Positions 1-64,000 of a DNA stretch of 64,000 nucleotides are shown here, one piece after another. This DNA is from an uncultured Ruminococcus sp. Its GTDB lineage: Bacteria; Bacillota; Clostridia; Oscillospirales; CAG-272. The translations under genes were made by a program, and so were the position numbers. The notes below the pieces were generated by a model, which did not search any database, was not told where the DNA came from, and saw only the letters and a program-made list of their open reading frames with translations. The DNA lies in contig CADBKZ010000007.1 of assembly GCA_902795355.1 (NCBI GenBank), positions 1-64,000 of the forward strand, given 5' to 3'. How positions within the stretch are numbered: position 1 is the first letter of the stretch; every line of letters begins with the position of its first letter.

Positions 1-138
1 AAAGAGTTTCTTGGCGGCTATCGCCATGCCCATGGTCTGTTCTTCGAGCGACTCGCGGACGCCCAGCGCCCCGCGGCGCGCGTCGATGATGGGGCGGATG
101 CCGATGGCGGGATGGACGCCGATGTTTCTGTTGCGCAT
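1..138 (-). CDS. fucI: L-fucose isomerase, N-terminal part (cut by window edge)
   Basis: The first 46 codons of a minus-strand gene run off the left edge. The translation contains [11 protein letters not shown] followed by [11 protein letters not shown], which matches the conserved N-terminus of L-fucose isomerase (the family interconverts L-fucose and L-fuculose; also D-arabinose/ribulose). The ATG at 138 is preceded by an AAGGAG site at good spacing. It is divergent from an AraC-family gene at 311, which is therefore its likely regulator. Only the N-terminus is visible, so active-site residues cannot be checked. The FucI match is strong because the sequence pattern is distinctive. Confidence 0.85.
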
Positions 139-186
139 TTTGTTTTTCTCCTTTTCCGTTTGTTTGAAAATTCATTGCGAAAATGC

Positions 187-215
187 TTGACATTTGCAGG
201 AAAGCATGCTATGAT
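187..215 (+). promoter_or_regulatory. sigma-A promoter of the AraC gene at 311
   Basis: TTGACA at 187-192 and TATGAT at 210-215 are separated by 17 bases. The promoter points at the AraC gene, and the fucI start lies on the other side of the same 172-bp divergent region. Confidence 0.75.
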
Positions 216-310
216 ATTGTTGGTTCAATTATGATTTTATCATATTACAGAACTTATTACTATTGAAATTCTGCGAAAAAATATAAAAATATCAACATTT
301 GGGGGAAAGA

Positions 311-1171
311 ATGGATTATCGCGAAAAAAAAGCGCACGGGGATGACGCTTTTCCCGTTGAGATTCTGAAAATTACGCCGAACCACTTTCGCTATCGTATG
401 AATCTCCATTGGCATCCTGAGCATGAAATTTTATATGTGGAAAGCGGCTCGATTCGCGTAACGCTGAACGAGACCGCCCACAACCTGAAAAAGGGCGACG
501 TTCTCCTGATTCAAAGCGGGGCCCTGCACTCCGCAATTCCGAAAGATTGCGTTTATGATTGCATTCTGGTCAACCTGCCGCTGTTTATGAAAGAGAACGA
601 CGCCTGCATGCCCTTTGCGGAAAAACTCCAGAACGGCGAACTTTGGGCGGAACCCCTGCTGGGCGGCTCCGATTCGTTTTATGCCGACGCATGCGAAAAA
701 ATCGCCGCGCTCGACCCCGCGGAAACCGACGCATACCCGTTTTTGGCGAAAGGTCTGATCTTCGGTTTTTTCGGGCGGTTGATCGCGGAAAAGCGATTCC
801 GGCGGGAGCATTTGAATTGGAATTCCCGCGTAAACCTTTCGGGCAGGTTGAAAGCCGCCGTTTCCTACATTGAAAAAAACTACGCCTTGCCCATCCGCCT
901 GCCGGAAATTGCCAAACAGGCCGAAATGAGCGCGGGGCATTTTTCCCGCTGTTTCAAAACGGTAACGAACATGACCCCTTTCGAATACATGACGCGTTAT
1001 CGGCTCTCCAAAGCGCAGTATGCTTTGGTTTCCACCGATATGAGCATTACCGAGATCGCTCTGGATTGCGGATTTACCGACGCAAGCTATTTTATTTGCG
1101 CATTCCGGAAAGCGTTTGGCATGACCCCGCGGCAATACCGCATGACCGCCGGCCGGAAACCGGCGGAATAA
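311..1171 (+). CDS. AraC-family transcriptional regulator with N-terminal cupin
   Basis: A 286-residue regulator. Residues of about 25-100 form a cupin-like sugar-sensing domain (HWHPEHEILYVESGSI), and the last 100 residues hold the two AraC helix-turn-helix motifs ending in the usual FRKAFGMTPRQYR. The ATG at 311 is chosen over an upstream TTG at 299 because GGGGGAAAG lies just before it. It is divergent from fucI and has its own TTGACA/TATGAT promoter. By context it probably responds to L-fucose or a related sugar and controls fucI; this is inference. A bidirectional terminator follows. Confidence 0.88.
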   Translation: MDYREKKAHGDDAFPVEILKITPNHFRYRMNLHWHPEHEILYVESGSIRVTLNETAHNLKKGDVLLIQSGALHSAIPKDCVYDCILVNLPLFMKENDACMPFAEKLQNGELWAEPLLGGSDSFYADACEKIAALDPAETDAYPFLAKGLIFGFFGRLIAEKRFRREHLNWNSRVNLSGRLKAAVSYIEKNYALPIRLPEIAKQAEMSAGHFSRCFKTVTNMTPFEYMTRYRLSKAQYALVSTDMSITEIALDCGFTDASYFICAFRKAFGMTPRQYRMTAGRKPAE

Positions 1172-1180
1172 CCGCGGAAC

Positions 1181-1224
1181 AAAAAGACGGGACGTTGCTT
1201 TTTTTGCAACGTCCCGTCTTTTTT
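1181..1224. terminator. bidirectional rho-independent terminator
   Basis: A perfect hairpin (AAGACGGGACGTTGC and its complement) is flanked by A and T tracts. It serves the convergent AraC gene (311-1171) and the lipoprotein gene (1231-2952). Confidence 0.9.
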
Positions 1225-1230
1225 CGGGGC

Positions 1231-2952
1231 TTATGGAATTTCATACCGGACGATAATTGCATTATGGTCGGAAGCGGTTCTTCCGTTCAGCCCGTCCGTA
1301 TAAACCGCGGTGTCCACCTTGTATTCATACAGGAAAAAGTCGTTGTGGCTGTATAGCAGATAGTCGATCACGGTGGATTTGAAAGTCGGCGTCGGATCGC
1401 TGCTCAACGCAATGTCCGCGCAATGGTCGTACCCCGCGTTCAGAAGATGCCGGATGGACGGCGCGGTCTTTTGGTCGTTCAGGTCGCCGCTGATGATGGT
1501 TGGCAGATCGGGGTAATTCCGTTTGAGAAACTCGGTGATCACCTGCACCTGTTTGAGCCGGACGGCGTTTCCGTCCACCGTGGCGTCGGGAACGTGGTCG
1601 GTATGCGTGTTGACGTGGATGAAGCGGCGACCCGTATCCTTGCATTCAAGCACCGCGTAGGTAAACACGCGGGGATAGGCCGCGCCCGCCATTTTGGAGC
1701 CTTTGACCGTTGGCGTATCCGAAAGCCATTGCGTTCCGCTTGCAATCAGGTTGAAGCGGCTCTTGCGGTAGAACACCGCGCTGTATTCGCCGCTGTTGCC
1801 GCCGTTCCGCCCCTCTCCCACAACGCCGTATTCGTCGCCGAAAGTGTTTTTCAGGAGCGTCATCCACGAGGGCGTCGCTTCCTGCACGCCGAAGGTGTCG
1901 GGGTTGTTGCGGCGGATCGTATCGATCACGGCCGCGTCGCGGGCGTCGGTGCGCTTATCGCACAGAATATTGAAGCTCATGGCAACCAACGAGGAATCGG
2001 TTGCCGTAACCGCGCCGCCCGAAAGCGCAAGCGCGCGGTTCTCCTCGGTTGCGTTCTGAATGGACGTTAACATTTCCTCGGTTGCCTGATAAACCATGGG
2101 AACCGTTCTCCCGTACAAATAAAGATTTCCCCCTCGGATCGCCGCATAGTACTGTTCTTCGGGATTTTGGAGCGTCAGGTCGGACGGCGCGGGAGCCGTC
2201 GTTTTCCCGATGAAAATGCACTTTCCTGCGGGCAGAGCTTTCAGGTCGGATTGGATCGGCAGCGGGTAGCCGCACCGCGAACGAACGGCGGCCGCAACCT
2301 GCTCGGCCAATTTTTTGCCCGCGGAGTTGTTCTCGTAAACCACCGTAAACTCCGAAATGCTGGTTCCGTCAACCGTCAGGTCGGAGAGTTCGTATCGGTC
2401 GGTAAACCGGACGTTTTGCGAACGGTCAAAGAACACCTCGGCGGTCGCGCCGGCCGCGCTCCATGTTTCGATCAGCGCGCGAATGCCGGAAGAAACCGCC
2501 TCTTCCGTGATGCCCGCGATTACCAGCTTTTCGCCGAACAAACGAATTTCATAGTCGTTTGCTTTGGCAAGGCCCGCGCAAACCGTTTGGCTCTCCTCGC
2601 GGTTCGTGGTTCCGAGCAGGATTTCATGCTCGGCGATGGAATAGATCGTTCCCTCGCGCACAAAATCATCGCGGATGTCCAAACAGACGCCGAAGCGAGC
2701 GTCCACCGCCTTGATCAGATCGTTCATTGCGGTTTTCAGCTTGGCATAATCCATTTCGCTCGGGTAAATGATCCGGTAATCCGAAAGCGCGGAAGCGGAA
2801 ATTGATCCCGTTTCGGGCGGCTCCGTCGCGCCCGTTTCCGTGTTGGCGTCGCCCGTTTCTTCGGCGGGTTTTCCGGCTCCGCACGCCAAGAGGCACCCCG
2901 CCAACATTGCCGCGCAAAGAAGCAGCAACAGCAATTTTACCGTTTTTTTCAT
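1231..2952 (-). CDS. endonuclease/exonuclease/phosphatase (DNase I fold) lipoprotein
   Basis: A 573-residue exported lipoprotein: MKK, a hydrophobic stretch and Cys within LAGC/LLAC lipoboxes. The last 250 residues are a DNase-I-fold EEP domain with all the usual motifs in order: MSFNIL, GVQEA, AVFYRKSRF, HVNTHTDH, SGDLND, DYLLYS and ASDHNAI. The substrate may be nucleic acid or a phosphoester; it cannot be decided from sequence. The middle contains two copies of a domain with the pattern ILLGTTNR...YEIRLFGEKLVIAG, also present in the lipoprotein at 19544. The ATG at 2952 is chosen because AGGAG precedes it and the signal peptide starts there. It lies 50 bases after the GDPD gene, in one operon. 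Confidence 0.85.
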   Translation of the reverse strand: MKKTVKLLLLLLCAAMLAGCLLACGAGKPAEETGDANTETGATEPPETGSISASALSDYRIIYPSEMDYAKLKTAMNDLIKAVDARFGVCLDIRDDFVREGTIYSIAEHEILLGTTNREESQTVCAGLAKANDYEIRLFGEKLVIAGITEEAVSSGIRALIETWSAAGATAEVFFDRSQNVRFTDRYELSDLTVDGTSISEFTVVYENNSAGKKLAEQVAAAVRSRCGYPLPIQSDLKALPAGKCIFIGKTTAPAPSDLTLQNPEEQYYAAIRGGNLYLYGRTVPMVYQATEEMLTSIQNATEENRALALSGGAVTATDSSLVAMSFNILCDKRTDARDAAVIDTIRRNNPDTFGVQEATPSWMTLLKNTFGDEYGVVGEGRNGGNSGEYSAVFYRKSRFNLIASGTQWLSDTPTVKGSKMAGAAYPRVFTYAVLECKDTGRRFIHVNTHTDHVPDATVDGNAVRLKQVQVITEFLKRNYPDLPTIISGDLNDQKTAPSIRHLLNAGYDHCADIALSSDPTPTFKSTVIDYLLYSHNDFFLYEYKVDTAVYTDGLNGRTASDHNAIIVRYEIP

Positions 2953-3002
2953 TTTGATTCTCCTATCGCTCCGATTTTTCTGTATCAAATGGGTTTCGGG
3001 GA

Positions 3003-3836
3003 TCAACGACTATATTTTCCGTTCTGCTTCAGATAGTCGATCAGCATTTGCGGCCAATCGGTCTGAATAATGTCAAAGCCTCTGTCCGCAAGCCAGCCCC
3101 AACCCAAATCGGGGCTATCGGAAAGGGCAGTATCATCCGAATGGCCCGCGGCGAGTTGGCTGCGATAGCTGTAAATAATGGAATTGACCCAAACCAGCTT
3201 TCCGCTGCGGTGGAGTTTTTCGATGAACTCGGGTTTCGCAACCTCGGCATCCTCGCTCGCAAACACAACTTCCGCGCCGACATAGTTCACGTTGCGGCGC
3301 AACAGCTCCTCGTGTTGCGGGAACGTATTTTTGACAATGGGGAGAAACGCAACGTCTGGCGCAACCTCTTCCAGCACGCGGAGAACCGGATCGGAAAGAC
3401 TGCTTTTCACCACCACCTGATCCAGCATGTTGTGACGTTTGATCGCCCGATAAATTTCCACGGGGTGCTCCCAGAATTTATCCACGTTGATGTAGCAACG
3501 CCCCTTGAAACGCTCGAGGATCTCCTCAAACGTCGGAATGCCGAACTGCGTGGGCGAACGGTCGAAGTTCTGGTACCGCACCTTGCGGATCTCCTCATAG
3601 GTCATTTCCGGTAATTTGCAGTTCAGGCCGAGGTGGCGCGGTTCCATATCGGGGTGGAAAATAATCAGAACGCCGTCGGCGCTCATGTTCAGGTCGACCT
3701 CGATCATATCCGCGCCCTGTTTGAGCGCAATTTCGTATGCCGTTACGGTATTGCAGGGAATGTTTCCGCCGGAAACGCCGCGGTGAGCCGTAATCACAAT
3801 GTGGTCTTTCGCGGTTTCGAAAAGATTGAAATTCAT
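3003..3836 (-). CDS. glycerophosphodiester phosphodiesterase family protein
   Basis: A 277-residue TIM-barrel GDPD protein. It shows ITAHRGVSGG at the N-terminus, then GADMIEVDLNMSADGVLIIFH, which carry the metal-binding Glu/Asp and the catalytic His pair. No signal peptide is visible, so it is probably cytoplasmic. The family hydrolyses glycerophosphodiesters to sn-glycerol 3-phosphate and an alcohol. The canonical N-E after the HRG segment is replaced by N-T, a small deviation. The ATG at 3836 begins after a GGG-rich site. It is first in an operon with the EEP lipoprotein and is driven by the promoter at 3896-3924. Confidence 0.85.
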   Translation of the reverse strand: MNFNLFETAKDHIVITAHRGVSGGNIPCNTVTAYEIALKQGADMIEVDLNMSADGVLIIFHPDMEPRHLGLNCKLPEMTYEEIRKVRYQNFDRSPTQFGIPTFEEILERFKGRCYINVDKFWEHPVEIYRAIKRHNMLDQVVVKSSLSDPVLRVLEEVAPDVAFLPIVKNTFPQHEELLRRNVNYVGAEVVFASEDAEVAKPEFIEKLHRSGKLVWVNSIIYSYRSQLAAGHSDDTALSDSPDLGWGWLADRGFDIIQTDWPQMLIDYLKQNGKYSR

Positions 3837-3895
3837 AAAACTGCCCTTTCGTATCATCCCGTGTTCGGGACGGTGTATCATAATAGAATCAAATT

Positions 3896-3924
3896 ATTAT
3901 AGCACATTTTTTGAGGCTTGTCAA
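3896..3924 (-). promoter_or_regulatory. sigma-A promoter of the GDPD operon
   Basis: On the minus strand TTGACA (3924-3919), 17 bases, TATAAT (3901-3896), with TG one base before the -10. This is one of several near-identical extended -10 promoters in the window. Confidence 0.85.
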
Positions 3925-4007
3925 CGTACTTTTCGCGGATAAATATGTTTTTTTCGCCGGATTTCGGCTGTTTTTTCCGATTTTGACGGCAAAAGAATCG
4001 ATTTCCC

Positions 4008-4036
4008 TTGACAAGCGTTCCGATTCGCGATATAAT
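4008..4036 (+). promoter_or_regulatory. sigma-A promoter of the AraC gene at 4066
   Basis: TTGACA at 4008-4013, 17 bases, TATAAT at 4031-4036. It is divergent from the GDPD promoter about 85 bases away. Confidence 0.85.
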
Positions 4037-4065
4037 ATAGTATCGGCAAAGAAAGGCGGTTTCCC

Positions 4066-4959
4066 ATGAAGCAGAACGAACTGACCGTCCGCTATCCGTG
4101 GCCAAACGGGGAGAACGGATACCATATTCGCGTATACGATTCCGCGGTGGACTTTGCGCACCGCGATTTTTTCGAGCATCGCCATGCCGATTTTGAAATT
4201 TCCTGCATTCTGCGCGGCAAGGGTCTCTACCGCCTGCGCGACGGAACGGTAACGCTGGAAGCCGGCGACGTTTTCGTGTTCGGCTCCAACCAAGTGCATT
4301 GCATTACCGACAACGACCCCGCCGACCCTCTCCTGCTCTTCAACATTCAATTTGAGCCGAGGATGCTCTGGTCGCCCGCCATCGGTCTTTCCCGCCGCGC
4401 CTGCCTGCCCCTGTTCAGCGGGAAATGCGAGCGGTTGGATCGAAACAGCGAATTTTCGCGCACCGTGTCGTCGAAAATCCGCGATTTGCGGGATGAATCC
4501 ATCCGGCGGGAAGCGGGATACGACGTGATGATCCGCGCCTACCTCGACGAAATTCTGACGCTCTTGATGCGCCGTTCCCCGCTCTCCGCGGCGGTCGCCG
4601 AGCGAGGTGCCCGCCGCGAAACGCTGGCCGGCATGGAGCGCGCGCTGACCTACATCAACGCGCACCTCGATTCCCCGATGGCCTTGGGCGAGATCGCCGC
4701 GCATTGCGGGTTCAGCCGCACCTATTTTTCGTCCCTGTTCTCCTCGCTCAACGGCTTGACCCCATGGGAGTATATCACCCTGCGCCGCATTGACCGGAGC
4801 TGCGAGCTTCTGCTTTCCACCGATCTTTCGGTGCTGGAAGTTGCGGGGCGCTGCGGCTACGAGAACCTTTCCAATTTCAACCGGATGTTTGCGCGCACCG
4901 TCGGAATGTCCCCCTCGGCATACCGCAAAAAGAAGCGAAACGGGAAAATCGGAATATAG
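4066..4959 (+). CDS. AraC-family transcriptional regulator
   Basis: A 297-residue protein with an N-terminal cupin (FEHRHADFEISCILRG then DVFVFGSNQVHCI) and a C-terminal double helix-turn-helix (GFSRTYFSSLF ... GYENLSNFNRMF ... GMSPSAYRK). It stands 84 bases upstream of the dehydratase-led operon on the same strand and has its own strong promoter. The operon promoter at about 4984-5012 has a good -10 but a poor -35 (TGGCTT), which fits activation by this regulator. The link to that operon is inferred from position. Confidence 0.88.
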   Translation: MKQNELTVRYPWPNGENGYHIRVYDSAVDFAHRDFFEHRHADFEISCILRGKGLYRLRDGTVTLEAGDVFVFGSNQVHCITDNDPADPLLLFNIQFEPRMLWSPAIGLSRRACLPLFSGKCERLDRNSEFSRTVSSKIRDLRDESIRREAGYDVMIRAYLDEILTLLMRRSPLSAAVAERGARRETLAGMERALTYINAHLDSPMALGEIAAHCGFSRTYFSSLFSSLNGLTPWEYITLRRIDRSCELLLSTDLSVLEVAGRCGYENLSNFNRMFARTVGMSPSAYRKKKRNGKIGI

Positions 4960-4983
4960 TATCGGTTTATCGTAATATACAGG

Positions 4984-5012
4984 TGGCTTTTCGGGCGCGA
5001 AATCGGTATAAT
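4984..5012 (+). promoter_or_regulatory. probable activator-dependent promoter of the sugar-acid operon
   Basis: TATAAT at 5007-5012 has only a weak -35 (TGGCTT, 4984-4989) at 17 bases. The weak -35 beside an AraC gene suggests activation rather than constitutive expression. No operator could be proven. Confidence 0.45.
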
Positions 5013-5043
5013 AAAGGCAACAAACCCGAAAAGGAGACCTTTT

Positions 5044-6378
5044 ATGAACCGAAATTCATCCCCGTCCGAGTTGAAGATCACCGATCTTCGCGTGGCGAAC
5101 ATCAATCACATTCCGAAACACTGCATCCTGCTCAAAATTGAAACCAACCAAGGCGTTACGGGCTACGGCGAAGTGCGCGACGCGTCCAGCGCGACCTACG
5201 CGCTGATGCTGAAATCGCGCCTTCTCGGCGAAAACCCGCTCAATGTGGAAAAGCTCTTCCGCCGCATTCGCCAATTCGGCGGCCACAGCCGTCAGGGCGG
5301 CGGGGTTTCCGGCATTGAAATTGCGCTTTGGGACATCGTCGGCAAAGTCTACGGCGTTCCGTGCTACCAGCTCCTCGGCGGCAAATACCGCGACCATGTG
5401 CGCATTTACTGCGACACCGACGTGGACGGCAAGCACACGGGCGCCGACATGGGCCGCGCGCTGAAAAAGCGCATGGAAATGGGCTTTACCTTCTTAAAAA
5501 TGGACCTCGGCATCGAGCTGATGCTCGAAGAGGAAGGCTGCCTGAACGCGCCGGCCGGCATGATTGAGGATATTATGAAGTACAGCGCGAAAGCGCTCAA
5601 CCACCCGCACGGCTCCATTGATATGGACGTGATGCGCGCGAAAAACTACGAGGTGTTCACCATTCCGCACCACGCCTCGGGCATCCACATCACCGAAAAG
5701 GGACTCGATTACCTTGAAAACTATGTCCGCGAGGTGCGCGGGATCATCGGCTATGAAATTCCGCTCGCGATCGACCATGTGGGGCATGTGGCGATTACCG
5801 ACATCATCGCGCTGGCGAAGCGGCTGGAAAAATACAACATTGCATGGATGGAGGATGTTGCCCCTTGGCATTACACCGACCATTTCCGCCGCGCCGCGGA
5901 CGCCACCACGGTTCCCATGTGCACGGGCGAGGACATCTACCTTGCCGAAAACTTTGAGCCTCTGCTCCGCAACGGTCGGCTCGGCGTGGTCCACCCCGAT
6001 GTTCTGACCGTCGGCGGCCTCGGAGAGATGAAAAAGCTCGGCGACCTCTGCGACCGCTTCGGCGTTGGAATGGCGATTCACATGGCGGAAAGCCCCGTCG
6101 GGTTCTTCGCCGCGCTCCACGCGGCCGCCGCCGTTCAGAACGTTCTTGCCGTGGAGTTCCACTCGGTGGATTGCCCCGCTTGGCAGAATCTCGCCGTCGG
6201 CCCCGAAAAGCCGTTGATCGCGGACGGGTTCGCAAAAGTTCCCGAAACGCCGGGGCTTGGCGTTGGAGAGTTGAACGAGAAAATGATCCGCGAATACGCC
6301 CATGAAAAGTTCGGAAAGCCTTGGAAATCGACCGACGAATGGAACGGCGAATGGGCGAACGACCGCACTTGGAGTTGA
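5044..6378 (+). CDS. enolase-superfamily (mandelate racemase/muconate lactonizing type) sugar-acid dehydratase
   Basis: A 444-residue protein with the capping domain first and the barrel after it. Visible catalytic features are KMD at 152-154, metal ligands in AIDHVGH (D244), WMED (E270) and TGED (E296), then HPD (317-319) and the His/Glu of AIHMAES (346-349). The family dehydrates aldonic acids to 2-keto-3-deoxy acids. A stretch of about 90 residues lies between KMD and the first metal ligand, longer than in simple racemases. AAGGAG precedes the ATG. It is the first gene of a six-gene operon with 17-32 base gaps. The exact acid substrate cannot be read from the sequence. Confidence 0.82.
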   Translation: MNRNSSPSELKITDLRVANINHIPKHCILLKIETNQGVTGYGEVRDASSATYALMLKSRLLGENPLNVEKLFRRIRQFGGHSRQGGGVSGIEIALWDIVGKVYGVPCYQLLGGKYRDHVRIYCDTDVDGKHTGADMGRALKKRMEMGFTFLKMDLGIELMLEEEGCLNAPAGMIEDIMKYSAKALNHPHGSIDMDVMRAKNYEVFTIPHHASGIHITEKGLDYLENYVREVRGIIGYEIPLAIDHVGHVAITDIIALAKRLEKYNIAWMEDVAPWHYTDHFRRAADATTVPMCTGEDIYLAENFEPLLRNGRLGVVHPDVLTVGGLGEMKKLGDLCDRFGVGMAIHMAESPVGFFAALHAAAAVQNVLAVEFHSVDCPAWQNLAVGPEKPLIADGFAKVPETPGLGVGELNEKMIREYAHEKFGKPWKSTDEWNGEWANDRTWS

Positions 6379-6394
6379 AAAAGGAGAAACTGTT

Positions 6395-7723
6395 ATGATG
6401 GATCAGGCAGATTTCCGCCGCGCGGTTCTGGAAAAATTCGAGGAGAAAGAAGAACTTTGCCGCGCCTATGTGGATTCGAACATCGAAGCGCACCGCAAGG
6501 GGAACGTTACCCTGCGCCTGACCGACAAAACAGGCGCGCCGATTGCGGGAAAACGCATACACGTATCGCAAAAATCGCACGATTTCAAGTACGGAGCCAA
6601 CCTCTTTTTGCTGGATGAATTTCCCGACGGGGAGCGCAACGCGCGCTACCGCGAGGTGTTCTCCGAGTACTTCAATCTTGCCACCGTTCCGTTCTATTGG
6701 GCGGAGCTGGAACCCGTCGAGGGCAAGCCGCGCTTTGCCGCCGACAGCCCCAAGATCTACCGTCGCCCCGCCCCCGACCTCTGTTTGGATTACTGCCGCG
6801 AAAAAGGGATCTCGGCGAAACTGCATTGCCTGTTTTACGACAAATTCATTCCCGATTGGCTGCCGAAGCGGGACGAGGCCGAAATGTTCCGCCTTTACGA
6901 AAAACGCTTCCGCGAAATTGCGGAACGCTACGGGAACGGAAAACTCTACGAAGTCGAGGTCAGCAACGAGCTTCTCGACGAATACCGCTGGACCACGCAA
7001 TCGGTCCTATGCAATCGGCGCGATACGCCCCTTTGGGCTTGGAAAATGGCGGAGCGGTATTTCCCGAACGACACGCTCGTAATCAACGAGGCACAGCAAC
7101 TCCCGAGCCTTGCGGTCCACGACTATCGCGCGCCCTACTTTTTGTTTCTGGAAAGCCTGATGAACGGCGGCGCGCGGATCGATAAAATCGGCGTTCAGCA
7201 CCATATGTTTGTGGGGTCGCACGGCCCGCAGGAAACCGAACTGCCGAAATATTTGAAGCTGATGGACCCCGAAAACGTGATACACGGTCTGCAAATTCTC
7301 TCCGATTTCGGCAAGCCGCTTGAAATTACCGAGGTCACGGTTCCCACCTTCCTCGGCGACGAGGAAACGCAGGCCGAGCTGCTACGCCGCCTGTACGAAA
7401 TCTGGTTTGCCACGCCGCTGATGGAAAGCGTGGTTTATTGGAACACCGCCGACGGGACCGCCTATGTCAGCCCGTCCGGAACCGCCAACGAGAACAACGT
7501 TCACGGCGGCTTGTTCCGCAACGACCTCTCGCCCAAACAATCGGCGCAAATGCTGAAACATCTGTTCGGCGAGGTCTGGCACACCGAACTCGACCTTGAA
7601 ACCGACGCGGACGGACGCGTTTCGTTCCGCGGTTTTTACGGCGATTACGAAGCGCGTGTCGGCAAAACGGCCGCGCGGTTCGGCTTGCGGAAAGGCAACG
7701 GCAGCGTTGCCGTTCAAATTTGA
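6395..7723 (+). CDS. glycoside hydrolase family 10-like enzyme (cytoplasmic)
   Basis: A 442-residue protein. An N-terminal beta domain (VTLRLTDKTGAPIAGKRIHV) is followed by a GH10-like barrel: YWAELEP, AKLHCLFYD, EVSNEL with a probable acid/base E192, GVQHH (269-270), and LEITEVTVP with probable nucleophile E313. GH10 enzymes are xylanases; here no signal peptide is present, so an intracellular role on imported oligosaccharides is more likely. The ATG at 6395 (with a second ATG at 6398) follows AAGGAG. It is second in the sugar-acid operon, so it may release the sugar that its neighbours oxidise. The exact family could also be a distant GH10 relative. Confidence 0.72.
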   Translation: MMDQADFRRAVLEKFEEKEELCRAYVDSNIEAHRKGNVTLRLTDKTGAPIAGKRIHVSQKSHDFKYGANLFLLDEFPDGERNARYREVFSEYFNLATVPFYWAELEPVEGKPRFAADSPKIYRRPAPDLCLDYCREKGISAKLHCLFYDKFIPDWLPKRDEAEMFRLYEKRFREIAERYGNGKLYEVEVSNELLDEYRWTTQSVLCNRRDTPLWAWKMAERYFPNDTLVINEAQQLPSLAVHDYRAPYFLFLESLMNGGARIDKIGVQHHMFVGSHGPQETELPKYLKLMDPENVIHGLQILSDFGKPLEITEVTVPTFLGDEETQAELLRRLYEIWFATPLMESVVYWNTADGTAYVSPSGTANENNVHGGLFRNDLSPKQSAQMLKHLFGEVWHTELDLETDADGRVSFRGFYGDYEARVGKTAARFGLRKGNGSVAVQI

Positions 7724-7740
7724 AATCGGGGGGATTCATC

Positions 7741-8469
7741 ATGTCAGATCTTTCGGGAAAACGCGCGCTGGTAACAGGCTCCACGCAGGGCATCGGCTTC
7801 GCCGTTGCAAAACAGTTGGCCGAGCGCGGCGCGGAAGTCTTTGTGCATTGCTCGCGCGACCTCGCCAAAGCCGAGCGCACAGCGCGGGAAATCGGCGCGG
7901 CGCACGCCGTGGTCGCCGACCTCTCCGATCTTGCCGAAACCGCAAACCTGTATCAAAAAACGGGCGCGGTGGACATTCTTGTTCTCAACGCGAGCGTGCA
8001 GTATAAGGAACGCTGGCTCGACATTACGGACGCGCATTTTGAAGCGCAGGTCAACGTCAATCTGCGCAGCACATGGAAGCTGATGCAGCTCTATTACCCC
8101 GCCATGGAAGCGAACGGCTGGGGGCGGATCGTAACGGTCGGTTCGGTCAATCAGCACCGCCAGCACCCCGAGCTTTCCATGTACGCCGCCACCAAATGCG
8201 CCGTGATGAGCTTGGTAAAAAATATTGCCAAAACCGCCGCGCCGCACGGCGTTACGGTTAATAATATTTCCCCCGGGGCAATCCGAACGCCGCGAAACGA
8301 AGCGGTTTGGAACGACCCCGCAAAGCGCGCCGCCGTGGAAGCGCAAATTCCCGCGGGTCGGTTCGGAACGGCGGAAGAAGTTGCGAACGCGGTTCTGTTC
8401 CTCTGCGGCGAGGACGCGGGGTATATCACCGGCGACGACCTGACCGTTGACGGCGGGATGCGCCTCTGA
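7741..8469 (+). CDS. short-chain dehydrogenase/reductase
   Basis: A 242-residue classical SDR. The NAD(P) site TGSTQGIG is at 12-19, NAS replaces the usual NNAG-type motif near 83-85, and the catalytic Ser135, Tyr148 and Lys152 are present (YAATK). The C-terminus has the common GYITGDDLTVDGGM. In this operon, between a dehydratase and an aldolase-like protein, it is likely to oxidise a sugar or a keto-deoxy acid. A fatty-acid role (FabG) is less likely because of the neighbours. The start follows a GGGGGG site 17 bases after the GH10-like gene. Confidence 0.85.
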   Translation: MSDLSGKRALVTGSTQGIGFAVAKQLAERGAEVFVHCSRDLAKAERTAREIGAAHAVVADLSDLAETANLYQKTGAVDILVLNASVQYKERWLDITDAHFEAQVNVNLRSTWKLMQLYYPAMEANGWGRIVTVGSVNQHRQHPELSMYAATKCAVMSLVKNIAKTAAPHGVTVNNISPGAIRTPRNEAVWNDPAKRAAVEAQIPAGRFGTAEEVANAVLFLCGEDAGYITGDDLTVDGGMRL

Positions 8470-8492
8470 AATTTTGGAAAGGACAACCGAAA

Positions 8493-9395
8493 ATGAAATT
8501 CAACAGCAAGGAAGAAATTCTCGCGCTCACCCCCCAATGGACGGGCGAACGCTTTCCGGACGGACGTCCGCGCGTTCCGGACAGGTACCTTGAAGCCATG
8601 CGCAAGATGACGCTGGAAGAGCTTTGGAAGCCCATCTACGTCAAGGGCTACATCTCGCAATTCGAGGGCGACCTAAAAACGCTCCACAACGACGGCAGAA
8701 AGCTGATCGGCCGCGCCGTTACCTGCTCCTTCGTTCCCACGCGCCCCGACCTGCACGAGGTCGCCTTTGCGCAAGGGGCGGCAGAGGGCAGAAAAGGAAA
8801 CTACAACCAATGGGTGATCGACAGCCTGACCACGGGAGATGTGGTCGTGGCCGATATGTACGATAAAATCTTCAAGGGCACCTTCCTCGGCGGCAACCTG
8901 ACCAAAGCCATTAAAACCCGCACGGGCGGGGGCGGAGCCGTAATCTGGGGCGGCATTCGCGACGTGGAGCAGATGGTGCAGCACGAGGGCGTGCAGGTCT
9001 ATTATCGCGGCATCGACCCCACTCCCATCCGCGAGTTTATCATGAAGGATTTCAACGGAATCACGCGCATCGGGAAAGCCACCGTTCTGCCCGGGGACAT
9101 CGTGTTCGGCGCGGGCGGCGGCGTGCTGTTCATCCCCGCGCATCTCGTGCCGGAAGTGGTGGACGGCGCGGCCAAGACCCACGTTAAGGACGATTTCGGC
9201 TTTGAGATGATCGGGCAGGGTCGTTTCACCACGGCGCAGATCGACCGCGCCACATGGACCGAGGAAATGCTCGATCTGCTTGTGGATTGGATCCGCACCG
9301 ACCCGCGCGGCGAGGAATACCGCGACCTCGATTGGTCGCCCGAATACGACGCCGCGAGAAACGGCGACCCCAACGACACGCAAACCGCCCTATAA
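8493..9395 (+). CDS. RraA-like aldolase/decarboxylase family protein
   Basis: A 300-residue member of the RraA/HMG-aldolase family. It shows GRAVTCSFVP, GDVVVADMYD, GGNLTKAIKTR, the conserved GGGAVIWGGIRD segment with the active-site Arg-Asp, and VLPGDIVFGAGGGVLFIP. It is longer than RraA itself (about 160 residues) because of extensions at both ends. Family members cleave 4-hydroxy-4-methyl-2-oxoglutarate-type substrates or decarboxylate oxaloacetate. Here the pathway context suggests cleavage of a 2-keto-3-deoxy sugar acid; that is inference. The name RNase E regulator would be wrong for this context. Confidence 0.78.
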   Translation: MKFNSKEEILALTPQWTGERFPDGRPRVPDRYLEAMRKMTLEELWKPIYVKGYISQFEGDLKTLHNDGRKLIGRAVTCSFVPTRPDLHEVAFAQGAAEGRKGNYNQWVIDSLTTGDVVVADMYDKIFKGTFLGGNLTKAIKTRTGGGGAVIWGGIRDVEQMVQHEGVQVYYRGIDPTPIREFIMKDFNGITRIGKATVLPGDIVFGAGGGVLFIPAHLVPEVVDGAAKTHVKDDFGFEMIGQGRFTTAQIDRATWTEEMLDLLVDWIRTDPRGEEYRDLDWSPEYDAARNGDPNDTQTAL

Positions 9396-9427
9396 GGCGC
9401 TGCGCATTTTCACGAAGGAAACAAACA

Positions 9428-10432
9428 ATGAAATTTTCCCATTTGGAACAATGCCTTGACGATCTGGTTTCGCAAAACGCCGTGGAAAACGCTTTTGTGC
9501 GCGTCGGGATAGGCGATCGGATACTCTGCGACGCCGCCCGCGGCCCCGTCAACGCCGAAACGCGGTTCGATATGGCGTCCGTCACCAAAATCATGGCAAC
9601 CACGTCGCTCGCTCTGCGCGCAATGGATCGCGGCATGCTTTCGCCGGATACAACGGCGGACGAATTTTTTCCCTGCAACCGCACCATTACCGTTCGGAAT
9701 ATGCTGACGCACACGATCGGGTTCGGGCATAAGTCGCTCAATATCGAGGGCAACACCTACGATAACATTGCGGAATACATTCTGAACATTGCGCCCGATA
9801 CCCCCACGGGAACCAGAGTTCACTATTGCTGCCCCGCGTTTATCCTGCTTGGAAAAATTCTGGAACGGATTTACGGCATGCGGCTGGACCGCGCGTTTTC
9901 CGAATATGTCGCCAAGCCGCTGGGGCTGACCGACACAACCTTTCTGCCAACCGACAAAACCAACATGGTAGCTTCCAATCCCTCGCCCGATGAAACCGGC
10001 ATGGTGAACGACTACAACTGCCGTTTTTTGGGCGGAGTTGCGGGCAACGCGGGGCTGTTCTCTAACGCCGCGGATGTTACCAAATACGTTCGCTGCCTGT
10101 TGAACGGCGGGGAGCCGCTGTTTTCGGAGCGGACCTTGGCTCTTGCCGCAAAGAACCAAACCGAGGGGCTGAACGAAGCCCGCGGCCTCGGTTTTGTGTA
10201 TGTGGACGGCAGGGACCCGCAAACCGCCGCGCTGTTCCCCGTTGGCAGCATCGGCCATTGCGGGCATACGGGGCAATCGGTGTTTCTGGATCTGAAAAGC
10301 AAATTCTTTGTCGTAATCCTGTCCGACGCGAAAAACTGCGTCGTCAAAAAATACGAACACGGGCATTATGAAGAGGTCAAGGAGATGCGCAAAAGGCTCC
10401 ATGAAGCCATCAAGACCGATATGGAACCGTAA
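9428..10432 (+). CDS. class C beta-lactamase-fold serine hydrolase
   Basis: A 334-residue protein with the SVTK nucleophile motif (S51, K54) after FDMA, NMLTHTIGFG, and a late GHTGQSVF that takes the place of the KTG motif. The second catalytic motif, normally Tyr-x-Asn/Ser, reads Tyr133-Cys-Cys. There is no signal peptide, so it is not a periplasmic or secreted antibiotic-resistance enzyme. Relatives act as esterases or peptidases. It lies inside the sugar-acid operon and may remove an ester (for example acetyl or lactoyl) from the carbohydrate substrate, which is inference. Confidence 0.78.
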   Translation: MKFSHLEQCLDDLVSQNAVENAFVRVGIGDRILCDAARGPVNAETRFDMASVTKIMATTSLALRAMDRGMLSPDTTADEFFPCNRTITVRNMLTHTIGFGHKSLNIEGNTYDNIAEYILNIAPDTPTGTRVHYCCPAFILLGKILERIYGMRLDRAFSEYVAKPLGLTDTTFLPTDKTNMVASNPSPDETGMVNDYNCRFLGGVAGNAGLFSNAADVTKYVRCLLNGGEPLFSERTLALAAKNQTEGLNEARGLGFVYVDGRDPQTAALFPVGSIGHCGHTGQSVFLDLKSKFFVVILSDAKNCVVKKYEHGHYEEVKEMRKRLHEAIKTDMEP

Positions 10433-10460
10433 AATCAAGCCCGAAAAAGGAGAAATCACC

Positions 10461-11504
10461 ATGAAAAACCGTTCGTTCTACTGCGTTTACGCCGCCGCAT
10501 GCGCGCCCGAGGGCGGCATTTTCCGCTACCGGCTCGACCCCGACGGGATTCTGACCGAGGAAGCCCGCGTTCCGCTGGATTGCCCGATGTATTTCATCAA
10601 GCGGGGCGACGTGTTCCATACGCTTCTGAACGCTCCCGCGAGCCTTGGCGGCGAGAGCGGCTATGTTGCCTGCCGGTTTGGCGAACCGGTCCCCGAACCG
10701 ATTCCAACGGGCGGAAAAGTCGCTTGCCACCTTTGCGAGGCGGGCGGGCGAATTTACGCGGTGAACTATGTTTCGGGGAGCGTTTCGGAAATCGGCGGAA
10801 AAACCGTAACGCACGCGCGGGAAATGCTGGGGAGCGAGCCGTGGCCCGCGCAAGCGGTCGCGTTTCCGCCCGAATGGCAAAGGCAACGCCTGACCCTGCA
10901 AAGCAACCGGCAGAACGCGCCGCACACGCACCAGATCGTCCCGTCGCCGGACGGCCGATTTTTGCTGGTAGCCGATCTGGGGTTGGACGCGATTGTGGTA
11001 TATGATTTAGAATTGAAACTGTTCTCGTTCTTGAAAATGCCGCTGAAATCGGGGGTTCGCCACATGGTTTTCGGCAAAAAAGAGAAGAACGGTTCCTATC
11101 CGCTCTATTGCGTTTGCGAATTGGACTCCACCGTTTGCACGCTCCGCTACCGCGACGGACAACTGACTTTTCTCGGCGCGGCCGATTCCCATATCGCCCG
11201 TCCCGATAACACCGCCGCGGCCATCCGCCTTTCTTCGGACGGTCGGTTCCTCTTCGCATCGCACCGCGGGGATGATTGCGTTTCCATGTTCCGAACAGAG
11301 GAGAACGCCCCCGCGGAATGGCTCTTCAACGCGCCCTGCGGCGGGAACGGACCGCGCGATTTCTGCCTGACGCCCGACGACCGTTTCCTGATTTGCGCCA
11401 ACGAACGGGACGGTTCGCTCTCGGTTCTCTCGCGGGAAGAAAACGGCCTGCGGTTCCGCTCCAAGGTCGCTCTCCCGAACGCGCTTTGCGTTCTTGCGGA
11501 GTAA
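10461..11504 (+). CDS. lactonase family protein (seven-bladed beta-propeller, 6-phosphogluconolactonase-like)
   Basis: A 347-residue protein with the family's repeated blades and signatures: GGIFRYRLDPDG, HTHQIVPSPDGRFLLVADLGLDAIVVYDL, RHMVFGKK, AAIRLSSDGRFLFASHRGDDCVSMF, and GGNGPRDFCLTPDDRFLICANERDGSL. Proteins of this fold open sugar lactones. It closes the operon that also encodes a dehydrogenase and a sugar-acid dehydratase, which is the expected set for an oxidative sugar pathway. AAGGAG precedes the ATG. A terminator follows. Confidence 0.85.
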   Translation: MKNRSFYCVYAAACAPEGGIFRYRLDPDGILTEEARVPLDCPMYFIKRGDVFHTLLNAPASLGGESGYVACRFGEPVPEPIPTGGKVACHLCEAGGRIYAVNYVSGSVSEIGGKTVTHAREMLGSEPWPAQAVAFPPEWQRQRLTLQSNRQNAPHTHQIVPSPDGRFLLVADLGLDAIVVYDLELKLFSFLKMPLKSGVRHMVFGKKEKNGSYPLYCVCELDSTVCTLRYRDGQLTFLGAADSHIARPDNTAAAIRLSSDGRFLFASHRGDDCVSMFRTEENAPAEWLFNAPCGGNGPRDFCLTPDDRFLICANERDGSLSVLSREENGLRFRSKVALPNALCVLAE

Positions 11505-11523
11505 CGCGCCCGAAAACAGAAAA

Positions 11524-11567
11524 CCCGCCCCTGCGTGAAGTTTGACCACGCGGGGGCGGTTCTTTTA
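11524..11567. terminator. bidirectional terminator
   Basis: CCCGCCCCTGCGTG pairs with CACGCGGGGGCGGT across a 9-base loop and is followed by T-rich sequence. The stop codon of the minus-strand AraC gene overlaps its end. Confidence 0.75.
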
Positions 11568-12449
11568 TTCTTTCGGGATATACTTGATGGGCGAGGTTCC
11601 GAAATGCTTTTTGAAAAGCTCGTAAAAGGTTCGTCGGTCGTTGTAGCCAACGTATTCGGAAATCTCGTTAATGTTGTAATTCGAGTTTGTCAGCAAGGCA
11701 ACGGCGGCGTCCATGCGCAGTTTGGTAACATATTGGTAAATGGAAATTCCGAGTTCCTCTTTGAAAATGCGCTGCAGATATTTCTTGTTGGTGTTCGCGG
11801 CCTTTTCCACATCTTCCAAGCGCAAATCGGATTCGCGGAAATGCTCGGAAATAAATTGCATGGCCGCTTCCACGCGCTTGTTGGCGCGCGCCGTAATTTC
11901 GGAGACCGACGCCGCCGACTGCGGGTTGATGGCGGAAAGCGACATCAGCCGCAAGAGGCTGGATTCCAAAAACAGCGCGGTTTCCATTTCGGGGTGATCC
12001 ACTTCCATCATTTCATAGAAGATGCGTTCAATTTCGGTTTGGTTATGGTTGCGGTAAATCAGGTACGGCTGCGTAATTCCCATTTGCCGAATGTAGGTTT
12101 CGCTTTTTCCGCCGGAAAAGGAGACCCACGTATAAATGCAGGGGTCGTTGCGGTTGCTCGAAATGCTTCGGGGGAGCGATTCGGAGCAATAAACAATGTC
12201 GCCCTCTTCAAAGGGCATGCCGTTGAACCACCCGCGGCCGTTCAATATATAATGGAAGGTATGTTTGCCGCCGCGGCGGTTGATCAAGTGATCCAGCGGC
12301 GAACGCGAGCAAATGCCGAAAGTATAAAGCATGGTGGGCGCGTCGGGGACGTAATAATCCTCGTAGTAGGTTTCGGTGTATTTCGGAACAGCGTCAACGG
12401 TATACAGGCGTTCGCTTCGCTCTCCCGCAACAACATGTCTCCAATGCAT
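11565..12449 (-). CDS. AraC-family transcriptional regulator
   Basis: A 294-residue regulator with an N-terminal sensing domain (HTFHYILNGRGWFNGMPFEEGDIVYC) and a C-terminal HTH pair ending in YNDRRTFYELFKKHFGTSPIKY. The ATG at 12449 follows AAGGAG. It is convergent with the lactonase gene and is not next to an obvious target: upstream lies the repeat mosaic and then the surface operon at 13.6 kb. Its target is unknown. Confidence 0.87.
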   Translation of the reverse strand: MHWRHVVAGERSERLYTVDAVPKYTETYYEDYYVPDAPTMLYTFGICSRSPLDHLINRRGGKHTFHYILNGRGWFNGMPFEEGDIVYCSESLPRSISSNRNDPCIYTWVSFSGGKSETYIRQMGITQPYLIYRNHNQTEIERIFYEMMEVDHPEMETALFLESSLLRLMSLSAINPQSAASVSEITARANKRVEAAMQFISEHFRESDLRLEDVEKAANTNKKYLQRIFKEELGISIYQYVTKLRMDAAVALLTNSNYNINEISEYVGYNDRRTFYELFKKHFGTSPIKYIPKE

Positions 12450-12544
12450 GGCTGAATTTCTCCTTTCCGAATGGATCCTGCCAACCGGATTTATAGATTG
12501 TATTTGCAGCTGATGAAAGTTTCTTTCCGAAAAAAACTCATCTG

Positions 12545-13445
12545 CTTGTCTGTCTCTTCGCCTCGCCCACGGGGAGAGGTGGCAGGCGAACTTGTGAGCC
12601 TGACGAAGAGGGTTAAATCTGTGGTTATCCCAACTGCCCTCTCACTCGCTTTGCGAGAGCTCCCCCCGAGGGGGAGCCTTGAAGTAACAAACCGTTAAAG
12701 GCCTCATCCATAAGCCGCTTGCGACTTTGACACCATTCCCCCAAGGGGAAGGCTCATGATGATTGCGAACAGCGGGGAAAAAGCGAAAAGGGTTATTTTT
12801 AATGGACAGTTACTTGAAGCCTTCCCCTTGGGGGAAGGTGCCGAGTTTGCGAGGCGGATGAGGCCTCTGCATGTCCACTACTTTCGCCTCGCCCTTGGGA
12901 AAATCGGCAAGCCGATAACGAGGTCAGGCTGCAAGCAGCCGGAGAGAGCAGTTGAATAAACCCTCTCCGTCAGGCTCACAAGCTCGCCTGCCACCTCTCC
13001 CCGAGGGCGAGGCGAAGTGACAAACAAACGGAAGCCTCATCCGTCCGCTACGCGGCCACCTTCTCCAACGGGAGAAGGCTTCAAGCAACCGCCCGACGGA
13101 AACTCCTTCCACCGCTTATCTGTTTCTTCGCCTCGCCCTTGGGGAGAGGTGGATTGTCGCGAAGCGGCAAGACGGAGAGGGCTATCGCAATAGTCGCTTT
13201 TTACCCTCTCACTCGCTCCGCGAGAGCCCCCCCCCCCGAGGGGGAGCCTTGAAGTAACTTTCCGTTGGAAACTCCTTCCACCGCCTGCGGCGGTCCCCCT
13301 CAATAAACCGGCTTTGCCGGTTTTGCCAGAGGTGGAGGTCAAAGTTACTGCCAATTGAAAAATAAATATCCATATGTCTTTCCAATTGGTTGTTTCTTTA
13401 CCTCCTCCTTGGGGGAGGTGGCGCGCTCGCTTGCGGGCGGGGCGG
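12545..13445. repeat. mosaic of palindromic intergenic repeats (about 900 bp)
   Basis: Repeated blocks are AGCCTTCCCCTTGGGGGAAGG, CTCTCACTCGC..GCGAGAG, CTCCCCC..GGGGGAG, CACCTTCTCC..GGAGAAGG and GCGAGGCGGATGAGGCCTC. The same blocks occur at 56.87-57.44 kb and 60.05-60.26 kb. Open frames here have compositions dictated by the repeats and no ribosome sites, so no gene is called. An 11-C run lies at 13227-13237. Confidence 0.85.
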
Positions 13446-13565
13446 AAGGAGTTTTATAATCGGTTTCTGCACGCTCCCATTCTATTTTACCTTAAAATGT
13501 CCTTTTTGTCAATTATTTTTTTGAAATATATGACCAAATCCTGACATAATCAGGCCGATATATCC

Positions 13566-13594
13566 TTGCAAGAGTTCCAAAAAAATGCTATAAT
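13566..13594 (+). promoter_or_regulatory. promoter of the surface operon
   Basis: TTGCAA at 13566-13571, 17 bases, TATAAT at 13589-13594 with TG-C before the -10. It lies 40 bases upstream of the first GLUG gene. Confidence 0.75.
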
Positions 13595-13633
13595 GAACTT
13601 ATCCTATAAAGGAAGAAAACAAGGAGGATCATC

Positions 13634-15490
13634 ATGAAAAAACTATTTGCTCTACTTCTCGTCTCTACCCTTTTACTGTCCCTTTTCGTCTTTCCGGTAG
13701 GCGTATCGGCCGCCGGAACGGAAACGGCGGAAACCCATGTCGTTGACATCGGCGTTGACGACGAAACCGTGTCCTATGGCGGAAAAAACTACTCGGTTAT
13801 CCGAACTGCTTCGGAGTTTATCAACATGCAGCAGTATGTTGGCGCGTCCGTCGCAAACTACACCTACGTTGTTTTAGCAAACGACATTGATTTTAACGGC
13901 GTAACCCTCACCCCTGTTTCCACTACCGGAAACACGAATGGATATTCCGTTATCGGACAAGGCGAGAAGCTCCATCACTTGACATTAGAGGGTAACGGGT
14001 ACACGCTGAAAAATGTGATTTTGAATTTCAGCAACGACGGAAGTAGTCTTTTCCCTACTTCTACCTACCGAACCAGCACAGTTCGCCATATTACCATCGA
14101 AGCAACCTGTAATATTACGGGAAAAAACTGCGGTGTGCTTTATGGTCATACCACAACCAATTCAACAAAGACGGTTTCGGAATATGTTACGCTTGATCTT
14201 AAAGTCGATCAAGTCGCACAAGGATTCGGCGGTTTTATCGGACTTAATCAAGCAACAAGCGGCGCCACCTTTACGGGTTGTACCGTAAAAGGATCCGCCG
14301 ATTTCTCCGTCGATGCAGTTCAAAACGGCGGCTTTATCGGCCGTTGCACGCAATCCGCAACTTTCACCAACTGTTCCTCTGCTTTGAATATTACGTCCTA
14401 TAATAACCGCAAGGGCGGCTACATCGGCTCTGCGGAAGCTACCATTTCTTTCACGGACTGCTCCGCCACGGGAACCTACTATGAAATGGGATCCACGTCA
14501 AACGGATCCAAGCACCTATCGGGGTTTGTGGGCGGCGCATGGAATGCCAACGCAAAACTGACATTCAGCAACTGCACCAGCGGTGTAATCATTAACGGAT
14601 CGCACCAGAACGGCGGATTTGTCGGGGTTATGAACGACGCAAATGCAACCGCAACCTTTACCGATTGCACCTTCAACGGAACCATTTTTACCGCTCTGAA
14701 CGCAGGCGGATTTGTGGGCGAAGCCAATGCGGCAAATGTTACAATTAACACCTCGATTTCTTCCGGAAAAGTGGTTGCCGCCCGAAGCGGCGACGCTTAC
14801 GCCGTTTCCACAAACAAAACCCCCAACATCAATATTGACGCAAGTTCCGAAGCCGCAAATACCGCGTCGGTCACGCAGTATGAAGAAACGGATAACAGTG
14901 AACGCATTCTTTCCGGCGAAATCTCTTACCTGCTTTCCGAGGCGCAGATTGCCGCGGGAATCCCCGAAAACCGCCTTTACGGTCTTAACATCGGAGTAGT
15001 AGAGGGCGCGCCCGAAATCGGCGCCCCCCGCGTTTACAAAATCGACACGAAACACTCCGACGCGTTCTACACCAACGACTATACGGGCATTGAAGAGGTC
15101 AGCGGCAACGAGGGCAAACCCGCGGGCAGCTATCAGCTCAAAGCGGGCGCGGCCGACGGCACCGAGGACCTTCGCCTGATCCTCGCCATCGACGCGGAAA
15201 ATCTCCCCCTGATTACCTCGCTTTCTCTGAACGTGCAGTTCGGCGTGGTGGGCGGCGGTACCCGCAAACTGACCTGCGACCTCGGGGACGTTGCAATTTA
15301 TTGGTCGGTTCTGGGCGGCGACAAGGTTTATGAAGCCGCCGACGGGTATGTGCTGATGGCGGTTGTGATCTCCGACATCCCCACCGCCGAGTGGGACCGC
15401 TCCGTGGACGTCAGCCTGACCGTGAACGCCGAGGCCGCCGAAATTTACAACTACGCGCTGAATTTTGACGTCGCCGCGCTCGCAAGCTGA
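13634..15490 (+). CDS. secreted GLUG-type repeat protein with C-terminal beta domain
   Basis: A 618-residue exported protein. Residues 1 to about 27 are a Sec signal peptide ending VSAAG. Residues of about 65-400 are a beta-helix-like array with a first blade (VVLANDIDFNGVTL, LEGNGYTLKNV) and about six GLUG-like units (GGFIG, NGGFIG, KGGYIG, SGFVGG, NGGFVG, AGGFVG) alternating with FTDC-type strands. The last 130 residues form a separate domain (LRLILAIDAENLPLITSLSLNVQF ... YEAADGYVLMAVVISDIP) resembling the end of the protein at 57711. No membrane anchor is present. GLUG proteins are mostly adhesins or surface proteins; the ligand is unknown. It heads an operon through 22837. Confidence 0.82.
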   Translation: MKKLFALLLVSTLLLSLFVFPVGVSAAGTETAETHVVDIGVDDETVSYGGKNYSVIRTASEFINMQQYVGASVANYTYVVLANDIDFNGVTLTPVSTTGNTNGYSVIGQGEKLHHLTLEGNGYTLKNVILNFSNDGSSLFPTSTYRTSTVRHITIEATCNITGKNCGVLYGHTTTNSTKTVSEYVTLDLKVDQVAQGFGGFIGLNQATSGATFTGCTVKGSADFSVDAVQNGGFIGRCTQSATFTNCSSALNITSYNNRKGGYIGSAEATISFTDCSATGTYYEMGSTSNGSKHLSGFVGGAWNANAKLTFSNCTSGVIINGSHQNGGFVGVMNDANATATFTDCTFNGTIFTALNAGGFVGEANAANVTINTSISSGKVVAARSGDAYAVSTNKTPNINIDASSEAANTASVTQYEETDNSERILSGEISYLLSEAQIAAGIPENRLYGLNIGVVEGAPEIGAPRVYKIDTKHSDAFYTNDYTGIEEVSGNEGKPAGSYQLKAGAADGTEDLRLILAIDAENLPLITSLSLNVQFGVVGGGTRKLTCDLGDVAIYWSVLGGDKVYEAADGYVLMAVVISDIPTAEWDRSVDVSLTVNAEAAEIYNYALNFDVAALAS

Positions 15491-15506
15491 AAAGGAGCGC
15501 ACCGAT

Positions 15507-16904
15507 TTGCAACCCTCTACCCCCAACGCCGACGGCGTTTGGCAGTTCCATGATCTGCCGATCTACGGAAACGGCCGCCTTTCCCCCGTTCTCTACCGCT
15601 GCGGCTACTGCCTTTATGAAGGGCAGGACCCGAGCTTTATGCACCTGATTACCGAAACCACAAGCGCGGCTTTTGCCGAATGGCTCGGCGCGGCCAAGCA
15701 ATGCGGAGCCGCTGAAACGTTCTCGAACGCCATTGACGACAACCGCTATGCCGCGCTCCGAACCCCCGCGGGCGGCCGCTATTGGTGCGCCTACCGATCC
15801 CGCCCCGATAGCGGGGTCGGCGAGGTCCGGATCATTTCGGAATCCGCCGCCACCGCGCCGCTCGAATCCTTCGGCTACACCTTGGCGGGAAGCTCCGACA
15901 CCGCCTTTTACCTCTACAACATGAACTCCGGCGCGGAAGATACCTACCTGATCCGAACCGCCGACCGACATTGGATTATCATTGACGGCGGCACCTGCAT
16001 GTATAACGGGATTGACCCCAACGGCGATTTCGGCGACGGTCTTTACCGCTTCATCCGCGATCAGGGCCTCGGGCCGGACGAAAAGCCCGTGATCTCCTGC
16101 TGGTATCTGACCCATGCCCACCGCGACCATTTCCTCGGCTTTCAGGCTCTGCTCGAACGCCATGGAAACGATGTGGTTCTGGAACGCATTGTTGCAAACG
16201 TCCCCGACCCCGCCGTTGCGGATCACAACACCAACATGCCCTATTTCCGCCGCTGTATGGAAACGGTGCAACGCTTCTTTCCGAACGTCCCCTACCTGAA
16301 AGCCCACGAGGGAATGAAAATTCCGCTTGCCGACGCAACCTTTACCGTTCTCGGCTCGCAGGAAGCCGTTCTTCCCTATTGGGCGGAAAACCACGACGTG
16401 TTCCACGCGAAATGGAAGAATTTCCGCAAAGAACCGGACGCGCCCGACTATGAATTCCGCCGCCGCGCCTGCAAGCTCTACGACATTAACAACTCTTCCC
16501 TGATTTCGCTGATCGACGTGAACGGCCTTTCGGTCCTCGAACTTGGCGACGCGTTCCGCGCGGAAGAATGGATGTTCCCCTATTTCCGCCTTGAAACCCT
16601 GAAACCGGATATTCTCAAAGCGGCTCACCACTTTAACAACGACGAACTGATTCCCACCTATTGCAGCCTCTGCAAGGGCGGCCGCCCCTATTTCATTCTG
16701 GTCAACAGCGTTGCCTTTGCAAGAGAGTCGAACGCGCGGCGGCTCGGAGAGGTCCTCTCCCCGAAACAGCTGATCCTGCGGGCGCAATTGGATCGCATTT
16801 TCCTGTTCCGCCGCCGTCGCGGCAAGGTGGAAGCCGAGGAAATGCGCGCCGTATTCTCTTATTCGGCCGACCACCCCGAAGCCCTGTTCCGAAACAAAGA
16901 ATAA
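15507..16904 (+). CDS. metallo-beta-lactamase-fold hydrolase (ComEC-type motif pattern), no signal peptide
   Basis: A 465-residue protein. The C-terminal half holds the MBL fold: WIIIDGG, THAHRDH (H203, H205, D207, H208), VLELGD and DILKAAHH. This spacing resembles the C-terminal domain of ComEC and related hydrolases, but there are no membrane helices. The N-terminal 120 residues share their pattern with the lipoprotein at 19544. A TTG start at 15507 is chosen because AAAAGGAG lies just before it; an earlier start would overlap the GLUG gene. Unlike its relative, it has no signal peptide, so either it acts inside the cell or leaves by another route. The substrate is unknown. Confidence 0.78.
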   Translation: MQPSTPNADGVWQFHDLPIYGNGRLSPVLYRCGYCLYEGQDPSFMHLITETTSAAFAEWLGAAKQCGAAETFSNAIDDNRYAALRTPAGGRYWCAYRSRPDSGVGEVRIISESAATAPLESFGYTLAGSSDTAFYLYNMNSGAEDTYLIRTADRHWIIIDGGTCMYNGIDPNGDFGDGLYRFIRDQGLGPDEKPVISCWYLTHAHRDHFLGFQALLERHGNDVVLERIVANVPDPAVADHNTNMPYFRRCMETVQRFFPNVPYLKAHEGMKIPLADATFTVLGSQEAVLPYWAENHDVFHAKWKNFRKEPDAPDYEFRRRACKLYDINNSSLISLIDVNGLSVLELGDAFRAEEWMFPYFRLETLKPDILKAAHHFNNDELIPTYCSLCKGGRPYFILVNSVAFARESNARRLGEVLSPKQLILRAQLDRIFLFRRRRGKVEAEEMRAVFSYSADHPEALFRNKE

Positions 16905-16925
16905 ATTTTATAAGGAGATTCTACG

Positions 16926-17066
16926 ATGAAAAAATCCTATCAACATCCAACCGCCGTATTGTTTCCCGTTTCCCCCGAGGATATTCTGACGATTTCCAAA
17001 AACGATGCGACCGACCTCGGCGCGATCGGCTCCAACAGCTGGGGCGATCTCCCGTATTTCGAGTAA
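16926..17066 (+). CDS. 46-residue peptide of the K-x-Y-x-x-P / D-I-L-T-x-S type
   Basis: A short ORF with AAGGAG seven bases before ATG. It starts MKKSYQHP, has SPEDILTIS near residues 16-24, a polar Gly/Asn/Asp-rich centre and ends LPYFE. It has no signal peptide or membrane helix. A second peptide with the same layout (MK-x-Y-x-x-P, D-L-L-T-x-S, C-terminal FE) is found at 57553-57690, again beside a secreted protein gene, which supports that both are real. Function unknown. It lies between the MBL gene (21 bases upstream) and the second GLUG gene. Confidence 0.7.
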   Translation: MKKSYQHPTAVLFPVSPEDILTISKNDATDLGAIGSNSWGDLPYFE

Positions 17067-17081
17067 CTTCTCTGCGCGGCC

Positions 17082-17108
17082 TTTTCCCGTCGCCGGTCGT
17101 CGGGAAAA
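17082..17108 (+). promoter_or_regulatory. mRNA hairpin between peptide and GLUG gene
   Basis: TTTTCCCG and CGGGAAAA form an 8-bp stem with an 11-base loop in the 75-base gap. There is no T tract, so a terminator is unlikely; mRNA processing or stability is possible. Confidence 0.4.
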
Positions 17109-17141
17109 CCATATTCCCCAAAAAATCAGAAAGGAACCTTT

Positions 17142-19547
17142 ATGAAAAAAAGTATCTTTGCGGCGGTTCTTCTGGTCCTTTTGGTTGCGCTCGCGGCGAT
17201 CCCCGCGGCGGCCGAAGAGGAAACCACCGTAATCGGCGGCAAAACCTTCCGCCTGATTTCCACAGCGGAAGAGTTTGAAGCCATGAACGGCGGGAACAAC
17301 TATATACTCTCCGCCGACATCGACTTTTCCGGAAAAACCTATGCCAAATATGTCGTCCCCGCGCATTTCTACGGGATTCTTGACGGCAACGGCCATTCGC
17401 TCCTCGGCCTCTCCCTTTCGGCAACCGAAGCGGGCGCGGGAATCTTCAACACCGAATTTCAGACCGACGCCACCGGAACCGTTTTGCGGGCAGAGGATGA
17501 AAACGGCGTTATGCAGGACCTTGCCGCAAGCGGGTTTACCTACACCGTCCGCAACCTGACCGTCGGCTCCGCGGAAGCTCCCGCGCAGTTTGTTTCAACG
17601 GCCAACAACCTCGGCGTTTTCGCGGGGTATGCGGTGGACGAATCGATTTTTGAGTTTTCCAACGTCACCGTTTATGCAAACGTCTCGTCCGACGGTCAGC
17701 AGGTCGGCGGCTTTGTCGGCCGCATCATGCCGAACCGCCTGATCAACCGCTCCACGTTTACCAACTGCAAGGTTTACGGCTCCGTAACCGCGAAAAAAGC
17801 GAACGTCGGCAGCTATGTCGGGTATTCCGCAAACCCCATGTATTTCTCCAACTGCGCCAACTATGCCGCCGTTACGTCCGAAGGGTCCAACAACGTTGGC
17901 GGGTTCGTCGGCATCAACTACAACGCGAAATACACGGGCATTACCATGGAAAACTGCGTGAACGAGGGCAAGATCGTCGCGGTCAACTGCGTTGGCGGCT
18001 TTATCGGCAAGGGGCAGTACAGCCACACGCTGAACTCCTGCGTCAACAAAGGCGAAATTGCCGCAAAGGGCACGCATGTGGGCGGCTTTGTGGGGTACGA
18101 ACTGTGCAGCACCGCCTATCTCCACGAAATTACGCTGACCCTTGAACATTGCGAAAACGCCGGAACCGTCTCGTCCGAATCCAAAACCGCGAACGTCGGC
18201 GGCTTTGTGGGCGCGATCCTCGATAACCTGCTCGTTTCCGACTGCGTGAACAACGGAACCATTACAAACGGAAAATTCGTGGGCGGCATCGTCGGCCTGT
18301 TTGATCCGCAAGCCAAGGTCAAAAGCACGGACGAAACAACCGGCGAAACCGTTTACGATACCTTTACCGCAACCCTGACCGGCTGTGTGAACAACGGGGA
18401 AATCAAGCCCTTCACCACCGCGTCCGGCGCGTATGGCGGCATTCTGGGCGGCACCAGCTGGGGTACGGGTCGGTTCTTCACCGTGAACATCGACCGTTGC
18501 ACCAACAACGGAACCGTTGAGGACTTCTCGGGCGGGATCGCCTCGCGGCTCGGCGGCATTCTCGGCCGCTTTACAAGCGGCGCGGGGGTTCTGACCGTTA
18601 CCAACTGCGTCAACCGCGGCGCGCTGAAAGGCACAGCGGCCGACGACGTCAGCGGCATTCTCGGCTACACCAACTGCACGGTGAACGCCGCGACCGCGGA
18701 AGAGGTACCCGAGGAACAATCCGCAACCATCCGCCGCATGGAAAACTGCCTTAACCTCGGCGTTCTCACCCGCGGCGGCGAAACCGCGCCGACCTACGCA
18801 ATTGCAAAGAACTATGTGGATTCGGGAACACTCCTGAACTGCTTCTATCTGCAAGAAACCGCCGGAAAAGCCTATTTCGGGAACGGGAACGAAAACGACG
18901 ATCTGGCAACCGCCGCCGCTGTTACCGAGGAAGAACTTGCAAGCGGCGAAATCGCTTATCTGCTCGGCGCGGCGTTCGGCCAACAACTCGGGACCGACGC
19001 GATTCCCGCCGTTGGCGGCAACGCCGTTCTCAAAAACGGAAACGGCGCGCTCTACAACAGCATTCACACCCACGACTTCGGCGAAAATCCCTACACCTCG
19101 CTGAACGCGGGGTCGCACACCCGCGTTTGCAACATCTGCGGCGAGACCGTTTCCGAGGCGCATAAATTCGGCGAATACATCGATAACGGCGAGGGCAAGC
19201 ACTACCATGTCTGCGAGCTGTGCGGTTATCAATCCACCCCGCAGGCGCACACCTGCTCCGAACACACCGATAACGGCGACGGCACCCACACGGGCGTTTG
19301 CTCGGTTTGCGGCGCAACCGTTACCGAAGCGCACGACTACCGCAACGGCAAGTGCGCCGATTGCGGAGCGGCGCAACCCGCCGAAACGCTTGCCGGAACC
19401 GAAACGGCCGACGCCGCTTCCGAGGGCGAAAAGGCCGCCGGAAAGGGCTGCAAATCGTCAATGGCTCCGGTCGGCGCGGTCCTGTTTGCAACGGCTGCGG
19501 CGGTCTGCCTGCCGACGCGGAAGAAAAAACGGGGGAAAAGCCAATGA
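17142..19547 (+). CDS. large GLUG-repeat surface protein with Cys-pair repeats and C-terminal membrane anchor
   Basis: An 801-residue protein with a signal peptide (MKKSIFAAVLLVLL to AAAEE). About ten GLUG-like units (VGGFVG, VGSYVG, VGGFIG, VGGIVG, YGGILG, LGGILG, VSGILG) span residues of about 180-510. Residues of about 640-745 contain four short modules of the form HT..C..CG (CNICGE, CELCGY, CSVCGA, CADCGA), common in Clostridia surface proteins. The C-terminus is GKGCKSSMAPVG, a hydrophobic helix and RKKKRGK, a sorting-like tail without LPXTG. The stop overlaps the next start (ATGA), so translation is coupled to the MBL lipoprotein. Confidence 0.85.
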   Translation: MKKSIFAAVLLVLLVALAAIPAAAEEETTVIGGKTFRLISTAEEFEAMNGGNNYILSADIDFSGKTYAKYVVPAHFYGILDGNGHSLLGLSLSATEAGAGIFNTEFQTDATGTVLRAEDENGVMQDLAASGFTYTVRNLTVGSAEAPAQFVSTANNLGVFAGYAVDESIFEFSNVTVYANVSSDGQQVGGFVGRIMPNRLINRSTFTNCKVYGSVTAKKANVGSYVGYSANPMYFSNCANYAAVTSEGSNNVGGFVGINYNAKYTGITMENCVNEGKIVAVNCVGGFIGKGQYSHTLNSCVNKGEIAAKGTHVGGFVGYELCSTAYLHEITLTLEHCENAGTVSSESKTANVGGFVGAILDNLLVSDCVNNGTITNGKFVGGIVGLFDPQAKVKSTDETTGETVYDTFTATLTGCVNNGEIKPFTTASGAYGGILGGTSWGTGRFFTVNIDRCTNNGTVEDFSGGIASRLGGILGRFTSGAGVLTVTNCVNRGALKGTAADDVSGILGYTNCTVNAATAEEVPEEQSATIRRMENCLNLGVLTRGGETAPTYAIAKNYVDSGTLLNCFYLQETAGKAYFGNGNENDDLATAAAVTEEELASGEIAYLLGAAFGQQLGTDAIPAVGGNAVLKNGNGALYNSIHTHDFGENPYTSLNAGSHTRVCNICGETVSEAHKFGEYIDNGEGKHYHVCELCGYQSTPQAHTCSEHTDNGDGTHTGVCSVCGATVTEAHDYRNGKCADCGAAQPAETLAGTETADAASEGEKAAGKGCKSSMAPVGAVLFATAAAVCLPTRKKKRGKSQ

Positions 19548-21316
19548 AATTCCCGCGCATTCCCGCTCTTCTGCTGACCCTTTGCCTGTTGCTCCTGCCG
19601 CTCGTTTCCTGCATGGATCCCGCGCCCGCAACCGAGAACACATCCGAACAGACTTCGGGGGAAGAGGTTACAACGGGCGTTGCGGAAGAAGCCGTTTCCG
19701 AGTATGTGATCGTCCGGCACCACACGGTTTCCACCGAGCTTCGCGCCTTGGCAACTTCCCTGCGCAATCTGCTGAAAAACGCAACCGCCGCAACCGTTAC
19801 CCTGACCACCGACGATGCGGCCTATGCGCCCGCCGAAAAGAAGGTTTACATTCTGCTCGGCAACACGGACTATGATCTTTCCGTAAAGGCGGTTGCCGCA
19901 AACGAAAGCGGAAAGATTACCTACCGCGCCGAGAACAACGCGGTGGCAATTTACGCCGCGAACGACGCCCTGATCACCATCGGGCTTGAAAAGTTCCTTT
20001 CGGATTGCCTTGTTGGCGGCGTGCTGCTCCCCGCGAGCGCCTATGCCGAGCGTCAGGTTGCGGCCGCGGATTGCCTGCGCGAAGGGTGGGGCTTCTCCTT
20101 CCCCGCCTACAACAGCGGAACGCTCGACCCCGCCGTTTATTCCGCGGGCTACGCGCTCTCGCAAAACACCGATCAATCCCAAATGATGGTAGTAAACGAC
20201 ACCACGGCCGAGGAGTTCCGCAATTACGTTTCCCGCCTTGCCGACTTTGGCTACAAGGCCGAGTTTGAAAACGAAATCGACGGCAACCTGTTCGCTTCCT
20301 GCCGCAGTCCGCTCGGAACCAACGTTTACGCCTATTATATCCGCGACATTCATAAGGCGCGCGTGATCCACGATGTTTCCAGCCCCTCGCTTGCCGAGTT
20401 CTGCTATTCCGTCGCCCCCTCGGAAAACACAACGTTCTACATGTACAAAATGGCGGAAGGAAGCGGTTCGGAAGATACGTTCCTCGTCCATGTGGCCGAC
20501 AACAGCTGGATCGTGTTTGACGGCGGCGTAACGCAATACGGCGAAACCGACCCCGACGGCCTCTTTACCGACGGTCTGTATGAATTTATGCGCAGCCGCT
20601 CGAACCTTGCCGAGGGCGAAAAGCTGACCATTTCCTGCTGGTTCAATTCGCACCCGCACCGCGACCATTTCCTTGCCATGACCTCGCTCGTTACCAAGTA
20701 CCATGCGCAGATCGACCTGCAGCGCGTGCTTGCGAACGCGCCGGACACCGCTGTGGTCGCCAACTCCAACTACCCGCAGTACCGCGATTGCGTTTCGGCC
20801 ATTGAGCGTTATTACCCGAAAATTCTTTGGCTCAAAGCGCACACCGGCATGAAAATTCAGATCGCCGACGTTTCCTTTGAAGTCCTTTCCTCGCAAGAGG
20901 ATATGATTGAAAATTGGTCCGCCGCGGTCAAGTCGCTTCCCGCAAAGGTTTACGACATCAACAACTCCTCGCTGATCTGCAAGGTGGACGTTGCGGGCTT
21001 GACCGTTCTGGAACTCGGCGACGCGTTCCGCTGCAACTACCTGCTCGAAACGCATTATCAGCCCGCCACCGTCGCCTGCGACATTCTGAAAGTGGCGCAC
21101 CACTATTACAACCCCGACAGCGACGACTACTACCAATCCCTTTACGCCACGGGCAAGATCCAATATGCGCTGGTCAACTCGCTCGCCAACGGCAAATCCA
21201 GCACGCTGGCAACGCAACTCGGCAACCGCTTCATCAACGCCGACGCCGCGCATGTTTACGGATTCCGTAAGCTCGCAAACGGCGGAATCGCTCTGGAAGT
21301 GATCGCGGCGGATTAA
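19544..21316 (+). CDS. metallo-beta-lactamase-fold lipoprotein
   Basis: A 590-residue lipoprotein with signal peptide and lipobox LVSC (Cys23), then a Ser/Thr/Glu-rich linker. Residues of about 50-170 form a domain (YVIVRHHTVS ... VYILLGNTDYD ... ITYRAENNAVAIYA) that is also found twice in the lipoprotein at 1231. The C-terminal MBL domain has WIVFDGG, NSHPHRDH, VLELGD and DILKVAHHYYNPD, close to the protein at 15507. Metal-dependent hydrolysis at the outer face of the membrane is likely; the substrate is unknown. The ATG at 19544 overlaps the previous stop. Confidence 0.85.
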   Translation: MKFPRIPALLLTLCLLLLPLVSCMDPAPATENTSEQTSGEEVTTGVAEEAVSEYVIVRHHTVSTELRALATSLRNLLKNATAATVTLTTDDAAYAPAEKKVYILLGNTDYDLSVKAVAANESGKITYRAENNAVAIYAANDALITIGLEKFLSDCLVGGVLLPASAYAERQVAAADCLREGWGFSFPAYNSGTLDPAVYSAGYALSQNTDQSQMMVVNDTTAEEFRNYVSRLADFGYKAEFENEIDGNLFASCRSPLGTNVYAYYIRDIHKARVIHDVSSPSLAEFCYSVAPSENTTFYMYKMAEGSGSEDTFLVHVADNSWIVFDGGVTQYGETDPDGLFTDGLYEFMRSRSNLAEGEKLTISCWFNSHPHRDHFLAMTSLVTKYHAQIDLQRVLANAPDTAVVANSNYPQYRDCVSAIERYYPKILWLKAHTGMKIQIADVSFEVLSSQEDMIENWSAAVKSLPAKVYDINNSSLICKVDVAGLTVLELGDAFRCNYLLETHYQPATVACDILKVAHHYYNPDSDDYYQSLYATGKIQYALVNSLANGKSSTLATQLGNRFINADAAHVYGFRKLANGGIALEVIAAD

Positions 21317-21340
21317 AAAAGAAAGGAACCGCTTCCGTTT

Positions 21341-22837
21341 ATGAAACATTTTCTGATTTGTCTTTTGGCAATCATCCTTGTCGCAATCCCGCTGGCGTCC
21401 TGCACTCCAAAAAGCGGACAGCCCGCGGCAACCGCCGAGGGGAGCGGAACGTCGTCCGCCTCGGAAACCGGCGAAAAGCCGTACCTCGACGGCGTAAAAT
21501 TCGATTACCCCACCATTACCATTCATGTTCGCGGCGATGAAAGCGCGGTGGACGAAATCGGTCTGGAAGACTACGGCGACGTGCTTTCCACCGCGCTCTA
21601 TGCCCGCACCATGGCAACCATGGATCGCTTGGATGTGGAAATCGCGATCTCCCGCCAGAATCCCTACGGCACCTACAACGCAACCATCAACAGCCTGCGC
21701 AACTCCATTCTCTCCGCCTACGGAGACTACGATCTTGTTGCGGGTTGGTCGCCCAGAATCGTGCCGCTGATTGCGGAAAACCTGTTCTACGACCTGAACG
21801 GCCTGCCCTACTACAACGGGAACGACGCTTGGTGGAGCCGCTCCGTTACCGACGCGCTGACCGTTGGCGGCCACACCTACCTCAACACCGGCGACATTGC
21901 CGCAACCTACATGGACAGCTGCTACGCCGTTGTGGTCAACCAAAAAGTAAGCTCGGATAACCAATACGCCTACGACAGCTTTTACGACATTGTGGATTCG
22001 GGCGATTGGACGCTGGACTACTTCTACCAAATCGTAAAGGACACCTACGCGGACAACGGCAACGGCATTCGCGACGAGGACGACACCTACGGGCTTGTGA
22101 TGAGTTACGACGCGGGCGACTGCTTCTGGACTTCCTCGGGCATCTCGATTGTGGAAAACAACGGCGTGGATTACCCCACCATGAGCTACAACACCGACTA
22201 CATCCAGCGCGTGGTGGACGGCGTTTACAACCTGATGTACGACAACATCGGAGCCGAAGTGATCCCCGAAAAGGGCAACGCGGCAATTTCCAACTCCATT
22301 GCGCAGTTTACGAACGACCGCTCCATGTTCATCATTCTCACGCTCGGCAGACTTGCAACGCTTTCCGCAGATATGAGCACCACCTACGGCGTTCTGCCCG
22401 TTCCGAAGTTTGACGCGGCGCAGGAACACTACTACACCAACGTTCAGCAATCCATGTCGCTCTGGGGCGTTCCCGTGGACGTTAAGAACAAGGAAGCCTC
22501 GGTTGCCGTTCTCACCTCGCTCGGGTACGACAGCAACCGCTTGGTGATCGAACCGCATTATGAAAGACTCCTGAAAGTCCGCTACGTCAAGGACTCCACC
22601 TCGGGCTACATGATCGACCTGATCTACAACGGCATCTGGATGAACTTTGACACGCTTTACAACGAAACGCTCGGAACGTCGGTAACGGCCTCGGCGCGCG
22701 TTACCATGCCCGCCTACGTTTTCCGGACGATGTCCAAAGGCGAGAAAACCAACATTACCCGCTGGTGGGCGGAAAACCAAACGGGATTGAACGACCGCCT
22801 GACCGCTCTGCTCAACAACTTCTTCGGGGTCGAATAA
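21341..22837 (+). CDS. extracellular solute-binding lipoprotein (ABC sugar-type), orphan
   Basis: A 498-residue lipoprotein with lipobox LASC (Cys21). The body resembles family-1 carbohydrate-binding proteins: DLVAGWSPRIVPLIAENLFYDLNGLPYY, WWSRSVTDALTVGGHTYLNTGDI, YGVLPVPKFD and a C-terminal WWAENQTGLNDRL. No permease or ATPase gene lies nearby, so it either works with distant transporter parts or is a binding protein for the surface system. It is last in the operon and is followed by a terminator. The sequence has an unusually high Tyr/Trp/Asp content, as in glycan-binding proteins. Confidence 0.82.
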   Translation: MKHFLICLLAIILVAIPLASCTPKSGQPAATAEGSGTSSASETGEKPYLDGVKFDYPTITIHVRGDESAVDEIGLEDYGDVLSTALYARTMATMDRLDVEIAISRQNPYGTYNATINSLRNSILSAYGDYDLVAGWSPRIVPLIAENLFYDLNGLPYYNGNDAWWSRSVTDALTVGGHTYLNTGDIAATYMDSCYAVVVNQKVSSDNQYAYDSFYDIVDSGDWTLDYFYQIVKDTYADNGNGIRDEDDTYGLVMSYDAGDCFWTSSGISIVENNGVDYPTMSYNTDYIQRVVDGVYNLMYDNIGAEVIPEKGNAAISNSIAQFTNDRSMFIILTLGRLATLSADMSTTYGVLPVPKFDAAQEHYYTNVQQSMSLWGVPVDVKNKEASVAVLTSLGYDSNRLVIEPHYERLLKVRYVKDSTSGYMIDLIYNGIWMNFDTLYNETLGTSVTASARVTMPAYVFRTMSKGEKTNITRWWAENQTGLNDRLTALLNNFFGVE

Positions 22838-22843
22838 CCCAAC

Positions 22844-22882
22844 AAAAACCGCGGGAGAGGCGAACCTCTCCCGCGGTTTTTT
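22844..22882. terminator. bidirectional terminator
   Basis: A perfect 17-bp stem (AAAAACCGCGGGAGAGG and its complement) with a CGAA tetraloop, between the solute-binding gene and the convergent GH16-like gene. Confidence 0.92.
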
Positions 22883-22890
22883 CCCGCGGA

Positions 22891-23802
22891 TCACGGAATT
22901 TCATCGAACACGCGCACATAGTCCGCCTCGAAGCAATCGGGCAGCTCCGCGCGGAACAGCTCGGGAACGGGGCTTCCGCCGCAGCAGCCAACGGCGTCGC
23001 CCGCTTCCCCGCGCTCGCTGAACACGCGGTGATAGCCATGGCATTCGGTGGAGACCAACAGGAACTGCTCCACCTGCGATACAGGGCATTCGGGCGCCAT
23101 CTGCGCGCCCACCCGTTTTCCGTCCGCGTAGAACACGTACCCGTCGGGCGACCAATCCACCCCGTAACGGTGCCAGCCGTCCGCGCTTTCCTCAAACGGG
23201 TACTCGAAATGGCCGAACCATTTCCCTTCCGCGCCGTAGCCGCCCCAACCGTTGCCGCAAATCAGGGTCCCGTATTTGTGTTGGCGGTAATTCTCCATAA
23301 TGTCGCATTCCACGCCGCAAACCGACGGATCGGGATGGGAGCCGATTCCCGGAGCCTGCAGCCAGAACGCGGCATGCCAGCCGTCGTTCTTCGGCAGCCG
23401 ACAGCGGATCTCGTAGTACCCGTAGCGGTGCAGGAACTTGGAGGGGTCCTTCTTTCCGAACGGCCAGAATTTTTTGGACGTTTCGTCGCGCGGGTTGTCA
23501 AAAGTCAGCCCGCCCGTTTGCAAATGCGCGGAGCAAAAATCGTCCCCGTGCCGAACCAAATGAATTTTCAAATGGCTGTTCCCGTCCAATTCCACGCCTT
23601 CCGTGGTGAACGCCGGAGAGCGGTACCCCCAAAAGTTGAGCCGGAAGTTCCATTTGCTCCCGTCAAGGCGGTCTCCGTCAAATTCGTCGTTCCAAATCAT
23701 CTTCCATCGCTTCCCGTCCGGCAGGTAACTCGGGGCGTGCCCCGGAACGGCAAAGGTCTCCCGCATGCCGCATTCTTCGGGCGTTACTTGGGTAAAAGGC
23801 AT
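22891..23802 (-). CDS. glycoside hydrolase family 16-like protein
   Basis: A 303-residue protein with the GH16 opening WKMIWNDEFDGDRLDGSKW, the YGYYEIRCRLP segment and the catalytic E-x-D-x-x-E box ECDIME (E165, D167, E170), then WHRYGVDWSPDGYVFYADGKRV. GH16 enzymes cut beta-1,3/1,4-glucans, galactans or related polysaccharides. No signal peptide is present, which is unusual for this family. The ATG at 23802 follows GAGGAG and is chosen because the region upstream is promoter. It is divergent from an AraC gene, its likely regulator. Confidence 0.85.
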   Translation of the reverse strand: MPFTQVTPEECGMRETFAVPGHAPSYLPDGKRWKMIWNDEFDGDRLDGSKWNFRLNFWGYRSPAFTTEGVELDGNSHLKIHLVRHGDDFCSAHLQTGGLTFDNPRDETSKKFWPFGKKDPSKFLHRYGYYEIRCRLPKNDGWHAAFWLQAPGIGSHPDPSVCGVECDIMENYRQHKYGTLICGNGWGGYGAEGKWFGHFEYPFEESADGWHRYGVDWSPDGYVFYADGKRVGAQMAPECPVSQVEQFLLVSTECHGYHRVFSERGEAGDAVGCCGGSPVPELFRAELPDCFEADYVRVFDEIP

Positions 23803-23847
23803 TTTTTCGTTCTCCTCTTGCATCCGCATGGATTTTATGGTAAAATA

Positions 23848-23876
23848 ATTATACCGCAAAACCGCCGCCGAAACAA
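23848..23876 (-). promoter_or_regulatory. promoter of the GH16-like gene
   Basis: On the minus strand TTGTTT, 17 bases, TATAAT (23853-23848). The weak -35 is consistent with activation by the divergent AraC regulator. Confidence 0.55.
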
Positions 23877-23932
23877 CCCCGTTTTCCATGATTTTGGAAC
23901 CAAAAACGGCGGTTTTTCAGAAAGGACGCCGC

Positions 23933-24745
23933 ATGAAGCTACCCGATTTCACCATCCTGCGCTTCGGCGTTTGGTCAAACGCAAGCCAACGGCGCAGCAC
24001 GCCGCCCCGTTTTCTCCTGACCTACGAATTGGAATTTCAGCACACCGCGTGCGGAACCACGAACATCAACGGCGTTCCGGTTCCGATCCGCGCGGGGAGC
24101 ATCCTGTTCGGCCGGCCGGGGGACGTCCGCCGCACGGATTTTACCCATCCCGAAAACGTAAACACCGATTTTATCTATTTCTCGGTGGAGCGCGAGGAGC
24201 CGTCGATGCTCCGCGGCGTGATGGACCGCATTCCCGCCTGCACCGAAGCGGACGACGCCCTCTCCGCGCGCTGGGAAGCCCTGATGCGGGATCTGCGCGA
24301 GGGGGACGACGCCATTGCCGAACTGCGATCGACCTGCGAGCTGGCGGCGTTTCTGACGCGGCTTTCCCGCAAGGAGCCGGCGGCGTTGCCGCCCGCCTTT
24401 CCTTCGCTGCGGCAGCAAGCGGTTTCCGCGGCGATCGGATATATGGAAACGCACCTTTCCGAGCACCCGTCGGTGGGCGAAACCGCCGCGCATGTCGGTT
24501 ACAGCGAATCGCATTTCAGCCACATGTTCAAATCCTGTACAGGATACACGCCCCACGCGTATTTGCGCCTTTTGAAAATGTCGCGCGCCAAATATCTGCT
24601 CCTCAACACCGCAAACGGGCTGGACCGGATCGCGGCTTCGCTTTCGTATGCGAAAACGAGCGATTTCTGCCGCGATTTCAAGCGGTTCTGCGGCATGACC
24701 CCGCGGCAATTCCGAAAAACGCGCAACGGCGGCTATAACAGCTGA
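23933..24745 (+). CDS. AraC-family transcriptional regulator
   Basis: A 270-residue regulator with an AraC ligand domain (INGVPVPIRAGSILFGRPGDVR) and a C-terminal HTH pair (GYSESHFSHMFKSCTGYTPHAYLRLLK, then YAKTSDFCRDFKRFCGMTPRQFRK). The ATG at 23933 follows AAAGGA. It is divergent from the GH16-like gene and probably controls it. Confidence 0.87.
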   Translation: MKLPDFTILRFGVWSNASQRRSTPPRFLLTYELEFQHTACGTTNINGVPVPIRAGSILFGRPGDVRRTDFTHPENVNTDFIYFSVEREEPSMLRGVMDRIPACTEADDALSARWEALMRDLREGDDAIAELRSTCELAAFLTRLSRKEPAALPPAFPSLRQQAVSAAIGYMETHLSEHPSVGETAAHVGYSESHFSHMFKSCTGYTPHAYLRLLKMSRAKYLLLNTANGLDRIAASLSYAKTSDFCRDFKRFCGMTPRQFRKTRNGGYNS

Positions 24746-24789
24746 AACAGGGCGCGCGATGATAAACCATCATCGCGCGCCCTGTTTTT
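24745..24789. terminator. bidirectional terminator
   Basis: ACAGGGCGCGCGATGAT pairs with its complement over a 5-base loop and has flanking A and T runs; it lies between the convergent AraC and ACT-domain genes. Confidence 0.92.
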
Positions 24790-24804
24790 GCCCGAATGCG
24801 GCGT

Positions 24805-25236
24805 TTACAACGCCCGAATGTCGTCCTCGCCGACCATGGCAAAACCCGCCTTGGTCAGCACGTCGGCGGCCGCGCCGTTATCTTCCACGCGCAGGACCAC
24901 ATAGGCGTTTTGCGCAACCCTCGTCAGAAACGCGTAAAGGTACTCCACATTGATCCCCGCGCGATCCAACGCCGCAAGCGCGGAAGAGAGTTCGCCCGTC
25001 CGGTCCGAGAGCTTTACGCCGATAACATCCGTGGTTTGCACCAACACGCAGTTTTCGCGCAGCACATGGAGCGCCTTTTGCGTATCGCTGACAATCAGCC
25101 GCAAAATTCCGAAATCCTTGGTGTCGGCAATGGAAAGCGCCCGCATGTCGATCCCGTTTTTCGCCAACAGGTCGGTAATTTCCGCGAGGCAGCCGCGGCG
25201 GTTTTCCACAAATACCGTTAATTGTTTGATCGCCAT
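24805..25236 (-). CDS. two-ACT-domain protein
   Basis: A 143-residue protein made of two ACT domains: the first (QLTVFVENRRGCLAEITDLLAKNGIDMRAL) and the second (VIGVKLSDRTGELSSALAALDRAGINVEYLYAF). ACT domains bind amino acids. It is the last gene of the iorAB/ligase operon, so it probably senses an aromatic amino acid or regulates one of the enzymes. The ATG at 25236 follows AAGGAG. No catalytic domain is attached. Confidence 0.88.
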   Translation of the reverse strand: MAIKQLTVFVENRRGCLAEITDLLAKNGIDMRALSIADTKDFGILRLIVSDTQKALHVLRENCVLVQTTDVIGVKLSDRTGELSSALAALDRAGINVEYLYAFLTRVAQNAYVVLRVEDNGAAADVLTKAGFAMVGEDDIRAL

Positions 25237-25271
25237 AACCTGATTCTCCTTTTCTTTTTTGATCGGTCGGT

Positions 25272-26579
25272 TCAATCGTGCAATTTGCGCTTATCAATTA
25301 CGCGCACCGCTTTGCCCTCGCTCCGCTCAATGGTTTTCGGCGCGACGAGATGCACCGCCGGATTGATGCCGAGCATGGTTTTGATTGCGCCCGCAAGCGC
25401 CTTTTCCCGCGCGGTAACGCCGCTGACGGTATCCGAGAACTGCTCGGGGACCAGCTCCACGTAAACATCCAGCGTATCGCTGTTGTTCGCGCGGTCCACC
25501 TCGATGCGGTAGTTCGGTGCGTAACCCTCGTTGAGCAGAACGGTTTCGATTTGCGAGGGGAATACGTTAACGCCGCGGATAATCAGCATGTCGTCGCTCC
25601 GCCCCATGGGCTTGCTCATGCGCACATGCGTGCGCCCGCAGGAGCATTTTTTGCGCGTCAGCACGCAAATATCGCGCGTGCGGTAGCGCAACAGCGGGAA
25701 CGCCTCTTTATCCAACGAGGTGAACACCAACTCGCCGCGGCTCCCCTCGGGCAGGACCTCGCCCGTATCTGGGTCGATGATCTCCGCAAGGAAATGGTCC
25801 TCGTTGATGTGCATGCCCTTCTGCTCTTCGCATTCAAACGAAACGCCGGGGCCGGATGTTTCGGTCAGGCCGTAAATGTCGTAAGCCTTAATGCCGAGCG
25901 AGGCTTCAATGTCGTGCCGCATTTCTTCCGTCCACGGTTCGGCGCCGAAAATGCCCGCTTTCAGGCAGTTATCCTCGGGCTTGTAGCCGCGTTCTTTGAG
26001 CGATTCGCCGATGTACGCCGCATAGGACGGGGTACAGCAGAGAATGGTGGCTTTGAGGTCCATCATGAATTGGATCTGCCGCTCGGTGTTTCCGCTCGAC
26101 ATGGGAAGCGTGAGCGACCCGACCTTATGCGAACCGCCGTTGAGCCCCGGTCCGCCCGTAAACAGCCCGTAGCCGTAGCAGACCTGCACCACGTCGTCCC
26201 TCGTCCCGCCCGCCGCCATAATGGCGCGCGCGCAACACTCTTCCCAAAGGTCAATGTCGTGCTGTGTGTAGTAGGCGATCACGCGCTTGCCCGTGGTGCC
26301 CGAGGTGGATTGAATACGGACGCAATCCGAAAGCGGAACGGCAAGCATTCCGTAGGGGTAAGTCTCCCGCAGATCGTTTTTGGAGAGGAACGGGAGCTTG
26401 TAAAGGTCGTCCACGCCGCGAATCTCATCGGGCGTTACGCCCTTTTTCTCCATCAGGTCGCGGTAGTACGGCACATGCTCGTAAACATGGCGCACCTGCT
26501 TGACCAACTTTTGCGATTGCAGTTCCCGCAGCCGCTCCTGCGGCATGGTTTCAATGTCCTTCTGATAGTAGCGTTGCAA
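25272..26579 (-). CDS. paaK: phenylacetate-CoA ligase
   Basis: A 435-residue AMP-forming arylacetate ligase. Signatures are QSTSGTTGKRV (P-loop), DIYGLTETSGPG, LLRYRTRD, the zinc-like Cys motif KKCSCGRTH and the C-terminal MLIIRGVNVFPSQIE. A TTG at 26579 is preferred because AAAAGGAG precedes it and the length then matches the family; an ATG at 26606 would overlap iorB. The enzyme makes phenylacetyl-CoA (or indole/hydroxyphenyl analogues) from the acid, CoA and ATP, the thioester that IorAB forms or consumes. Confidence 0.9.
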   Translation of the reverse strand: MQRYYQKDIETMPQERLRELQSQKLVKQVRHVYEHVPYYRDLMEKKGVTPDEIRGVDDLYKLPFLSKNDLRETYPYGMLAVPLSDCVRIQSTSGTTGKRVIAYYTQHDIDLWEECCARAIMAAGGTRDDVVQVCYGYGLFTGGPGLNGGSHKVGSLTLPMSSGNTERQIQFMMDLKATILCCTPSYAAYIGESLKERGYKPEDNCLKAGIFGAEPWTEEMRHDIEASLGIKAYDIYGLTETSGPGVSFECEEQKGMHINEDHFLAEIIDPDTGEVLPEGSRGELVFTSLDKEAFPLLRYRTRDICVLTRKKCSCGRTHVRMSKPMGRSDDMLIIRGVNVFPSQIETVLLNEGYAPNYRIEVDRANNSDTLDVYVELVPEQFSDTVSGVTAREKALAGAIKTMLGINPAVHLVAPKTIERSEGKAVRVIDKRKLHD

Positions 26580-26598
26580 TGTCGTTTTTTCTCCTTTT

Positions 26599-27171
26599 TC
26601 AGGCATGATAGCCGATTTCAAACGCCCGGCGGTTGAGCGCGATGAACTTGGGCGCAACCGTTTTTTCAATGGCGGCGACCCATTTTTCAAACGGAATTTC
26701 AAAATGCTTGGCCAACCGCGCCATCAGCACAATGTTGACCGCTTTTGCGCTTCCCGCTTCCATGGCCATGGAAAGCGCGTCCACGGCGTCCACGCGAACG
26801 CCCTTGGCCGTTAGTTCCCCGAGGATCTCCGAGGGGTATTCGGCGTTCCCGATGATAACGGGCATGGGCGCGATCTCCTGCGTGTTGACGATGATCTGCC
26901 CGCCTTTGGCAAGGCAGGACGCCCAACGCGCAGCTTCCAGCTTTTCAAATGAAACGATGTAGTCGGCCTCGCCCTCGGTGATCACGGGGGAATACACCTT
27001 TTCCCCGAAGCGGACGTATGTTACCACGCTTCCGCCGCGCTGGCTCATGCCGTGCACCTCGGAAACCTTTACGTCGCAGCCCTCGTCCACCAGCAGCCGG
27101 CCGAGCAGTTTGGAAGCCAGCAGGCTTCCCTGCCCGCCAACGCCGACGATCATGATATTGGTGGTTTTCAT
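26599..27171 (-). CDS. iorB: indolepyruvate ferredoxin oxidoreductase, beta subunit
   Basis: A 190-residue gamma-domain-type subunit with IMIVGVGGQGSLLASKLLG at the N-terminus, VHGMSQRGGSVVTYVRFG and the usual family length. It pairs with IorA, whose stop overlaps its start (ATGA). Together they convert aryl pyruvates, CoA and oxidised ferredoxin to arylacetyl-CoA, CO2 and reduced ferredoxin, reversibly. Confidence 0.92.
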   Translation of the reverse strand: MKTTNIMIVGVGGQGSLLASKLLGRLLVDEGCDVKVSEVHGMSQRGGSVVTYVRFGEKVYSPVITEGEADYIVSFEKLEAARWASCLAKGGQIIVNTQEIAPMPVIIGNAEYPSEILGELTAKGVRVDAVDALSMAMEAGSAKAVNIVLMARLAKHFEIPFEKWVAAIEKTVAPKFIALNRRAFEIGYHA

Positions 27172-28910
27172 TGCGCGTCACCCCCTTTTCCAATCGCCCC
27201 GAACGCGCAAAGCTGTTCGCAAACCTCGCAGCCCACACAAAGGGTGGGGTCGATCTGCACCTTTTTGTCCTTGATGCGGATCGCGGGACATCCGAGCCCC
27301 ATACAGCGGCGGCAGGACCGGCATTTTTCGGAATCGACCCGCAACGGGGGCGCGGTCTTGACGTATTTGAGCAGAACGCAGGGGCGGCGGGAAATGATAA
27401 CCGACGGCTCCTCTGCCGCAAGCTCCTCTTTGAGAACGCGGTCGCATTCGGCAAGGTTGTAGGGATCCACCACGCGAACGCGGTTGATCCCAACGGCGCG
27501 GCATAGCGATTCCAGATCCACCTTTGCGGCGGGATCGCCTTTGATGTTGTATCCCGTGGTCGGGTTTTGCTGATGCCCCGTCATCCCCGTGATGGAGTTA
27601 TCGAGGATGATCACGGTGGAATTGGACGCGTTATAGGCGATGTTCACCAGCCCCGTAATTCCCGAGTGCATGAACGTGGAATCGCCGATAACGGCAACGG
27701 TTTTCCCCTCGGCAGTCTTTCCCTGCGCAAGGTTGAACCCGTGGATGCCCGAGACCGACGCCCCCATGCAAAGCGTGGAATCCACGGCCGAGAGGGGCGG
27801 GACCGCGCCGAGCGTATAGCACCCGATGTCGCCGAGCACGGTAATCTTGTTCTTCGACAACGTATAGTACATGCCGCGGTGCGGGCAGCCCGCGCACATC
27901 ATGGGCGGCCGCGCGGGCGTTGCGCTCTCGGGGGAAACCGTCGGCTTTTTCGGCAGGCCGAACGCCGCGGCAACGGTTTCCTGCGAATATTCGCCGATGG
28001 GCGAAAAGAGCGATTTTCCGATGGGATCAAGCCCCAGAACGCGGCAGTGCGTTTCCATAACGGGGTCAAGCTCCTCAATTACATAAAGCCGTTTCACCTT
28101 TGCGGCAAAATCCAGAATCAGGCGTTTGGGCAACGGGTTGGGCATTCCGATTTTCAGAACGCTCGCTCGGTCGCCGAACACCTCTTTGACGTACTGATAC
28201 GGCGTTCCGGAAGTGATGATGCCGATTTCGCGATCGCCCCATTCCACGCGGTTGAAAGGGCAGGTCTCGGCAAATTCGGCAAGAGCTTCGGTGCGCGCTT
28301 CCACAACGGGATGCCGACGCTTGGCGTTCGCGGGCATCATGATATACTTTGCGCCGTTCTTGATATAGGGCTTCGGCTCCGGCGCGACGCGCTCCCCGAC
28401 CTCGACCACGGACTGACTGTGCGCCACGCGGGTACACATCCGCAGCAAAACCGGCGTATCAAACCGCTCGGAAAGCTCGAAAGCGGCTTTGGAGAACGCC
28501 AACGCCTCGGCCGAATCCGCCGGCTCCAACATGGGAACCTTGGTGGCAACGGCATAATGGCGGGAATCCTGCTCGTTCTGCGAGGAGTGCATGGCGGGGT
28601 CGTCCGCAACGCAGATCACCAAGCCCGCGTTCACGCCCGTATAGGACATGGTAAAGAGCGGATCGGCGGCAACGTTCAGCCCCACATGCTTCATGGCGCA
28701 GGCCGAACGAACGCCCCCGAGCGACGCGCCGAACGCCACTTCCATGGCAACTTTTTCGTTGGGCGCCCACTCGCTGTGGATGTCGTCGTACTTGGAAAGA
28801 AATTCGGTGATCTCGGTGGAAGGCGTTCCCGGGTAGGACGACACCAGCCCGATCCCGCCCTCGTACAACCCGCGGGAGACCGCCTCGTTTCCGATCAACA
28901 GTTTTTTCAT
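27168..28910 (-). CDS. iorA: indolepyruvate ferredoxin oxidoreductase, alpha subunit
   Basis: A 580-residue thiamine-diphosphate subunit. N-terminal SSYPGTPSTEITEFL and PNEKVAMEVAFGASLGG are the pyrimidine-binding domain; GDIGCYTLG and GDSTFMHSGITGLVN with DNSITGMTGHQQNP form the ThDP-binding domain. Two [4Fe-4S] motifs close the protein: CRSCRRCMGLGCP and CVGCEVCEQLC. It is second in the operon, 9 bases after the acyl-CoA synthetase gene. Confidence 0.94.
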   Translation of the reverse strand: MKKLLIGNEAVSRGLYEGGIGLVSSYPGTPSTEITEFLSKYDDIHSEWAPNEKVAMEVAFGASLGGVRSACAMKHVGLNVAADPLFTMSYTGVNAGLVICVADDPAMHSSQNEQDSRHYAVATKVPMLEPADSAEALAFSKAAFELSERFDTPVLLRMCTRVAHSQSVVEVGERVAPEPKPYIKNGAKYIMMPANAKRRHPVVEARTEALAEFAETCPFNRVEWGDREIGIITSGTPYQYVKEVFGDRASVLKIGMPNPLPKRLILDFAAKVKRLYVIEELDPVMETHCRVLGLDPIGKSLFSPIGEYSQETVAAAFGLPKKPTVSPESATPARPPMMCAGCPHRGMYYTLSKNKITVLGDIGCYTLGAVPPLSAVDSTLCMGASVSGIHGFNLAQGKTAEGKTVAVIGDSTFMHSGITGLVNIAYNASNSTVIILDNSITGMTGHQQNPTTGYNIKGDPAAKVDLESLCRAVGINRVRVVDPYNLAECDRVLKEELAAEEPSVIISRRPCVLLKYVKTAPPLRVDSEKCRSCRRCMGLGCPAIRIKDKKVQIDPTLCVGCEVCEQLCAFGAIGKGGDAQ

Positions 28911-28919
28911 GGCGTTACC

Positions 28920-30557
28920 TCAAGATTGGTTTTGCGCGGCGACCAGACCGTCGCCGCCGTACATCCGCCGCAGTTTCGGCTTTTCGATTTTGCCGGTTGG
29001 GTTGCGCGGAACTTTCGCGAAAATGATTTTGCGCGGACGTTTGTAGCGCGGGAGACCGCGGCAGAACTCCATAACTTCCTCTTCGGCGCAGGAAACGCCG
29101 GGATTCAGCTCGATAACGGCCGCCGCAATCTCGCCCAAGCGCGCGTCCGGCAGGCCGATTACCGCAACGTCCTTGATCTTCGGGAAGCCGGAAAGGAAAT
29201 CCTCAATCTGCACGGGGTAAAGGTTCTCCCCGCCGGTAATGATCACGTCCTTCTTGCGGTCAACAAGGAAGATAAACCCGTCCTCGTCCTCCATGGCCAT
29301 ATCCCCCGTCAGGAGCCAACTGTCCCGCAGGGTCTTTTCGGTGGCTTCGGGATCGTTATAGTAGCATTTCATAACGCCGGGGCCGCGCAGGCAAAGCTCG
29401 CCGACCTGTCCCCGTGCCACATCGTTCCCGTCCGCGTCGGTAATGCGGGTTTCCCATCCGTACCCCGCCTTGCCGATGGCGCCGACCTTATGAATATTCT
29501 CAACGCCCAGATGTACCGCACCCGGGCCGATGGACTCGGAAAGGCCGTAATTGGTGTCGTAGGCGTGGTGCGGGAAATATTTGAGCCAGCGGTGGATCAG
29601 GCTTTGCGGAACGGGCTGCGCGCCGATGTGCATCAACCGCCATTGCGACAGCCGATAGTCCGAAAGCTTCAACTCGCCGCGGTCGAGCGCGCCGAGAATG
29701 TCTTGCGCCCACGGCACCAACAGCCAGACAATGGTGCATCCCTCTTCCGATACGGCGCGCAGGATGGTTTCGGGCGACGTTCCTTTGAGGATCACCGCTT
29801 TTGAACCGACCAGCAAGCTGCCGAACCAGTGCATTTTCGCGCCCGTGTGGTAGAGGGGCGGAATGCAAAGGAACACGTCGTCCTTCGTTTGCCCGTGGTG
29901 CGCCTGCTCCACGCGGCAGGAATGGAGCAACGCCCGATGCGCGTGCAGAATGGCTTTCGGGAAGCCCGTGGTACCCGAGGAAAAATAGATGGCGGCATCG
30001 TCGTCTTCCGAGAGCGGGACTTTCGCAAACGCGCTCGGGCATTCGAGCGTCATTTCATAGTAGTCGTCCGCAAACGGCGGGCATCCCTGCCCCACAAAGA
30101 TCAACAACCGGTTTTTGCTGATCTGATCCGCAATTTCTTCCACGCGGCCGATAAAATCCGTACCGAACACCAAAACGTCCACTTCGGCGAGTTTCAGGCA
30201 GTATTCGATTTCGTCCGAGGCATAGCGGAAATTGAGCGGAACGGCAAGCGCGCCGGTTTTCAGAATGCCGAAATAAATGGGCAGCCATTCAATGCAGTTC
30301 ATTAACAGAACGGCAACCTTATCGCCTTTTCCGATCCCCCTTGCGCGCAGGGCGTTGGCAAAGCGGTTCGCCTTTTCGTTGAACACGTTCCACGTAATCT
30401 CGCGGCGGTAGTGGGGGGTATGGAGCGTGGGTTCCACAAGCTCGAAATCGCGCCACGTCATGCGGCGGGTCTCTTTTTCGGCGGGGTTGATTTCCACCAA
30501 CGCAACATCGTTGGGAAACTTCTCCGCGTTCTGTTCCAAAAGATCAACAATGGTCAT
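28920..30557 (-). CDS. AMP-forming acyl-CoA synthetase
   Basis: A 545-residue ANL-superfamily ligase: AIYFSSGTTGFPKAI (P-loop), TNYGLSESIGPG, LLTGDMA, KDVIITGGENLYPVQIED and the C-terminal catalytic Lys in NPTGKIEK. It is the first gene of the iorAB operon, so an aryl or branched acid substrate is likely, but it differs clearly from the PaaK-type ligase in the same operon. The ATG at 30557 follows AAGGAG. The acid it activates cannot be told from sequence. Confidence 0.88.
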   Translation of the reverse strand: MTIVDLLEQNAEKFPNDVALVEINPAEKETRRMTWRDFELVEPTLHTPHYRREITWNVFNEKANRFANALRARGIGKGDKVAVLLMNCIEWLPIYFGILKTGALAVPLNFRYASDEIEYCLKLAEVDVLVFGTDFIGRVEEIADQISKNRLLIFVGQGCPPFADDYYEMTLECPSAFAKVPLSEDDDAAIYFSSGTTGFPKAILHAHRALLHSCRVEQAHHGQTKDDVFLCIPPLYHTGAKMHWFGSLLVGSKAVILKGTSPETILRAVSEEGCTIVWLLVPWAQDILGALDRGELKLSDYRLSQWRLMHIGAQPVPQSLIHRWLKYFPHHAYDTNYGLSESIGPGAVHLGVENIHKVGAIGKAGYGWETRITDADGNDVARGQVGELCLRGPGVMKCYYNDPEATEKTLRDSWLLTGDMAMEDEDGFIFLVDRKKDVIITGGENLYPVQIEDFLSGFPKIKDVAVIGLPDARLGEIAAAVIELNPGVSCAEEEVMEFCRGLPRYKRPRKIIFAKVPRNPTGKIEKPKLRRMYGGDGLVAAQNQS

Positions 30558-30631
30558 ATCAAAAATCTCCTTGCGGTCGGGCAAACAGGTTGCAACATTA
30601 TGCAAAAAAGCACAAAACAGAAATTAAATAA

Positions 30632-30660
30632 AGTATAGCACAAATCCGCTCGCTTGTCAA
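30632..30660 (-). promoter_or_regulatory. sigma-A promoter of the iorAB/ligase operon
   Basis: On the minus strand TTGACA (30660-30655), 17 bases, TATACT (30637-30632) preceded by TG-C. Confidence 0.85.
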
Positions 30661-30688
30661 CCTTTTTCGAGCTGTTTTGAATAAAAAT

Positions 30689-31495
30689 TCAGAGTTTCAG
30701 CAGTTTTTCCGCATTGCGGTGAAAAATATTCTCCACGGCGCGCGGGGAGAGCCCCGCGGTTTCCACAAACTTCACCTCTTCGCGCGGGAAGCTCCAAGGC
30801 GTGTCGGTTCCGAACAGGATCCGTTCGTCGCTGTGTCCGCGCAGGATGTTCAGAAGGTTGTCCCGCTCGTCGGGGCGAATGGCGCAAAGCGAGGTGTCAA
30901 ACCAGACCGGCGTTCCCACAAGCAGGCGCAGGACGTCGCCGCTCTGTCGGGGGCCGCCCATGTGCGCGGCGATCAGCGTCAGCTTCGGGTGTCGGTTCAC
31001 CACGGTCAGGATCCCTTCCGCCGTAGCATGCGGCCGGTCGGGGGAAACGGGGTCGAACCCCGTGTGGCTCACCACAAACATTCCCCGCTCTTCCGCGAGC
31101 GAAAAAATGCGGTCGAAGCGCGGGTCGGTAATGTCCACGCCCACATAATCGGGGTGGATCTTGATGCCGCGGATGCCGGCGGCCGACAACCGGTCCAGCT
31201 CTTCTTCCATCCGCTCGCTGTCCGGATGCAGGGATCCCGCCGCAAACAGCGGGCCGCCCGAGGCGGCGAGCGATATGGCAAAATTATTCACCTTCGGCTC
31301 CTGATGCGTGTTAGTAGCAATGTTGCAGACCAACGCGGCGTCGATCCCCGCTTCCCGCAAATAGCGGATCGCGCCGGCGGCGGTTCCGTCGGTATGCGGC
31401 AGGTAGCCGGCGGGGGCGGCGTTTTCGGTTAGCGCGGCAATGGCGCGCGGAGCGAGCGAATCGGGAAAGCAATGGGTATGAAAACAAATGCGCAC
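30689..31495 (-). CDS. amidohydrolase-2 family metal-dependent hydrolase
   Basis: A 268-residue TIM-barrel protein: the metal site FHTH at the N-terminus, GIKIHPDYVG, FVVSHTGFDP, LIAAHMGG and LFGTDTPW near the C-terminus. Family members are hydrolases or decarboxylases, including lactonases. A GTG start at 31495 is chosen because AAGGAG lies 8 bases upstream and the barrel begins at once. It has its own promoter and no obvious partner gene, so its substrate is open. Confidence 0.8.
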   Translation of the reverse strand: MRICFHTHCFPDSLAPRAIAALTENAAPAGYLPHTDGTAAGAIRYLREAGIDAALVCNIATNTHQEPKVNNFAISLAASGGPLFAAGSLHPDSERMEEELDRLSAAGIRGIKIHPDYVGVDITDPRFDRIFSLAEERGMFVVSHTGFDPVSPDRPHATAEGILTVVNRHPKLTLIAAHMGGPRQSGDVLRLLVGTPVWFDTSLCAIRPDERDNLLNILRGHSDERILFGTDTPWSFPREEVKFVETAGLSPRAVENIFHRNAEKLLKL

Positions 31496-31549
31496 GGGGG
31501 GTCTCCTTGGGGCGTCCCTTTGAAATTCGTCCCGACGGGACGATGATTT

Positions 31550-31579
31550 ATTATAGCACCCGCGCCGGTCGCTTGTCAA
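31550..31579 (-). promoter_or_regulatory. sigma-A promoter of the amidohydrolase gene
   Basis: On the minus strand TTGACA (31579-31574), 18 bases, TATAAT (31555-31550) preceded by TG-C. Confidence 0.8.
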
Positions 31580-31619
31580 TACTTTTGCGCCGGAAAACGG
31601 TCTTTTTTTCGATGAGGAA

Positions 31620-31648
31620 TTGACAAACGAACGCAATTTTGTTATAAT
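31620..31648 (+). promoter_or_regulatory. sigma-A promoter of the gene at 31734
   Basis: TTGACA at 31620-31625, 17 bases, TATAAT at 31643-31648; divergent from the amidohydrolase promoter. Confidence 0.85.
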
Positions 31649-31733
31649 ATAGGCAACACCGCGCAATCCCGATGGTACAGAGCCGCCGCGGACGTTTCGT
31701 CAGTCGGCGCGCCCCCGAAAGAAGGTATCGTTT

Positions 31734-33269
31734 TTGAAAAAGATTCCGAAAATTCTGTTGACCGTGATCGCAACGGTCGTCGTTCTGGTTCTGGTTGCGG
31801 TCGCCGCTCTGGCAATTGCCGTTTACGACGGTTCCGACCGCACGCTGCCGTCCGTCCGCGAAGCCGACATGGGCCTGAACGCCTTTGTGCATCGCGAGGC
31901 TGTAAAGGCTTTGGACGGAGCCGCGGAAAAGGACGACATTTCCCTGCTCCTCAACGAATACGCCATGAACGAGTTGCTCTACGCCGTTGCTTCGCAGGTC
32001 AAAATTCCCATGGTGGAAACGCGCGGCGCCTACGCAACTTACGGCGAGGACGGCGCGCTCTCTCTGGAACTTCCCGTTCGCGCCGCGGGCATTCTGCCGA
32101 CCCGCGTTACGGGGACCCTGAAAGCAACCTATACCGACAGCGTTCTGACGCTGACCGTGGAACGCGCTTCGCTGGGAAAATTCCCCTGCACTTCGGGCAT
32201 TGTGCGCGCGCTGGTTCTCAACGGCGGCAACCAAAAACGCTTTCAGGCCGCTCTGACCGACGCGGGGATCTACGGGACGCTCGATTTGCAGTCGCTTTCC
32301 TTTTTCATGACCTCGGCCGAAATTGCCGACACCGTGGCCGCGCAAACGAAGGACGACCCCAACGCCCTGCTTTACGAACTGCTTTGCGATCTTTGCCTGA
32401 ACAGCCCCGACCTTTTGGAGTTTTCGTTTGGAGAAAACCGCCTGTACGGGGTGGTTTTGCATGCCGACCGCCTCGCGTACCATCCCGAAACCGACGGCGA
32501 GCTATCCTATCCGCTCGACCTCGCGAGCGCGGCCGAAAGCACGCGCGCGCTCTATGAAAATGGGCTTACCCGCGAGAACGTTTCGCCCGTGTTCCACTAC
32601 TATGCGTCCGGCTACCGCGCGCTGAACGAGACCGAAAAGGCCGCCGTGGACGCGCTGGGCCTCGGGGAGAACGGCATGGGCGTTCGCACGGTTTCGGCGT
32701 TGACGATGGCGGAAGTTCTGACCGATCAATCCGCGGGGCTCGCCGCCTCGATTCTCAACCGCGCGGTTACGCTGACCGTTACCGAACGGCAGATGAACAC
32801 CATTTTCGCGGGACTGAACGTAATTGGCTCCGGCGTTGCGTTCTGCTCGGACCGCAAAGTGGCCTACCTCTCGCTGGAAGCCGTTGATATTGCGCTGGGC
32901 GATCGGGAGCTGCGGGTTTCGGTGGTTCTCAACGTCAACGGAAAGCGGCTTTGCGGGCATGTTTCCACCGTTTGCCCCGACAGCGACCGCATGGCTCTGG
33001 ACGCGCAAATTACCGAACTACGGCTTGGGGAAAAAGCCATGAACGCCGGACGAACCGCGCTGTTTCTCCGCTATCTGGACGGCGTTCTGGATTCGCAGGT
33101 GTGGGTTTCGGCCGACGCGCAGACCTCGACCCTGACGCTCGACCTCGGCGCGGCGTTGGAAGAATTGAGCGATTTTGCCGTATTGCTTCGCCTTTCTTCC
33201 GCCACCGACATGCAATGCCGCAGAATCGGGTCCCAAGGGCAGTTGCAGCTGCTCTTCCGCCTGTTCTGA
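31734..33269 (+). CDS. membrane-anchored protein of unknown function with internal duplication
   Basis: A 511-residue protein with one N-terminal membrane helix (residues of about 7-30) and a long outer part. Two segments look related: residues of about 75-165 (LLLNEYAMNELLYAV ... GALSLELPVRAAG) and about 340-460 (TLTVTERQMNTIFAGL ... AYLSLEAVDIALGDRELRVSVVLNVNG). The layout recalls YpmS-like (DUF2140) lipid-binding domains, but the match is weak. The start is TTG at 31734 with GAAAGAAGG before it. It is followed 59 bases later by an acyl-CoA synthetase gene, so a role in envelope or lipid handling is possible. Function unknown. Confidence 0.7.
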   Translation: MKKIPKILLTVIATVVVLVLVAVAALAIAVYDGSDRTLPSVREADMGLNAFVHREAVKALDGAAEKDDISLLLNEYAMNELLYAVASQVKIPMVETRGAYATYGEDGALSLELPVRAAGILPTRVTGTLKATYTDSVLTLTVERASLGKFPCTSGIVRALVLNGGNQKRFQAALTDAGIYGTLDLQSLSFFMTSAEIADTVAAQTKDDPNALLYELLCDLCLNSPDLLEFSFGENRLYGVVLHADRLAYHPETDGELSYPLDLASAAESTRALYENGLTRENVSPVFHYYASGYRALNETEKAAVDALGLGENGMGVRTVSALTMAEVLTDQSAGLAASILNRAVTLTVTERQMNTIFAGLNVIGSGVAFCSDRKVAYLSLEAVDIALGDRELRVSVVLNVNGKRLCGHVSTVCPDSDRMALDAQITELRLGEKAMNAGRTALFLRYLDGVLDSQVWVSADAQTSTLTLDLGAALEELSDFAVLLRLSSATDMQCRRIGSQGQLQLLFRLF

Positions 33270-33328
33270 TCCGTGATTTTTGTATAAATCATTCTATCAT
33301 TCGAGCTGTTTGAAGAAAGGTAACCGAA

Positions 33329-35065
33329 ATGGCATTCAAAAACCGCAGAAAAAACTACCCCCTCTATGAAACCACCCATTTTCGCGATACCCGCGTAATG
33401 ACCGAAAATGTGGCCGACCGTTACCCCGACCGCTATGCGATTACGTACAAAAAATCCCCCTCGGACGCGGAAACGCTCCACTACACCTTTGCCGAGTCCC
33501 GCGCCTACATCCGCGAGATCGGAACCGAGTTTATCGCCATGGGCATGCGCGGGAAAACCGTTGCCATCGTTGGCGAAACCTCGCCCGAATGGATCTTTTC
33601 CTATTTCGCGCTGATGTCGGTCGGCGCGATCACCGTTCCGATTGACAAGGATCTCCCCGCCGAGGACATCTCTTCCATTATGAACACGGCGGAATGCGCG
33701 TTTCTCGTGTATTCCCCGAAGCTCGAAAAAAAGCTGGACGCCATTCGCGCGGCGGTTCCCGCTCTTTCCGTTTTGGTGGAGATGAGCGCGGGCACGTTTG
33801 TTGCCGAGGGAGCCGTTTCGCTCGATACGGTGCGCAAAAACGGCGCGGAACGCTACCAAAACGGCGACAACTCCTATTATGATTATGAAATTGACATTGA
33901 TCGGCTGGCTTCCATTGTGTTCACCTCGGGAACCACGGGCAAGGGCAAGGGCGTTATGCTCTCCATGCGCAACATCTGCTCGGATATGGAACAGGGCATG
34001 TACAACTTCCAGATCACCTACCGGACCATGTGTCTGCTTCCCCCGCACCACACGTTCGGCTCCACGGTCAATTTCATCGGCCATTTCGCGCAGGGGTGCG
34101 AGCTTTATATTTCCTCTGGGCTGAAATACATTATGAAGGAGCTTGCCGAGTTCAAACCCACCCATCTGGTTCTGGTCCCGCTGTTTGTGGAAACCTTCTA
34201 TAAGCGCATTATGGCCACGGCGGAGAAAACCGGAAAGCTCGGCGCGCTCAAAAAGCTGATCAAGATCTCCAACGGCCTGCGCAAGGTCGGCGTCGACCTG
34301 CGCCGCGTGCTGTTCAAGTCGGTTACAAAGAATTTCGGCGGCAAGCTGGAAATGATCATTTGCGGCGGCGCCGCGCTCAATCAGGACATCATCGATTTCT
34401 TCGAGGACATCGGCATCACCATCCTCAACGGCTACGGCATTACCGAATGCGCGCCGCTGATCTCCTGCAACCGAAACGAATACCGCAAGAACGGCTCGGT
34501 GGGTCTGCCCATCATCGGCGGGCATGTCCGCATCATCGACCCCGATGAAAACGGCGAGGGCGAAATTGCCTACAAAGGCCCCAACGTGATGCTCGGTTAC
34601 TACAAAAACAAGGAAGCCACCCGCGAGGTTCTCGACGCGGACGGCTATTTCCACACCGGAGACTACGGCAAGTTGGAAACCGAGGGCAACGACCAATGGA
34701 TTTACATTACGGGGCGTTTGAAAAACCTGATTATCTTCTCCAACGGAAAGAACGTTTACCCCGAGGAGATCGAGACCGACATTCAGGGCGTTTACGGCGT
34801 GAACGAAGCGGTGGTTTACGCGGGTGAAAGCAGATCCGACCCATCCAAAGAAGTGATCGTTGCGGAGATCTACCCCGATTTTGACGCGCTGAAACTCCAC
34901 AACATTACGGACGCACAGGCCTACTTTGAAGAGGCGATCAAACAGATCAACCAAAAGAACGTTTCCTACAAAGCGGTTGGAAAGGTCAAGCTCCGCGAGA
35001 ACGAGTTTCCCAAGAACACCTCGCGCAAAATCACCCGCTTTGCGATTGATAAGAGCATTGACTGA
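33329..35065 (+). CDS. long-chain acyl-CoA synthetase (AMP-forming)
   Basis: A 578-residue ANL ligase of the long-chain type: VFTSGTTGKGKGVMLS, LPPHHTFGS, ICGGAALNQDIIDFFEDIGI, GYGITECAPLISCNR, HTGDYG and LIIFSNGKNVYPEEIE, with the final Lys near PKNTSRKI. It activates fatty acids with ATP and CoA. The ATG follows GAAAGG. It probably shares the promoter at 31620 with the upstream membrane protein. A terminator follows. Confidence 0.9.
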   Translation: MAFKNRRKNYPLYETTHFRDTRVMTENVADRYPDRYAITYKKSPSDAETLHYTFAESRAYIREIGTEFIAMGMRGKTVAIVGETSPEWIFSYFALMSVGAITVPIDKDLPAEDISSIMNTAECAFLVYSPKLEKKLDAIRAAVPALSVLVEMSAGTFVAEGAVSLDTVRKNGAERYQNGDNSYYDYEIDIDRLASIVFTSGTTGKGKGVMLSMRNICSDMEQGMYNFQITYRTMCLLPPHHTFGSTVNFIGHFAQGCELYISSGLKYIMKELAEFKPTHLVLVPLFVETFYKRIMATAEKTGKLGALKKLIKISNGLRKVGVDLRRVLFKSVTKNFGGKLEMIICGGAALNQDIIDFFEDIGITILNGYGITECAPLISCNRNEYRKNGSVGLPIIGGHVRIIDPDENGEGEIAYKGPNVMLGYYKNKEATREVLDADGYFHTGDYGKLETEGNDQWIYITGRLKNLIIFSNGKNVYPEEIETDIQGVYGVNEAVVYAGESRSDPSKEVIVAEIYPDFDALKLHNITDAQAYFEEAIKQINQKNVSYKAVGKVKLRENEFPKNTSRKITRFAIDKSID

Positions 35066-35074
35066 AAAGCAAAC

Positions 35075-35112
35075 AAAAAACGCCGGTTTTCCGAAAAACC
35101 GGCGTTTTTTTG
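35075..35112. terminator. bidirectional terminator
   Basis: AAAAAACGCCGGTTTT pairs with AAAACCGGCGTTTTTT over a short loop, between two convergent genes. Confidence 0.92.
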
Positions 35113-35138
35113 ATACATGGTATGGAAATTTTCCGTTT

Positions 35139-36449
35139 TTATCGCGGAGAATGCAAATCCAGATCCGCCGTTGCGGGATTATCAATCAGGTTCCCGTCCT
35201 CGGAGAACCGCGAGCCGTGGCAAGGGCAATCCCAAGATCGCTCATCCGCGTTCCAGCGGAGCGCGCAGCCGAGGTGGGGACAGCGCGGCGCGGTAGGGCG
35301 AAGCAGATCAACGGTGGCTTCCCCCGCGTTAATCGCCAATTGCGGGTGCAAAACGCTTCTCGATGGCAGGAACAGCTTGGTATACGGGTTTTCCCTGCCG
35401 GCAACAAGATCGGCAAGAACATCCGCCGCAACCATGGCGGTGGTCATTCCCCATTTCCCGAACCCCGTGGCAACCAGCAGGTCGGGCGTGGTCGGCGAAT
35501 AGCGGCCGATATAGGGAATGTCGTCCAAGGTGACGCAATCCTGCGTTGCCCAGCGGTATGAAATGGCGGCGTTCGGGTATTTCCGCTTAGCAAAGGCTTC
35601 CAACTCGCGCCAGCCGCCGCCCGTTTTCCCCGTCCGGTGCCCGCCGCCGCCAAGCAGGAGCAGGTCCCCCGCCGTTCGGAACGAAAGCCCGTTCTGCGCC
35701 GCGTCGATATACATTCCGTCCACGGGATCGGCGTTTTCAAGCGCGATCACATAGGAGCGGTGCTGGTGCATTTTCAGAAAATACAGCCCGTGTTTGTTGA
35801 GAAACGGGAAATGCGTTGCCACAATGATTTTTTTCGCGCGGATCTCGAAACGCTCGGTAACGGCGGTCATGCCCCGCAGCTCGCGCACCTTGGTTTCCTC
35901 GAAAACGCGCAGGTCTTTCGCAATCGCGCCCAAAAATTTGAGCGGATGGAATTGCGCCTGACGCGGAAAGCGGATGGCGCCGACCACGGAAAACGGCAAA
36001 GAGGTCGTTTCCGCCCACTCGGCGGGATAGCCGACCTTTTTCAACGCTTCGTACTCCCGCGCGAGCAGATCGCGGTCGGTTCGGGAGTACACATACGCGT
36101 CGCGCTCCTCAAAGTCGCAGTCGACGCTTCCGCACAGGTCGCGGTATTTCCGCAGCGCCACCTCGTTTGCGCCGAGATAACGGCCGGTCAGATCCGCGCC
36201 GTAGCGGCGAAGCATGCGGTGGAAGATCGCCCCGTGCTGCGAGGTAATTTTTGCCGTTGTGTTTTTGGTAACGCCGCCGCAAATGCGATCGGCTTCCACC
36301 AGCGCGTAGTCCGCTCCCGCTTCCCGCAGCGCGTGCGCGCATAAAAGCCCCGCGATCCCGCCGCCGATAATCAGCACATCGGTTTTCAAGTCCCGATCCA
36401 ACGCCGCAAAGCGCGGCAAACTTACGGTTTCCGACCAAATTGACGCCAT
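35139..36449 (-). CDS. FAD-dependent oxidoreductase with C-terminal Rieske [2Fe-2S] domain
   Basis: A 436-residue protein: DAO-type FAD domain with TDVLIIGGGIAGLL (about 23-36) and ALVEAD, then KTTAKITSQHG-like sequence and QDCVTLDDIPYIG. The last 47 residues are a Rieske domain: C390-P-H392 and C408-P-C-H411. Donor and acceptor are unknown; related proteins are poorly characterised. The ATG at 36449 follows AAAAGGAG. It has no partner gene; a terminator separates it from the yhcH-like gene upstream. Confidence 0.88.
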   Translation of the reverse strand: MASIWSETVSLPRFAALDRDLKTDVLIIGGGIAGLLCAHALREAGADYALVEADRICGGVTKNTTAKITSQHGAIFHRMLRRYGADLTGRYLGANEVALRKYRDLCGSVDCDFEERDAYVYSRTDRDLLAREYEALKKVGYPAEWAETTSLPFSVVGAIRFPRQAQFHPLKFLGAIAKDLRVFEETKVRELRGMTAVTERFEIRAKKIIVATHFPFLNKHGLYFLKMHQHRSYVIALENADPVDGMYIDAAQNGLSFRTAGDLLLLGGGGHRTGKTGGGWRELEAFAKRKYPNAAISYRWATQDCVTLDDIPYIGRYSPTTPDLLVATGFGKWGMTTAMVAADVLADLVAGRENPYTKLFLPSRSVLHPQLAINAGEATVDLLRPTAPRCPHLGCALRWNADERSWDCPCHGSRFSEDGNLIDNPATADLDLHSPR

Positions 36450-36503
36450 TTCCGTTTTCTCCTTTTTTAGAAACAGTATGCGCAGTTTCGGCCGGTTTGA
36501 TAC

Positions 36504-36538
36504 AAAAAACCGACCGTTTTTTTGAAACGGTCGGTTTT
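36504..36538 (-). terminator. terminator after the YhcH-like gene
   Basis: AAACCGACCGTTT and AAACGGTCGGTTT form a perfect hairpin with A/T runs at both sides. Confidence 0.85.
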
Positions 36539-36594
36539 GCGGGCGGTAAGGCGACAACGCTTTCAGGGGACTTCCAAAGAAGCGCGCCGAATAT

Positions 36595-37074
36595 TTAATC
36601 CATTTTGATTTTCAGAACGATTTTTTGAACGGTTTCGGGGCTGCCGAACGCAACGCACGGGGCGTGCGGCTCGGGCGGAAAAATGATTGCGAACGTTCCG
36701 GCGCACAGCGGAATGCGAACGCACTCTTCCGCATTTGCCAGCCGGCTCATCTCCGCGTCGGTTTCGCCGCTGTACGGAACGGTAACTTCCGTCGGTTCCG
36801 CCGTCGCGCTCGGGAAAAACACCATTTCCCTGCCGCCGGAAAGGTATTGAAGGTCGATATAGCGGCGGTGGGCTTCAAACTCCCGCTCGGAAAGCGGGGA
36901 CGTGGAATACGAGCTGACATTGGCGTAAATTTCATCGTTCTCCCTGCCGTTCGGATAGTACCGCCCCGACGGCGGATTTTTTGCGGCAAGCTCTTTCAGA
37001 AACGCAAACGCTTCGCGAAAGCGCGGATGTACGGCCGCATAACGGTCGATGTTGTTTATGGAATCGTAAATCAT
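36595..37074 (-). CDS. YhcH/YjgK/YiaL family protein
   Basis: A 159-residue cupin-like protein with the family signatures RYYPNGRENDEIYA, EFEAHRRYIDLQYLSGG and the C-terminal FPPEPHAPC. Relatives accompany sialic acid and other sugar catabolic genes and may act as sugar anomerases. The ATG at 37074 follows AGGAG. Near a deacetylase, a nucleoside hydrolase and a hexosaminidase, a role in glycan scavenging is plausible. Confidence 0.85.
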   Translation of the reverse strand: MIYDSINNIDRYAAVHPRFREAFAFLKELAAKNPPSGRYYPNGRENDEIYANVSSYSTSPLSEREFEAHRRYIDLQYLSGGREMVFFPSATAEPTEVTVPYSGETDAEMSRLANAEECVRIPLCAGTFAIIFPPEPHAPCVAFGSPETVQKIVLKIKMD

Positions 37075-37252
37075 CTGGTTCACTCCTGTTGAAAAGATTC
37101 GATTAAGGCAATGCTCGTTTATTATACCGCTTTTCCGGCCTTTTTTGCGAGTCTTTTGCGCATTTTTTACGTTTTTTGACCACACGGTACGCAAATTTCA
37201 GCGGCGGGCATGTTGGCCGGTTCTGCCGGAGAGCTTCATTTTCGCCGCGTTT

Positions 37253-38068
37253 TTATGCCAGCGAAACGACCTCTCCCGGGGCAATGGAGCGGACTTCGCC
37301 GCCCGAGGAAAGCCACAAAGTTCTTGCCGTCGGATTCTGCACAACCTCGCAATCGGCCGAGAACTCCAATCTTCTGTAATCGCGCATATAGTCGTAAATT
37401 TCAATGTTGGTGGCATACCAGATCGTGTCTTCTCTGCCGCCCATGAAATCCATAAACTCCTCGATCACGTTCCAATTGTCGCTGTCGTCAAATTCGTAGG
37501 TATGTCCCCAAAGATAGAACATTCTGGGTTTATCCGGCGTTTTGAACTCCACAAAGGCCTTTGCGAGATCCATCAGGCGCGGGTCGGTATGTTTGCAGGT
37601 GGCGGGGAGACGAAGCCAATCGGTTGGAATTTCGAATTTTCCCGTGCAAACGGTGGTTCGCGCATAGGCGATCCCGCAGGATTGCAGAACCGCAACGGTT
37701 TTATCCCCGAAATTGCCGTAGGGATACGCCATGCCGCGCACAATGCCCCCGAACATGTGTTCAAGGTTTACGCGGTCGGTCAGCACTTCATGCGTAATCC
37801 CCACCGGCGGCAACTCCTCGGGATGCGCGTGCGTCAGCATGTGAACGGCGACCTCGTGCCGCCCGTCCGCAAACAGTTCGCGAATTTCTTCCTCGGACAT
37901 GTGGCGTCCCGTGCCGCACAGCCCCGTGTTGATGTTGAAAGTCCCTTTCATCCCATGGTCGTTCAGCAACTTTACAAAGCGTTTATCTTGAATTACACCG
38001 TCGTCATAGCTGAATGTCAGGGCTTTTTCGCGTCCCTCGGGGAAACGCGCGTAAATTTTCTTTCGCAT
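37253..38068 (-). CDS. polysaccharide deacetylase (CE4/NodB fold)
   Basis: A 271-residue protein with ALTFSYDDGVIQD (D22, D23), FNINTGL and the metal-binding His pair H76-x-x-x-H80 in VHMLTHAH, then AYPYGNF. It has no signal peptide. CE4 enzymes remove N- or O-acetyl groups from polysaccharides or peptidoglycan; cytoplasmic members act on small sugars. It starts 45 bases after the nucleoside hydrolase gene, so the two are co-transcribed from 39.1 kb. The ribosome site is weak (AGAGAAAAG). Confidence 0.84.
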   Translation of the reverse strand: MRKKIYARFPEGREKALTFSYDDGVIQDKRFVKLLNDHGMKGTFNINTGLCGTGRHMSEEEIRELFADGRHEVAVHMLTHAHPEELPPVGITHEVLTDRVNLEHMFGGIVRGMAYPYGNFGDKTVAVLQSCGIAYARTTVCTGKFEIPTDWLRLPATCKHTDPRLMDLAKAFVEFKTPDKPRMFYLWGHTYEFDDSDNWNVIEEFMDFMGGREDTIWYATNIEIYDYMRDYRRLEFSADCEVVQNPTARTLWLSSGGEVRSIAPGEVVSLA

Positions 38069-38113
38069 GTTTCTTTTCTCTTTGTCAATTGAAATTTGAG
38101 TTCGGATTGCGGC

Positions 38114-39052
38114 TTACGGAATTTCTTCCGTTAGCTTTCGGAACAGGTCGGTAAACAGCGGGGCGCGCCTGACGCCGAAAACATATGTTATCGGTTTGCG
38201 TCCCTCGGTCGGGAACGAATAGGATCCGTCAAGCTCGGGGCGCGGCGCGGGAATTTCGCGGGTGAGCAAAAAGCGGCTGTTGTCGTTCAGAAGCCAAGCC
38301 ACGGCGGTTACATCCCAGATGCACTTGCTCCAAGCGGTCCCCTTTCCGTATTCTTCCACATACCGGATGGTGTTTTGGCAGAGGTAATCGGCAAGCGGAT
38401 TCTTCCCCTGCAACCATGCGCGAAGCTCCCACTCGGTGGTGGAAAATTCGCTGACGACGCCCGCGCACGGCAACTGCACCAGCGGGACCGCGCTATCGAA
38501 AACCACCTGCGCGGCGGGAATATCCTGCTTCATGTTGAACTCCTTGGTATCCGGCCAATCAAGGCGATGGCCGCCGAGCCAGACCACAACGGTGTTCCGC
38601 TCCATGGCCTCGCGGTTAAGCAGGATAGCCGACGCAACGTTGGTAATGGCGCCAATGGCAACCACATAGAGCGGGTTTTCGGGGCCATGCCGTTCGGCTT
38701 CTTCAACCAGATAGGTCGCCGCGGCGGACGGAACGGGTGTGTTTTCGTTTGGCAAATAGCGATCCGACCCGCGATACACATGGGGGATCATATCCTCGCG
38801 CCCCATCAGCCCGAGAATTTTCAACGCTTCGGCATAGCTTTTCTCCATACCGTCGGCGGGGGAGCTGCTCTTTTTGTTAAAAAAGGGAGCGATGGTAATT
38901 CCAACGGTGTTTGCCCGCTCCGGCGAGCGCAGAAGATAGGCCAGCGCAAATTGGTCGTCGATTTCGTTATAGGTATCGGTATCGAGAACAACATCCACGC
39001 GGCGGTCCGGCGCCTGCGGGGCGCGCACATCGGCAACAGAAAGATTCATCAT
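38114..39052 (-). CDS. nucleoside hydrolase
   Basis: A 312-residue inosine-uridine-preferring nucleoside hydrolase-type protein. The calcium-binding N-terminal cluster reads VVLDTDTYNEIDDQFAL (D24, D26, D32, D33), and VVAIGAITNVASAILL and KCIWDVTAVAWLL are present. The family splits ribonucleosides into base and ribose. Two ATGs (39052, 39049) follow AAGGAG. The usual DTDPG loop has Y-N-E in place of P-G, a variation seen in relatives with changed specificity. Confidence 0.85.
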   Translation of the reverse strand: MMNLSVADVRAPQAPDRRVDVVLDTDTYNEIDDQFALAYLLRSPERANTVGITIAPFFNKKSSSPADGMEKSYAEALKILGLMGREDMIPHVYRGSDRYLPNENTPVPSAAATYLVEEAERHGPENPLYVVAIGAITNVASAILLNREAMERNTVVVWLGGHRLDWPDTKEFNMKQDIPAAQVVFDSAVPLVQLPCAGVVSEFSTTEWELRAWLQGKNPLADYLCQNTIRYVEEYGKGTAWSKCIWDVTAVAWLLNDNSRFLLTREIPAPRPELDGSYSFPTEGRKPITYVFGVRRAPLFTDLFRKLTEEIP

Positions 39053-39098
39053 CGGGTTCTCCTTTTCGGTTCGATGCAGATTTTGAAGAGACGACATT

Positions 39099-39127
39099 AT
39101 TATATAACTTCCGGCGGAATTTGTCAA
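39099..39127 (-). promoter_or_regulatory. sigma-A promoter of the nucleoside hydrolase/deacetylase operon
   Basis: On the minus strand TTGACA (39127-39122), 17 bases, TATAAT (39104-39099). Confidence 0.85.
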
Positions 39128-39259
39128 CCGTTTTTCGGAAAACTTTTCGGGATTTTCCGCTTGCGGGAAAAGACCGTTTTTTCCGGAATTTGCGGTGCGT
39201 GTATGCGAAAATCGCGTTTTTTCAAAAAGCGACCGCCCTGTTCGGGCGGTCGGAAACAA

Positions 39260-41131
39260 TCAGAAATCGGCCGGCGTTTCAGAGAAATAGGTCCGGTTAT
39301 AGAGAACATACGGGTTTCCGTCCGAGCCGATCCTTGCGAACGGAAGCTGCTCCTGCTCCAATTCTTCAATGCGGTCGTACTTGCCGCCGAGATACCCGAG
39401 CAACCGCTCGGCAACCGATTCCCAGCGTTCGCGCACGCCGCCCAAGCGCAGTTCCTGCACCTCGAAGCCGAAGGTTTTGTTTTCCCGATACCATTGGTCG
39501 CGGAAAGCGTTCATGAACGCGGAGAGCTTTTGAAGCATCAGGGGAATTTCCCGCTCGGCGATCGCCCGCAGGGTCTCGCGGTCGTCGGCACGGTATGCGC
39601 GGCGGATGCGCACCGAGCAATCGCTCTTTTCCGTCAGCAGGTCGCAAAGGCGGTAGAGGGTTTCGTAAACATACCCCCAGCGCGCGTGGCCGACATGCGC
39701 CTTCAACGCCTCGGCGTTTCTGCGGCAGGCGTCCGCAACCGTTTCGGGATCCAGATTCTGATCCATCAGCCCCATCAGCAAATCGTTATAGAGCAGATAT
39801 TTGCACGGGTTTCTCCGAACCGTGGGAGAATCCTTTTCGCTCAACCGGTTCGGGAAATCGAGAACCAGCAGATCGTCCAGACCAAGGTCAAAGGTCTCTT
39901 TGCAGCGGCGGTCGAGCAGATCATGGTCCGGCTCCTTTTTGCCGTAGAGCCATTCGGAATAATAGAGAAGCGTTGGCAAAACGCTGAACTGCGAGGCCTC
40001 GGCGCCGTTATCGCCCCATCCCGTTACAATGATGTTGCGGATGCCGCGGCGGCAGCAGCTGGACATCTGGATGTACGCCGATTTCATGGAAAGCGCGTTG
40101 AGCGGCGCGAAGCCGTACCACTTGCTGGCGCCGCCCGCGAAGTAAACGGGGTTATCAAACTGCTGGTGGCATTGAACCATGTGGTCGAAGATCTGATCGT
40201 CCATGGAATAATAATCCCAATACACCAGCGCGACCTCGGGCGGAACCAATTTCCGCACCTCGTCCGAAATTTCGCCCTCGCGGACATAGTACGCGTCGTT
40301 GAACTGCATGCGGAAGAACATATCGCTCCACATCATGGGCCGGTAGCCGTATTTCTTGCAAAGCTCCACCACGCGCGAGAGGTGCGCCAGCATAATTTCG
40401 GGCTTGGGGTGGTAACCGTTGCGTTCGAGATATTTGCCGAGTCCCAGCGTGTGCGCCTCGTCCATGCCAATGTTAATCCGCTCGGAGCGGAAGCATTCCT
40501 TGCAGGTTTTCAGCATGGCGTCGACCAATTCATAGGTTTTTTCCTCGCCCGCCAGAAGGATGTCGGCCGTATCGTGGACCTCGCGGAACGCGCCCCATTG
40601 CAGAATGCGCGCCAGATGCGCGAGCGTTTGAATGCAGGGGATGATCTCCATGTCGAAGCGCGCGGCATAAGCGTCCAGCTCTTTCAGCTCCTCTTTGGTA
40701 AAGCGGCCGCGCATGTATCCGAAATACGGGTATTCGGGGATCTCGTAGGTATCCTCGGTGTAGAGCATGATCGAGTTATACCCGCAGAGCGCAAGCAGGC
40801 GGATCGTCTTCTTTGCCGTTGGAAGATTATAGACCGCATTGCGCGACATATCCGCCATATAGCAAAGCAGATCAAAATCAACGTTCTCTTCCCACCGCTC
40901 GACCGATCCTTCCGAAAAGGCGGGAAGCATGGTCAAAATTCGGAAAAAGGTATGCGGCTTGGTATAGGTCAGGGTAATCCCCTTCCCGGTCTTTTCGAGT
41001 GCGTTGACGTTGCCTGCGCGAACCTCGACCTTCATTCCCCCGTTGCCGACGGCAAACGGCAGTTCGCCCCGTACCTCGCCAAGCGCGAACGATTGGTCGT
41101 CGGTCAGTCCCGTAAATCGAAATTGATTCAT
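39260..41131 (-). CDS. glycoside hydrolase family 20 (beta-N-acetylhexosaminidase-like)
   Basis: A 623-residue protein. An N-terminal alpha/beta domain precedes a barrel with LCGYNSIMLYTEDTYEIPEYPYFG, IIPCIQTLAHL and the catalytic Asp-Glu pair in NIGMDEAHTLG (D224, E225), then MMWSDMFFR and VYWDYY. The long C-terminal helical region is typical of the Hex1-like branch. No signal peptide is present, so it acts on imported GlcNAc/GalNAc-containing glycans. The ATG at 41131 follows AAGGAG. Confidence 0.88.
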   Translation of the reverse strand: MNQFRFTGLTDDQSFALGEVRGELPFAVGNGGMKVEVRAGNVNALEKTGKGITLTYTKPHTFFRILTMLPAFSEGSVERWEENVDFDLLCYMADMSRNAVYNLPTAKKTIRLLALCGYNSIMLYTEDTYEIPEYPYFGYMRGRFTKEELKELDAYAARFDMEIIPCIQTLAHLARILQWGAFREVHDTADILLAGEEKTYELVDAMLKTCKECFRSERINIGMDEAHTLGLGKYLERNGYHPKPEIMLAHLSRVVELCKKYGYRPMMWSDMFFRMQFNDAYYVREGEISDEVRKLVPPEVALVYWDYYSMDDQIFDHMVQCHQQFDNPVYFAGGASKWYGFAPLNALSMKSAYIQMSSCCRRGIRNIIVTGWGDNGAEASQFSVLPTLLYYSEWLYGKKEPDHDLLDRRCKETFDLGLDDLLVLDFPNRLSEKDSPTVRRNPCKYLLYNDLLMGLMDQNLDPETVADACRRNAEALKAHVGHARWGYVYETLYRLCDLLTEKSDCSVRIRRAYRADDRETLRAIAEREIPLMLQKLSAFMNAFRDQWYRENKTFGFEVQELRLGGVRERWESVAERLLGYLGGKYDRIEELEQEQLPFARIGSDGNPYVLYNRTYFSETPADF

Positions 41132-41178
41132 GTTCTTTTCTCCTTTTCCATTGGTTTTCCGTTCGGAAATTCGCTTTC

Positions 41179-41207
41179 AGTTTACCACATTTTGCCCCTT
41201 TTGTCAA
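41179..41207 (-). promoter_or_regulatory. sigma-A promoter of the GH20 gene
   Basis: On the minus strand TTGACA (41207-41202), 17 bases, TAAACT (41184-41179). Confidence 0.7.
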
Positions 41208-41470
41208 CAGCAAAACGCCGGATTCCGCAAGAATTTTCATCGCTCGGAAAAATATTCTTCGAGTTCGGAAAAGAATCTTTGCGTTCGGCTCTTCCAAAGC
41301 GCGTCCGCGGCAACGATCGCTTTCCTCGGTTCCGTTTTACCACACCATTTTACCACAACCCGCCGGCAATTGTAAATGGAATTTCCGACTGAAAACATGG
41401 CATTTCCGACCGGATCCGATAATAAAGCAAAAACCTTTTGTTAATTTTCATTCATAAAATCGTCTGCATG

Positions 41471-41498
41471 TTGCAAAAACGAGAAAATCGTGTATAAT
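41471..41498 (+). promoter_or_regulatory. promoter of the fused ABC exporter gene
   Basis: TTGCAA at 41471-41476, 16 bases, TATAAT at 41493-41498. The remaining 260 bases between the two divergent promoters are AT-rich with no gene visible. Confidence 0.65.
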
Positions 41499-41529
41499 AG
41501 AGGTATCACATTCCGAAAAGGAGATTGTT

Positions 41530-44500
41530 ATGCTAGAAATACGCAACGTAACCAAAGTTTACCGCTCCAAAACGGGAGAGCAGGTCGTCGCGCTCAACAA
41601 CGTATCGATCTCGTTTCCCGAAACGGGGATGATCTTCATCCTCGGAAAATCCGGCAGCGGCAAATCCACCCTGCTCAACGTGATCGGCGGGCTTGACGGC
41701 TACGACGGCGGCGAATTTGTGATTATGGGAAAATCCTCGAAGGATTTTGCCGGATCGGATTTCGACGCCTACCGCAACACCTTTATCGGTTTCATCTTTC
41801 AGGAATACAACATCCTCGACGATTTTTCGGTTGGAGCCAACATTGCCCTTGCGCTCGAATTGCAGGGCAAAAAGGCGACCAACGAAACGATTAACGCCAT
41901 TCTGGAACAGGTTGACCTTGCCAACTACGCCAACCGCAAGCCGAACGAGCTTTCCGGTGGGCAAAAACAGCGCATTGCCATTGCCCGCGCGCTGGTGAAG
42001 GACCCGCAGATCATCATGGCGGACGAGCCGACCGGCGCGCTTGACTCCAACACCGGCAAGCAGATTTTCGACACGCTCAAAAAGCTCTCCGAGAAAAAGC
42101 TGGTTCTGGTTGTTTCGCACGACCGCGATTTTGCCGAACGGTATGCCGACCGCATTATTGAATTGGCCGATGGAAATATCATTTCGGACGTGACCAAGCA
42201 CGAGCGGGCCGCGGTAAACCTGAACGAGGGCATCCAGCAGGTGGGCGAAAAGATTCTGCGCATCAAACGCGGCTACCGGCTGACCGCGAAAGACCTTGAA
42301 ATGATCAACGCCTATCTTGCAAAGAGCGAAAGCGGCATGGTTCTTTCGGGCGACAGCCGCGTGAACGACGAGCTTCGCTCGGCCGCGGGTCTCTCCGAGG
42401 ACGGGGGCAGCGCCGTTTTTGAGAACACCGACGGGAATCGGGACGTCCGGCTCCGGCCGTACAACGGCGCGGAAACCAAATTCATCCGCTCCCGCCTGCC
42501 CATGAAAAACGCGGTGAAAATGGGTTCTTCGGGGTTGAAGCACAAGAAATTCCGCCTGTTCATGACCATTCTGCTTTCGCTTGTCGCGTTTTCGTTGTTC
42601 GGCCTTGCGGACACCATGGCCGCCTACAACAAAGCGAAAACCGCCACCCGCTCGATTCTGGACGGCAACATTGACAACGCGTCGTTCTCCCTCAACGTCA
42701 AGCAAACCAACTACTTCTATTACGACGGCAAAGAGGAAACGAACGAATACTACCAACAGGCGGCCATGAACGATCGGGACATCGCGTATCTGAACGAGCG
42801 CACCGGCCTGCAATTCACACCCGTGTTCAACGGGTCGGAGTCCTCTTACGGCGGCGTTTCCATCAGCAAATTCATGCCCGACTACAACAGCTCGATTGCC
42901 GCCTACCAAGCGCGGCTGAACGGGTTTGTCGCCATGTCCGCCGAGCAGCTTGCGGCCGCCGGCCTGACCGTTACCGGAAGAATGCCCGAAACCGAGGGCG
43001 AGATTGCCCTGCCGAAATTCATTTACGACCAATTCAAGCAATACGGGTTTGAAAATACCGCAAAAGGCGAACGAATTTCCGCGCAGCAGCTGACCATGGA
43101 CGCCTCGGGCAACGCAACCTCGATCATCGGCAAGCACATTTCGGTTGGCGGGGGCAACCTCTCCCGCGCGGACGGCTCGGATTTTGAATATACCGTCGTC
43201 GGCATTGTGGAAACGCATTTTGACGAAATACGCTACGAAAAGTTCCTGACCGAACAGAAAGGCGGCGCCGAAAACGGGCTTGCGGACATGCTTCTGACCA
43301 TGGAGCTTTCGGATACCCTTTCCTACGGCTTCCACACCCTCGGTTTTCTGACGCCCGACGCAATCTCCTCGCTCTCCGAAAACGCGCGCGCCTCGCTCGC
43401 GGGCAAAGAATACGGAACCTACCTGAACAATTTCAGAATCTTCTGGAATCAACCGCAGCCCGATCCGGACGGGATTCCGCGGGAAATGGTAACTTTTTGG
43501 GGAGTTGCCGGCAGCGACGTTCTTTCCAATTTCAACGTTACGTGGCTCGAAGGCACGGCCCGCGCTTCCTTGGGCGAAAACGAATATCTGGTGAGCCGCT
43601 CGGCCTATCGCCGGCTCCTCGCTTCCTATAATCCTTCGGGGAACGCGACCTACCCGAGGGCCGCCGCGAAATACGCGGAAAACGGCGGAAACCGGTTCGA
43701 CCCCGCGCTCCTTGCGGCGTTTATTGAGGATTGCGGGTTGGAGATTTCCGCCATGCCCGAAGCCGTGAAAGCTCAATTCCAAAGCGACCTGTATTCGGTC
43801 GATTTCGGGAGCGATCCGGAAAACACCCTTTATGGGAGCGATCTGCGGTATCGGTTTGCGCTCTACTATGCCGGCATCGGCGTTTACACGGACGAACTCT
43901 GGAAGAACGAATCGTTTGTCAACCGCTTCGGCGGGCCGAGAATGTATTCCGATTGGAACACCATGGACGACGACCAAAAGAAGGATTTCTTGCTTTGGAA
44001 TTTCGCCTCGTTCCTCTTCGACAATTCGGAAAACGAAACTTGGGGAAATTATTCCTTCGAGCAGGTTGCGGCCGAGGCCGGAAACGCGTTTCAAACGCTC
44101 ACCGGCGTTTCATACGCTCCAACGGTTCCCGCCCTGAAATGCACCGAGGAAAATTGGAACCGCGGCGTTGGAACTTCCATTGAGCATACCGACTACGAGG
44201 GCTTCCGTTTGGTCGGCTATTTCTCCGACGGGACCGAGCGCAACAACGGATTGCTCGTCAGCGACCGGATCCTTACGGATATTGAAGCGCGGCAGCAGTA
44301 CTCTTCCCGCGTGGTTTCCGCCGAGCATGAAGCAGGCATCTGGGCGTTTGCCATTGCGCCGATGCCGGATAGCCGCGAAGCGGTTGAAAAATTGGTGGAC
44401 CTGAACTATGAAGAGGGCGTTGACCTGCAATTCTCCATGCGCAACCAAGTAATGAACACGCTCTCCTCGTTCAACAGCTTTATTGAGATCGCCGCAAAAG

Positions 44501-44892
44501 TGTTCCTCTACGTTGGCATCGGGTTTGCGGTGTTCTCCGCGCTCCTGCTGATGAACTTCATCTCGGTCTCCATTTCCTATAAGCGGCATGAAATCGGGAT
44601 TCTGCGCGCCGTGGGTGCCCGTTCCTCGGATGTTTTCAAAATCTTTTTCAGCGAATCCTTCATCATCGCGCTGATCAACTACGTGCTGGCCGTAATCGCA
44701 ACGGTCGTTGCCATCTTCTTCATCAACCGCACGTTCCGCAACGAGGGTCTGAACGTTACGCTTCTGAACTTCGGCGTCCGCCAACTTGCGCTGATGTTCC
44801 TGATCAGCTTGGGCGTTGCGGCAATCGCTTCGTTCCTGCCCGTTTGGAACATTGCCCGCCGTCGTCCCATCGACGCCATTCGGAACCGATAA
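41530..44892 (+). CDS. MacB/FtsX-type ABC transporter, ATPase and permease fused
   Basis: An 1120-residue protein. Residues 1 to about 230 are the ATPase: Walker A LGKSGSGKST (38-47), Q91, LSGGQ (141-145), Walker B IIMADEP and H197. A helix at about 338-360 is followed by about 600 extracellular residues, then a C-terminal FtsX domain with three helices (VFLYVGIGFAVFSALLL, FIIALINYVLAVIATVVAIFF, LALMFLISLGVAAIASFLPVW). This type exports peptides or lipoproteins or performs mechanotransmission instead of import. No partner gene is adjacent. The ATG follows AAAGGAG. Confidence 0.9.
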   Translation: MLEIRNVTKVYRSKTGEQVVALNNVSISFPETGMIFILGKSGSGKSTLLNVIGGLDGYDGGEFVIMGKSSKDFAGSDFDAYRNTFIGFIFQEYNILDDFSVGANIALALELQGKKATNETINAILEQVDLANYANRKPNELSGGQKQRIAIARALVKDPQIIMADEPTGALDSNTGKQIFDTLKKLSEKKLVLVVSHDRDFAERYADRIIELADGNIISDVTKHERAAVNLNEGIQQVGEKILRIKRGYRLTAKDLEMINAYLAKSESGMVLSGDSRVNDELRSAAGLSEDGGSAVFENTDGNRDVRLRPYNGAETKFIRSRLPMKNAVKMGSSGLKHKKFRLFMTILLSLVAFSLFGLADTMAAYNKAKTATRSILDGNIDNASFSLNVKQTNYFYYDGKEETNEYYQQAAMNDRDIAYLNERTGLQFTPVFNGSESSYGGVSISKFMPDYNSSIAAYQARLNGFVAMSAEQLAAAGLTVTGRMPETEGEIALPKFIYDQFKQYGFENTAKGERISAQQLTMDASGNATSIIGKHISVGGGNLSRADGSDFEYTVVGIVETHFDEIRYEKFLTEQKGGAENGLADMLLTMELSDTLSYGFHTLGFLTPDAISSLSENARASLAGKEYGTYLNNFRIFWNQPQPDPDGIPREMVTFWGVAGSDVLSNFNVTWLEGTARASLGENEYLVSRSAYRRLLASYNPSGNATYPRAAAKYAENGGNRFDPALLAAFIEDCGLEISAMPEAVKAQFQSDLYSVDFGSDPENTLYGSDLRYRFALYYAGIGVYTDELWKNESFVNRFGGPRMYSDWNTMDDDQKKDFLLWNFASFLFDNSENETWGNYSFEQVAAEAGNAFQTLTGVSYAPTVPALKCTEENWNRGVGTSIEHTDYEGFRLVGYFSDGTERNNGLLVSDRILTDIEARQQYSSRVVSAEHEAGIWAFAIAPMPDSREAVEKLVDLNYEEGVDLQFSMRNQVMNTLSSFNSFIEIAAKVFLYVGIGFAVFSALLLMNFISVSISYKRHEIGILRAVGARSSDVFKIFFSESFIIALINYVLAVIATVVAIFFINRTFRNEGLNVTLLNFGVRQLALMFLISLGVAAIASFLPVWNIARRRPIDAIRNR

Positions 44893-44904
44893 GGATAAGA
44901 CCTT

Positions 44905-44947
44905 GAAGGGGGGGGACCTTTTTCTCGCGAGGAAAAGGTTTCCCCTT
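44905..44947 (+). repeat. GC-rich hairpin after the ABC gene
   Basis: An eight-G run and ACCTTTTTC pair with GAGGAAAAGGT and CCCC around TCGC. It may be a terminator variant or a dispersed hairpin element; there is no T tract. Confidence 0.45.
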
Positions 44948-44982
44948 CAAACTTCCCCTCTCCAAAAAGAGCATACGCTATC

Positions 44983-45028
44983 AAAAAAAAGGACGGCGTT
45001 CCGCAATGCGGAACGCCGTCCTTTTTTC
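44983..45028. terminator. bidirectional terminator
   Basis: AAAAGGACGGCGTTCCGC pairs with its complement over AAT and ends in TTTTTT; it closes the ABC gene and the aromatic operon. Confidence 0.92.
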
Positions 45029-45075
45029 TGCGTTTTTTTCGTGCGTGTGGTAGAAAATCGGCTTTTTTCGGTTCT

Positions 45076-46104
45076 TCAAAGCGTTTCGGCAAGGTCGAGC
45101 AACAGCCGCTCGGTGGTAGCCCAACCAATGCAGGGGTCGGTAATGGATTTTCCGTAGATCCCCTCTCCGATCTTCTGCGCGCCGTCCTCAAGATAGCTTT
45201 CGATCATCAGCCCCTTGACGAGCTTGCGGATCTCGTCGCTATGGCGGCGGGAATGGAGCACCTCTTTGGCAATGCGCACCTGCTCGGCATACCGCTTGCC
45301 CGAATTGGCATGGTTGGTATCCACGATAACGGAAGGGTTTGCGAGCTTCTTTTCGGCATAGAATTTCGCCGTTAACGCAAGATCCTCGTAATGGTAGTTG
45401 GGGTGCGATTCGCCATGCTTGTTGACATAACCGCGCAGAATGGCGTGGGCATACGGGTTGCCCATGCTTTCCACTTCCCAACCGCGGTAGATGAACGCAT
45501 GGGGATGCTGCGCGGCGGTGATGGAGTTCATCATAATGGAAAGGTCGCCGCTCGTCGGGTTCTTCATGCCGCAGGGAATGTTGAGTCCGCTCGCGGTCAG
45601 GCGGTGTTGCTGGTCTTCCACGCTCCGCGCGCCGACCGCCACATAGGAAAGCAGGTCGGAAAGATACCTGTGGTTCTCGGGATAGAGCATTTCATCCGCG
45701 GTGGAAAGCCCCGTTTCGGCAAGCACGCGCGTGTGCATCCGGCGGATGGCGACGATCCCCGCGAGCAGGTCGGAGTCCTTTTCGGGGTCGGGTTGGTGGA
45801 GCATGCCCTTGTATCCGTCGCCGATCGTGCGGGGTTTGTTGGTGTACACCCGCGGGATCAGCAACAGCTTTTCCTTGGTTTTCTCCTGCACTTCTGCCAA
45901 ACGGTTGGCATAATCGAGCATGGCCTCTTCGTTATCCGCCGAGCAGGGGCCGATCACCAAAAGAAAACGGTCGCTCTTCCCCTCGAAAACGGCTTTGATC
46001 TCCTCGTCGCGCGCCACTTTGGCGGCCTCGAGCGCGGGCGTGAGCGGGTACATCTCCTTAATTTCCTTCGGAATGGGGAGCTTGCGTTTGAAATTCATAT
46101 TCAT
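45076..46104 (-). CDS. aroF: 3-deoxy-7-phosphoheptulonate (DAHP) synthase
   Basis: A 342-residue type I DAHP synthase: LLVIGPCSADNEEAM, PRTIGDGYKG, GMKNPTSGD, VIVDTNHANSGKRY and GIYGKSITDPCIGW. It joins phosphoenolpyruvate and erythrose 4-phosphate, the first step of the shikimate pathway. It is the last gene of the operon, 24 bases after tyrA. The N-terminal extension of about 40 residues resembles that of the feedback-inhibited E. coli isoenzymes; which amino acid inhibits it cannot be told. Confidence 0.93.
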   Translation of the reverse strand: MNMNFKRKLPIPKEIKEMYPLTPALEAAKVARDEEIKAVFEGKSDRFLLVIGPCSADNEEAMLDYANRLAEVQEKTKEKLLLIPRVYTNKPRTIGDGYKGMLHQPDPEKDSDLLAGIVAIRRMHTRVLAETGLSTADEMLYPENHRYLSDLLSYVAVGARSVEDQQHRLTASGLNIPCGMKNPTSGDLSIMMNSITAAQHPHAFIYRGWEVESMGNPYAHAILRGYVNKHGESHPNYHYEDLALTAKFYAEKKLANPSVIVDTNHANSGKRYAEQVRIAKEVLHSRRHSDEIRKLVKGLMIESYLEDGAQKIGEGIYGKSITDPCIGWATTERLLLDLAETL

Positions 46105-46128
46105 GGGTATTTACCTGTGCTTTCTGTT

Positions 46129-46992
46129 TTAGTCGGGTTTTTTATCGAACAGCGCGCGGCGCGCCGTGGAAATGCGCATCATTTCTTTGAGCTTTTCGTC
46201 GTTCCCATCCGAAAGGTAGGTGCGGATGCGGTGCAATTCCCCCGCGAACGCGTCGATCTGCGAAACCAACGCTTCCCGATTCAGGCGGAACAGCTCGGTC
46301 CACATCTCCTCGTTGATCCGCGCGATGCGCGTCAGGTCGCGGAACGAATCGCCTGTGTAATCCTGCAAATGCGGGTCCATGTTGCAGGTCATCAGCGAAA
46401 CGGCGATGCAGTGGGTCAGCTGCGAGACATAGGCGATCATGCGGTCGTGCTTCTCGGGGGTCAGCTCGCTGACGTGCGCAAACCCGAGCCGAACGCCGAG
46501 GTCGCGGCAAAGTTCAATCGCCTCGGGCGTGTTGCGGTCGGTGGGGGTAACAATGTAGTTCGCGTTGCGGAAAATGCCCGCGTCCGCGTTCTCAACGCCG
46601 TACACCTCTTTGCCCGCCATGGGGTGCGCCCCGATGAACTCCACGCCGCTCGGCAGCAGCTCCTGAACGCGATAGACCACGCTTGATTTCACACCCGTTA
46701 CGTCGGTCAGCACCGCGCCTTGCCGGAAATAATTTCCGTATCGCGCCACCCACTCCAAAAACACATGGGGATAGAGCGCAAACACGGCGACGTCCGCCCA
46801 CGCGATCAGGTCGGCGGTCGGTTCCGTGGAGCCGCTTTCGATCCACCCTTTCCGCACCGCGTAGTCAACGGAAGATTGCCGCCGCGTGATACAGCGAACG
46901 GAAAAACCCTGCGCCGAAAGCGACTGCGCGTAGCTCCCGCCGAGCAGGCCGAGGCCGACGATGAGAATATGTTGATCGGTTGTCAGTTTCAT
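46129..46992 (-). CDS. tyrA: prephenate dehydrogenase
   Basis: A 287-residue NAD-type dehydrogenase: ILIVGLGLLGGSYAQSL (Rossmann), VTGVKSSV, FIGAHPMAGKE and EKHDRMIAYVSQLTHCIA. It converts prephenate to 4-hydroxyphenylpyruvate on the tyrosine branch. The start overlaps the aroA stop by four bases. It lacks a C-terminal ACT domain. Confidence 0.93.
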   Translation of the reverse strand: MKLTTDQHILIVGLGLLGGSYAQSLSAQGFSVRCITRRQSSVDYAVRKGWIESGSTEPTADLIAWADVAVFALYPHVFLEWVARYGNYFRQGAVLTDVTGVKSSVVYRVQELLPSGVEFIGAHPMAGKEVYGVENADAGIFRNANYIVTPTDRNTPEAIELCRDLGVRLGFAHVSELTPEKHDRMIAYVSQLTHCIAVSLMTCNMDPHLQDYTGDSFRDLTRIARINEEMWTELFRLNREALVSQIDAFAGELHRIRTYLSDGNDEKLKEMMRISTARRALFDKKPD

Positions 46993-48188
46993 GTGGTTTC
47001 CACCTCGATTCCGAGTTTTCGGAGCGTTTCAAAATAGTCCGGATAGCTTTTGCGCACCGCCTCGGCCCCCGCGAGTTCCCCGCCCGTCAGCGTCAACAAC
47101 GTCGCGCACGCCATCACCACGCGGTGGTCGTTATGCCCGCAAATCGGTTCGGCAGGCGTTTTGAGCGTTCCCGCGCGAACGGTCAGCGCGTCGGCGGCGA
47201 GGTCGGTCGCAATTCCGAACTTGGCGAGTTCCGCGGCCATTGCCGCGCCGCGGTCGCTCTCCTTGATGCGCAGGCGGGCCGTGCCTTTTAGCGTTACGCC
47301 GTGCAGCGCCGCGCCAAGCGACATCAGCACAGGGGCAAGGTCGGGGCAATCGGAAACATCCAACGTGGGATGCCCCGCGGCTAATTGCCGGTAAAAATCG
47401 CGGTACACGCGGTCGCCCTGTCCCGTTTCGGGGTTCAGACCCGTTACGGTCACGTTCCCGCCGAGAAGGCCCAGCGCGTCGAGGAACGCGGCGTTCGACC
47501 AATCCCCTTCCACGGGGAGATCGGCGGGCCGATAGGTTTGCCCGCCCGAAACGGTGAGCGTCAGCGGGTCGGGCATTCCGACCGAAACGCCGAACCGCCC
47601 GAGCACATCCACCGTCAGATCCAGATACGGGCGGCTGACGAACGGCGGCAGAATTTCCACGCGGCTCTCGCCCGAAAGAAGCGGGAGCGCGAACAAAAGT
47701 CCCGTAAAAAATTGGCTGGAAAGGTCGCCGCGCAGGCGGAAAACGCCCGAGGAAAGCGGTCCGCAAACCTCAATTTCGCATACACGGTGCGCAAATTTCA
47801 GCTTTTGCTCCCGACAAACCGTTTCAAAAACGTCCTGCGGGCGTTCCAGAAGCCGCGGACTGCCCGAAAGCGTGCAGGGCGTATTGCGGAGCAGGCAGAG
47901 CGGCAGGAAAAACCGCAGGGTGCTTCCGCTCTCGCGGCAGGGAAAGCGGTTGCTCGGGGTCCCCGCGCCGCCCTCAACAACGGCAACGCCGTTTTTCAGC
48001 GCGACCTTTGCGCCGAGCGCGCGGGCGCAATCGACCGTTGCTAGAATATCCTCGCTTTCGGACAGCCCGCGAATCGTGCTTTTCCCCTTTGCAAGGGCGG
48101 CGCAGATCAGCGCGCGATGCGCAAAGCTTTTGGATGGGGGCGCCGCCGCGGTTCCCCGCGCGCGGCTCGGTTGGATGCGGGCGATCAT
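46989..48188 (-). CDS. aroA: 3-phosphoshikimate 1-carboxyvinyltransferase (EPSP synthase)
   Basis: A 399-residue protein with APPSKSFAHRALICAALAKG, ESGSTLRFFLPL, GDLSSQFFTGLLFALPLL, RLRIKESDRGAAMAAELAKFG and GHNDHRVVMAC. It adds the enolpyruvyl group to shikimate 3-phosphate. Both neighbours overlap it by four bases. Confidence 0.95.
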   Translation of the reverse strand: MIARIQPSRARGTAAAPPSKSFAHRALICAALAKGKSTIRGLSESEDILATVDCARALGAKVALKNGVAVVEGGAGTPSNRFPCRESGSTLRFFLPLCLLRNTPCTLSGSPRLLERPQDVFETVCREQKLKFAHRVCEIEVCGPLSSGVFRLRGDLSSQFFTGLLFALPLLSGESRVEILPPFVSRPYLDLTVDVLGRFGVSVGMPDPLTLTVSGGQTYRPADLPVEGDWSNAAFLDALGLLGGNVTVTGLNPETGQGDRVYRDFYRQLAAGHPTLDVSDCPDLAPVLMSLGAALHGVTLKGTARLRIKESDRGAAMAAELAKFGIATDLAADALTVRAGTLKTPAEPICGHNDHRVVMACATLLTLTGGELAGAEAVRKSYPDYFETLRKLGIEVETT

Positions 48189-48673
48189 TTTTCCGCACCC
48201 CCGCCGCAGGTTTCGGCAAGGAACGCAACCGCTTCCAGATACCCGTTGACGCCCTTGCCCATAATGGTTTTTACCGCCGCCGACCGGATGTAGCTGACCT
48301 GCCGGAACTCCTCGCGGGTTGTTACGTCGGAAAGGTGCACCTCGACGGTGGGAACGCCGACGGCCTTGACCGCGTCGAGCAAGGCGACGCTGGTATGCGT
48401 ATACGCGGCGGGATTGATGATGATCCCGTCAAATTTCCGGTAGGCGTTCTGAATTGCCGTTACCAGAACCCCTTCCGAATTGGTTTGCAGGAACCGCGCG
48501 CGGATCCCGCGTTTTTTACATTCCGCCCTGACCGCCGAAACCAGATCGGCATAGGTCTGCTTCCCGTAAATTTCGGGTTCGCGCAGGCCGAGCAGATTCA
48601 GGTTGGGGCCGTTCAGAACCAACAGTTTGAGCGGTTTTTTCGGGTGGTTTTTGCCGACGACAACGGGTTTCAT
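48185..48673 (-). CDS. aroQ: type II 3-dehydroquinate dehydratase
   Basis: A 162-residue protein: LLVLNGPNLNLLGLREPEIYG, QTNSEGVLV, IIINPAAYTHTSVAL and VEVHLSDVTTREEFR. The catalytic Tyr (in YGKQTY), Asn (NPAAYTH) and His are present. It dehydrates 3-dehydroquinate. An AAGGAG precedes ATG at 48673, which overlaps the previous stop. Confidence 0.95.
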   Translation of the reverse strand: MKPVVVGKNHPKKPLKLLVLNGPNLNLLGLREPEIYGKQTYADLVSAVRAECKKRGIRARFLQTNSEGVLVTAIQNAYRKFDGIIINPAAYTHTSVALLDAVKAVGVPTVEVHLSDVTTREEFRQVSYIRSAAVKTIMGKGVNGYLEAVAFLAETCGGGAEK

Positions 48674-49938
48674 AAGCAATTCTCCTTCCAAATACGGTTG
48701 CAGGCTTCCTCGGGCGTTGCGAAATTCTGAACGGTCAGGTCGGCCGCCGCGCGGTAAATCGGCTCGCGCACGCGCCGCAGGGCTTCCCGTTTCTCCCGCG
48801 TATCCGAAAGCGGGCGGGTGGGGTCGAACGCCGTTTCTTCCGGCTCGCGATCCAGCCAGATCAAAAAGCCGTTTTCGGCAAGCATGCGTCGGTTTTCCGC
48901 GCGCAGAACGGCTCCGCCGCCCGTGGCGACGACCGCGCCGCGAACGCGGGACGTCAATGCACGGATCGTTTCGGTTTCCGCGTTGCGAAACGCTTCCTCG
49001 CCGTTCTCGCGGATAAACGCGGCAATCGGGCCGATTTGTTTTGTCAGTTCTTCGTCGGTATCAAAAAACGGTCTGCCCGTCCGCTCGGCAAGCGCGGCTC
49101 CGACGGTCGATTTTCCCGAGGCGGGCATTCCGATGAGCACAAGATTGCTTTTCTTTCCCCGCAACGCCCGATAAACGCGCTCGGCGCACGCCGCCGTTTC
49201 GGCTTCGTCGGCGGTCCGTCCCGTAAAATACCGCTCGGCGGCAACCGCTTGCGCCGCGAGCATATACAGCCCCGAAACAGCGGGGATTCCAAGCTCTTTG
49301 GCCTGCCGGATCAACGCCGTGTGAATGGGGTGATAGACGACATCCGCCACCCCGAGGAGCGTTTCGCTCGGCGTTTCGGGGTGCAGAAACGGTTGCAGAT
49401 CGATGGGGGACACCTCGGTTTTGGGGAACATGCCGCAGGGCGTGGTGTTAATGATGTAGTGCGCGCGGACGCGCGCCGCCGCCCCATAGGAGATGGCCCC
49501 TTCCCGCTCGGTTCGGCTGACCTTGACGATCCGCGCCGCGCCGAGATCCGCGCAAACGGCCGCGGCGGTTTTGCTTGTCCCGCCCGTACCGAGGATCAGA
49601 ACGGTTTTCCCCGCGAGGTCGAAGCCCGCGCGGCGGAGCAACGCCGAAAGGCCGTAATAATCGGTGTTGGTCCCGTGCAGCTTCCCATCCGCGCGCCAGA
49701 TCGTGTTCACCGCGCCGATGCGGCGGGCAAGGTCGGTCACGTCGTCCAGATACGGAAGCACGGCGGTTTTGTACGGCACCGTGACGTTGACCCCGTTGCG
49801 ATCGAGATGTGCGACGAAATCGCCCACTTCCTCGGGTTTCAACTCGATCAGATCATAGGCGGGGTAGCCCAGAATGTTCTCAAAAATCTCCTTGGAATAG
49901 CTGTGCGGCAGCTTTTCGCCGATCAGACCGAGTTTCAC
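48670..49938 (-). CDS. aroE/aroK: shikimate dehydrogenase-shikimate kinase fusion
   Basis: A 422-residue bifunctional protein. Residues of about 1-260 are AroE: GEKLPHSYSKEIFENI, GVNVTVPYK, GAVNTIW, GTNTDYYGL and LILGTGGTSKTAA. Residues of about 268-422 are AroK: LVLIGMPASGKSTVG (Walker A), FFDTDEELTKQIG, IAAFIRENGEEAFR and VVATGGGAVLR. The two act on consecutive steps (3-dehydroshikimate to shikimate to its 3-phosphate). A GTG start at 49938 overlaps the aroB stop and gives a clean AroE N-terminus. Confidence 0.93.
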   Translation of the reverse strand: MKLGLIGEKLPHSYSKEIFENILGYPAYDLIELKPEEVGDFVAHLDRNGVNVTVPYKTAVLPYLDDVTDLARRIGAVNTIWRADGKLHGTNTDYYGLSALLRRAGFDLAGKTVLILGTGGTSKTAAAVCADLGAARIVKVSRTEREGAISYGAAARVRAHYIINTTPCGMFPKTEVSPIDLQPFLHPETPSETLLGVADVVYHPIHTALIRQAKELGIPAVSGLYMLAAQAVAAERYFTGRTADEAETAACAERVYRALRGKKSNLVLIGMPASGKSTVGAALAERTGRPFFDTDEELTKQIGPIAAFIRENGEEAFRNAETETIRALTSRVRGAVVATGGGAVLRAENRRMLAENGFLIWLDREPEETAFDPTRPLSDTREKREALRRVREPIYRAAADLTVQNFATPEEACNRIWKENCL

Positions 49939-50969
49939 GGGGACACCTCTTCTTTTTTCCGGTTTCCGAAATACGCTTCGGCGCGCGCGCGCAGATCCGG
50001 AACGGCGAGCGAAACGATTTCGGCTTTTCCGATTTCCCGCAGGAGAACGCAATCCACGCCGCCGGCGTTTTTCTTCTTATCGTGTTCCACCGCGCGCATC
50101 ACGTCGTCCAAGTGGATGGGATACGAGGTCGGAAGCCCGACTTTTTGCAGGACGTGTATCAGTTTTTCGCGCGTTTTCCCCTCGCACATGGGGAGCATTC
50201 CGAGCGCGACGCACTCGCCGTGGAAAAGCGCGGGTTCGGCCGTTACCTCGATTCCGTGGCCGACGGTATGGCCGAAATTGAGGATTTTGCGCAGGCCCGA
50301 TTCCTTTTCGTCCCGTTCCACCACGTCGCGTTTGACGCGGAGCGCGCCGACGATGATTTCTTCCAGATGTTCCTCAAACGGTTCGGTCTCCAACAGGCGG
50401 AACAGGTCGGCGTCCGACGTCGCCGCCATTTTGATCGCCTCGCAAAGCCCCGACACCAGCTGTCGGCGGTCGAGCGTTCCGAGCGTTTCGGGATCGATCA
50501 GCACCTTTTTGGGCTGCCAGAACGCGCCGACAATGTTTTTGACCCCGCCGAAATTGATTGCGGTTTTCCCGCCGACCGAGGAATCCACCTGCGAGAGAAG
50601 CGTTGTGGGAATATTATAGAAATCCACGCCGCGCATATAGGCCGACGCAACAAAGCCCGCAAGGTCGCCGCAAACGCCGCCGCCGACGGCCACCACGCAA
50701 TCCTTTCTGGAAAAGCCGCGGTTCAGCATGGCCGAAAGCGCGTCCGAAAACGCCCGCATGCTTTTGCTTTCCTCGCCCGCCGGAACCGCGAAAATCGTCG
50801 GTTCCTTGGCCGCGGCCGCCACCGCCTCGGCATACTGCCGAGGCACGCCGCCGTCGGTCAGGATCAACACCCGCCGGTCAAGATTCAACAGCTCGCCGGC
50901 GCGGGAAAGCGCGCCGCGCTCCACAACAACATCATAACTCCGCTCCCCCAACCGAACCGGAAGAATCAT
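49935..50969 (-). CDS. aroB: 3-dehydroquinate synthase
   Basis: A 344-residue protein with VLILTDGGVPRQYAE, GEESKSM, VAVGGGVCGDLAGFVASAYMRGVDF, PTTLLSQVDSSVGGKTAINFGGVKN and LNFGHTVGHGIE. It converts DAHP to 3-dehydroquinate with NAD and a divalent metal. The ATG overlaps the pheA stop (ATGA). Confidence 0.95.
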   Translation of the reverse strand: MILPVRLGERSYDVVVERGALSRAGELLNLDRRVLILTDGGVPRQYAEAVAAAAKEPTIFAVPAGEESKSMRAFSDALSAMLNRGFSRKDCVVAVGGGVCGDLAGFVASAYMRGVDFYNIPTTLLSQVDSSVGGKTAINFGGVKNIVGAFWQPKKVLIDPETLGTLDRRQLVSGLCEAIKMAATSDADLFRLLETEPFEEHLEEIIVGALRVKRDVVERDEKESGLRKILNFGHTVGHGIEVTAEPALFHGECVALGMLPMCEGKTREKLIHVLQKVGLPTSYPIHLDDVMRAVEHDKKKNAGGVDCVLLREIGKAEIVSLAVPDLRARAEAYFGNRKKEEVSP

Positions 50970-52072
50970 ATATTTTCTCCTTTCCCCGTTTCGCGCGACG
51001 AATAGGAACCGACCACTTTGAGCTTATCGCAGATGCCCGAAAGATCCTCGAGCATGCGCCGCCCTGTTTCCCCGCGGACGTTCCCTTCGCATTCCAAATA
51101 GAAATAATACTGCCACACCAGCGTTTTCATGGGGCGGCTGTGAAGCCCGCGCATGTTGAAACCGTGGCGGCCGATGATGTTGATCGCTTTTGCCAGCGCG
51201 CCGGCTTGGTTTTTGACCGTGAACACAAGGAAGAAGCAATCGTCCTCTCTCCGAGGATCGCGATTTTCGGTGCGGGAAAGCGCGGCGAAACGCGTGGAAT
51301 TTCCGTCGCTGTCGTTGATCCCCGCGGCAAGAACGTTCAGGCCGAACAGGCGGGCGGCCTCTTCGGTGCCAATGGCGGCCAGATGCGGGTCGTTCCGCTC
51401 CGCGACGTACTTTGCGGCAAGCGCGGTGTTGGAATACTCCCGCTCGGCGAAGCCGTGCTTGCGGAGAAAGGTTGCGCATTGCGACAACGCCTGCGGATGG
51501 CTGACCACTTCCCGCACGTCGGCAATCGACGCCCCCTTGGGCGCCAACAGGTTCTGCGTAACGTTCAGGTTCAGAACGCGGTTGATGTAGAGCGGGCCGG
51601 AAAAGAGCAGGTCGCAAACCACGCCGACCTCGCCCGCAAAGCTGTTCTCCACCGGCAGGACCACGCTGTCGCATTCGCCGTCCGCAACCGCCTGATACGC
51701 CGCGGCAAAATCGCCGTAGGAGACGTATTCGGCCTCGGGAAAGAGTTTCTGCGCGGCAATGGAAGCAAACGCGCCCGCCGTTCCGCTGTACGCCACGCGC
51801 ATGCCGGAAATCAGCTTTTGCTGGTAGGAGCGGGAAATGCGCATCATGTAGCGCTGGAAGGTAAAATAATAGCCGCGCAGTTCTTCGTCCTCTACGCGCT
51901 CGCAATTGCGGCGCAGGACCTCTTCTTCGCGTTGCTCGTCGAGGACGGGAAGCCCCCGTTCCCGCTTATAGGCCGCCACCTTGCGCACCGCGCGCATTCT
52001 GCGGCAAAACAGCTTCGCAATCTCGCCGTCCACTTCGTCGATCTCCCGCCGGACCTCGTCCAAACGCTCCAT
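50966..52072 (-). CDS. pheA: chorismate mutase-prephenate dehydratase (P-protein)
   Basis: A 368-residue bifunctional protein. Residues 1 to about 90 are an AroQ-class chorismate mutase (IDEVDGEIAKLFCRRM ... VAAYKRERGLPV). Residues of about 92-270 are prephenate dehydratase (VAYSGTAGAFASIAA, VLPVENSFAGEV, GNSTRFAAL), and a C-terminal ACT domain follows (ALAKAINIIGRHGFNMRGLHSRP) that usually binds Phe for feedback inhibition. The ATG at 52072 follows CGAGGAACGG, right after the leader terminator. It is the first structural gene of the operon. Confidence 0.94.
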   Translation of the reverse strand: MERLDEVRREIDEVDGEIAKLFCRRMRAVRKVAAYKRERGLPVLDEQREEEVLRRNCERVEDEELRGYYFTFQRYMMRISRSYQQKLISGMRVAYSGTAGAFASIAAQKLFPEAEYVSYGDFAAAYQAVADGECDSVVLPVENSFAGEVGVVCDLLFSGPLYINRVLNLNVTQNLLAPKGASIADVREVVSHPQALSQCATFLRKHGFAEREYSNTALAAKYVAERNDPHLAAIGTEEAARLFGLNVLAAGINDSDGNSTRFAALSRTENRDPRREDDCFFLVFTVKNQAGALAKAINIIGRHGFNMRGLHSRPMKTLVWQYYFYLECEGNVRGETGRRMLEDLSGICDKLKVVGSYSSRETGKGENI

Positions 52073-52091
52073 GTTCCGTTCCTCGTTTCAT

Positions 52092-52134
52092 AAAAAAATA
52101 CGCGCAGACCCTTTTTTGCGGGTCCCGCGCGTAT
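52092..52134 (-). terminator. attenuator terminator of the aromatic operon
   Basis: On the minus strand ATACGCGC-GG-GACCC pairs with GGGTC-T-GCGCGTAT, followed by seven T. It lies between the leader peptide and pheA, only 20 bases before the pheA start, where a terminator makes sense only as a conditional one. Confidence 0.88.
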
Positions 52135-52179
52135 CTGCTTCTGCCGCGGAAACCCGTTTCTTCTTTGGGGATCCCGCAA
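52116..52179 (-). promoter_or_regulatory. candidate antiterminator pairing
   Basis: In the leader RNA TTGCGGG (52179-52173) can pair with CCCGCAA (52122-52116), which overlaps the 5' arm and loop of the terminator. The two structures are therefore mutually exclusive. A separate hairpin TCGTTG..CAACGA (52206-52191) follows the leader stop codon. Confidence 0.6.
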
Positions 52180-52208
52180 CACAAATTGACTCGTTGAATG
52201 CAACGATT

Positions 52209-52283
52209 TTATGCGAAAACAGAAAGCCCCTCTTCGGTATAGGCGCCATAAAATCGAATGCTATAATAATAGTACTTTTTCAT
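52209..52283 (-). CDS. aromatic-amino-acid-rich leader peptide
   Basis: A 24-residue ORF with AAGGAG seven bases before its ATG. It begins MKKYYYYSIRFYGAYTEE and ends SVFA: six Tyr, four of them consecutive, and two Phe, so a third of the residues are aromatic. It sits between the operon promoter and the attenuator, just as in trp/phe attenuation leaders. Slow reading of the Tyr/Phe codons would stall the ribosome and allow antitermination. Tyr is probably the main signal, judging by its codon count. Confidence 0.88.
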   Translation of the reverse strand: MKKYYYYSIRFYGAYTEEGLSVFA

Positions 52284-52328
52284 AGCCCTATCTCCTTTCG
52301 CATAAAACAATTGAACTCGATGGAATTG

Positions 52329-52357
52329 ATTATAGCATATTTTTCGCGGTTTGTCAA
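52329..52357 (-). promoter_or_regulatory. sigma-A promoter of the aromatic operon
   Basis: On the minus strand TTGACA (52357-52352), 17 bases, TATAAT (52334-52329) preceded by TG-C: a near-consensus promoter, fitting an operon controlled after initiation. Confidence 0.9.
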
Positions 52358-52395
52358 CAGGAAAATGAAATTTTGCGGTTTTTTTCTTGCAAAAA

Positions 52396-53346
52396 TCACA
52401 TCCATTGCGTAAAAAGCAGGAACATGAGCGGAATGGTGGCGCAAGAGAGGACATGCGAGATCAGCGCCATGCCCGCCGCCGCGGTGGGGTCCCTCCCGTA
52501 GGCGCTCGGAACCACCACCGCGTTCAACCCGAGCGGCATGGCAAGCACGCAAACCGCGCATTGCTCAAACACCTCGGGAAGCGGCAGGAAATGAAACGCG
52601 ACGATGCCGAGAAGCGGATAGACGACCAATTTCAGGAATGAGATGATGTAAATGCTCCCCGTCCGGAACACGCGGCCAAGGTCAACGGTTGCAACCGTCA
52701 TGCCCGTGAGCAGCATGGCAATAGGAGACATGCAGGCTCCCACTGCGTCAATCGCCCCCAGCAGAAACGCGGGAACGGGAACTTCCGCAACGCCGAGAAC
52801 CATTCCGAGAAGCAGCGAAATTACCAACGGATTGATCATTTTTTTGAGCCGTTGCGGAATCGTCGGTTTCTCCTCGGCGTCCTCGCCCATCAGCAGAACG
52901 GGCGCGCCCCAAAGATAAATCAAGATCCAAAGGGCCATCACGAAAACGAGGTATTGCGGCAGAATGTCGGGAAAAACCGCCGCAACCACGGCGTTCCCCA
53001 TAAACCCAAAGTTGGAAAAACTCAACCCGTAAAGGTAAATGCGCCGCAAAAAGGAATCCTTCGTGCAAACCCGCGAAAACAGAAACGAAACGGCAATCAC
53101 CACCGCCGCCATTGCAAAACTGCCCAACAACAGTTTCCACGCGGAAGAAAGCAACTCTCTTGTAAACTTTCGGATAAAGGTTCCCAGAATGAACGCGGGA
53201 ATCAACAGCAGGTTTTCCAACTTGGAGAGCATACCGGCCGCCGTTGGGGAAATCAGTTTGCCGCGCACCAACAAAAAGCCCGCGGCAATCAAAAGGATCA
53301 GATATGCCATTTGCCCGAGCGTTGCCGAAAAAATTGCCGTGTTCAT
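52396..53346 (-). CDS. AEC (auxin efflux carrier) family transporter
   Basis: A 316-residue membrane protein with about ten hydrophobic helices, N-terminal LGQMAYLILLIAAGFLLVRGKLIS, PLVISLLLGMVLG and C-terminal MPLGLNAVVVPSAYGRDPTAAAGMALISHVLS, as in AEC/malate permease-type carriers. The substrate is unknown. No terminator is seen between its stop and the aromatic operon promoter, 39 bases away, so read-through into the aromatic leader is possible. A candidate exporter of aromatic metabolites, by position only. The ribosome site is weak. Confidence 0.87.
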   Translation of the reverse strand: MNTAIFSATLGQMAYLILLIAAGFLLVRGKLISPTAAGMLSKLENLLLIPAFILGTFIRKFTRELLSSAWKLLLGSFAMAAVVIAVSFLFSRVCTKDSFLRRIYLYGLSFSNFGFMGNAVVAAVFPDILPQYLVFVMALWILIYLWGAPVLLMGEDAEEKPTIPQRLKKMINPLVISLLLGMVLGVAEVPVPAFLLGAIDAVGACMSPIAMLLTGMTVATVDLGRVFRTGSIYIISFLKLVVYPLLGIVAFHFLPLPEVFEQCAVCVLAMPLGLNAVVVPSAYGRDPTAAAGMALISHVLSCATIPLMFLLFTQWM

Positions 53347-53404
53347 AGGTGAAAAATCCCGCTTTCTTGATGTAGTCGGCAGTCGAAACGTCACTTTTCT
53401 CAAT

Positions 53405-53433
53405 ATTATAGCACATTGCATGGCGTTTGTCAA
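53405..53433 (-). promoter_or_regulatory. sigma-A promoter of the AEC transporter gene
   Basis: On the minus strand TTGACA (53433-53428), 17 bases, TATAAT (53410-53405) preceded by TG-C. Confidence 0.88.
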
Positions 53434-53477
53434 CGTTAAATTTGATTTTTTTGTTGCAAAAAATGCAAATAAAAGAC

Positions 53478-53506
53478 TTGACAAATCAATGCGTTTGTGG
53501 TAAAAT
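53478..53506 (+). promoter_or_regulatory. promoter of the TetR/ABC exporter operon
   Basis: TTGACA at 53478-53483, 17 bases, TAAAAT at 53501-53506. Confidence 0.82.
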
Positions 53507-53532
53507 AACATTTGTTATATAACGCTTGTTAT
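53505..53532 (+). promoter_or_regulatory. tandem palindromic operators, probably for the TetR protein
   Basis: ATAACA-TT-TGTTAT (53505-53518) and ATAAC-GCTT-GTTAT (53519-53532) lie end to end, with a third palindrome GTTATATAAC at the junction. They overlap the -10 and the likely transcription start, where bound repressor would block transcription. Confidence 0.7.
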
Positions 53533-53544
53533 AGGAGAAACGCC

Positions 53545-54102
53545 ATGCCGCAAAAACCGAAGATCACGCGCGAAGAAATTCTCGGCGCCGCACTCGGGTT
53601 GGTGCGCTCCGAGGGGATCGACGCGCTGAACGCCCGCTCGCTCGCCGCTCGGCTCCACACTTCCACGCAGCCCGTTTTCTCGCATTTCGCGAACATGAGA
53701 GAGCTGGAAGCCGCGACCTACGCCGAGGCAAAATCGTTTTACAACGCCCGCATTGCCGCCGCGATGCGGCAGGACGCCCGCCCCTATCGCGCCTCGGGAA
53801 TGGCCTACATTTCCTTTGCCCGCGAGGAGCCGCGCCTGTTCCGCTGGCTGTTCATGCGCGACCGCTCTGGGGAACCCGACCGCGAATCGGCCGATTTTGA
53901 GCATGCGGCCGCGTTCCTGCAAGACCGCCTCGGCCTTTCCCGCGAGGACGCCCTGCTTTTCCACGCGGAAATGTGGGTGGTCGTTCACGGCATTGCAACC
54001 ATGCTCGCAACGTCCTATCTGGATTGGAACGAGGAAACGGTCTCCCGCATTCTGTCCGACCTCTACCGAGGATTACTGACCCGTTACGGAAAGGAACTTT
54101 AA
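53545..54102 (+). CDS. TetR/AcrR-family transcriptional regulator
   Basis: A 185-residue repressor with the N-terminal HTH ITREEILGAALGLVRSEGIDALNARSLAARLHTSTQPVFSHFANMREL and a variable C-terminal ligand domain. The ATG at 53545 follows AGGAG. It lies three bases before an ABC-2 exporter gene pair and behind tandem palindromes, so it probably represses itself and the exporter until a ligand binds. Confidence 0.9.
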   Translation: MPQKPKITREEILGAALGLVRSEGIDALNARSLAARLHTSTQPVFSHFANMRELEAATYAEAKSFYNARIAAAMRQDARPYRASGMAYISFAREEPRLFRWLFMRDRSGEPDRESADFEHAAAFLQDRLGLSREDALLFHAEMWVVVHGIATMLATSYLDWNEETVSRILSDLYRGLLTRYGKEL

Positions 54103-54105
54103 CCT

Positions 54106-54837
54106 ATGGATGCCATCCGATGCGAACATCTGACCAAAATTTACCCCAAAGTAACGGCGGTGGACGACCTGACCCTGACCGTTGCCGAGGGCGAACTGTT
54201 CGCCCTGCTCGGCGTAAACGGCGCGGGCAAAAGCACCACCGTTAAAATGCTTGCCACGCTGACCGCCCCGACCTCGGGCGACGCCTTTCTGCTGGGCAAA
54301 AGCATTGTGCGCGACCGCGCGGCCGTAAAAGCGATGATCGCGCTCTCCCCGCAGGAAACCGCCGTTGCCCCCAACCTGTCGGTTGCCGAAAATCTTTCGC
54401 TCATGGCGGGCATGTACGGGTTTTCCAAGGAGACCGCGGCCCGAAAAATTGCCGCCGTTTCCGAAACCTTCGGCCTTGGCCCCCGTCTCTCCCGCCGCGC
54501 GGGAAAGCTCTCGGGCGGTTGGCAGCGGCGTTTGAGCCTTGCCATGGCGTTAATCGGCGACCCGAAAATTCTCTTCCTCGACGAACCGACGCTCGGTCTG
54601 GACGTTCTTGCCCGCAGCGAGCTTTGGGACGCGATCCGCGCGCTTCGCGGCAAGGTTACGGTGATTCTGACCACGCATTATATGGAAGAGGCCGAGGCTC
54701 TCTCGGATCGGATCGGCATTATGCGCGACGGAAAACTGCTGACCGTCGGCTCCGCCGAGGAAATCAAAAGTCTGACGGGATGCGACAAATTTGAGGACGC
54801 GTTCATCCGCGTGGTTCGCGAGGGGGTGGCAAAATGA
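54106..54837 (+). CDS. ABC-2 type exporter, ATP-binding protein
   Basis: A 243-residue ATPase with LLGVNGAGKSTTVKML (Walker A), LSPQETAVAPNLSVAENL (Q-loop), KLSGGWQRRLSLAMALIGDPKILFLDEPTLGLD (signature and Walker B, shown in the usual order) and TTHYMEEAEAL. It belongs to the drug/antibiotic exporter type. The permease gene overlaps its stop (ATGA). Confidence 0.93.
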   Translation: MDAIRCEHLTKIYPKVTAVDDLTLTVAEGELFALLGVNGAGKSTTVKMLATLTAPTSGDAFLLGKSIVRDRAAVKAMIALSPQETAVAPNLSVAENLSLMAGMYGFSKETAARKIAAVSETFGLGPRLSRRAGKLSGGWQRRLSLAMALIGDPKILFLDEPTLGLDVLARSELWDAIRALRGKVTVILTTHYMEEAEALSDRIGIMRDGKLLTVGSAEEIKSLTGCDKFEDAFIRVVREGVAK

Positions 54838-55565
54838 AGCTGTTTGCCTTTTCCGCGCGGAACGTCAAGGAAATTCTGCGCGATCCGCTCACGCTCGGGT
54901 TCGGCCTCGGCTTTCCCGTGGCGCTCATGCTCCTGCTGACCGCCATTCAGGCCAACATTCCCGTGGAACTGTTTGAAATTGCCCACCTAACCCCGGGCGT
55001 TGCGGTGTTCGGCCTCTCCTTTATTACGCTGTTTTCCGCCCTTCTGATTGCCAAGGACCGCGGAAGCGCGCTTTTGCACCGCCTTTACACCACGCCGATG
55101 ACCGCCGCCGATTTCATCCTCGGGTACACGCTCCCGCTCCTGCCCGTTGCCGTTCTGCAAACGGTGGTTTGCTATCTGCTCGCCTTTGTTCTGGGGCTTT
55201 CGTGGTCGCCGAGCCTGCTCTTTGCGTTGGTTGCGGCGGTTCCGAACGCATGGCTCTATATCTCCATCGGTCTGCTTTGCGGCAGCGTGTTCACCGATCG
55301 GCAGGTGGGCGGGATCTGCGGCGCGCTGATGACCAACCTTTCCGCGTGGCTTTCGGGAACATGGTTCGACCTTGACCTTGTTGGCGGCGCGTTCCGCAAG
55401 GTTGCCTACGCGCTCCCGTTTGTTCATGCCGTGGAGCTGACCCGCTCGGCACAGATCGGCGCGTGGGGCGACGCGTTCCCGCACCTTGCTTGGGTGGCGG
55501 GTTACGCCGCGGTCGTTACGGCGGGCGCGGTCGCGCTCTTCCTGCGGCAAATGCGGCGCATCTGA
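54834..55565 (+). CDS. ABC-2 type exporter, permease
   Basis: A 243-residue membrane protein with six predicted helices and the ABC-2 motif pattern (LIAKDRGSALLHRLYTTPM, then GGICGALMTNLSAWLSGTWF). It is the membrane partner of the ATPase just upstream; together with TetR they form a regulated efflux unit. A terminator follows. Confidence 0.91.
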   Translation: MKLFAFSARNVKEILRDPLTLGFGLGFPVALMLLLTAIQANIPVELFEIAHLTPGVAVFGLSFITLFSALLIAKDRGSALLHRLYTTPMTAADFILGYTLPLLPVAVLQTVVCYLLAFVLGLSWSPSLLFALVAAVPNAWLYISIGLLCGSVFTDRQVGGICGALMTNLSAWLSGTWFDLDLVGGAFRKVAYALPFVHAVELTRSAQIGAWGDAFPHLAWVAGYAAVVTAGAVALFLRQMRRI

Positions 55566-55569
55566 ACGG

Positions 55570-55596
55570 AAAAAGCCCCGAAAGCGGGGCTTTTTT
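55570..55596 (+). terminator. terminator of the TetR/ABC operon
   Basis: AAAAGCCCCG, AAAG-type loop and CGGGGCTTTTTT form a short strong hairpin. Confidence 0.9.
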
Positions 55597-55660
55597 CGCA
55601 CATGTTGCGCGGAAAGCCGTTCCGAACGCCCAAAAAATCCCGCAAGTTTTGAAAAAAAGG

Positions 55661-55689
55661 TTGACAATCCCGCCGGAATGTGGTATCAT
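55661..55689 (+). promoter_or_regulatory. promoter of the SGNH hydrolase gene
   Basis: TTGACA at 55661-55666, 17 bases, TATCAT at 55684-55689 preceded by TG-G. Confidence 0.8.
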
Positions 55690-55733
55690 TTTTCCGGAAC
55701 CTTCCAATTCTATCTTTCGAGGAGCGTTTTGCC

Positions 55734-56822
55734 ATGTCTGAAATTCATCCCGATCCCAATTTGCGCGTGACCGCGGCCATTCAGGAACCCGACGTCAAGC
55801 TCTACGATGTCCGCAAACCCCCGTTTTCAATCTACGGGTTGTACAATCCCCTGACCGAGCCGCAGTTCAAGCGCATGCCCGACGATGTTGCCAAAGCCAC
55901 CAACGCGGGCGTTGCAAAACTGTATCTGGACACGGCGGGCGGCCGCGTCCGGTTTTCCACCGATTCGCGGTATGTTGCCATCCGCGCCGAAATGCCGCAA
56001 GTCACCCGTTTTTCGCACATGCCCCTGACGGGAAGCGCGGGCTTTGACCTTTACATTGACGATCCCGCTGGCGGCACGTCCCGCTACCGCAAAACCTTTG
56101 TTCCGCCCTACGGAATGGCGGACGGCTACGAATCGGTTGTCAAATTCCCCGATCGCCGCCTGCGGTATATCACCATCCACTTCCCGCTTTACAGCCAAGT
56201 GAAAAACCTGTTTATCGGCTTGCAGGAAAGCGCGACGGTGGGCGAGGGACTCCCCTACCGCGAGAAGCTCCCCGTGGTTTATTACGGCAGCTCCATTACG
56301 CAGGGCGCATGCGCCTCGCGCCCCGGGAACGCCTACCAGAACACCGTTTCCCGCCACATGAACCTCGACCACATCAACCTCGGCTTTTCGGGCAGCGGAC
56401 GGGCGGAAGACGCCGTTGTTGACTACATGGCCTCGCTCCCCATGCTCGCGTTTGTTTCGGACTACGACCACAACGCGCCGAACGAGGAATACCTGCTTGT
56501 CACCAACCAAAAGCTCTACGACGCGATCCGCGCCAAGCACCCCGAAATTCCCTACATTATGATTTCGGCTCCCGATTTTGACAACGGCCTGAAAAGCAGA
56601 CGTTTGCGCCGCGACGCAATTTTGAAAACCCTTGCGCACGCCCGCGCGAACGGCGACGAAAACGTTTGGTTTATCGACGGCGCGTCCCTCTACCGCGGAC
56701 TTGACGAGGACTCCTGCTCGGTGGACAACACGCACCCGAACGACTTCGGTTTTTCCCGCTTTGCCGAAAAGGTGGAAGCCGAACTCCGCCACGCGCTGAT
56801 GCACGACATTTTCGACAATTAA
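55734..56822 (+). CDS. SGNH/GDSL-type hydrolase with N-terminal beta domain
   Basis: A 362-residue protein. The N-terminal 175 residues form a jelly-roll-like domain; the esterase part starts at VVYYGSSITQG (probable nucleophile S187), continues with INLGFSGSGRAED and D-x-x-H near the end in DNTHPNDFGF. Family members are carbohydrate or acyl esterases. No signal peptide is seen. The ATG at 55734 follows GAGGAG. It is a single-gene unit. Confidence 0.86.
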   Translation: MSEIHPDPNLRVTAAIQEPDVKLYDVRKPPFSIYGLYNPLTEPQFKRMPDDVAKATNAGVAKLYLDTAGGRVRFSTDSRYVAIRAEMPQVTRFSHMPLTGSAGFDLYIDDPAGGTSRYRKTFVPPYGMADGYESVVKFPDRRLRYITIHFPLYSQVKNLFIGLQESATVGEGLPYREKLPVVYYGSSITQGACASRPGNAYQNTVSRHMNLDHINLGFSGSGRAEDAVVDYMASLPMLAFVSDYDHNAPNEEYLLVTNQKLYDAIRAKHPEIPYIMISAPDFDNGLKSRRLRRDAILKTLAHARANGDENVWFIDGASLYRGLDEDSCSVDNTHPNDFGFSRFAEKVEAELRHALMHDIFDN

Positions 56823-56892
56823 GGCGAAGAAAAGACCTTGGTGCGGGTAAAAAGCGATATCGAAACGAAAAGTCGCTTGAAGCCTTCCCCTT

Positions 56893-56990
56893 GGGAGAAG
56901 GCTCCCATTGTTTGCGGACAGTGGGAAATCAGCGAAATGCGTTATTTTCCAATGTGTTGTAGCTTAAAGCCTTCCCCTTGGGGGAAGGTG
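56893..56990 (+). repeat. 98-bp direct repeat, copy 1
   Basis: Matches 57305-57402 with one mismatch (G to A in the GTAGCTT segment). It starts GGGAGAAGGCTCCC and ends CTTGGGGGAAGGTG, with a unique core in between. Confidence 0.93.
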
Positions 56991-57304
56991 TCACCGTAGG
57001 TGACAGATGAGGCTTCCGCTTGCCCACTATTTTCGCCTTGCCCTTGGGAAAAGACGAAATAGCAATCGGATGAAAAGCAAAATCCCGCGTATCTTGTTCA
57101 AATGGCAGTTACAAAAAGGCTCCCCCTCGGGGGGAGCTGGCACGCGTAGCGTAACGGAGAGGGCTTTTGCAATAACCGCTTTTACCCTCTCACTCGCTCC
57201 GCGAGAGCTCATAATCGGCTTGCCGATTTTCCCGTGGGGGAGCCTTGAAGAAACCAACCGTTGGAAAGCCTCATCCGCCTCGCAAGCTCGGCACCTTCTC
57301 CAAC

Positions 57305-57402
57305 GGGAGAAGGCTCCCATTGTTTGCGGACAGTGGGAAATCAGCGAAATGCGTTATTTTCCAATGTGTTGTAACTTAAAGCCTTCCCCTTGGGGGAAGG
57401 TG
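57305..57402 (+). repeat. 98-bp direct repeat, copy 2
   Basis: The second copy lies 412 bases downstream in the same orientation. The segment between the copies is itself made of other repeat blocks. Confidence 0.93.
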
Positions 57403-57492
57403 CCGAGCGATGCGAGGCGGATGAGGCCTCTTACGGAAAGTCGCTTCAAGCCTATCTCCTTTTGGGGAACGCTTCAAACAGCCTGTTGCACG

Positions 57493-57538
57493 AAAAACGC
57501 TCCGATTTTGCAAAAAGCAAAATCGGAGCGTTTTTTTT
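57493..57538. terminator. terminator after the peptide gene
   Basis: ACGCTCCGATTTTGC and its perfect complement around AAAAA, with A and T runs; it closes the secreted-protein/peptide operon on the minus strand. Confidence 0.93.
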
Positions 57539-57552
57539 GGCCGATCTTTCGG

Positions 57553-57690
57553 TCATTCAAAAATCATAACGTTTTCATCGAGGCCGCCGACCGTGTTGCC
57601 GAACATGGCGTTCACTTGCTCGCTCGCGGTTAAAAGATCGGTTTGATCCAAATAAACGATGGTTACGTTTGGGGCGTTGTACTGTTTCAT
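57553..57690 (-). CDS. 45-residue peptide of the K-x-Y-x-x-P / D-L-L-T-x-S type
   Basis: A short ORF starting MKQYNAP, with LDQTDLLTAS at about 14-23, a polar Asn/Gly centre and the end VMIFE. AGAGAGG precedes the ATG and a strong terminator follows the stop. It starts 20 bases after the secreted protein gene at 57711 and is co-transcribed with it. Its layout matches the peptide at 16926, although only about a quarter of residues are identical. No signal peptide, Cys or GG cleavage motif. Function unknown. Confidence 0.7.
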   Translation of the reverse strand: MKQYNAPNVTIVYLDQTDLLTASEQVNAMFGNTVGGLDENVMIFE

Positions 57691-57710
57691 GTTACAATCC
57701 TCTCTTTCCA

Positions 57711-59801
57711 TCAGGCGTCCGCGGAAACCTGCGTTCCGCTGACGAACGCGCCGTTTTCATAAACCACAACATAAGAGGGGCCGCGGTAGGTCACGTCGCC
57801 TTTCTTGGCAAAGGTAGAAACCGTAAACGTAACGGTTCCCGCATTGGTGGGCACGCCTTCCATGCTCAACGCGTAAATGTAGCGGCCGCCGAGGTTGCTC
57901 GCCGTGTAGGTGTTGCCGTCGCCTTGAATGCTCGTGTAAACATATTGGCAGTACTGCGGATTGCGAACGGTGGTGTCACCGTCGCCAACTTGGTAGGAAA
58001 CATTGAAACCGAGATAATCAAAATCGGAAGAACCAACGGTTGCAACCAAACGGATTTTCTGGCGGTTTTCGCCGTCTGCTTCGGTGTTCTGCACGCCCTT
58101 GAATGTTGCTAGGCTTCCCTCGCGAATCTCAACCGATTGAATGCTTGCCGCGTTGTTATCGCCCCAACCTAGAATCTGACAAGTAAAGTAACCCGTTACG
58201 GCGGTATAATCGCTTTCGGGAACATATTTAATGGTTTTGCTGTCGATGGTATTGTAAACGGCGATCAGTTTGCCGCCAACAATCTCGAATGTGGTGGTAA
58301 CTTGGTTGCCCGCAACGGCACCCGCCTCGTGGATTGCGGCAATTGCGTCACGATCTGTAAGAATGTTGCCGTTTTCATCGTAAATACCGGAGCTATACGT
58401 GCTTTCGGCATCAAATGTAAATTTCCCGCAATTTGCATTGCCCCCATCAACAAACACCTGCCCCTCGGACAAACCACCCGCATAATAATACCGCACATTG
58501 GTTCCCGAGAAAGATGTTGCATTTGCTTTTTGAGCTGCGGCCGACCAACCAAATGCGATGAATTTGAACTTATGCGTGGTGTTCCACTTTACGGTAAGTG
58601 TATAATCCACCGTTGCATTTGTAATTTCGGTGGGAAGACCCGACGCAGAGGTCATCATAATCCCCTGTCCCGCGCCACCAAGGCGAACGCCGTTGTCGGC
58701 TTGATCGTCTGTCCATTCGCTATGGTTCATTTCATAGTTTACGGCAGTGGTAATCGTTCCGCGAGTTTCATTGGCAGTTACTCCGTTCTTATCGAAATTG
58801 GCTATCCAACCCGCGGGGAGACTATCTACAATGGTTCCTCTCGTGCCACCGTTGGAGGTCAAGTTGGTAAAGTCGGTGGAATAAACATACGGAGTTGTCG
58901 ATCCGATCGTACCCGACGTTGTTACCGCACTCGTTCCCGTAGCGGTGGGAAGTGTTGCAGGATCAAATGTCCCCTCTTGAATCTCAACCGATTGAATTGT
59001 TGCCGTATTACCGGCAGCCCAACCCTCAATCCAACAAGAAAAATATCCCGTAACCGCCGTGAAATCTCCAGCGGGGTTGTACTTTACAGTATTGCCGCCA
59101 AGGGTAATATAAACGGAATTGAGCTTTCCATCGGCAACAACCAATGTGGTGGTTGCTTGACGACCCTCGATTGCGGCCGCTTGATGGAGCGCAACCGCTT
59201 CTGCCTCTGTAAGCTTCACATTTTCCAAGTTTCGAATATCCGAGCACCACCCGCCGGTGGTCATATAAAGGTTGTCATAGTGTCCGCCTTCCGCTCCGAG
59301 AGCACTGCCGTTATTGGGACCGCCCAGATAGGGGTATCTGATTTGCTGTGATGCAGCGACGCTTGTGGATTCGGATGTGTAGGCAACATCCGCCCATCCC
59401 CAACGTATTTGGGCAAACTTATACATGGTGTTCCATTTGACTTGGATATAGTAGTTGGTGGTGGCGTTTTTAATAGCATCCGGAATGCCTGCCGCACTAG
59501 TCATGCCAATTCCCTGTCCCGCACCGCCAAGGCGAATACCGTTATTGACCTGAACATCCGAACCAGCGATTCTATCGTAGTTCACGGCAGTATAAAAAGT
59601 ACTCTCTGTGTCCTTTGTTGCAACCCAGCCCGTGGGCATACTGCTGTTTACGTTGCCCGAGGTGCCATCGTTCGGATCCAATGTTGTGAAATCCCATTTT
59701 GCGTGATAGGGATCGGTTGCGCTTACGGAAACGGCGGCGAGGGGCAACAGCAACACCACCATGATAGCCGCAAGCAGAATGGATATTACGCGTTTTTTCA
59801 T
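57711..59801 (-). CDS. secreted protein with two tandem beta-rich repeats and C-terminal domain
   Basis: A 696-residue exported protein with a signal peptide (MKKRVISILLAAIMVVLLL to VSAT). Two repeats of about 250 residues follow, each with (I/V)RLGGAGQGI, KWNT-x-(Y/H)KF, AVTGYF-(S/T)C and ASIQSVEI-type ends (TIQSVEIQEG, SIQSVEIREG). They look like beta-sandwich binding modules. The last 120 residues (KIRLVATVGSSDFDYLGFNVSYQV ... YTASNLGGRYIYALSMEGVP) resemble the end of the GLUG protein at 13634. No enzyme motif or anchor is seen. AAGGAG precedes the ATG. Function unknown; a carbohydrate- or surface-binding role is possible. Confidence 0.8.
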   Translation of the reverse strand: MKKRVISILLAAIMVVLLLPLAAVSVSATDPYHAKWDFTTLDPNDGTSGNVNSSMPTGWVATKDTESTFYTAVNYDRIAGSDVQVNNGIRLGGAGQGIGMTSAAGIPDAIKNATTNYYIQVKWNTMYKFAQIRWGWADVAYTSESTSVAASQQIRYPYLGGPNNGSALGAEGGHYDNLYMTTGGWCSDIRNLENVKLTEAEAVALHQAAAIEGRQATTTLVVADGKLNSVYITLGGNTVKYNPAGDFTAVTGYFSCWIEGWAAGNTATIQSVEIQEGTFDPATLPTATGTSAVTTSGTIGSTTPYVYSTDFTNLTSNGGTRGTIVDSLPAGWIANFDKNGVTANETRGTITTAVNYEMNHSEWTDDQADNGVRLGGAGQGIMMTSASGLPTEITNATVDYTLTVKWNTTHKFKFIAFGWSAAAQKANATSFSGTNVRYYYAGGLSEGQVFVDGGNANCGKFTFDAESTYSSGIYDENGNILTDRDAIAAIHEAGAVAGNQVTTTFEIVGGKLIAVYNTIDSKTIKYVPESDYTAVTGYFTCQILGWGDNNAASIQSVEIREGSLATFKGVQNTEADGENRQKIRLVATVGSSDFDYLGFNVSYQVGDGDTTVRNPQYCQYVYTSIQGDGNTYTASNLGGRYIYALSMEGVPTNAGTVTFTVSTFAKKGDVTYRGPSYVVVYENGAFVSGTQVSADA

Positions 59802-59943
59802 TTGAATTTCTCCTTTTCTCTTTTTTTGGAAATTTACGCGTTATTTTTTGATCCGCTCCTTTTTTCGGCACATCGCACAATTTGCACGGTCGCCGTTTGT
59901 GCGCATTGCATATATGCCCAAAAAAAGAACGATTATCGTCTAT

Positions 59944-59972
59944 ATTATAGCACAGTTTCCCCAAAAAAGTAA
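59944..59972 (-). promoter_or_regulatory. probable promoter of the secreted protein/peptide operon
   Basis: On the minus strand TATAAT (59949-59944) preceded by TG-C, with a poor -35 (TTACTT) at 17 bases. A long AT-rich leader of about 140 bases follows. Confidence 0.55.
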
Positions 59973-60054
59973 ATACAATTTTCTGCTTAAATTCTTCGAT
60001 TTTCACGTTTTTTTGCGTTATTGAAAAGCGAAAAAAGATGGCTTCCCTTTTTCG

Positions 60055-60260
60055 CTCGCTTCCCGCCGCTCGCCTGTCACTTTGCCTCGCCCATGGAAAA
60101 CAAACAAGCGGAAGCCTCGTCCGTCCGCTACGCGGCCACCTTCTCCAACGGGAGAAGGCTCACGATATTTGCGGACAGTGGGAGAACAGCAGAGAACAGC
60201 AAAATGTGATTTTAGCCTTCCCCTTGGGGGAAGGGGGACCGCATAGCGGTGGATGAGGCC
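60055..60260. repeat. third copy of the palindromic repeat mosaic
   Basis: The segment GAAGCCTC(G)TCCGTCCGC to AACGGGAGAAGGCT (60111-60160) differs by one base from one at about 13032-13082. It is followed by TTTGCGGACAGTGGGA and AGCCTTCCCCTTGGGGGAAGG as in the 98-bp repeat. No gene is seen from 59802 to 60444 besides this and the sites listed. Confidence 0.82.
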
Positions 60261-60298
60261 CCCGCTCGCCTGTTACTTCCCCATCGGAATGAAAAGCA

Positions 60299-60325
60299 AA
60301 AGGCCCCGCGGCGGGGGCCTTTTTC
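60299..60325. terminator. GC-rich terminator-like hairpin
   Basis: AAAGGCCCCCGC-like arms (AAGGCCCCGC, GGCGGGGGCCTTTTT) end in a T run. It may end read-through from the minus-strand acyltransferase-like gene or belong to the repeat region. Confidence 0.6.
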
Positions 60326-60370
60326 CGGCTTTGGATATTTTCGGATGATCTTCTTCCCGAATCCATAGGG

Positions 60371-60421
60371 TCTCCTGTTTTACAGAATCTCCTGTTTTAC
60401 AGAGTCTCCTATTATGTAGAA
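60371..60421 (+). repeat. three tandem 17-bp repeats
   Basis: TCTCCTGTTTTACAGAA, TCTCCTGTTTTACAGAG and TCTCCTATTATGTAGAA lie head to tail, just beyond the stop of the gene at 60444. Confidence 0.9.
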
Positions 60422-60443
60422 AAAATAAACTGTTCGGAACGGC

Positions 60444-61370
60444 TTACCGGATGTCGTCGTACACCTGCTCGGGCTTGACCGAAAGAAGCTCGGGGTTTTC
60501 CACATGGCGTTTGATAATTTTGAAACAGGATGCGTAATAGTAGCCGTCGCAAATGCGCTCGTCGGTCACGGCTTTCAGCTCGATGAACTTCTTGACCGCG
60601 GTTTTGCCGTCCTGATCGACGGTTACCACCGAGCGGCGGCCGCCATAGGCGAGAAACACGGGCAGATTGCCGAAATTATAGATATGGTGGTAGATCGGGC
60701 GAATGCCGAGCGATCCCATGCTCGTTACGATCATGGAGCCGTGGAACGGGCTTAACCAAAGCAGCTTTTTCGGCAGCAGGCCGAAATAGTCGAGGAAATT
60801 CAGAAATTTCACCGTCCAGCGGCAAAGAAGCCCCGGGATGAACGCCAACACCTTGTTGAGCTTATCAAACGAGTTCTTTTTATCGGGCGCGGATTGAATT
60901 TTGACCACCTCGGCGTTGAATTTGTCGTAGACCTCTTCCACCGTGTCGTCGGGGTTGAAGCGGACTTTCACCACCGTGTCCGGCGAATCGAGCGAGAGCG
61001 TCTTTTTCACCACCATTACAATTTGAATATCCTTGCGGGTGAAAATTTTCTGTCCGCTCACAAAACGGTTCAGCCCCGGACGTTGGGAAACTGCGCGCAG
61101 GTAGGCGGCGATCAGAACATGCAAAAACCCGAAGTTCACGCGCCCTTCCTTCACCTTTTCGCGGCAGAATTTGTCGGTTTTGGTCACGTCGAACATGTCG
61201 GCGTAGGTGTTGCAGGCGTCGCAACGCTGGGGCATGATGTAGGGCATCATTTTGGTCATTGGGTTGATCGTTCGTACTTTGTAGCCGTCCGAGCGGTCGC
61301 CGAGCCGCCAGCGGCGTTTCTTCGGCTTTTCCTCTTTGGCCTTTTTTTCTTTCTTCTCTTTTCTGGACAT
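60444..61370 (-). CDS. 2-oxoacid dehydrogenase acyltransferase (E2)-fold protein lacking the catalytic His
   Basis: A 308-residue protein with a Lys-rich N-terminus and a CAT/E2-like catalytic domain. IVTSMGSLGIRPIYHHIYNFG and ELKAVTDERICDGYYYAS correspond to the end of E2 domains, where DHRxxDG carries the catalytic His; here it is D270-E271-R, then DG at 275-276, so the His is Glu. No lipoyl or E3-binding domain is present and no dehydrogenase genes are near. It is thus probably not a classical E2; it may be a structural relative or an acyltransferase with another mechanism. It has its own promoter. Confidence 0.75.
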   Translation of the reverse strand: MSRKEKKEKKAKEEKPKKRRWRLGDRSDGYKVRTINPMTKMMPYIMPQRCDACNTYADMFDVTKTDKFCREKVKEGRVNFGFLHVLIAAYLRAVSQRPGLNRFVSGQKIFTRKDIQIVMVVKKTLSLDSPDTVVKVRFNPDDTVEEVYDKFNAEVVKIQSAPDKKNSFDKLNKVLAFIPGLLCRWTVKFLNFLDYFGLLPKKLLWLSPFHGSMIVTSMGSLGIRPIYHHIYNFGNLPVFLAYGGRRSVVTVDQDGKTAVKKFIELKAVTDERICDGYYYASCFKIIKRHVENPELLSVKPEQVYDDIR

Positions 61371-61423
61371 GGGCAGCTCCCAAACGGTTCATAGTTGTTC
61401 AGGCGTTTCGCGCCTGTTTTTCT

Positions 61424-61452
61424 ATTATACTCCCTTTTACACAATTTTGCAA
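61424..61452 (-). promoter_or_regulatory. promoter of the E2-fold protein gene
   Basis: On the minus strand TTGCAA (61452-61447), 17 bases, TATAAT (61429-61424). Confidence 0.75.
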
Positions 61453-61490
61453 CACTTTTTTCAAAAAACGTCCATTTTTTGAGAAAAACA

Positions 61491-61519
61491 TTGCAAAACG
61501 GCCGGAAATATGATAGAAT
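61491..61519 (+). promoter_or_regulatory. promoter of the RNase HI gene
   Basis: TTGCAA at 61491-61496, 17 bases, TAGAAT at 61514-61519 preceded by TG-A; divergent from the E2-fold gene promoter. Confidence 0.7.
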
Positions 61520-61552
61520 AGATACGGAAATACAACGGATCGGGGAAATGAA

Positions 61553-62008
61553 TTGAAACACGTTGACATTTACACGGACGGAGCCTGCCGCGGGAATCCC
61601 GGAATTGGCGGCTGGGGCGCGGTTCTGGTCTATCAAGGGCATGAAAAAGAGCTTTCGGGCGGCGAGCGGGAAACCACCAACAACCGCATGGAGATGACCG
61701 CCGTAATCGAGGCCCTTTCCGCGCTGAAAGAGCCTTGCGAGGTGACGCTGACGTCGGACTCCAAATATGTGATCGACGCGTTGCAGCTCGGTTGGGCGCG
61801 CGGTTGGCGGGCGCGCGGTTGGAAGAAAGCCGACAAAAGCGCGGCTCTCAACCCCGAGCTTTGGGAACGTCTCCTCGCCCTGACGGAGCGGCACAAAATC
61901 ACCTACGTTTGGGTCAAAGGCCACGCGGGGCATTCCTACAACGAACGCTGCGACAAGCTCGCAACCGCGTTTGCGGACAGTCTGAAACCAAAGGAGACGA
62001 ACGCATGA
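61553..62008 (+). CDS. rnhA: ribonuclease HI
   Basis: A 151-residue RNase HI with all four acidic residues: D9 (IYTDGAC), E47 (NRMEM), D69 (TSDSKYV) and D134 (ERCDKLA), plus H124/H127 in VKGHAGH. It cuts RNA in RNA-DNA hybrids (primer and R-loop removal) in the cytoplasm. It uses a TTG start; the nearby ATG is out of frame. The stop overlaps the next gene's ATG. Confidence 0.95.
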
Positions 62009-62268
62009 AAAAGCGCGCAAGAATGTTTGCCGTTCTGGGCGCGGCGTTGCTGTTGGTCGCGTTCGTCGCTCCGCCCTTCGGCATGGCGTTCCGCGGCGGC
62101 CAACGGGCCGAAGCGACCGGACCCGACGGCGGGGAGACCGCCCCAACCTATTGGAGCGTTTTCCGCAGGCTCGCCCCGCTGACCTACACGGCCTTTATCC
62201 TCGGCATTCTCGCGCTTTGCGCGGCAATTTTGCTTTGGTTGGTGCTGGGGTGGGTCAACGCGCGGTAG
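62005..62268 (+). CDS. small two-helix membrane protein of unknown function
   Basis: An 87-residue protein with AAGGAG before ATG and a 4-base overlap with rnhA. It has a hydrophobic helix at about 7-25 ([19 protein letters not shown]) and one at about 62-84 ([20 protein letters not shown]), joined by a Gly/Glu-rich loop. No family is recognised. Confidence 0.7.
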
Positions 62269-62270
62269 CT

Positions 62271-62338
62271 CCCCGCGCTTCCGAACAAACGACCCCGCGT
62301 TTCCGAATAAACGGCCCCCGCGTTTCCGAATAAACGAC
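62271..62338 (+). repeat. three tandem repeats of 22-23 bp
   Basis: CCCCGCG(C/T)TTCCGAA(C/T)AAACG(A/G) units begin at 62271, 62293 and 62316, directly after the small membrane protein gene and in front of the terminator. Confidence 0.9.
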
Positions 62339-62374
62339 CCCCGCGCCGTCCGACGGACGGCGCGGGGGTTTTCG
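62338..62374. terminator. bidirectional terminator
   Basis: CCCCCGCGCCGTCCG pairs with CGGACGGCGCGGGGG and a TTTT tail follows; it lies between the convergent small-protein and NodB-like genes. Confidence 0.85.
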
Positions 62375-62401
62375 GTTGGTTGCTCCTCTGTGAGCCGGAA
62401 A

Positions 62402-63379
62402 TTAAAACACCGGCTTCGGGTAGGCGGCCTTGTTCGCCAGCACCATGTTGAGAATCTCCTCGAAGCTCTTCCATTCCACGCGGTCGGATAACGTCCGGTT
62501 GATCCGCTCCGCAACGGTATCCAGCATTCGGATGCCGGTGCCGAGGCCATTGGACATGAGGCTTTGCCAATGGGTGATCAGAATGGGGTAGCCGCCCGTG
62601 TTGAGAACGTCGAGGATCTCGCCCCGCGTTCCGTCCTCGGAGATCAGGCGGTCGGCAACCGAGCGGACGTATTCTTCATCGGTGCGGGGGGTGTCAATGC
62701 TCTCCCAAAAGCGGTCGCGTAGCGTGGCGGGAATGGAAACGAGCGTTCGCCCGTTCCGGTCCAGAGCCACCCACGGCTTCGCGTTTGGCCGTTCCCGCAG
62801 GGTGCGCAGGAAGAACCAAGCGACCCGACTGCCCGTTACCTGTTCCACCGCCGCGGAGATCGCCTCTTGGTATTCCTCTTCCACCTCGATGCCGAAATCC
62901 CACGGGGACGTTACCCCAACGGGCGAAAACCCCGCTTCGGTCAGCAGAGAAAGCGCCTTGGCGATATAGGGCGTGAGCGTTTCGCGGGTTTGCGTGCTTG
63001 CCCAATCCTTTTCGTTCAGCGGCAGATCGCGCCCTGTGGAAAGATCGACGGCAAGGTGATGGGTCAGCATCTCGGGGCAAACGGAAAAGGCGGGCGTCAG
63101 GCGGGTCTGCACGCATGCGATCCATTCGTTCAGGTCGGCGCGGGAAACGCCCTGAAACCCGCGGATCAGGTCCCCTTTGTTCCCCGCCATGGGAACTACG
63201 CTGAATTTTCCGCGAAGCCCGTGTTTTTCCGCCACATCGCAGAAGCGGAAAAGCAATTCGTTGGGGTAGGTTGCAACCAACGGGCGGCCATCCTCGGTGG
63301 CGTCTTTGCCCGCGTGTTCATGGTAGACCGAAATGATGGGCGCGGGATCGTCGATGATCAGACTGACGGGTGTTTTCAT
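62402..63379 (-). CDS. NodB-fold (polysaccharide deacetylase-like) protein of uncertain function
   Basis: A 325-residue protein beginning PVSLIIDDPAP, with FRFCDVAEKHGLRGKFSVVP, SPWDFGIEVEEEY and GYPILITHWQSL. The Asp-Asp at 10-11 and the barrel pattern recall deacetylases of the CE4/DUF2334 kind, but the usual His-x-x-x-His is not obvious (MLTHHL is nearest). No signal peptide. The ATG at 63379 follows AAGGAG. Activity is not certain. Confidence 0.65.
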   Translation of the reverse strand: MKTPVSLIIDDPAPIISVYHEHAGKDATEDGRPLVATYPNELLFRFCDVAEKHGLRGKFSVVPMAGNKGDLIRGFQGVSRADLNEWIACVQTRLTPAFSVCPEMLTHHLAVDLSTGRDLPLNEKDWASTQTRETLTPYIAKALSLLTEAGFSPVGVTSPWDFGIEVEEEYQEAISAAVEQVTGSRVAWFFLRTLRERPNAKPWVALDRNGRTLVSIPATLRDRFWESIDTPRTDEEYVRSVADRLISEDGTRGEILDVLNTGGYPILITHWQSLMSNGLGTGIRMLDTVAERINRTLSDRVEWKSFEEILNMVLANKAAYPKPVF

Positions 63380-63477
63380 GGGGATCTCCTTTTCTTAAAT
63401 GGATTTTATGGTTCAAAAAAGCGGCTTTTGCCGGAGCTATGATTCCTGTATCATCGTTTTCTTTCCGTGCTGTTTGC

Positions 63478-63605
63478 GCCTTTGGCGCAAGTGATGTTAC
63501 GGCTAACGCCGCAGTGATGTTGCTCGTTACACTCGCAGTGATGTGGTGTGTTCCGCATTCACGCGCGAAGCGCACATCATGTTCCGCGCAAGCGGAACAC
63601 TTCGT
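63478..63605. repeat. hairpin-rich short repeats with GTGATGT spacers
   Basis: GTGATGT occurs at 63489, 63513 and 63537 or nearby at about 24-base steps, separated by small palindromes (GCGCCTTTGGCGC; GCGAGTGT/ACGAGC-like). CGCTTGCGCGG and its mirror follow. No gene is seen from 63380 to 63662. Confidence 0.65.
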
Positions 63606-63662
63606 TCAAAAAAGCGCCATAGTGATACAAAAACAAGCTAAAAACGCAAAAATGATACGCTG

Positions 63663-64000
63663 TTATTTTGAACTAAACTCTTTTATCAACTCAATTTTAC
63701 CAATGATATGCCGATTAAACTCGCTCAATTCTTCTGCCGGAATCCACAATTCTTTATGAATATGATTACCGACAGTATGTATTTCAAATTTTGAACAGTA
63801 TGCGTCGTCAACTTCGAACTTTGTGACGTATCCTTTGCCGTCGCCGGTCTTTGTGTTCCATTTTTCCGCAATTTCACAGGCGTATTCTTCATTTAATACA
63901 GGATAAAAGATCGGTTGCTCTGGCAGCCTCGGAGGAAAAACCATAAATCCGCTTTGACGAATTAACTCTAACTCTGCTGTACCAATTGGTCTGAAAAGTA
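63663..64000 (-). CDS. ADP-ribosylation/crystallin J1-like protein, 5' part missing (window edge)
   Basis: The frame is open to the right edge, coding ...LFRPIGTAELELIRQSGFM and then PPRLPEQPIFYPVLNEEYA, YVTKFEVDDAYCSKFEI, KELWIPAEELSEFNRHIIGKI. This is the pattern of a small widespread protein usually named ADP-ribosylation/crystallin J1; its function is not established. The first codons are outside the window. The gene is AT-richer than its neighbours, which may point to separate origin. Confidence 0.7.
   Translation of the reverse strand, partial: LFRPIGTAELELIRQSGFMVFPPRLPEQPIFYPVLNEEYACEIAEKWNTKTGDGKGYVTKFEVDDAYCSKFEIHTVGNHIHKELWIPAEELSEFNRHIIGKIELIKEFSSK

Follow-up and report, generated by a model that had tools for sequence, protein, structure and literature searches.

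In the naming of the arms of the his attenuator, the pairings A:B, C:D and E:F terminate transcription, and B:C and D:E antiterminate. In E. coli, pheA is the only gene under the control of pheL, a Phe-rich leader peptide. The his attenuator of Salmonella and E. coli (hisL) combines a run of control codons with a six-arm chain, and its RNA terminates by default when untranslated (PMC4046918; PMC1183508). Assays with the Salmonella his leader demonstrated that CGA stalls ribosomes and de-attenuates, and that, among the Phe and Tyr codons, decoding of NNU is slower than that of NNC (PMC4046918). In Bacillota, leader-peptide attenuation is known mainly for his, for S. aureus leu and for antibiotic resistance: his leader attenuators have been described in the Bacillus cereus group, Eubacteriales and Erysipelotrichales (PMC9413887) and for hisS (PMC2965389), and the accessible part of a further report assigns a leader-peptide attenuator to the branched-chain genes of S. 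aureus (PMC5794164). For aromatic genes, the uORFC-13-1 motif consists of a putative Phe leader peptide and a terminator before aroF in Acholeplasma (PMC8632094). Fig. 6b of Stav et al. 2019 presents two uORF motifs with Phe and Tyr that belong to shikimate genes, and the accessible portion of that survey names an alphaproteobacterium, C. novyi, Thermovirga, Arcobacter and Baumannia (PMC6429828).

The window analysed here is a stretch of 64,000 nucleotides from a 2.16 Mb draft assembly of an uncultured Ruminococcus sp. Its minus strand carries an aromatic operon of seven contiguous genes, pheA-aroB-aroEK-aroQ-aroA-tyrA-aroF, most of which overlap by a few bases (Table 1). An earlier note, made from the letters of the window, had described such a seven-gene operon downstream of a Tyr/Phe leader peptide, and the seven genes are indeed found there. 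On the same strand, a gene for a membrane transporter of the Mem_trans family (52396-53343) adjoins the attenuator upstream.

Table 1. Elements of the leader and genes of the aromatic operon, with positions in the window.
Feature	Position	Strand	Basis
Promoter, TTGACA / 17-nt spacer / TATAAT, TG-extended -10	52329..52357	-	consensus match 12/12
Arm A, GTTTTATGCGAAAG, holding the 5' part of the leader's own ribosome site	52295..52308	-	minimum-energy fold
Shine-Dalgarno AAAGGAG of the leader ORF	52292..52298	-	sequence; 8 nt 5' of ATG
Leader ORF, MKKYYYYSIRFYGAYTEEGLSVFA, 24 codons + TAA	52209..52283	-	frame kept in L033-L036; RFY-type kin elsewhere
Codon block CGA-TTT-TAT, Arg10-Phe11-Tyr12	52248..52256	-	conserved in RFY leaders
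Arm A', GGGGCTTTCTGTTTTCGCATAAAATC, across the leader stop codon; partner A or B	52205..52230	-	folds, duplex-versus-shuffle
Arm B, TTGTGTTGCGGGATCCCC region; partner A' or C, in the window also D	52167..52184	-	folds; same register in L033
Arm C, CGGGTTTCCGCGGC; partner B (termination) or D (antitermination)	52143..52156	-	folds
Arm D, GATACGCGCGGGACCC, terminator 5' arm	52120..52135	-	hairpin -24.7 kcal/mol
Arm E, terminator 3' arm, with T7 tract	52092..52111	-	hairpin fold; terminator here in 28/28 leaders
pheA, chorismate mutase-prephenate dehydratase	50966..52072	-	Pfam CM_2, PDT, ACT
aroB, 3-dehydroquinate synthase	49935..50969	-	Pfam
aroE-aroK fusion, shikimate dehydrogenase + shikimate kinase	48670..49938	-	Pfam Shikimate_dh_N, SDH_C, SKI
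aroQ, type II 3-dehydroquinase	48185..48691	-	Pfam
aroA, EPSP synthase	46989..48188	-	Pfam
tyrA, putative prephenate dehydrogenase	46129..46992	-	ORF, named from its sequence
aroF-type putative DAHP synthase, last gene of the operon	45076..46104	-	ORF; N-terminus as in genes behind other leaders

On the minus strand the elements follow one another as promoter, ribosome site, ORF, U-tailed terminator and pheA. The promoter, with TTGACA at 52357-52352 and TATAAT at 52334-52329, is the sole 12/12 match within 51600-53000, and L033-L036 have comparable promoters in the same position. The leader peptide, MKKYYYYSIRFYGAYTEEGLSVFA, has 24 residues, six of them Tyr (four consecutive) and two Phe. Of the 14 window ORFs of 12-45 codons that have a ribosome site, it ranks first with 8 Tyr plus Phe, the runner-up having 4, and at the local Tyr frequency the binomial probability of at least six Tyr among 23 residues is 2e-4. 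The terminator hairpin (52135-52097, with T7 at 52098-52092) lies 19 bases 5' of the pheA ATG (52072). The leader RNA as a whole folds at -89.4 kcal/mol, compared with -61.3 +/- 4.7 kcal/mol in dinucleotide shuffles (z = -6.0; 0/200). The near-consensus promoter, the Tyr-rich ORF with its ribosome site (52283-52209) and the stable terminator with a 7-T tail ahead of pheA (52135-52092) were all elements that the earlier note had listed, and each is present.

Relatives of the locus were gathered with pheA as bait, and short ORFs were picked from their upstream DNA solely on amino-acid content; an exact nucleotide pattern, CGATTTTATTATTAYTAYGC, proved too strict as a finder, with only two found over 395 genomes. 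Tyr/Phe-rich leader ORFs precede aromatic operons across the window's family and in other families of Clostridia. Leaders of the type found in the window, with the tripeptide Arg-Phe-Tyr (RFY), occur in at least eight genera, and 25 distinct RFY leaders span eight genera and two families. The leader peptides of close relatives are MKKYAYYNSGRFYGTYTKQGLSVVA, MKSYFYYAVNGRFYGSYSQKGCSVFA and MKLYYCYAENDRFYGSYSQKGCSVFA, and those in more distant genera include MKNRLYYTVRFYYYGLSTDRQSRIAL, MQKTRFYCGYFLGFRVFLTA and MKMMYYYSMRFYYTASL. Two further leader types, AMD (MFKLYAYFYYFMTAMDRCIVPGLAD) and GCPS (MFASKFYYFYFFNMGCPSFVKTEK), are without RFY and keep the Tyr/Phe runs. Structural analysis of 28 leaders placed an intrinsic terminator between the ORF and the gene in every one, although the other residues, the arms and even the first gene vary; this gene may be pheA, an aminotransferase gene (L006, L169, L170) or a DAHP synthase gene (L046, L071, L073, L171). 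In alignment A1, the gaps within the ORF measure 3 and 6 nt, and those outside it are mostly not multiples of three. A leader directly before pheA was missing in many relatives; pheA is internal in some of these, and in others the compared DNA stopped short of the operon head. The earlier note had held that close relatives with no leader ORF or terminator at this place would speak against attenuation, and both are present in relatives.

Since the arms are invariant within groups and unalignable between groups, pairing was assessed by duplex-versus-shuffle tests. The window leader can form a chain of pairings, A:A', A':B, B:C, C:D and D:E. Arm A pairs with the stop-codon region of the leader in the minimum-energy fold, the A:A' duplex is better than 500/500 shuffles, and TTTTATGCGAAAGGAGA in arm A is invariant across 5 sequences. 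In 12/12 leaders, the duplex that joins the arm at the end of the ORF to an upstream partner is better than almost every shuffle, with differing sequences, and C:D complementarity is retained in L034-L036 with a different sequence. Of the conserved Tyr codons and covarying stems sought in related leaders, Tyr/Phe content is retained, but arms A and A' are invariant in the closest group, and the evidence for covariation comes solely from comparison between groups. The competing TTGCGGG/CCCGCAA pairing of the earlier note (B:D, 52179-52173 with 52122-52116) exists in the window, but it was demoted as a conserved antiterminator, as it amounts to 6 bp in L035 and L036, only 4 bp in L034 and a poor match in L033; the conserved antiterminator is C:D, which would be freed when A' captures B.

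The other leader types are built differently. In AMD leaders, direct pairing joins the A-M-D-coding RNA GCGAUGGA to the terminator arm UCCACCGC, and in GCPS leaders GGGCUGCCCGU can, as read from the sequence, pair with ACGGACAGUCC, a simpler and direct design. The family thus holds at least three RNA architectures, the chain, AMD and GCPS, and in the latter two it is the RNA coding for the peptide that pairs with the region of the terminator. On the reverse strand of L071, from 62 to about 340, two GCPS-type ORFs stand in tandem before the DAHP synthase gene, each with a terminator-like hairpin. In L005, L008 and L077-L080, a T run follows hairpin B:C between the leader ORF and pheA, which may indicate two serial terminators.

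The effect of ribosome position was modelled by folding transcripts that end at the terminator loop, with the ribosome footprint and all RNA 5' of it removed and the ribosome stepped codon by codon. In the window, D was paired upstream in 60% with the ribosome on RFY versus 29% with it on the last three codons; with the A site at codons 10-14 (R F Y G A) the value was 59-67%, and elsewhere 15-39%. The fold with the ribosome at codons 10-14 contains A':B and C:D, and that with the ribosome at the stop codon contains B:C. The corresponding values for RFY and the last three codons were 81/35 in L034, 85/19 in L077 and 97/29 in L012. Folding the leader with and without its ribosome-covered part, as the earlier note had suggested, favoured the antiterminator at Arg-Phe-Tyr over the last three codons in 21/24 RFY leaders (means 0.75 vs 0.52; Wilcoxon p = 1.4e-4, an optimistic value because kinship is ignored). 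Shuffles of the spacer from ORF to terminator were as good in 0/40 in L034, L035, L077, L078 and L012, and in 2/40 in the window. The favourable stretch likewise starts at the R codon of RFY in L009 and L012, and it ends just past the Tyr/Phe codons in L034, L036 and L077-L080 and a few codons later in L035. In these crude equilibrium folds, a clear switch was absent in L033, L037, L008, L081, L018 and L137, with an effect in the wrong direction in L137, L033 and L018, and D-pairing in the window was flat (26-35%) when the 5' RNA was included. With no ribosome, the minimum-energy fold of the window contains A:A' and D is free in 72%, and in several relatives the antiterminator is the default state when no ribosome is present. 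For a stall at Tyr4-7, the folds predict no antitermination, by an energy gap of about 1.4 kcal/mol that is within error. The Tyr/Phe-rich ORF put forward as the sensor is conserved, but the predicted competent ribosome position runs from Arg10-Phe11-Tyr12 to Ala14 and is not at the run of four Tyr; the control codons are probably the Arg-Phe-Tyr block rather than Tyr4-7.

The comparison of leaders, terminators and pairings supports the ribosome-mediated attenuation first proposed from the window, and it is very probable that an attenuator of this kind controls the seven-gene aromatic operon. From these parts we infer how translation, stalling and read-through would proceed and which amino acid would be sensed. 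RNA polymerase would start at the promoter at 52357, and a ribosome would translate the leader peptide. With Tyr- and Phe-tRNA charged, the ribosome would reach the stop codon and cover A', so that B:C would form, D would be free for E, and transcription would terminate ahead of pheA. When Tyr (or Phe) is scarce, the ribosome would linger on the slow block CGA-UUU-UAU; A' would then capture B and C would capture D, leaving E single and permitting read-through. If the leader were untranslated, A:A' would hide the ribosome site and the chain A:A', B:C, D:E would yield the terminator; the Salmonella his leader behaves in this way.

In the block, selection of codons is seen as well as conservation of residues. 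In the 25 distinct RFY leaders, Arg is encoded by CGA in 25/25 and Phe by UUU in 25/25, and Tyr by UAU in 23/25 and UAC in 2/25. CGA accounts for 4.6% of Arg codons in the window genes and for 4.6% in 115 pheA genes, and for 10/166 of the Arg codons preceding Phe; among the other Arg codons of the 28 leaders in the codon count it occurs in 1/38. In the same 28 leaders, UAU:UAC is 92:21 and UUU:UUC is 58:20, and in the window genes UAU makes up about 50% and UUU about 44%. The 34 tRNA matches in the draft genome include the Arg anticodons ACG, CCG and TCT, and anticodon TCG was not found among them; decoding of CGA therefore presumably falls to the ACG (inosine) tRNA, unless the draft misses a TCG gene. 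Since Arg is not a regulated product, CGA would act, on a slow-codon reading, as a built-in brake. We are evenly divided on whether CGA-UUU-UAU is a selected slow-codon cassette, placed where ribosome position decides the switch and sensing small drops in Tyr/Phe charging. RNA pairing as the cause of CGA accounts for the CG in the groups with UGCG:CGCA at the stop codon and fails for the window, L033-L036, L009, L018 and L081; a reason at the level of the RNA or the peptide may yet account for the block.

One such peptide-level mechanism is nascent-peptide arrest, in which R-F-Y would respond not to tRNA charging but to a small molecule such as free Tyr/Phe, in the way that TnaC senses Trp. 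The RFY tripeptide comprises the best-conserved residues across groups, as this would predict, but conservation extends to the codons themselves (CGA-UUU-UAY), more than a peptide motif would require, the residues upstream of RFY, which would lie in the exit tunnel, are unconserved, and the AMD and GCPS leaders keep Tyr/Phe runs without RFY. We consider arrest of this kind improbable. Slightly less probable still is a riboswitch or protein-bound attenuator with an incidental ORF. The leader RNA is conserved and very stable, as such an element might be; however, the ORF frame and Tyr/Phe content persist though the RNA sequence changes wholly between groups, alignments A1 and A2 contain no shared aptamer-like core, and no Rfam match was obtained at the leaders of the window or relatives, the His, Phe, Trp, Leu and Thr leader families having been scanned at gathering score. 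The least probable reading takes the leader as the gene of a small functional protein, which its ORF, promoter, ribosome site and terminator do resemble, with the operon expressed by ordinary read-through, but the peptides have little in common except Tyr/Phe runs, a partner that competes for the terminator 5' arm is conserved, and the element, where found, heads an aromatic operon.

A T-box or other known RNA as the leader was ruled out by covariance-model scans, which gave no match. The contrast that the earlier note drew with the T-box control of aromatic genes in Clostridia is borne out here: a covariance-model search detected no T-box (RF00230) upstream of the operon in the window or at some 60 related loci. 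Elsewhere, however, this genome contains seven T-box matches (contigs C14, C6, C9, C2 (two), C4 and C5), one of them before valS. T-box and leader-peptide control therefore coexist in this genome. A Gut-1 RNA (RF01706) lies at L112:882-962, near the pheA gene of a relative.

The mechanism is of a known kind. No description of this leader family was found in the literature consulted, and both the family and the CGA-UUU-UAY cassette are apparently new, a provisional judgement given that subscription literature lay outside the search. The Stav et al. motifs are candidate Phe/Tyr leader peptides with shikimate genes and, on the description in the accessible part of that survey, by which they were compared, may be identical to the leader family of the window. 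The uORFC-13-1 motif likewise places a putative leader peptide and a terminator before a shikimate-pathway gene, but it is reported solely from Acholeplasma and unknown organisms, uses Phe rather than Tyr, and precedes a single gene. The E. coli pheL-pheA system shares its first gene and its leader-peptide logic with the window; in contrast, the window leader encodes a Tyr-rich peptide and heads the whole shikimate-to-Phe/Tyr route, and the comparison with pheL, made by Rfam scan only, gave no match. The his leaders of Bacillota are similar as leader-peptide attenuators that replace T-boxes, and differ in serving histidine genes. The his attenuator of Salmonella and E. coli has control codons and chained arms, as does the window leader, but differs in amino acid, operon, phylum and sequence; in the window, moreover, arm A holds the ribosome site and the control block mixes slow codons for Arg, Phe and Tyr in one triplet. 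The leaders described here extend leader-peptide attenuation to the complete Phe/Tyr pathway of gut Clostridia that also use T-boxes, with one regulatory idea rebuilt in at least three RNA architectures. What laboratory assays showed for CGA, UUU and UAU, namely slow reading within a leader peptide (PMC4046918), has a natural counterpart in their invariant CGA-UUU-UAY block, through which the contribution of slow synonymous codons to the sensitivity of an attenuator can be tested directly.
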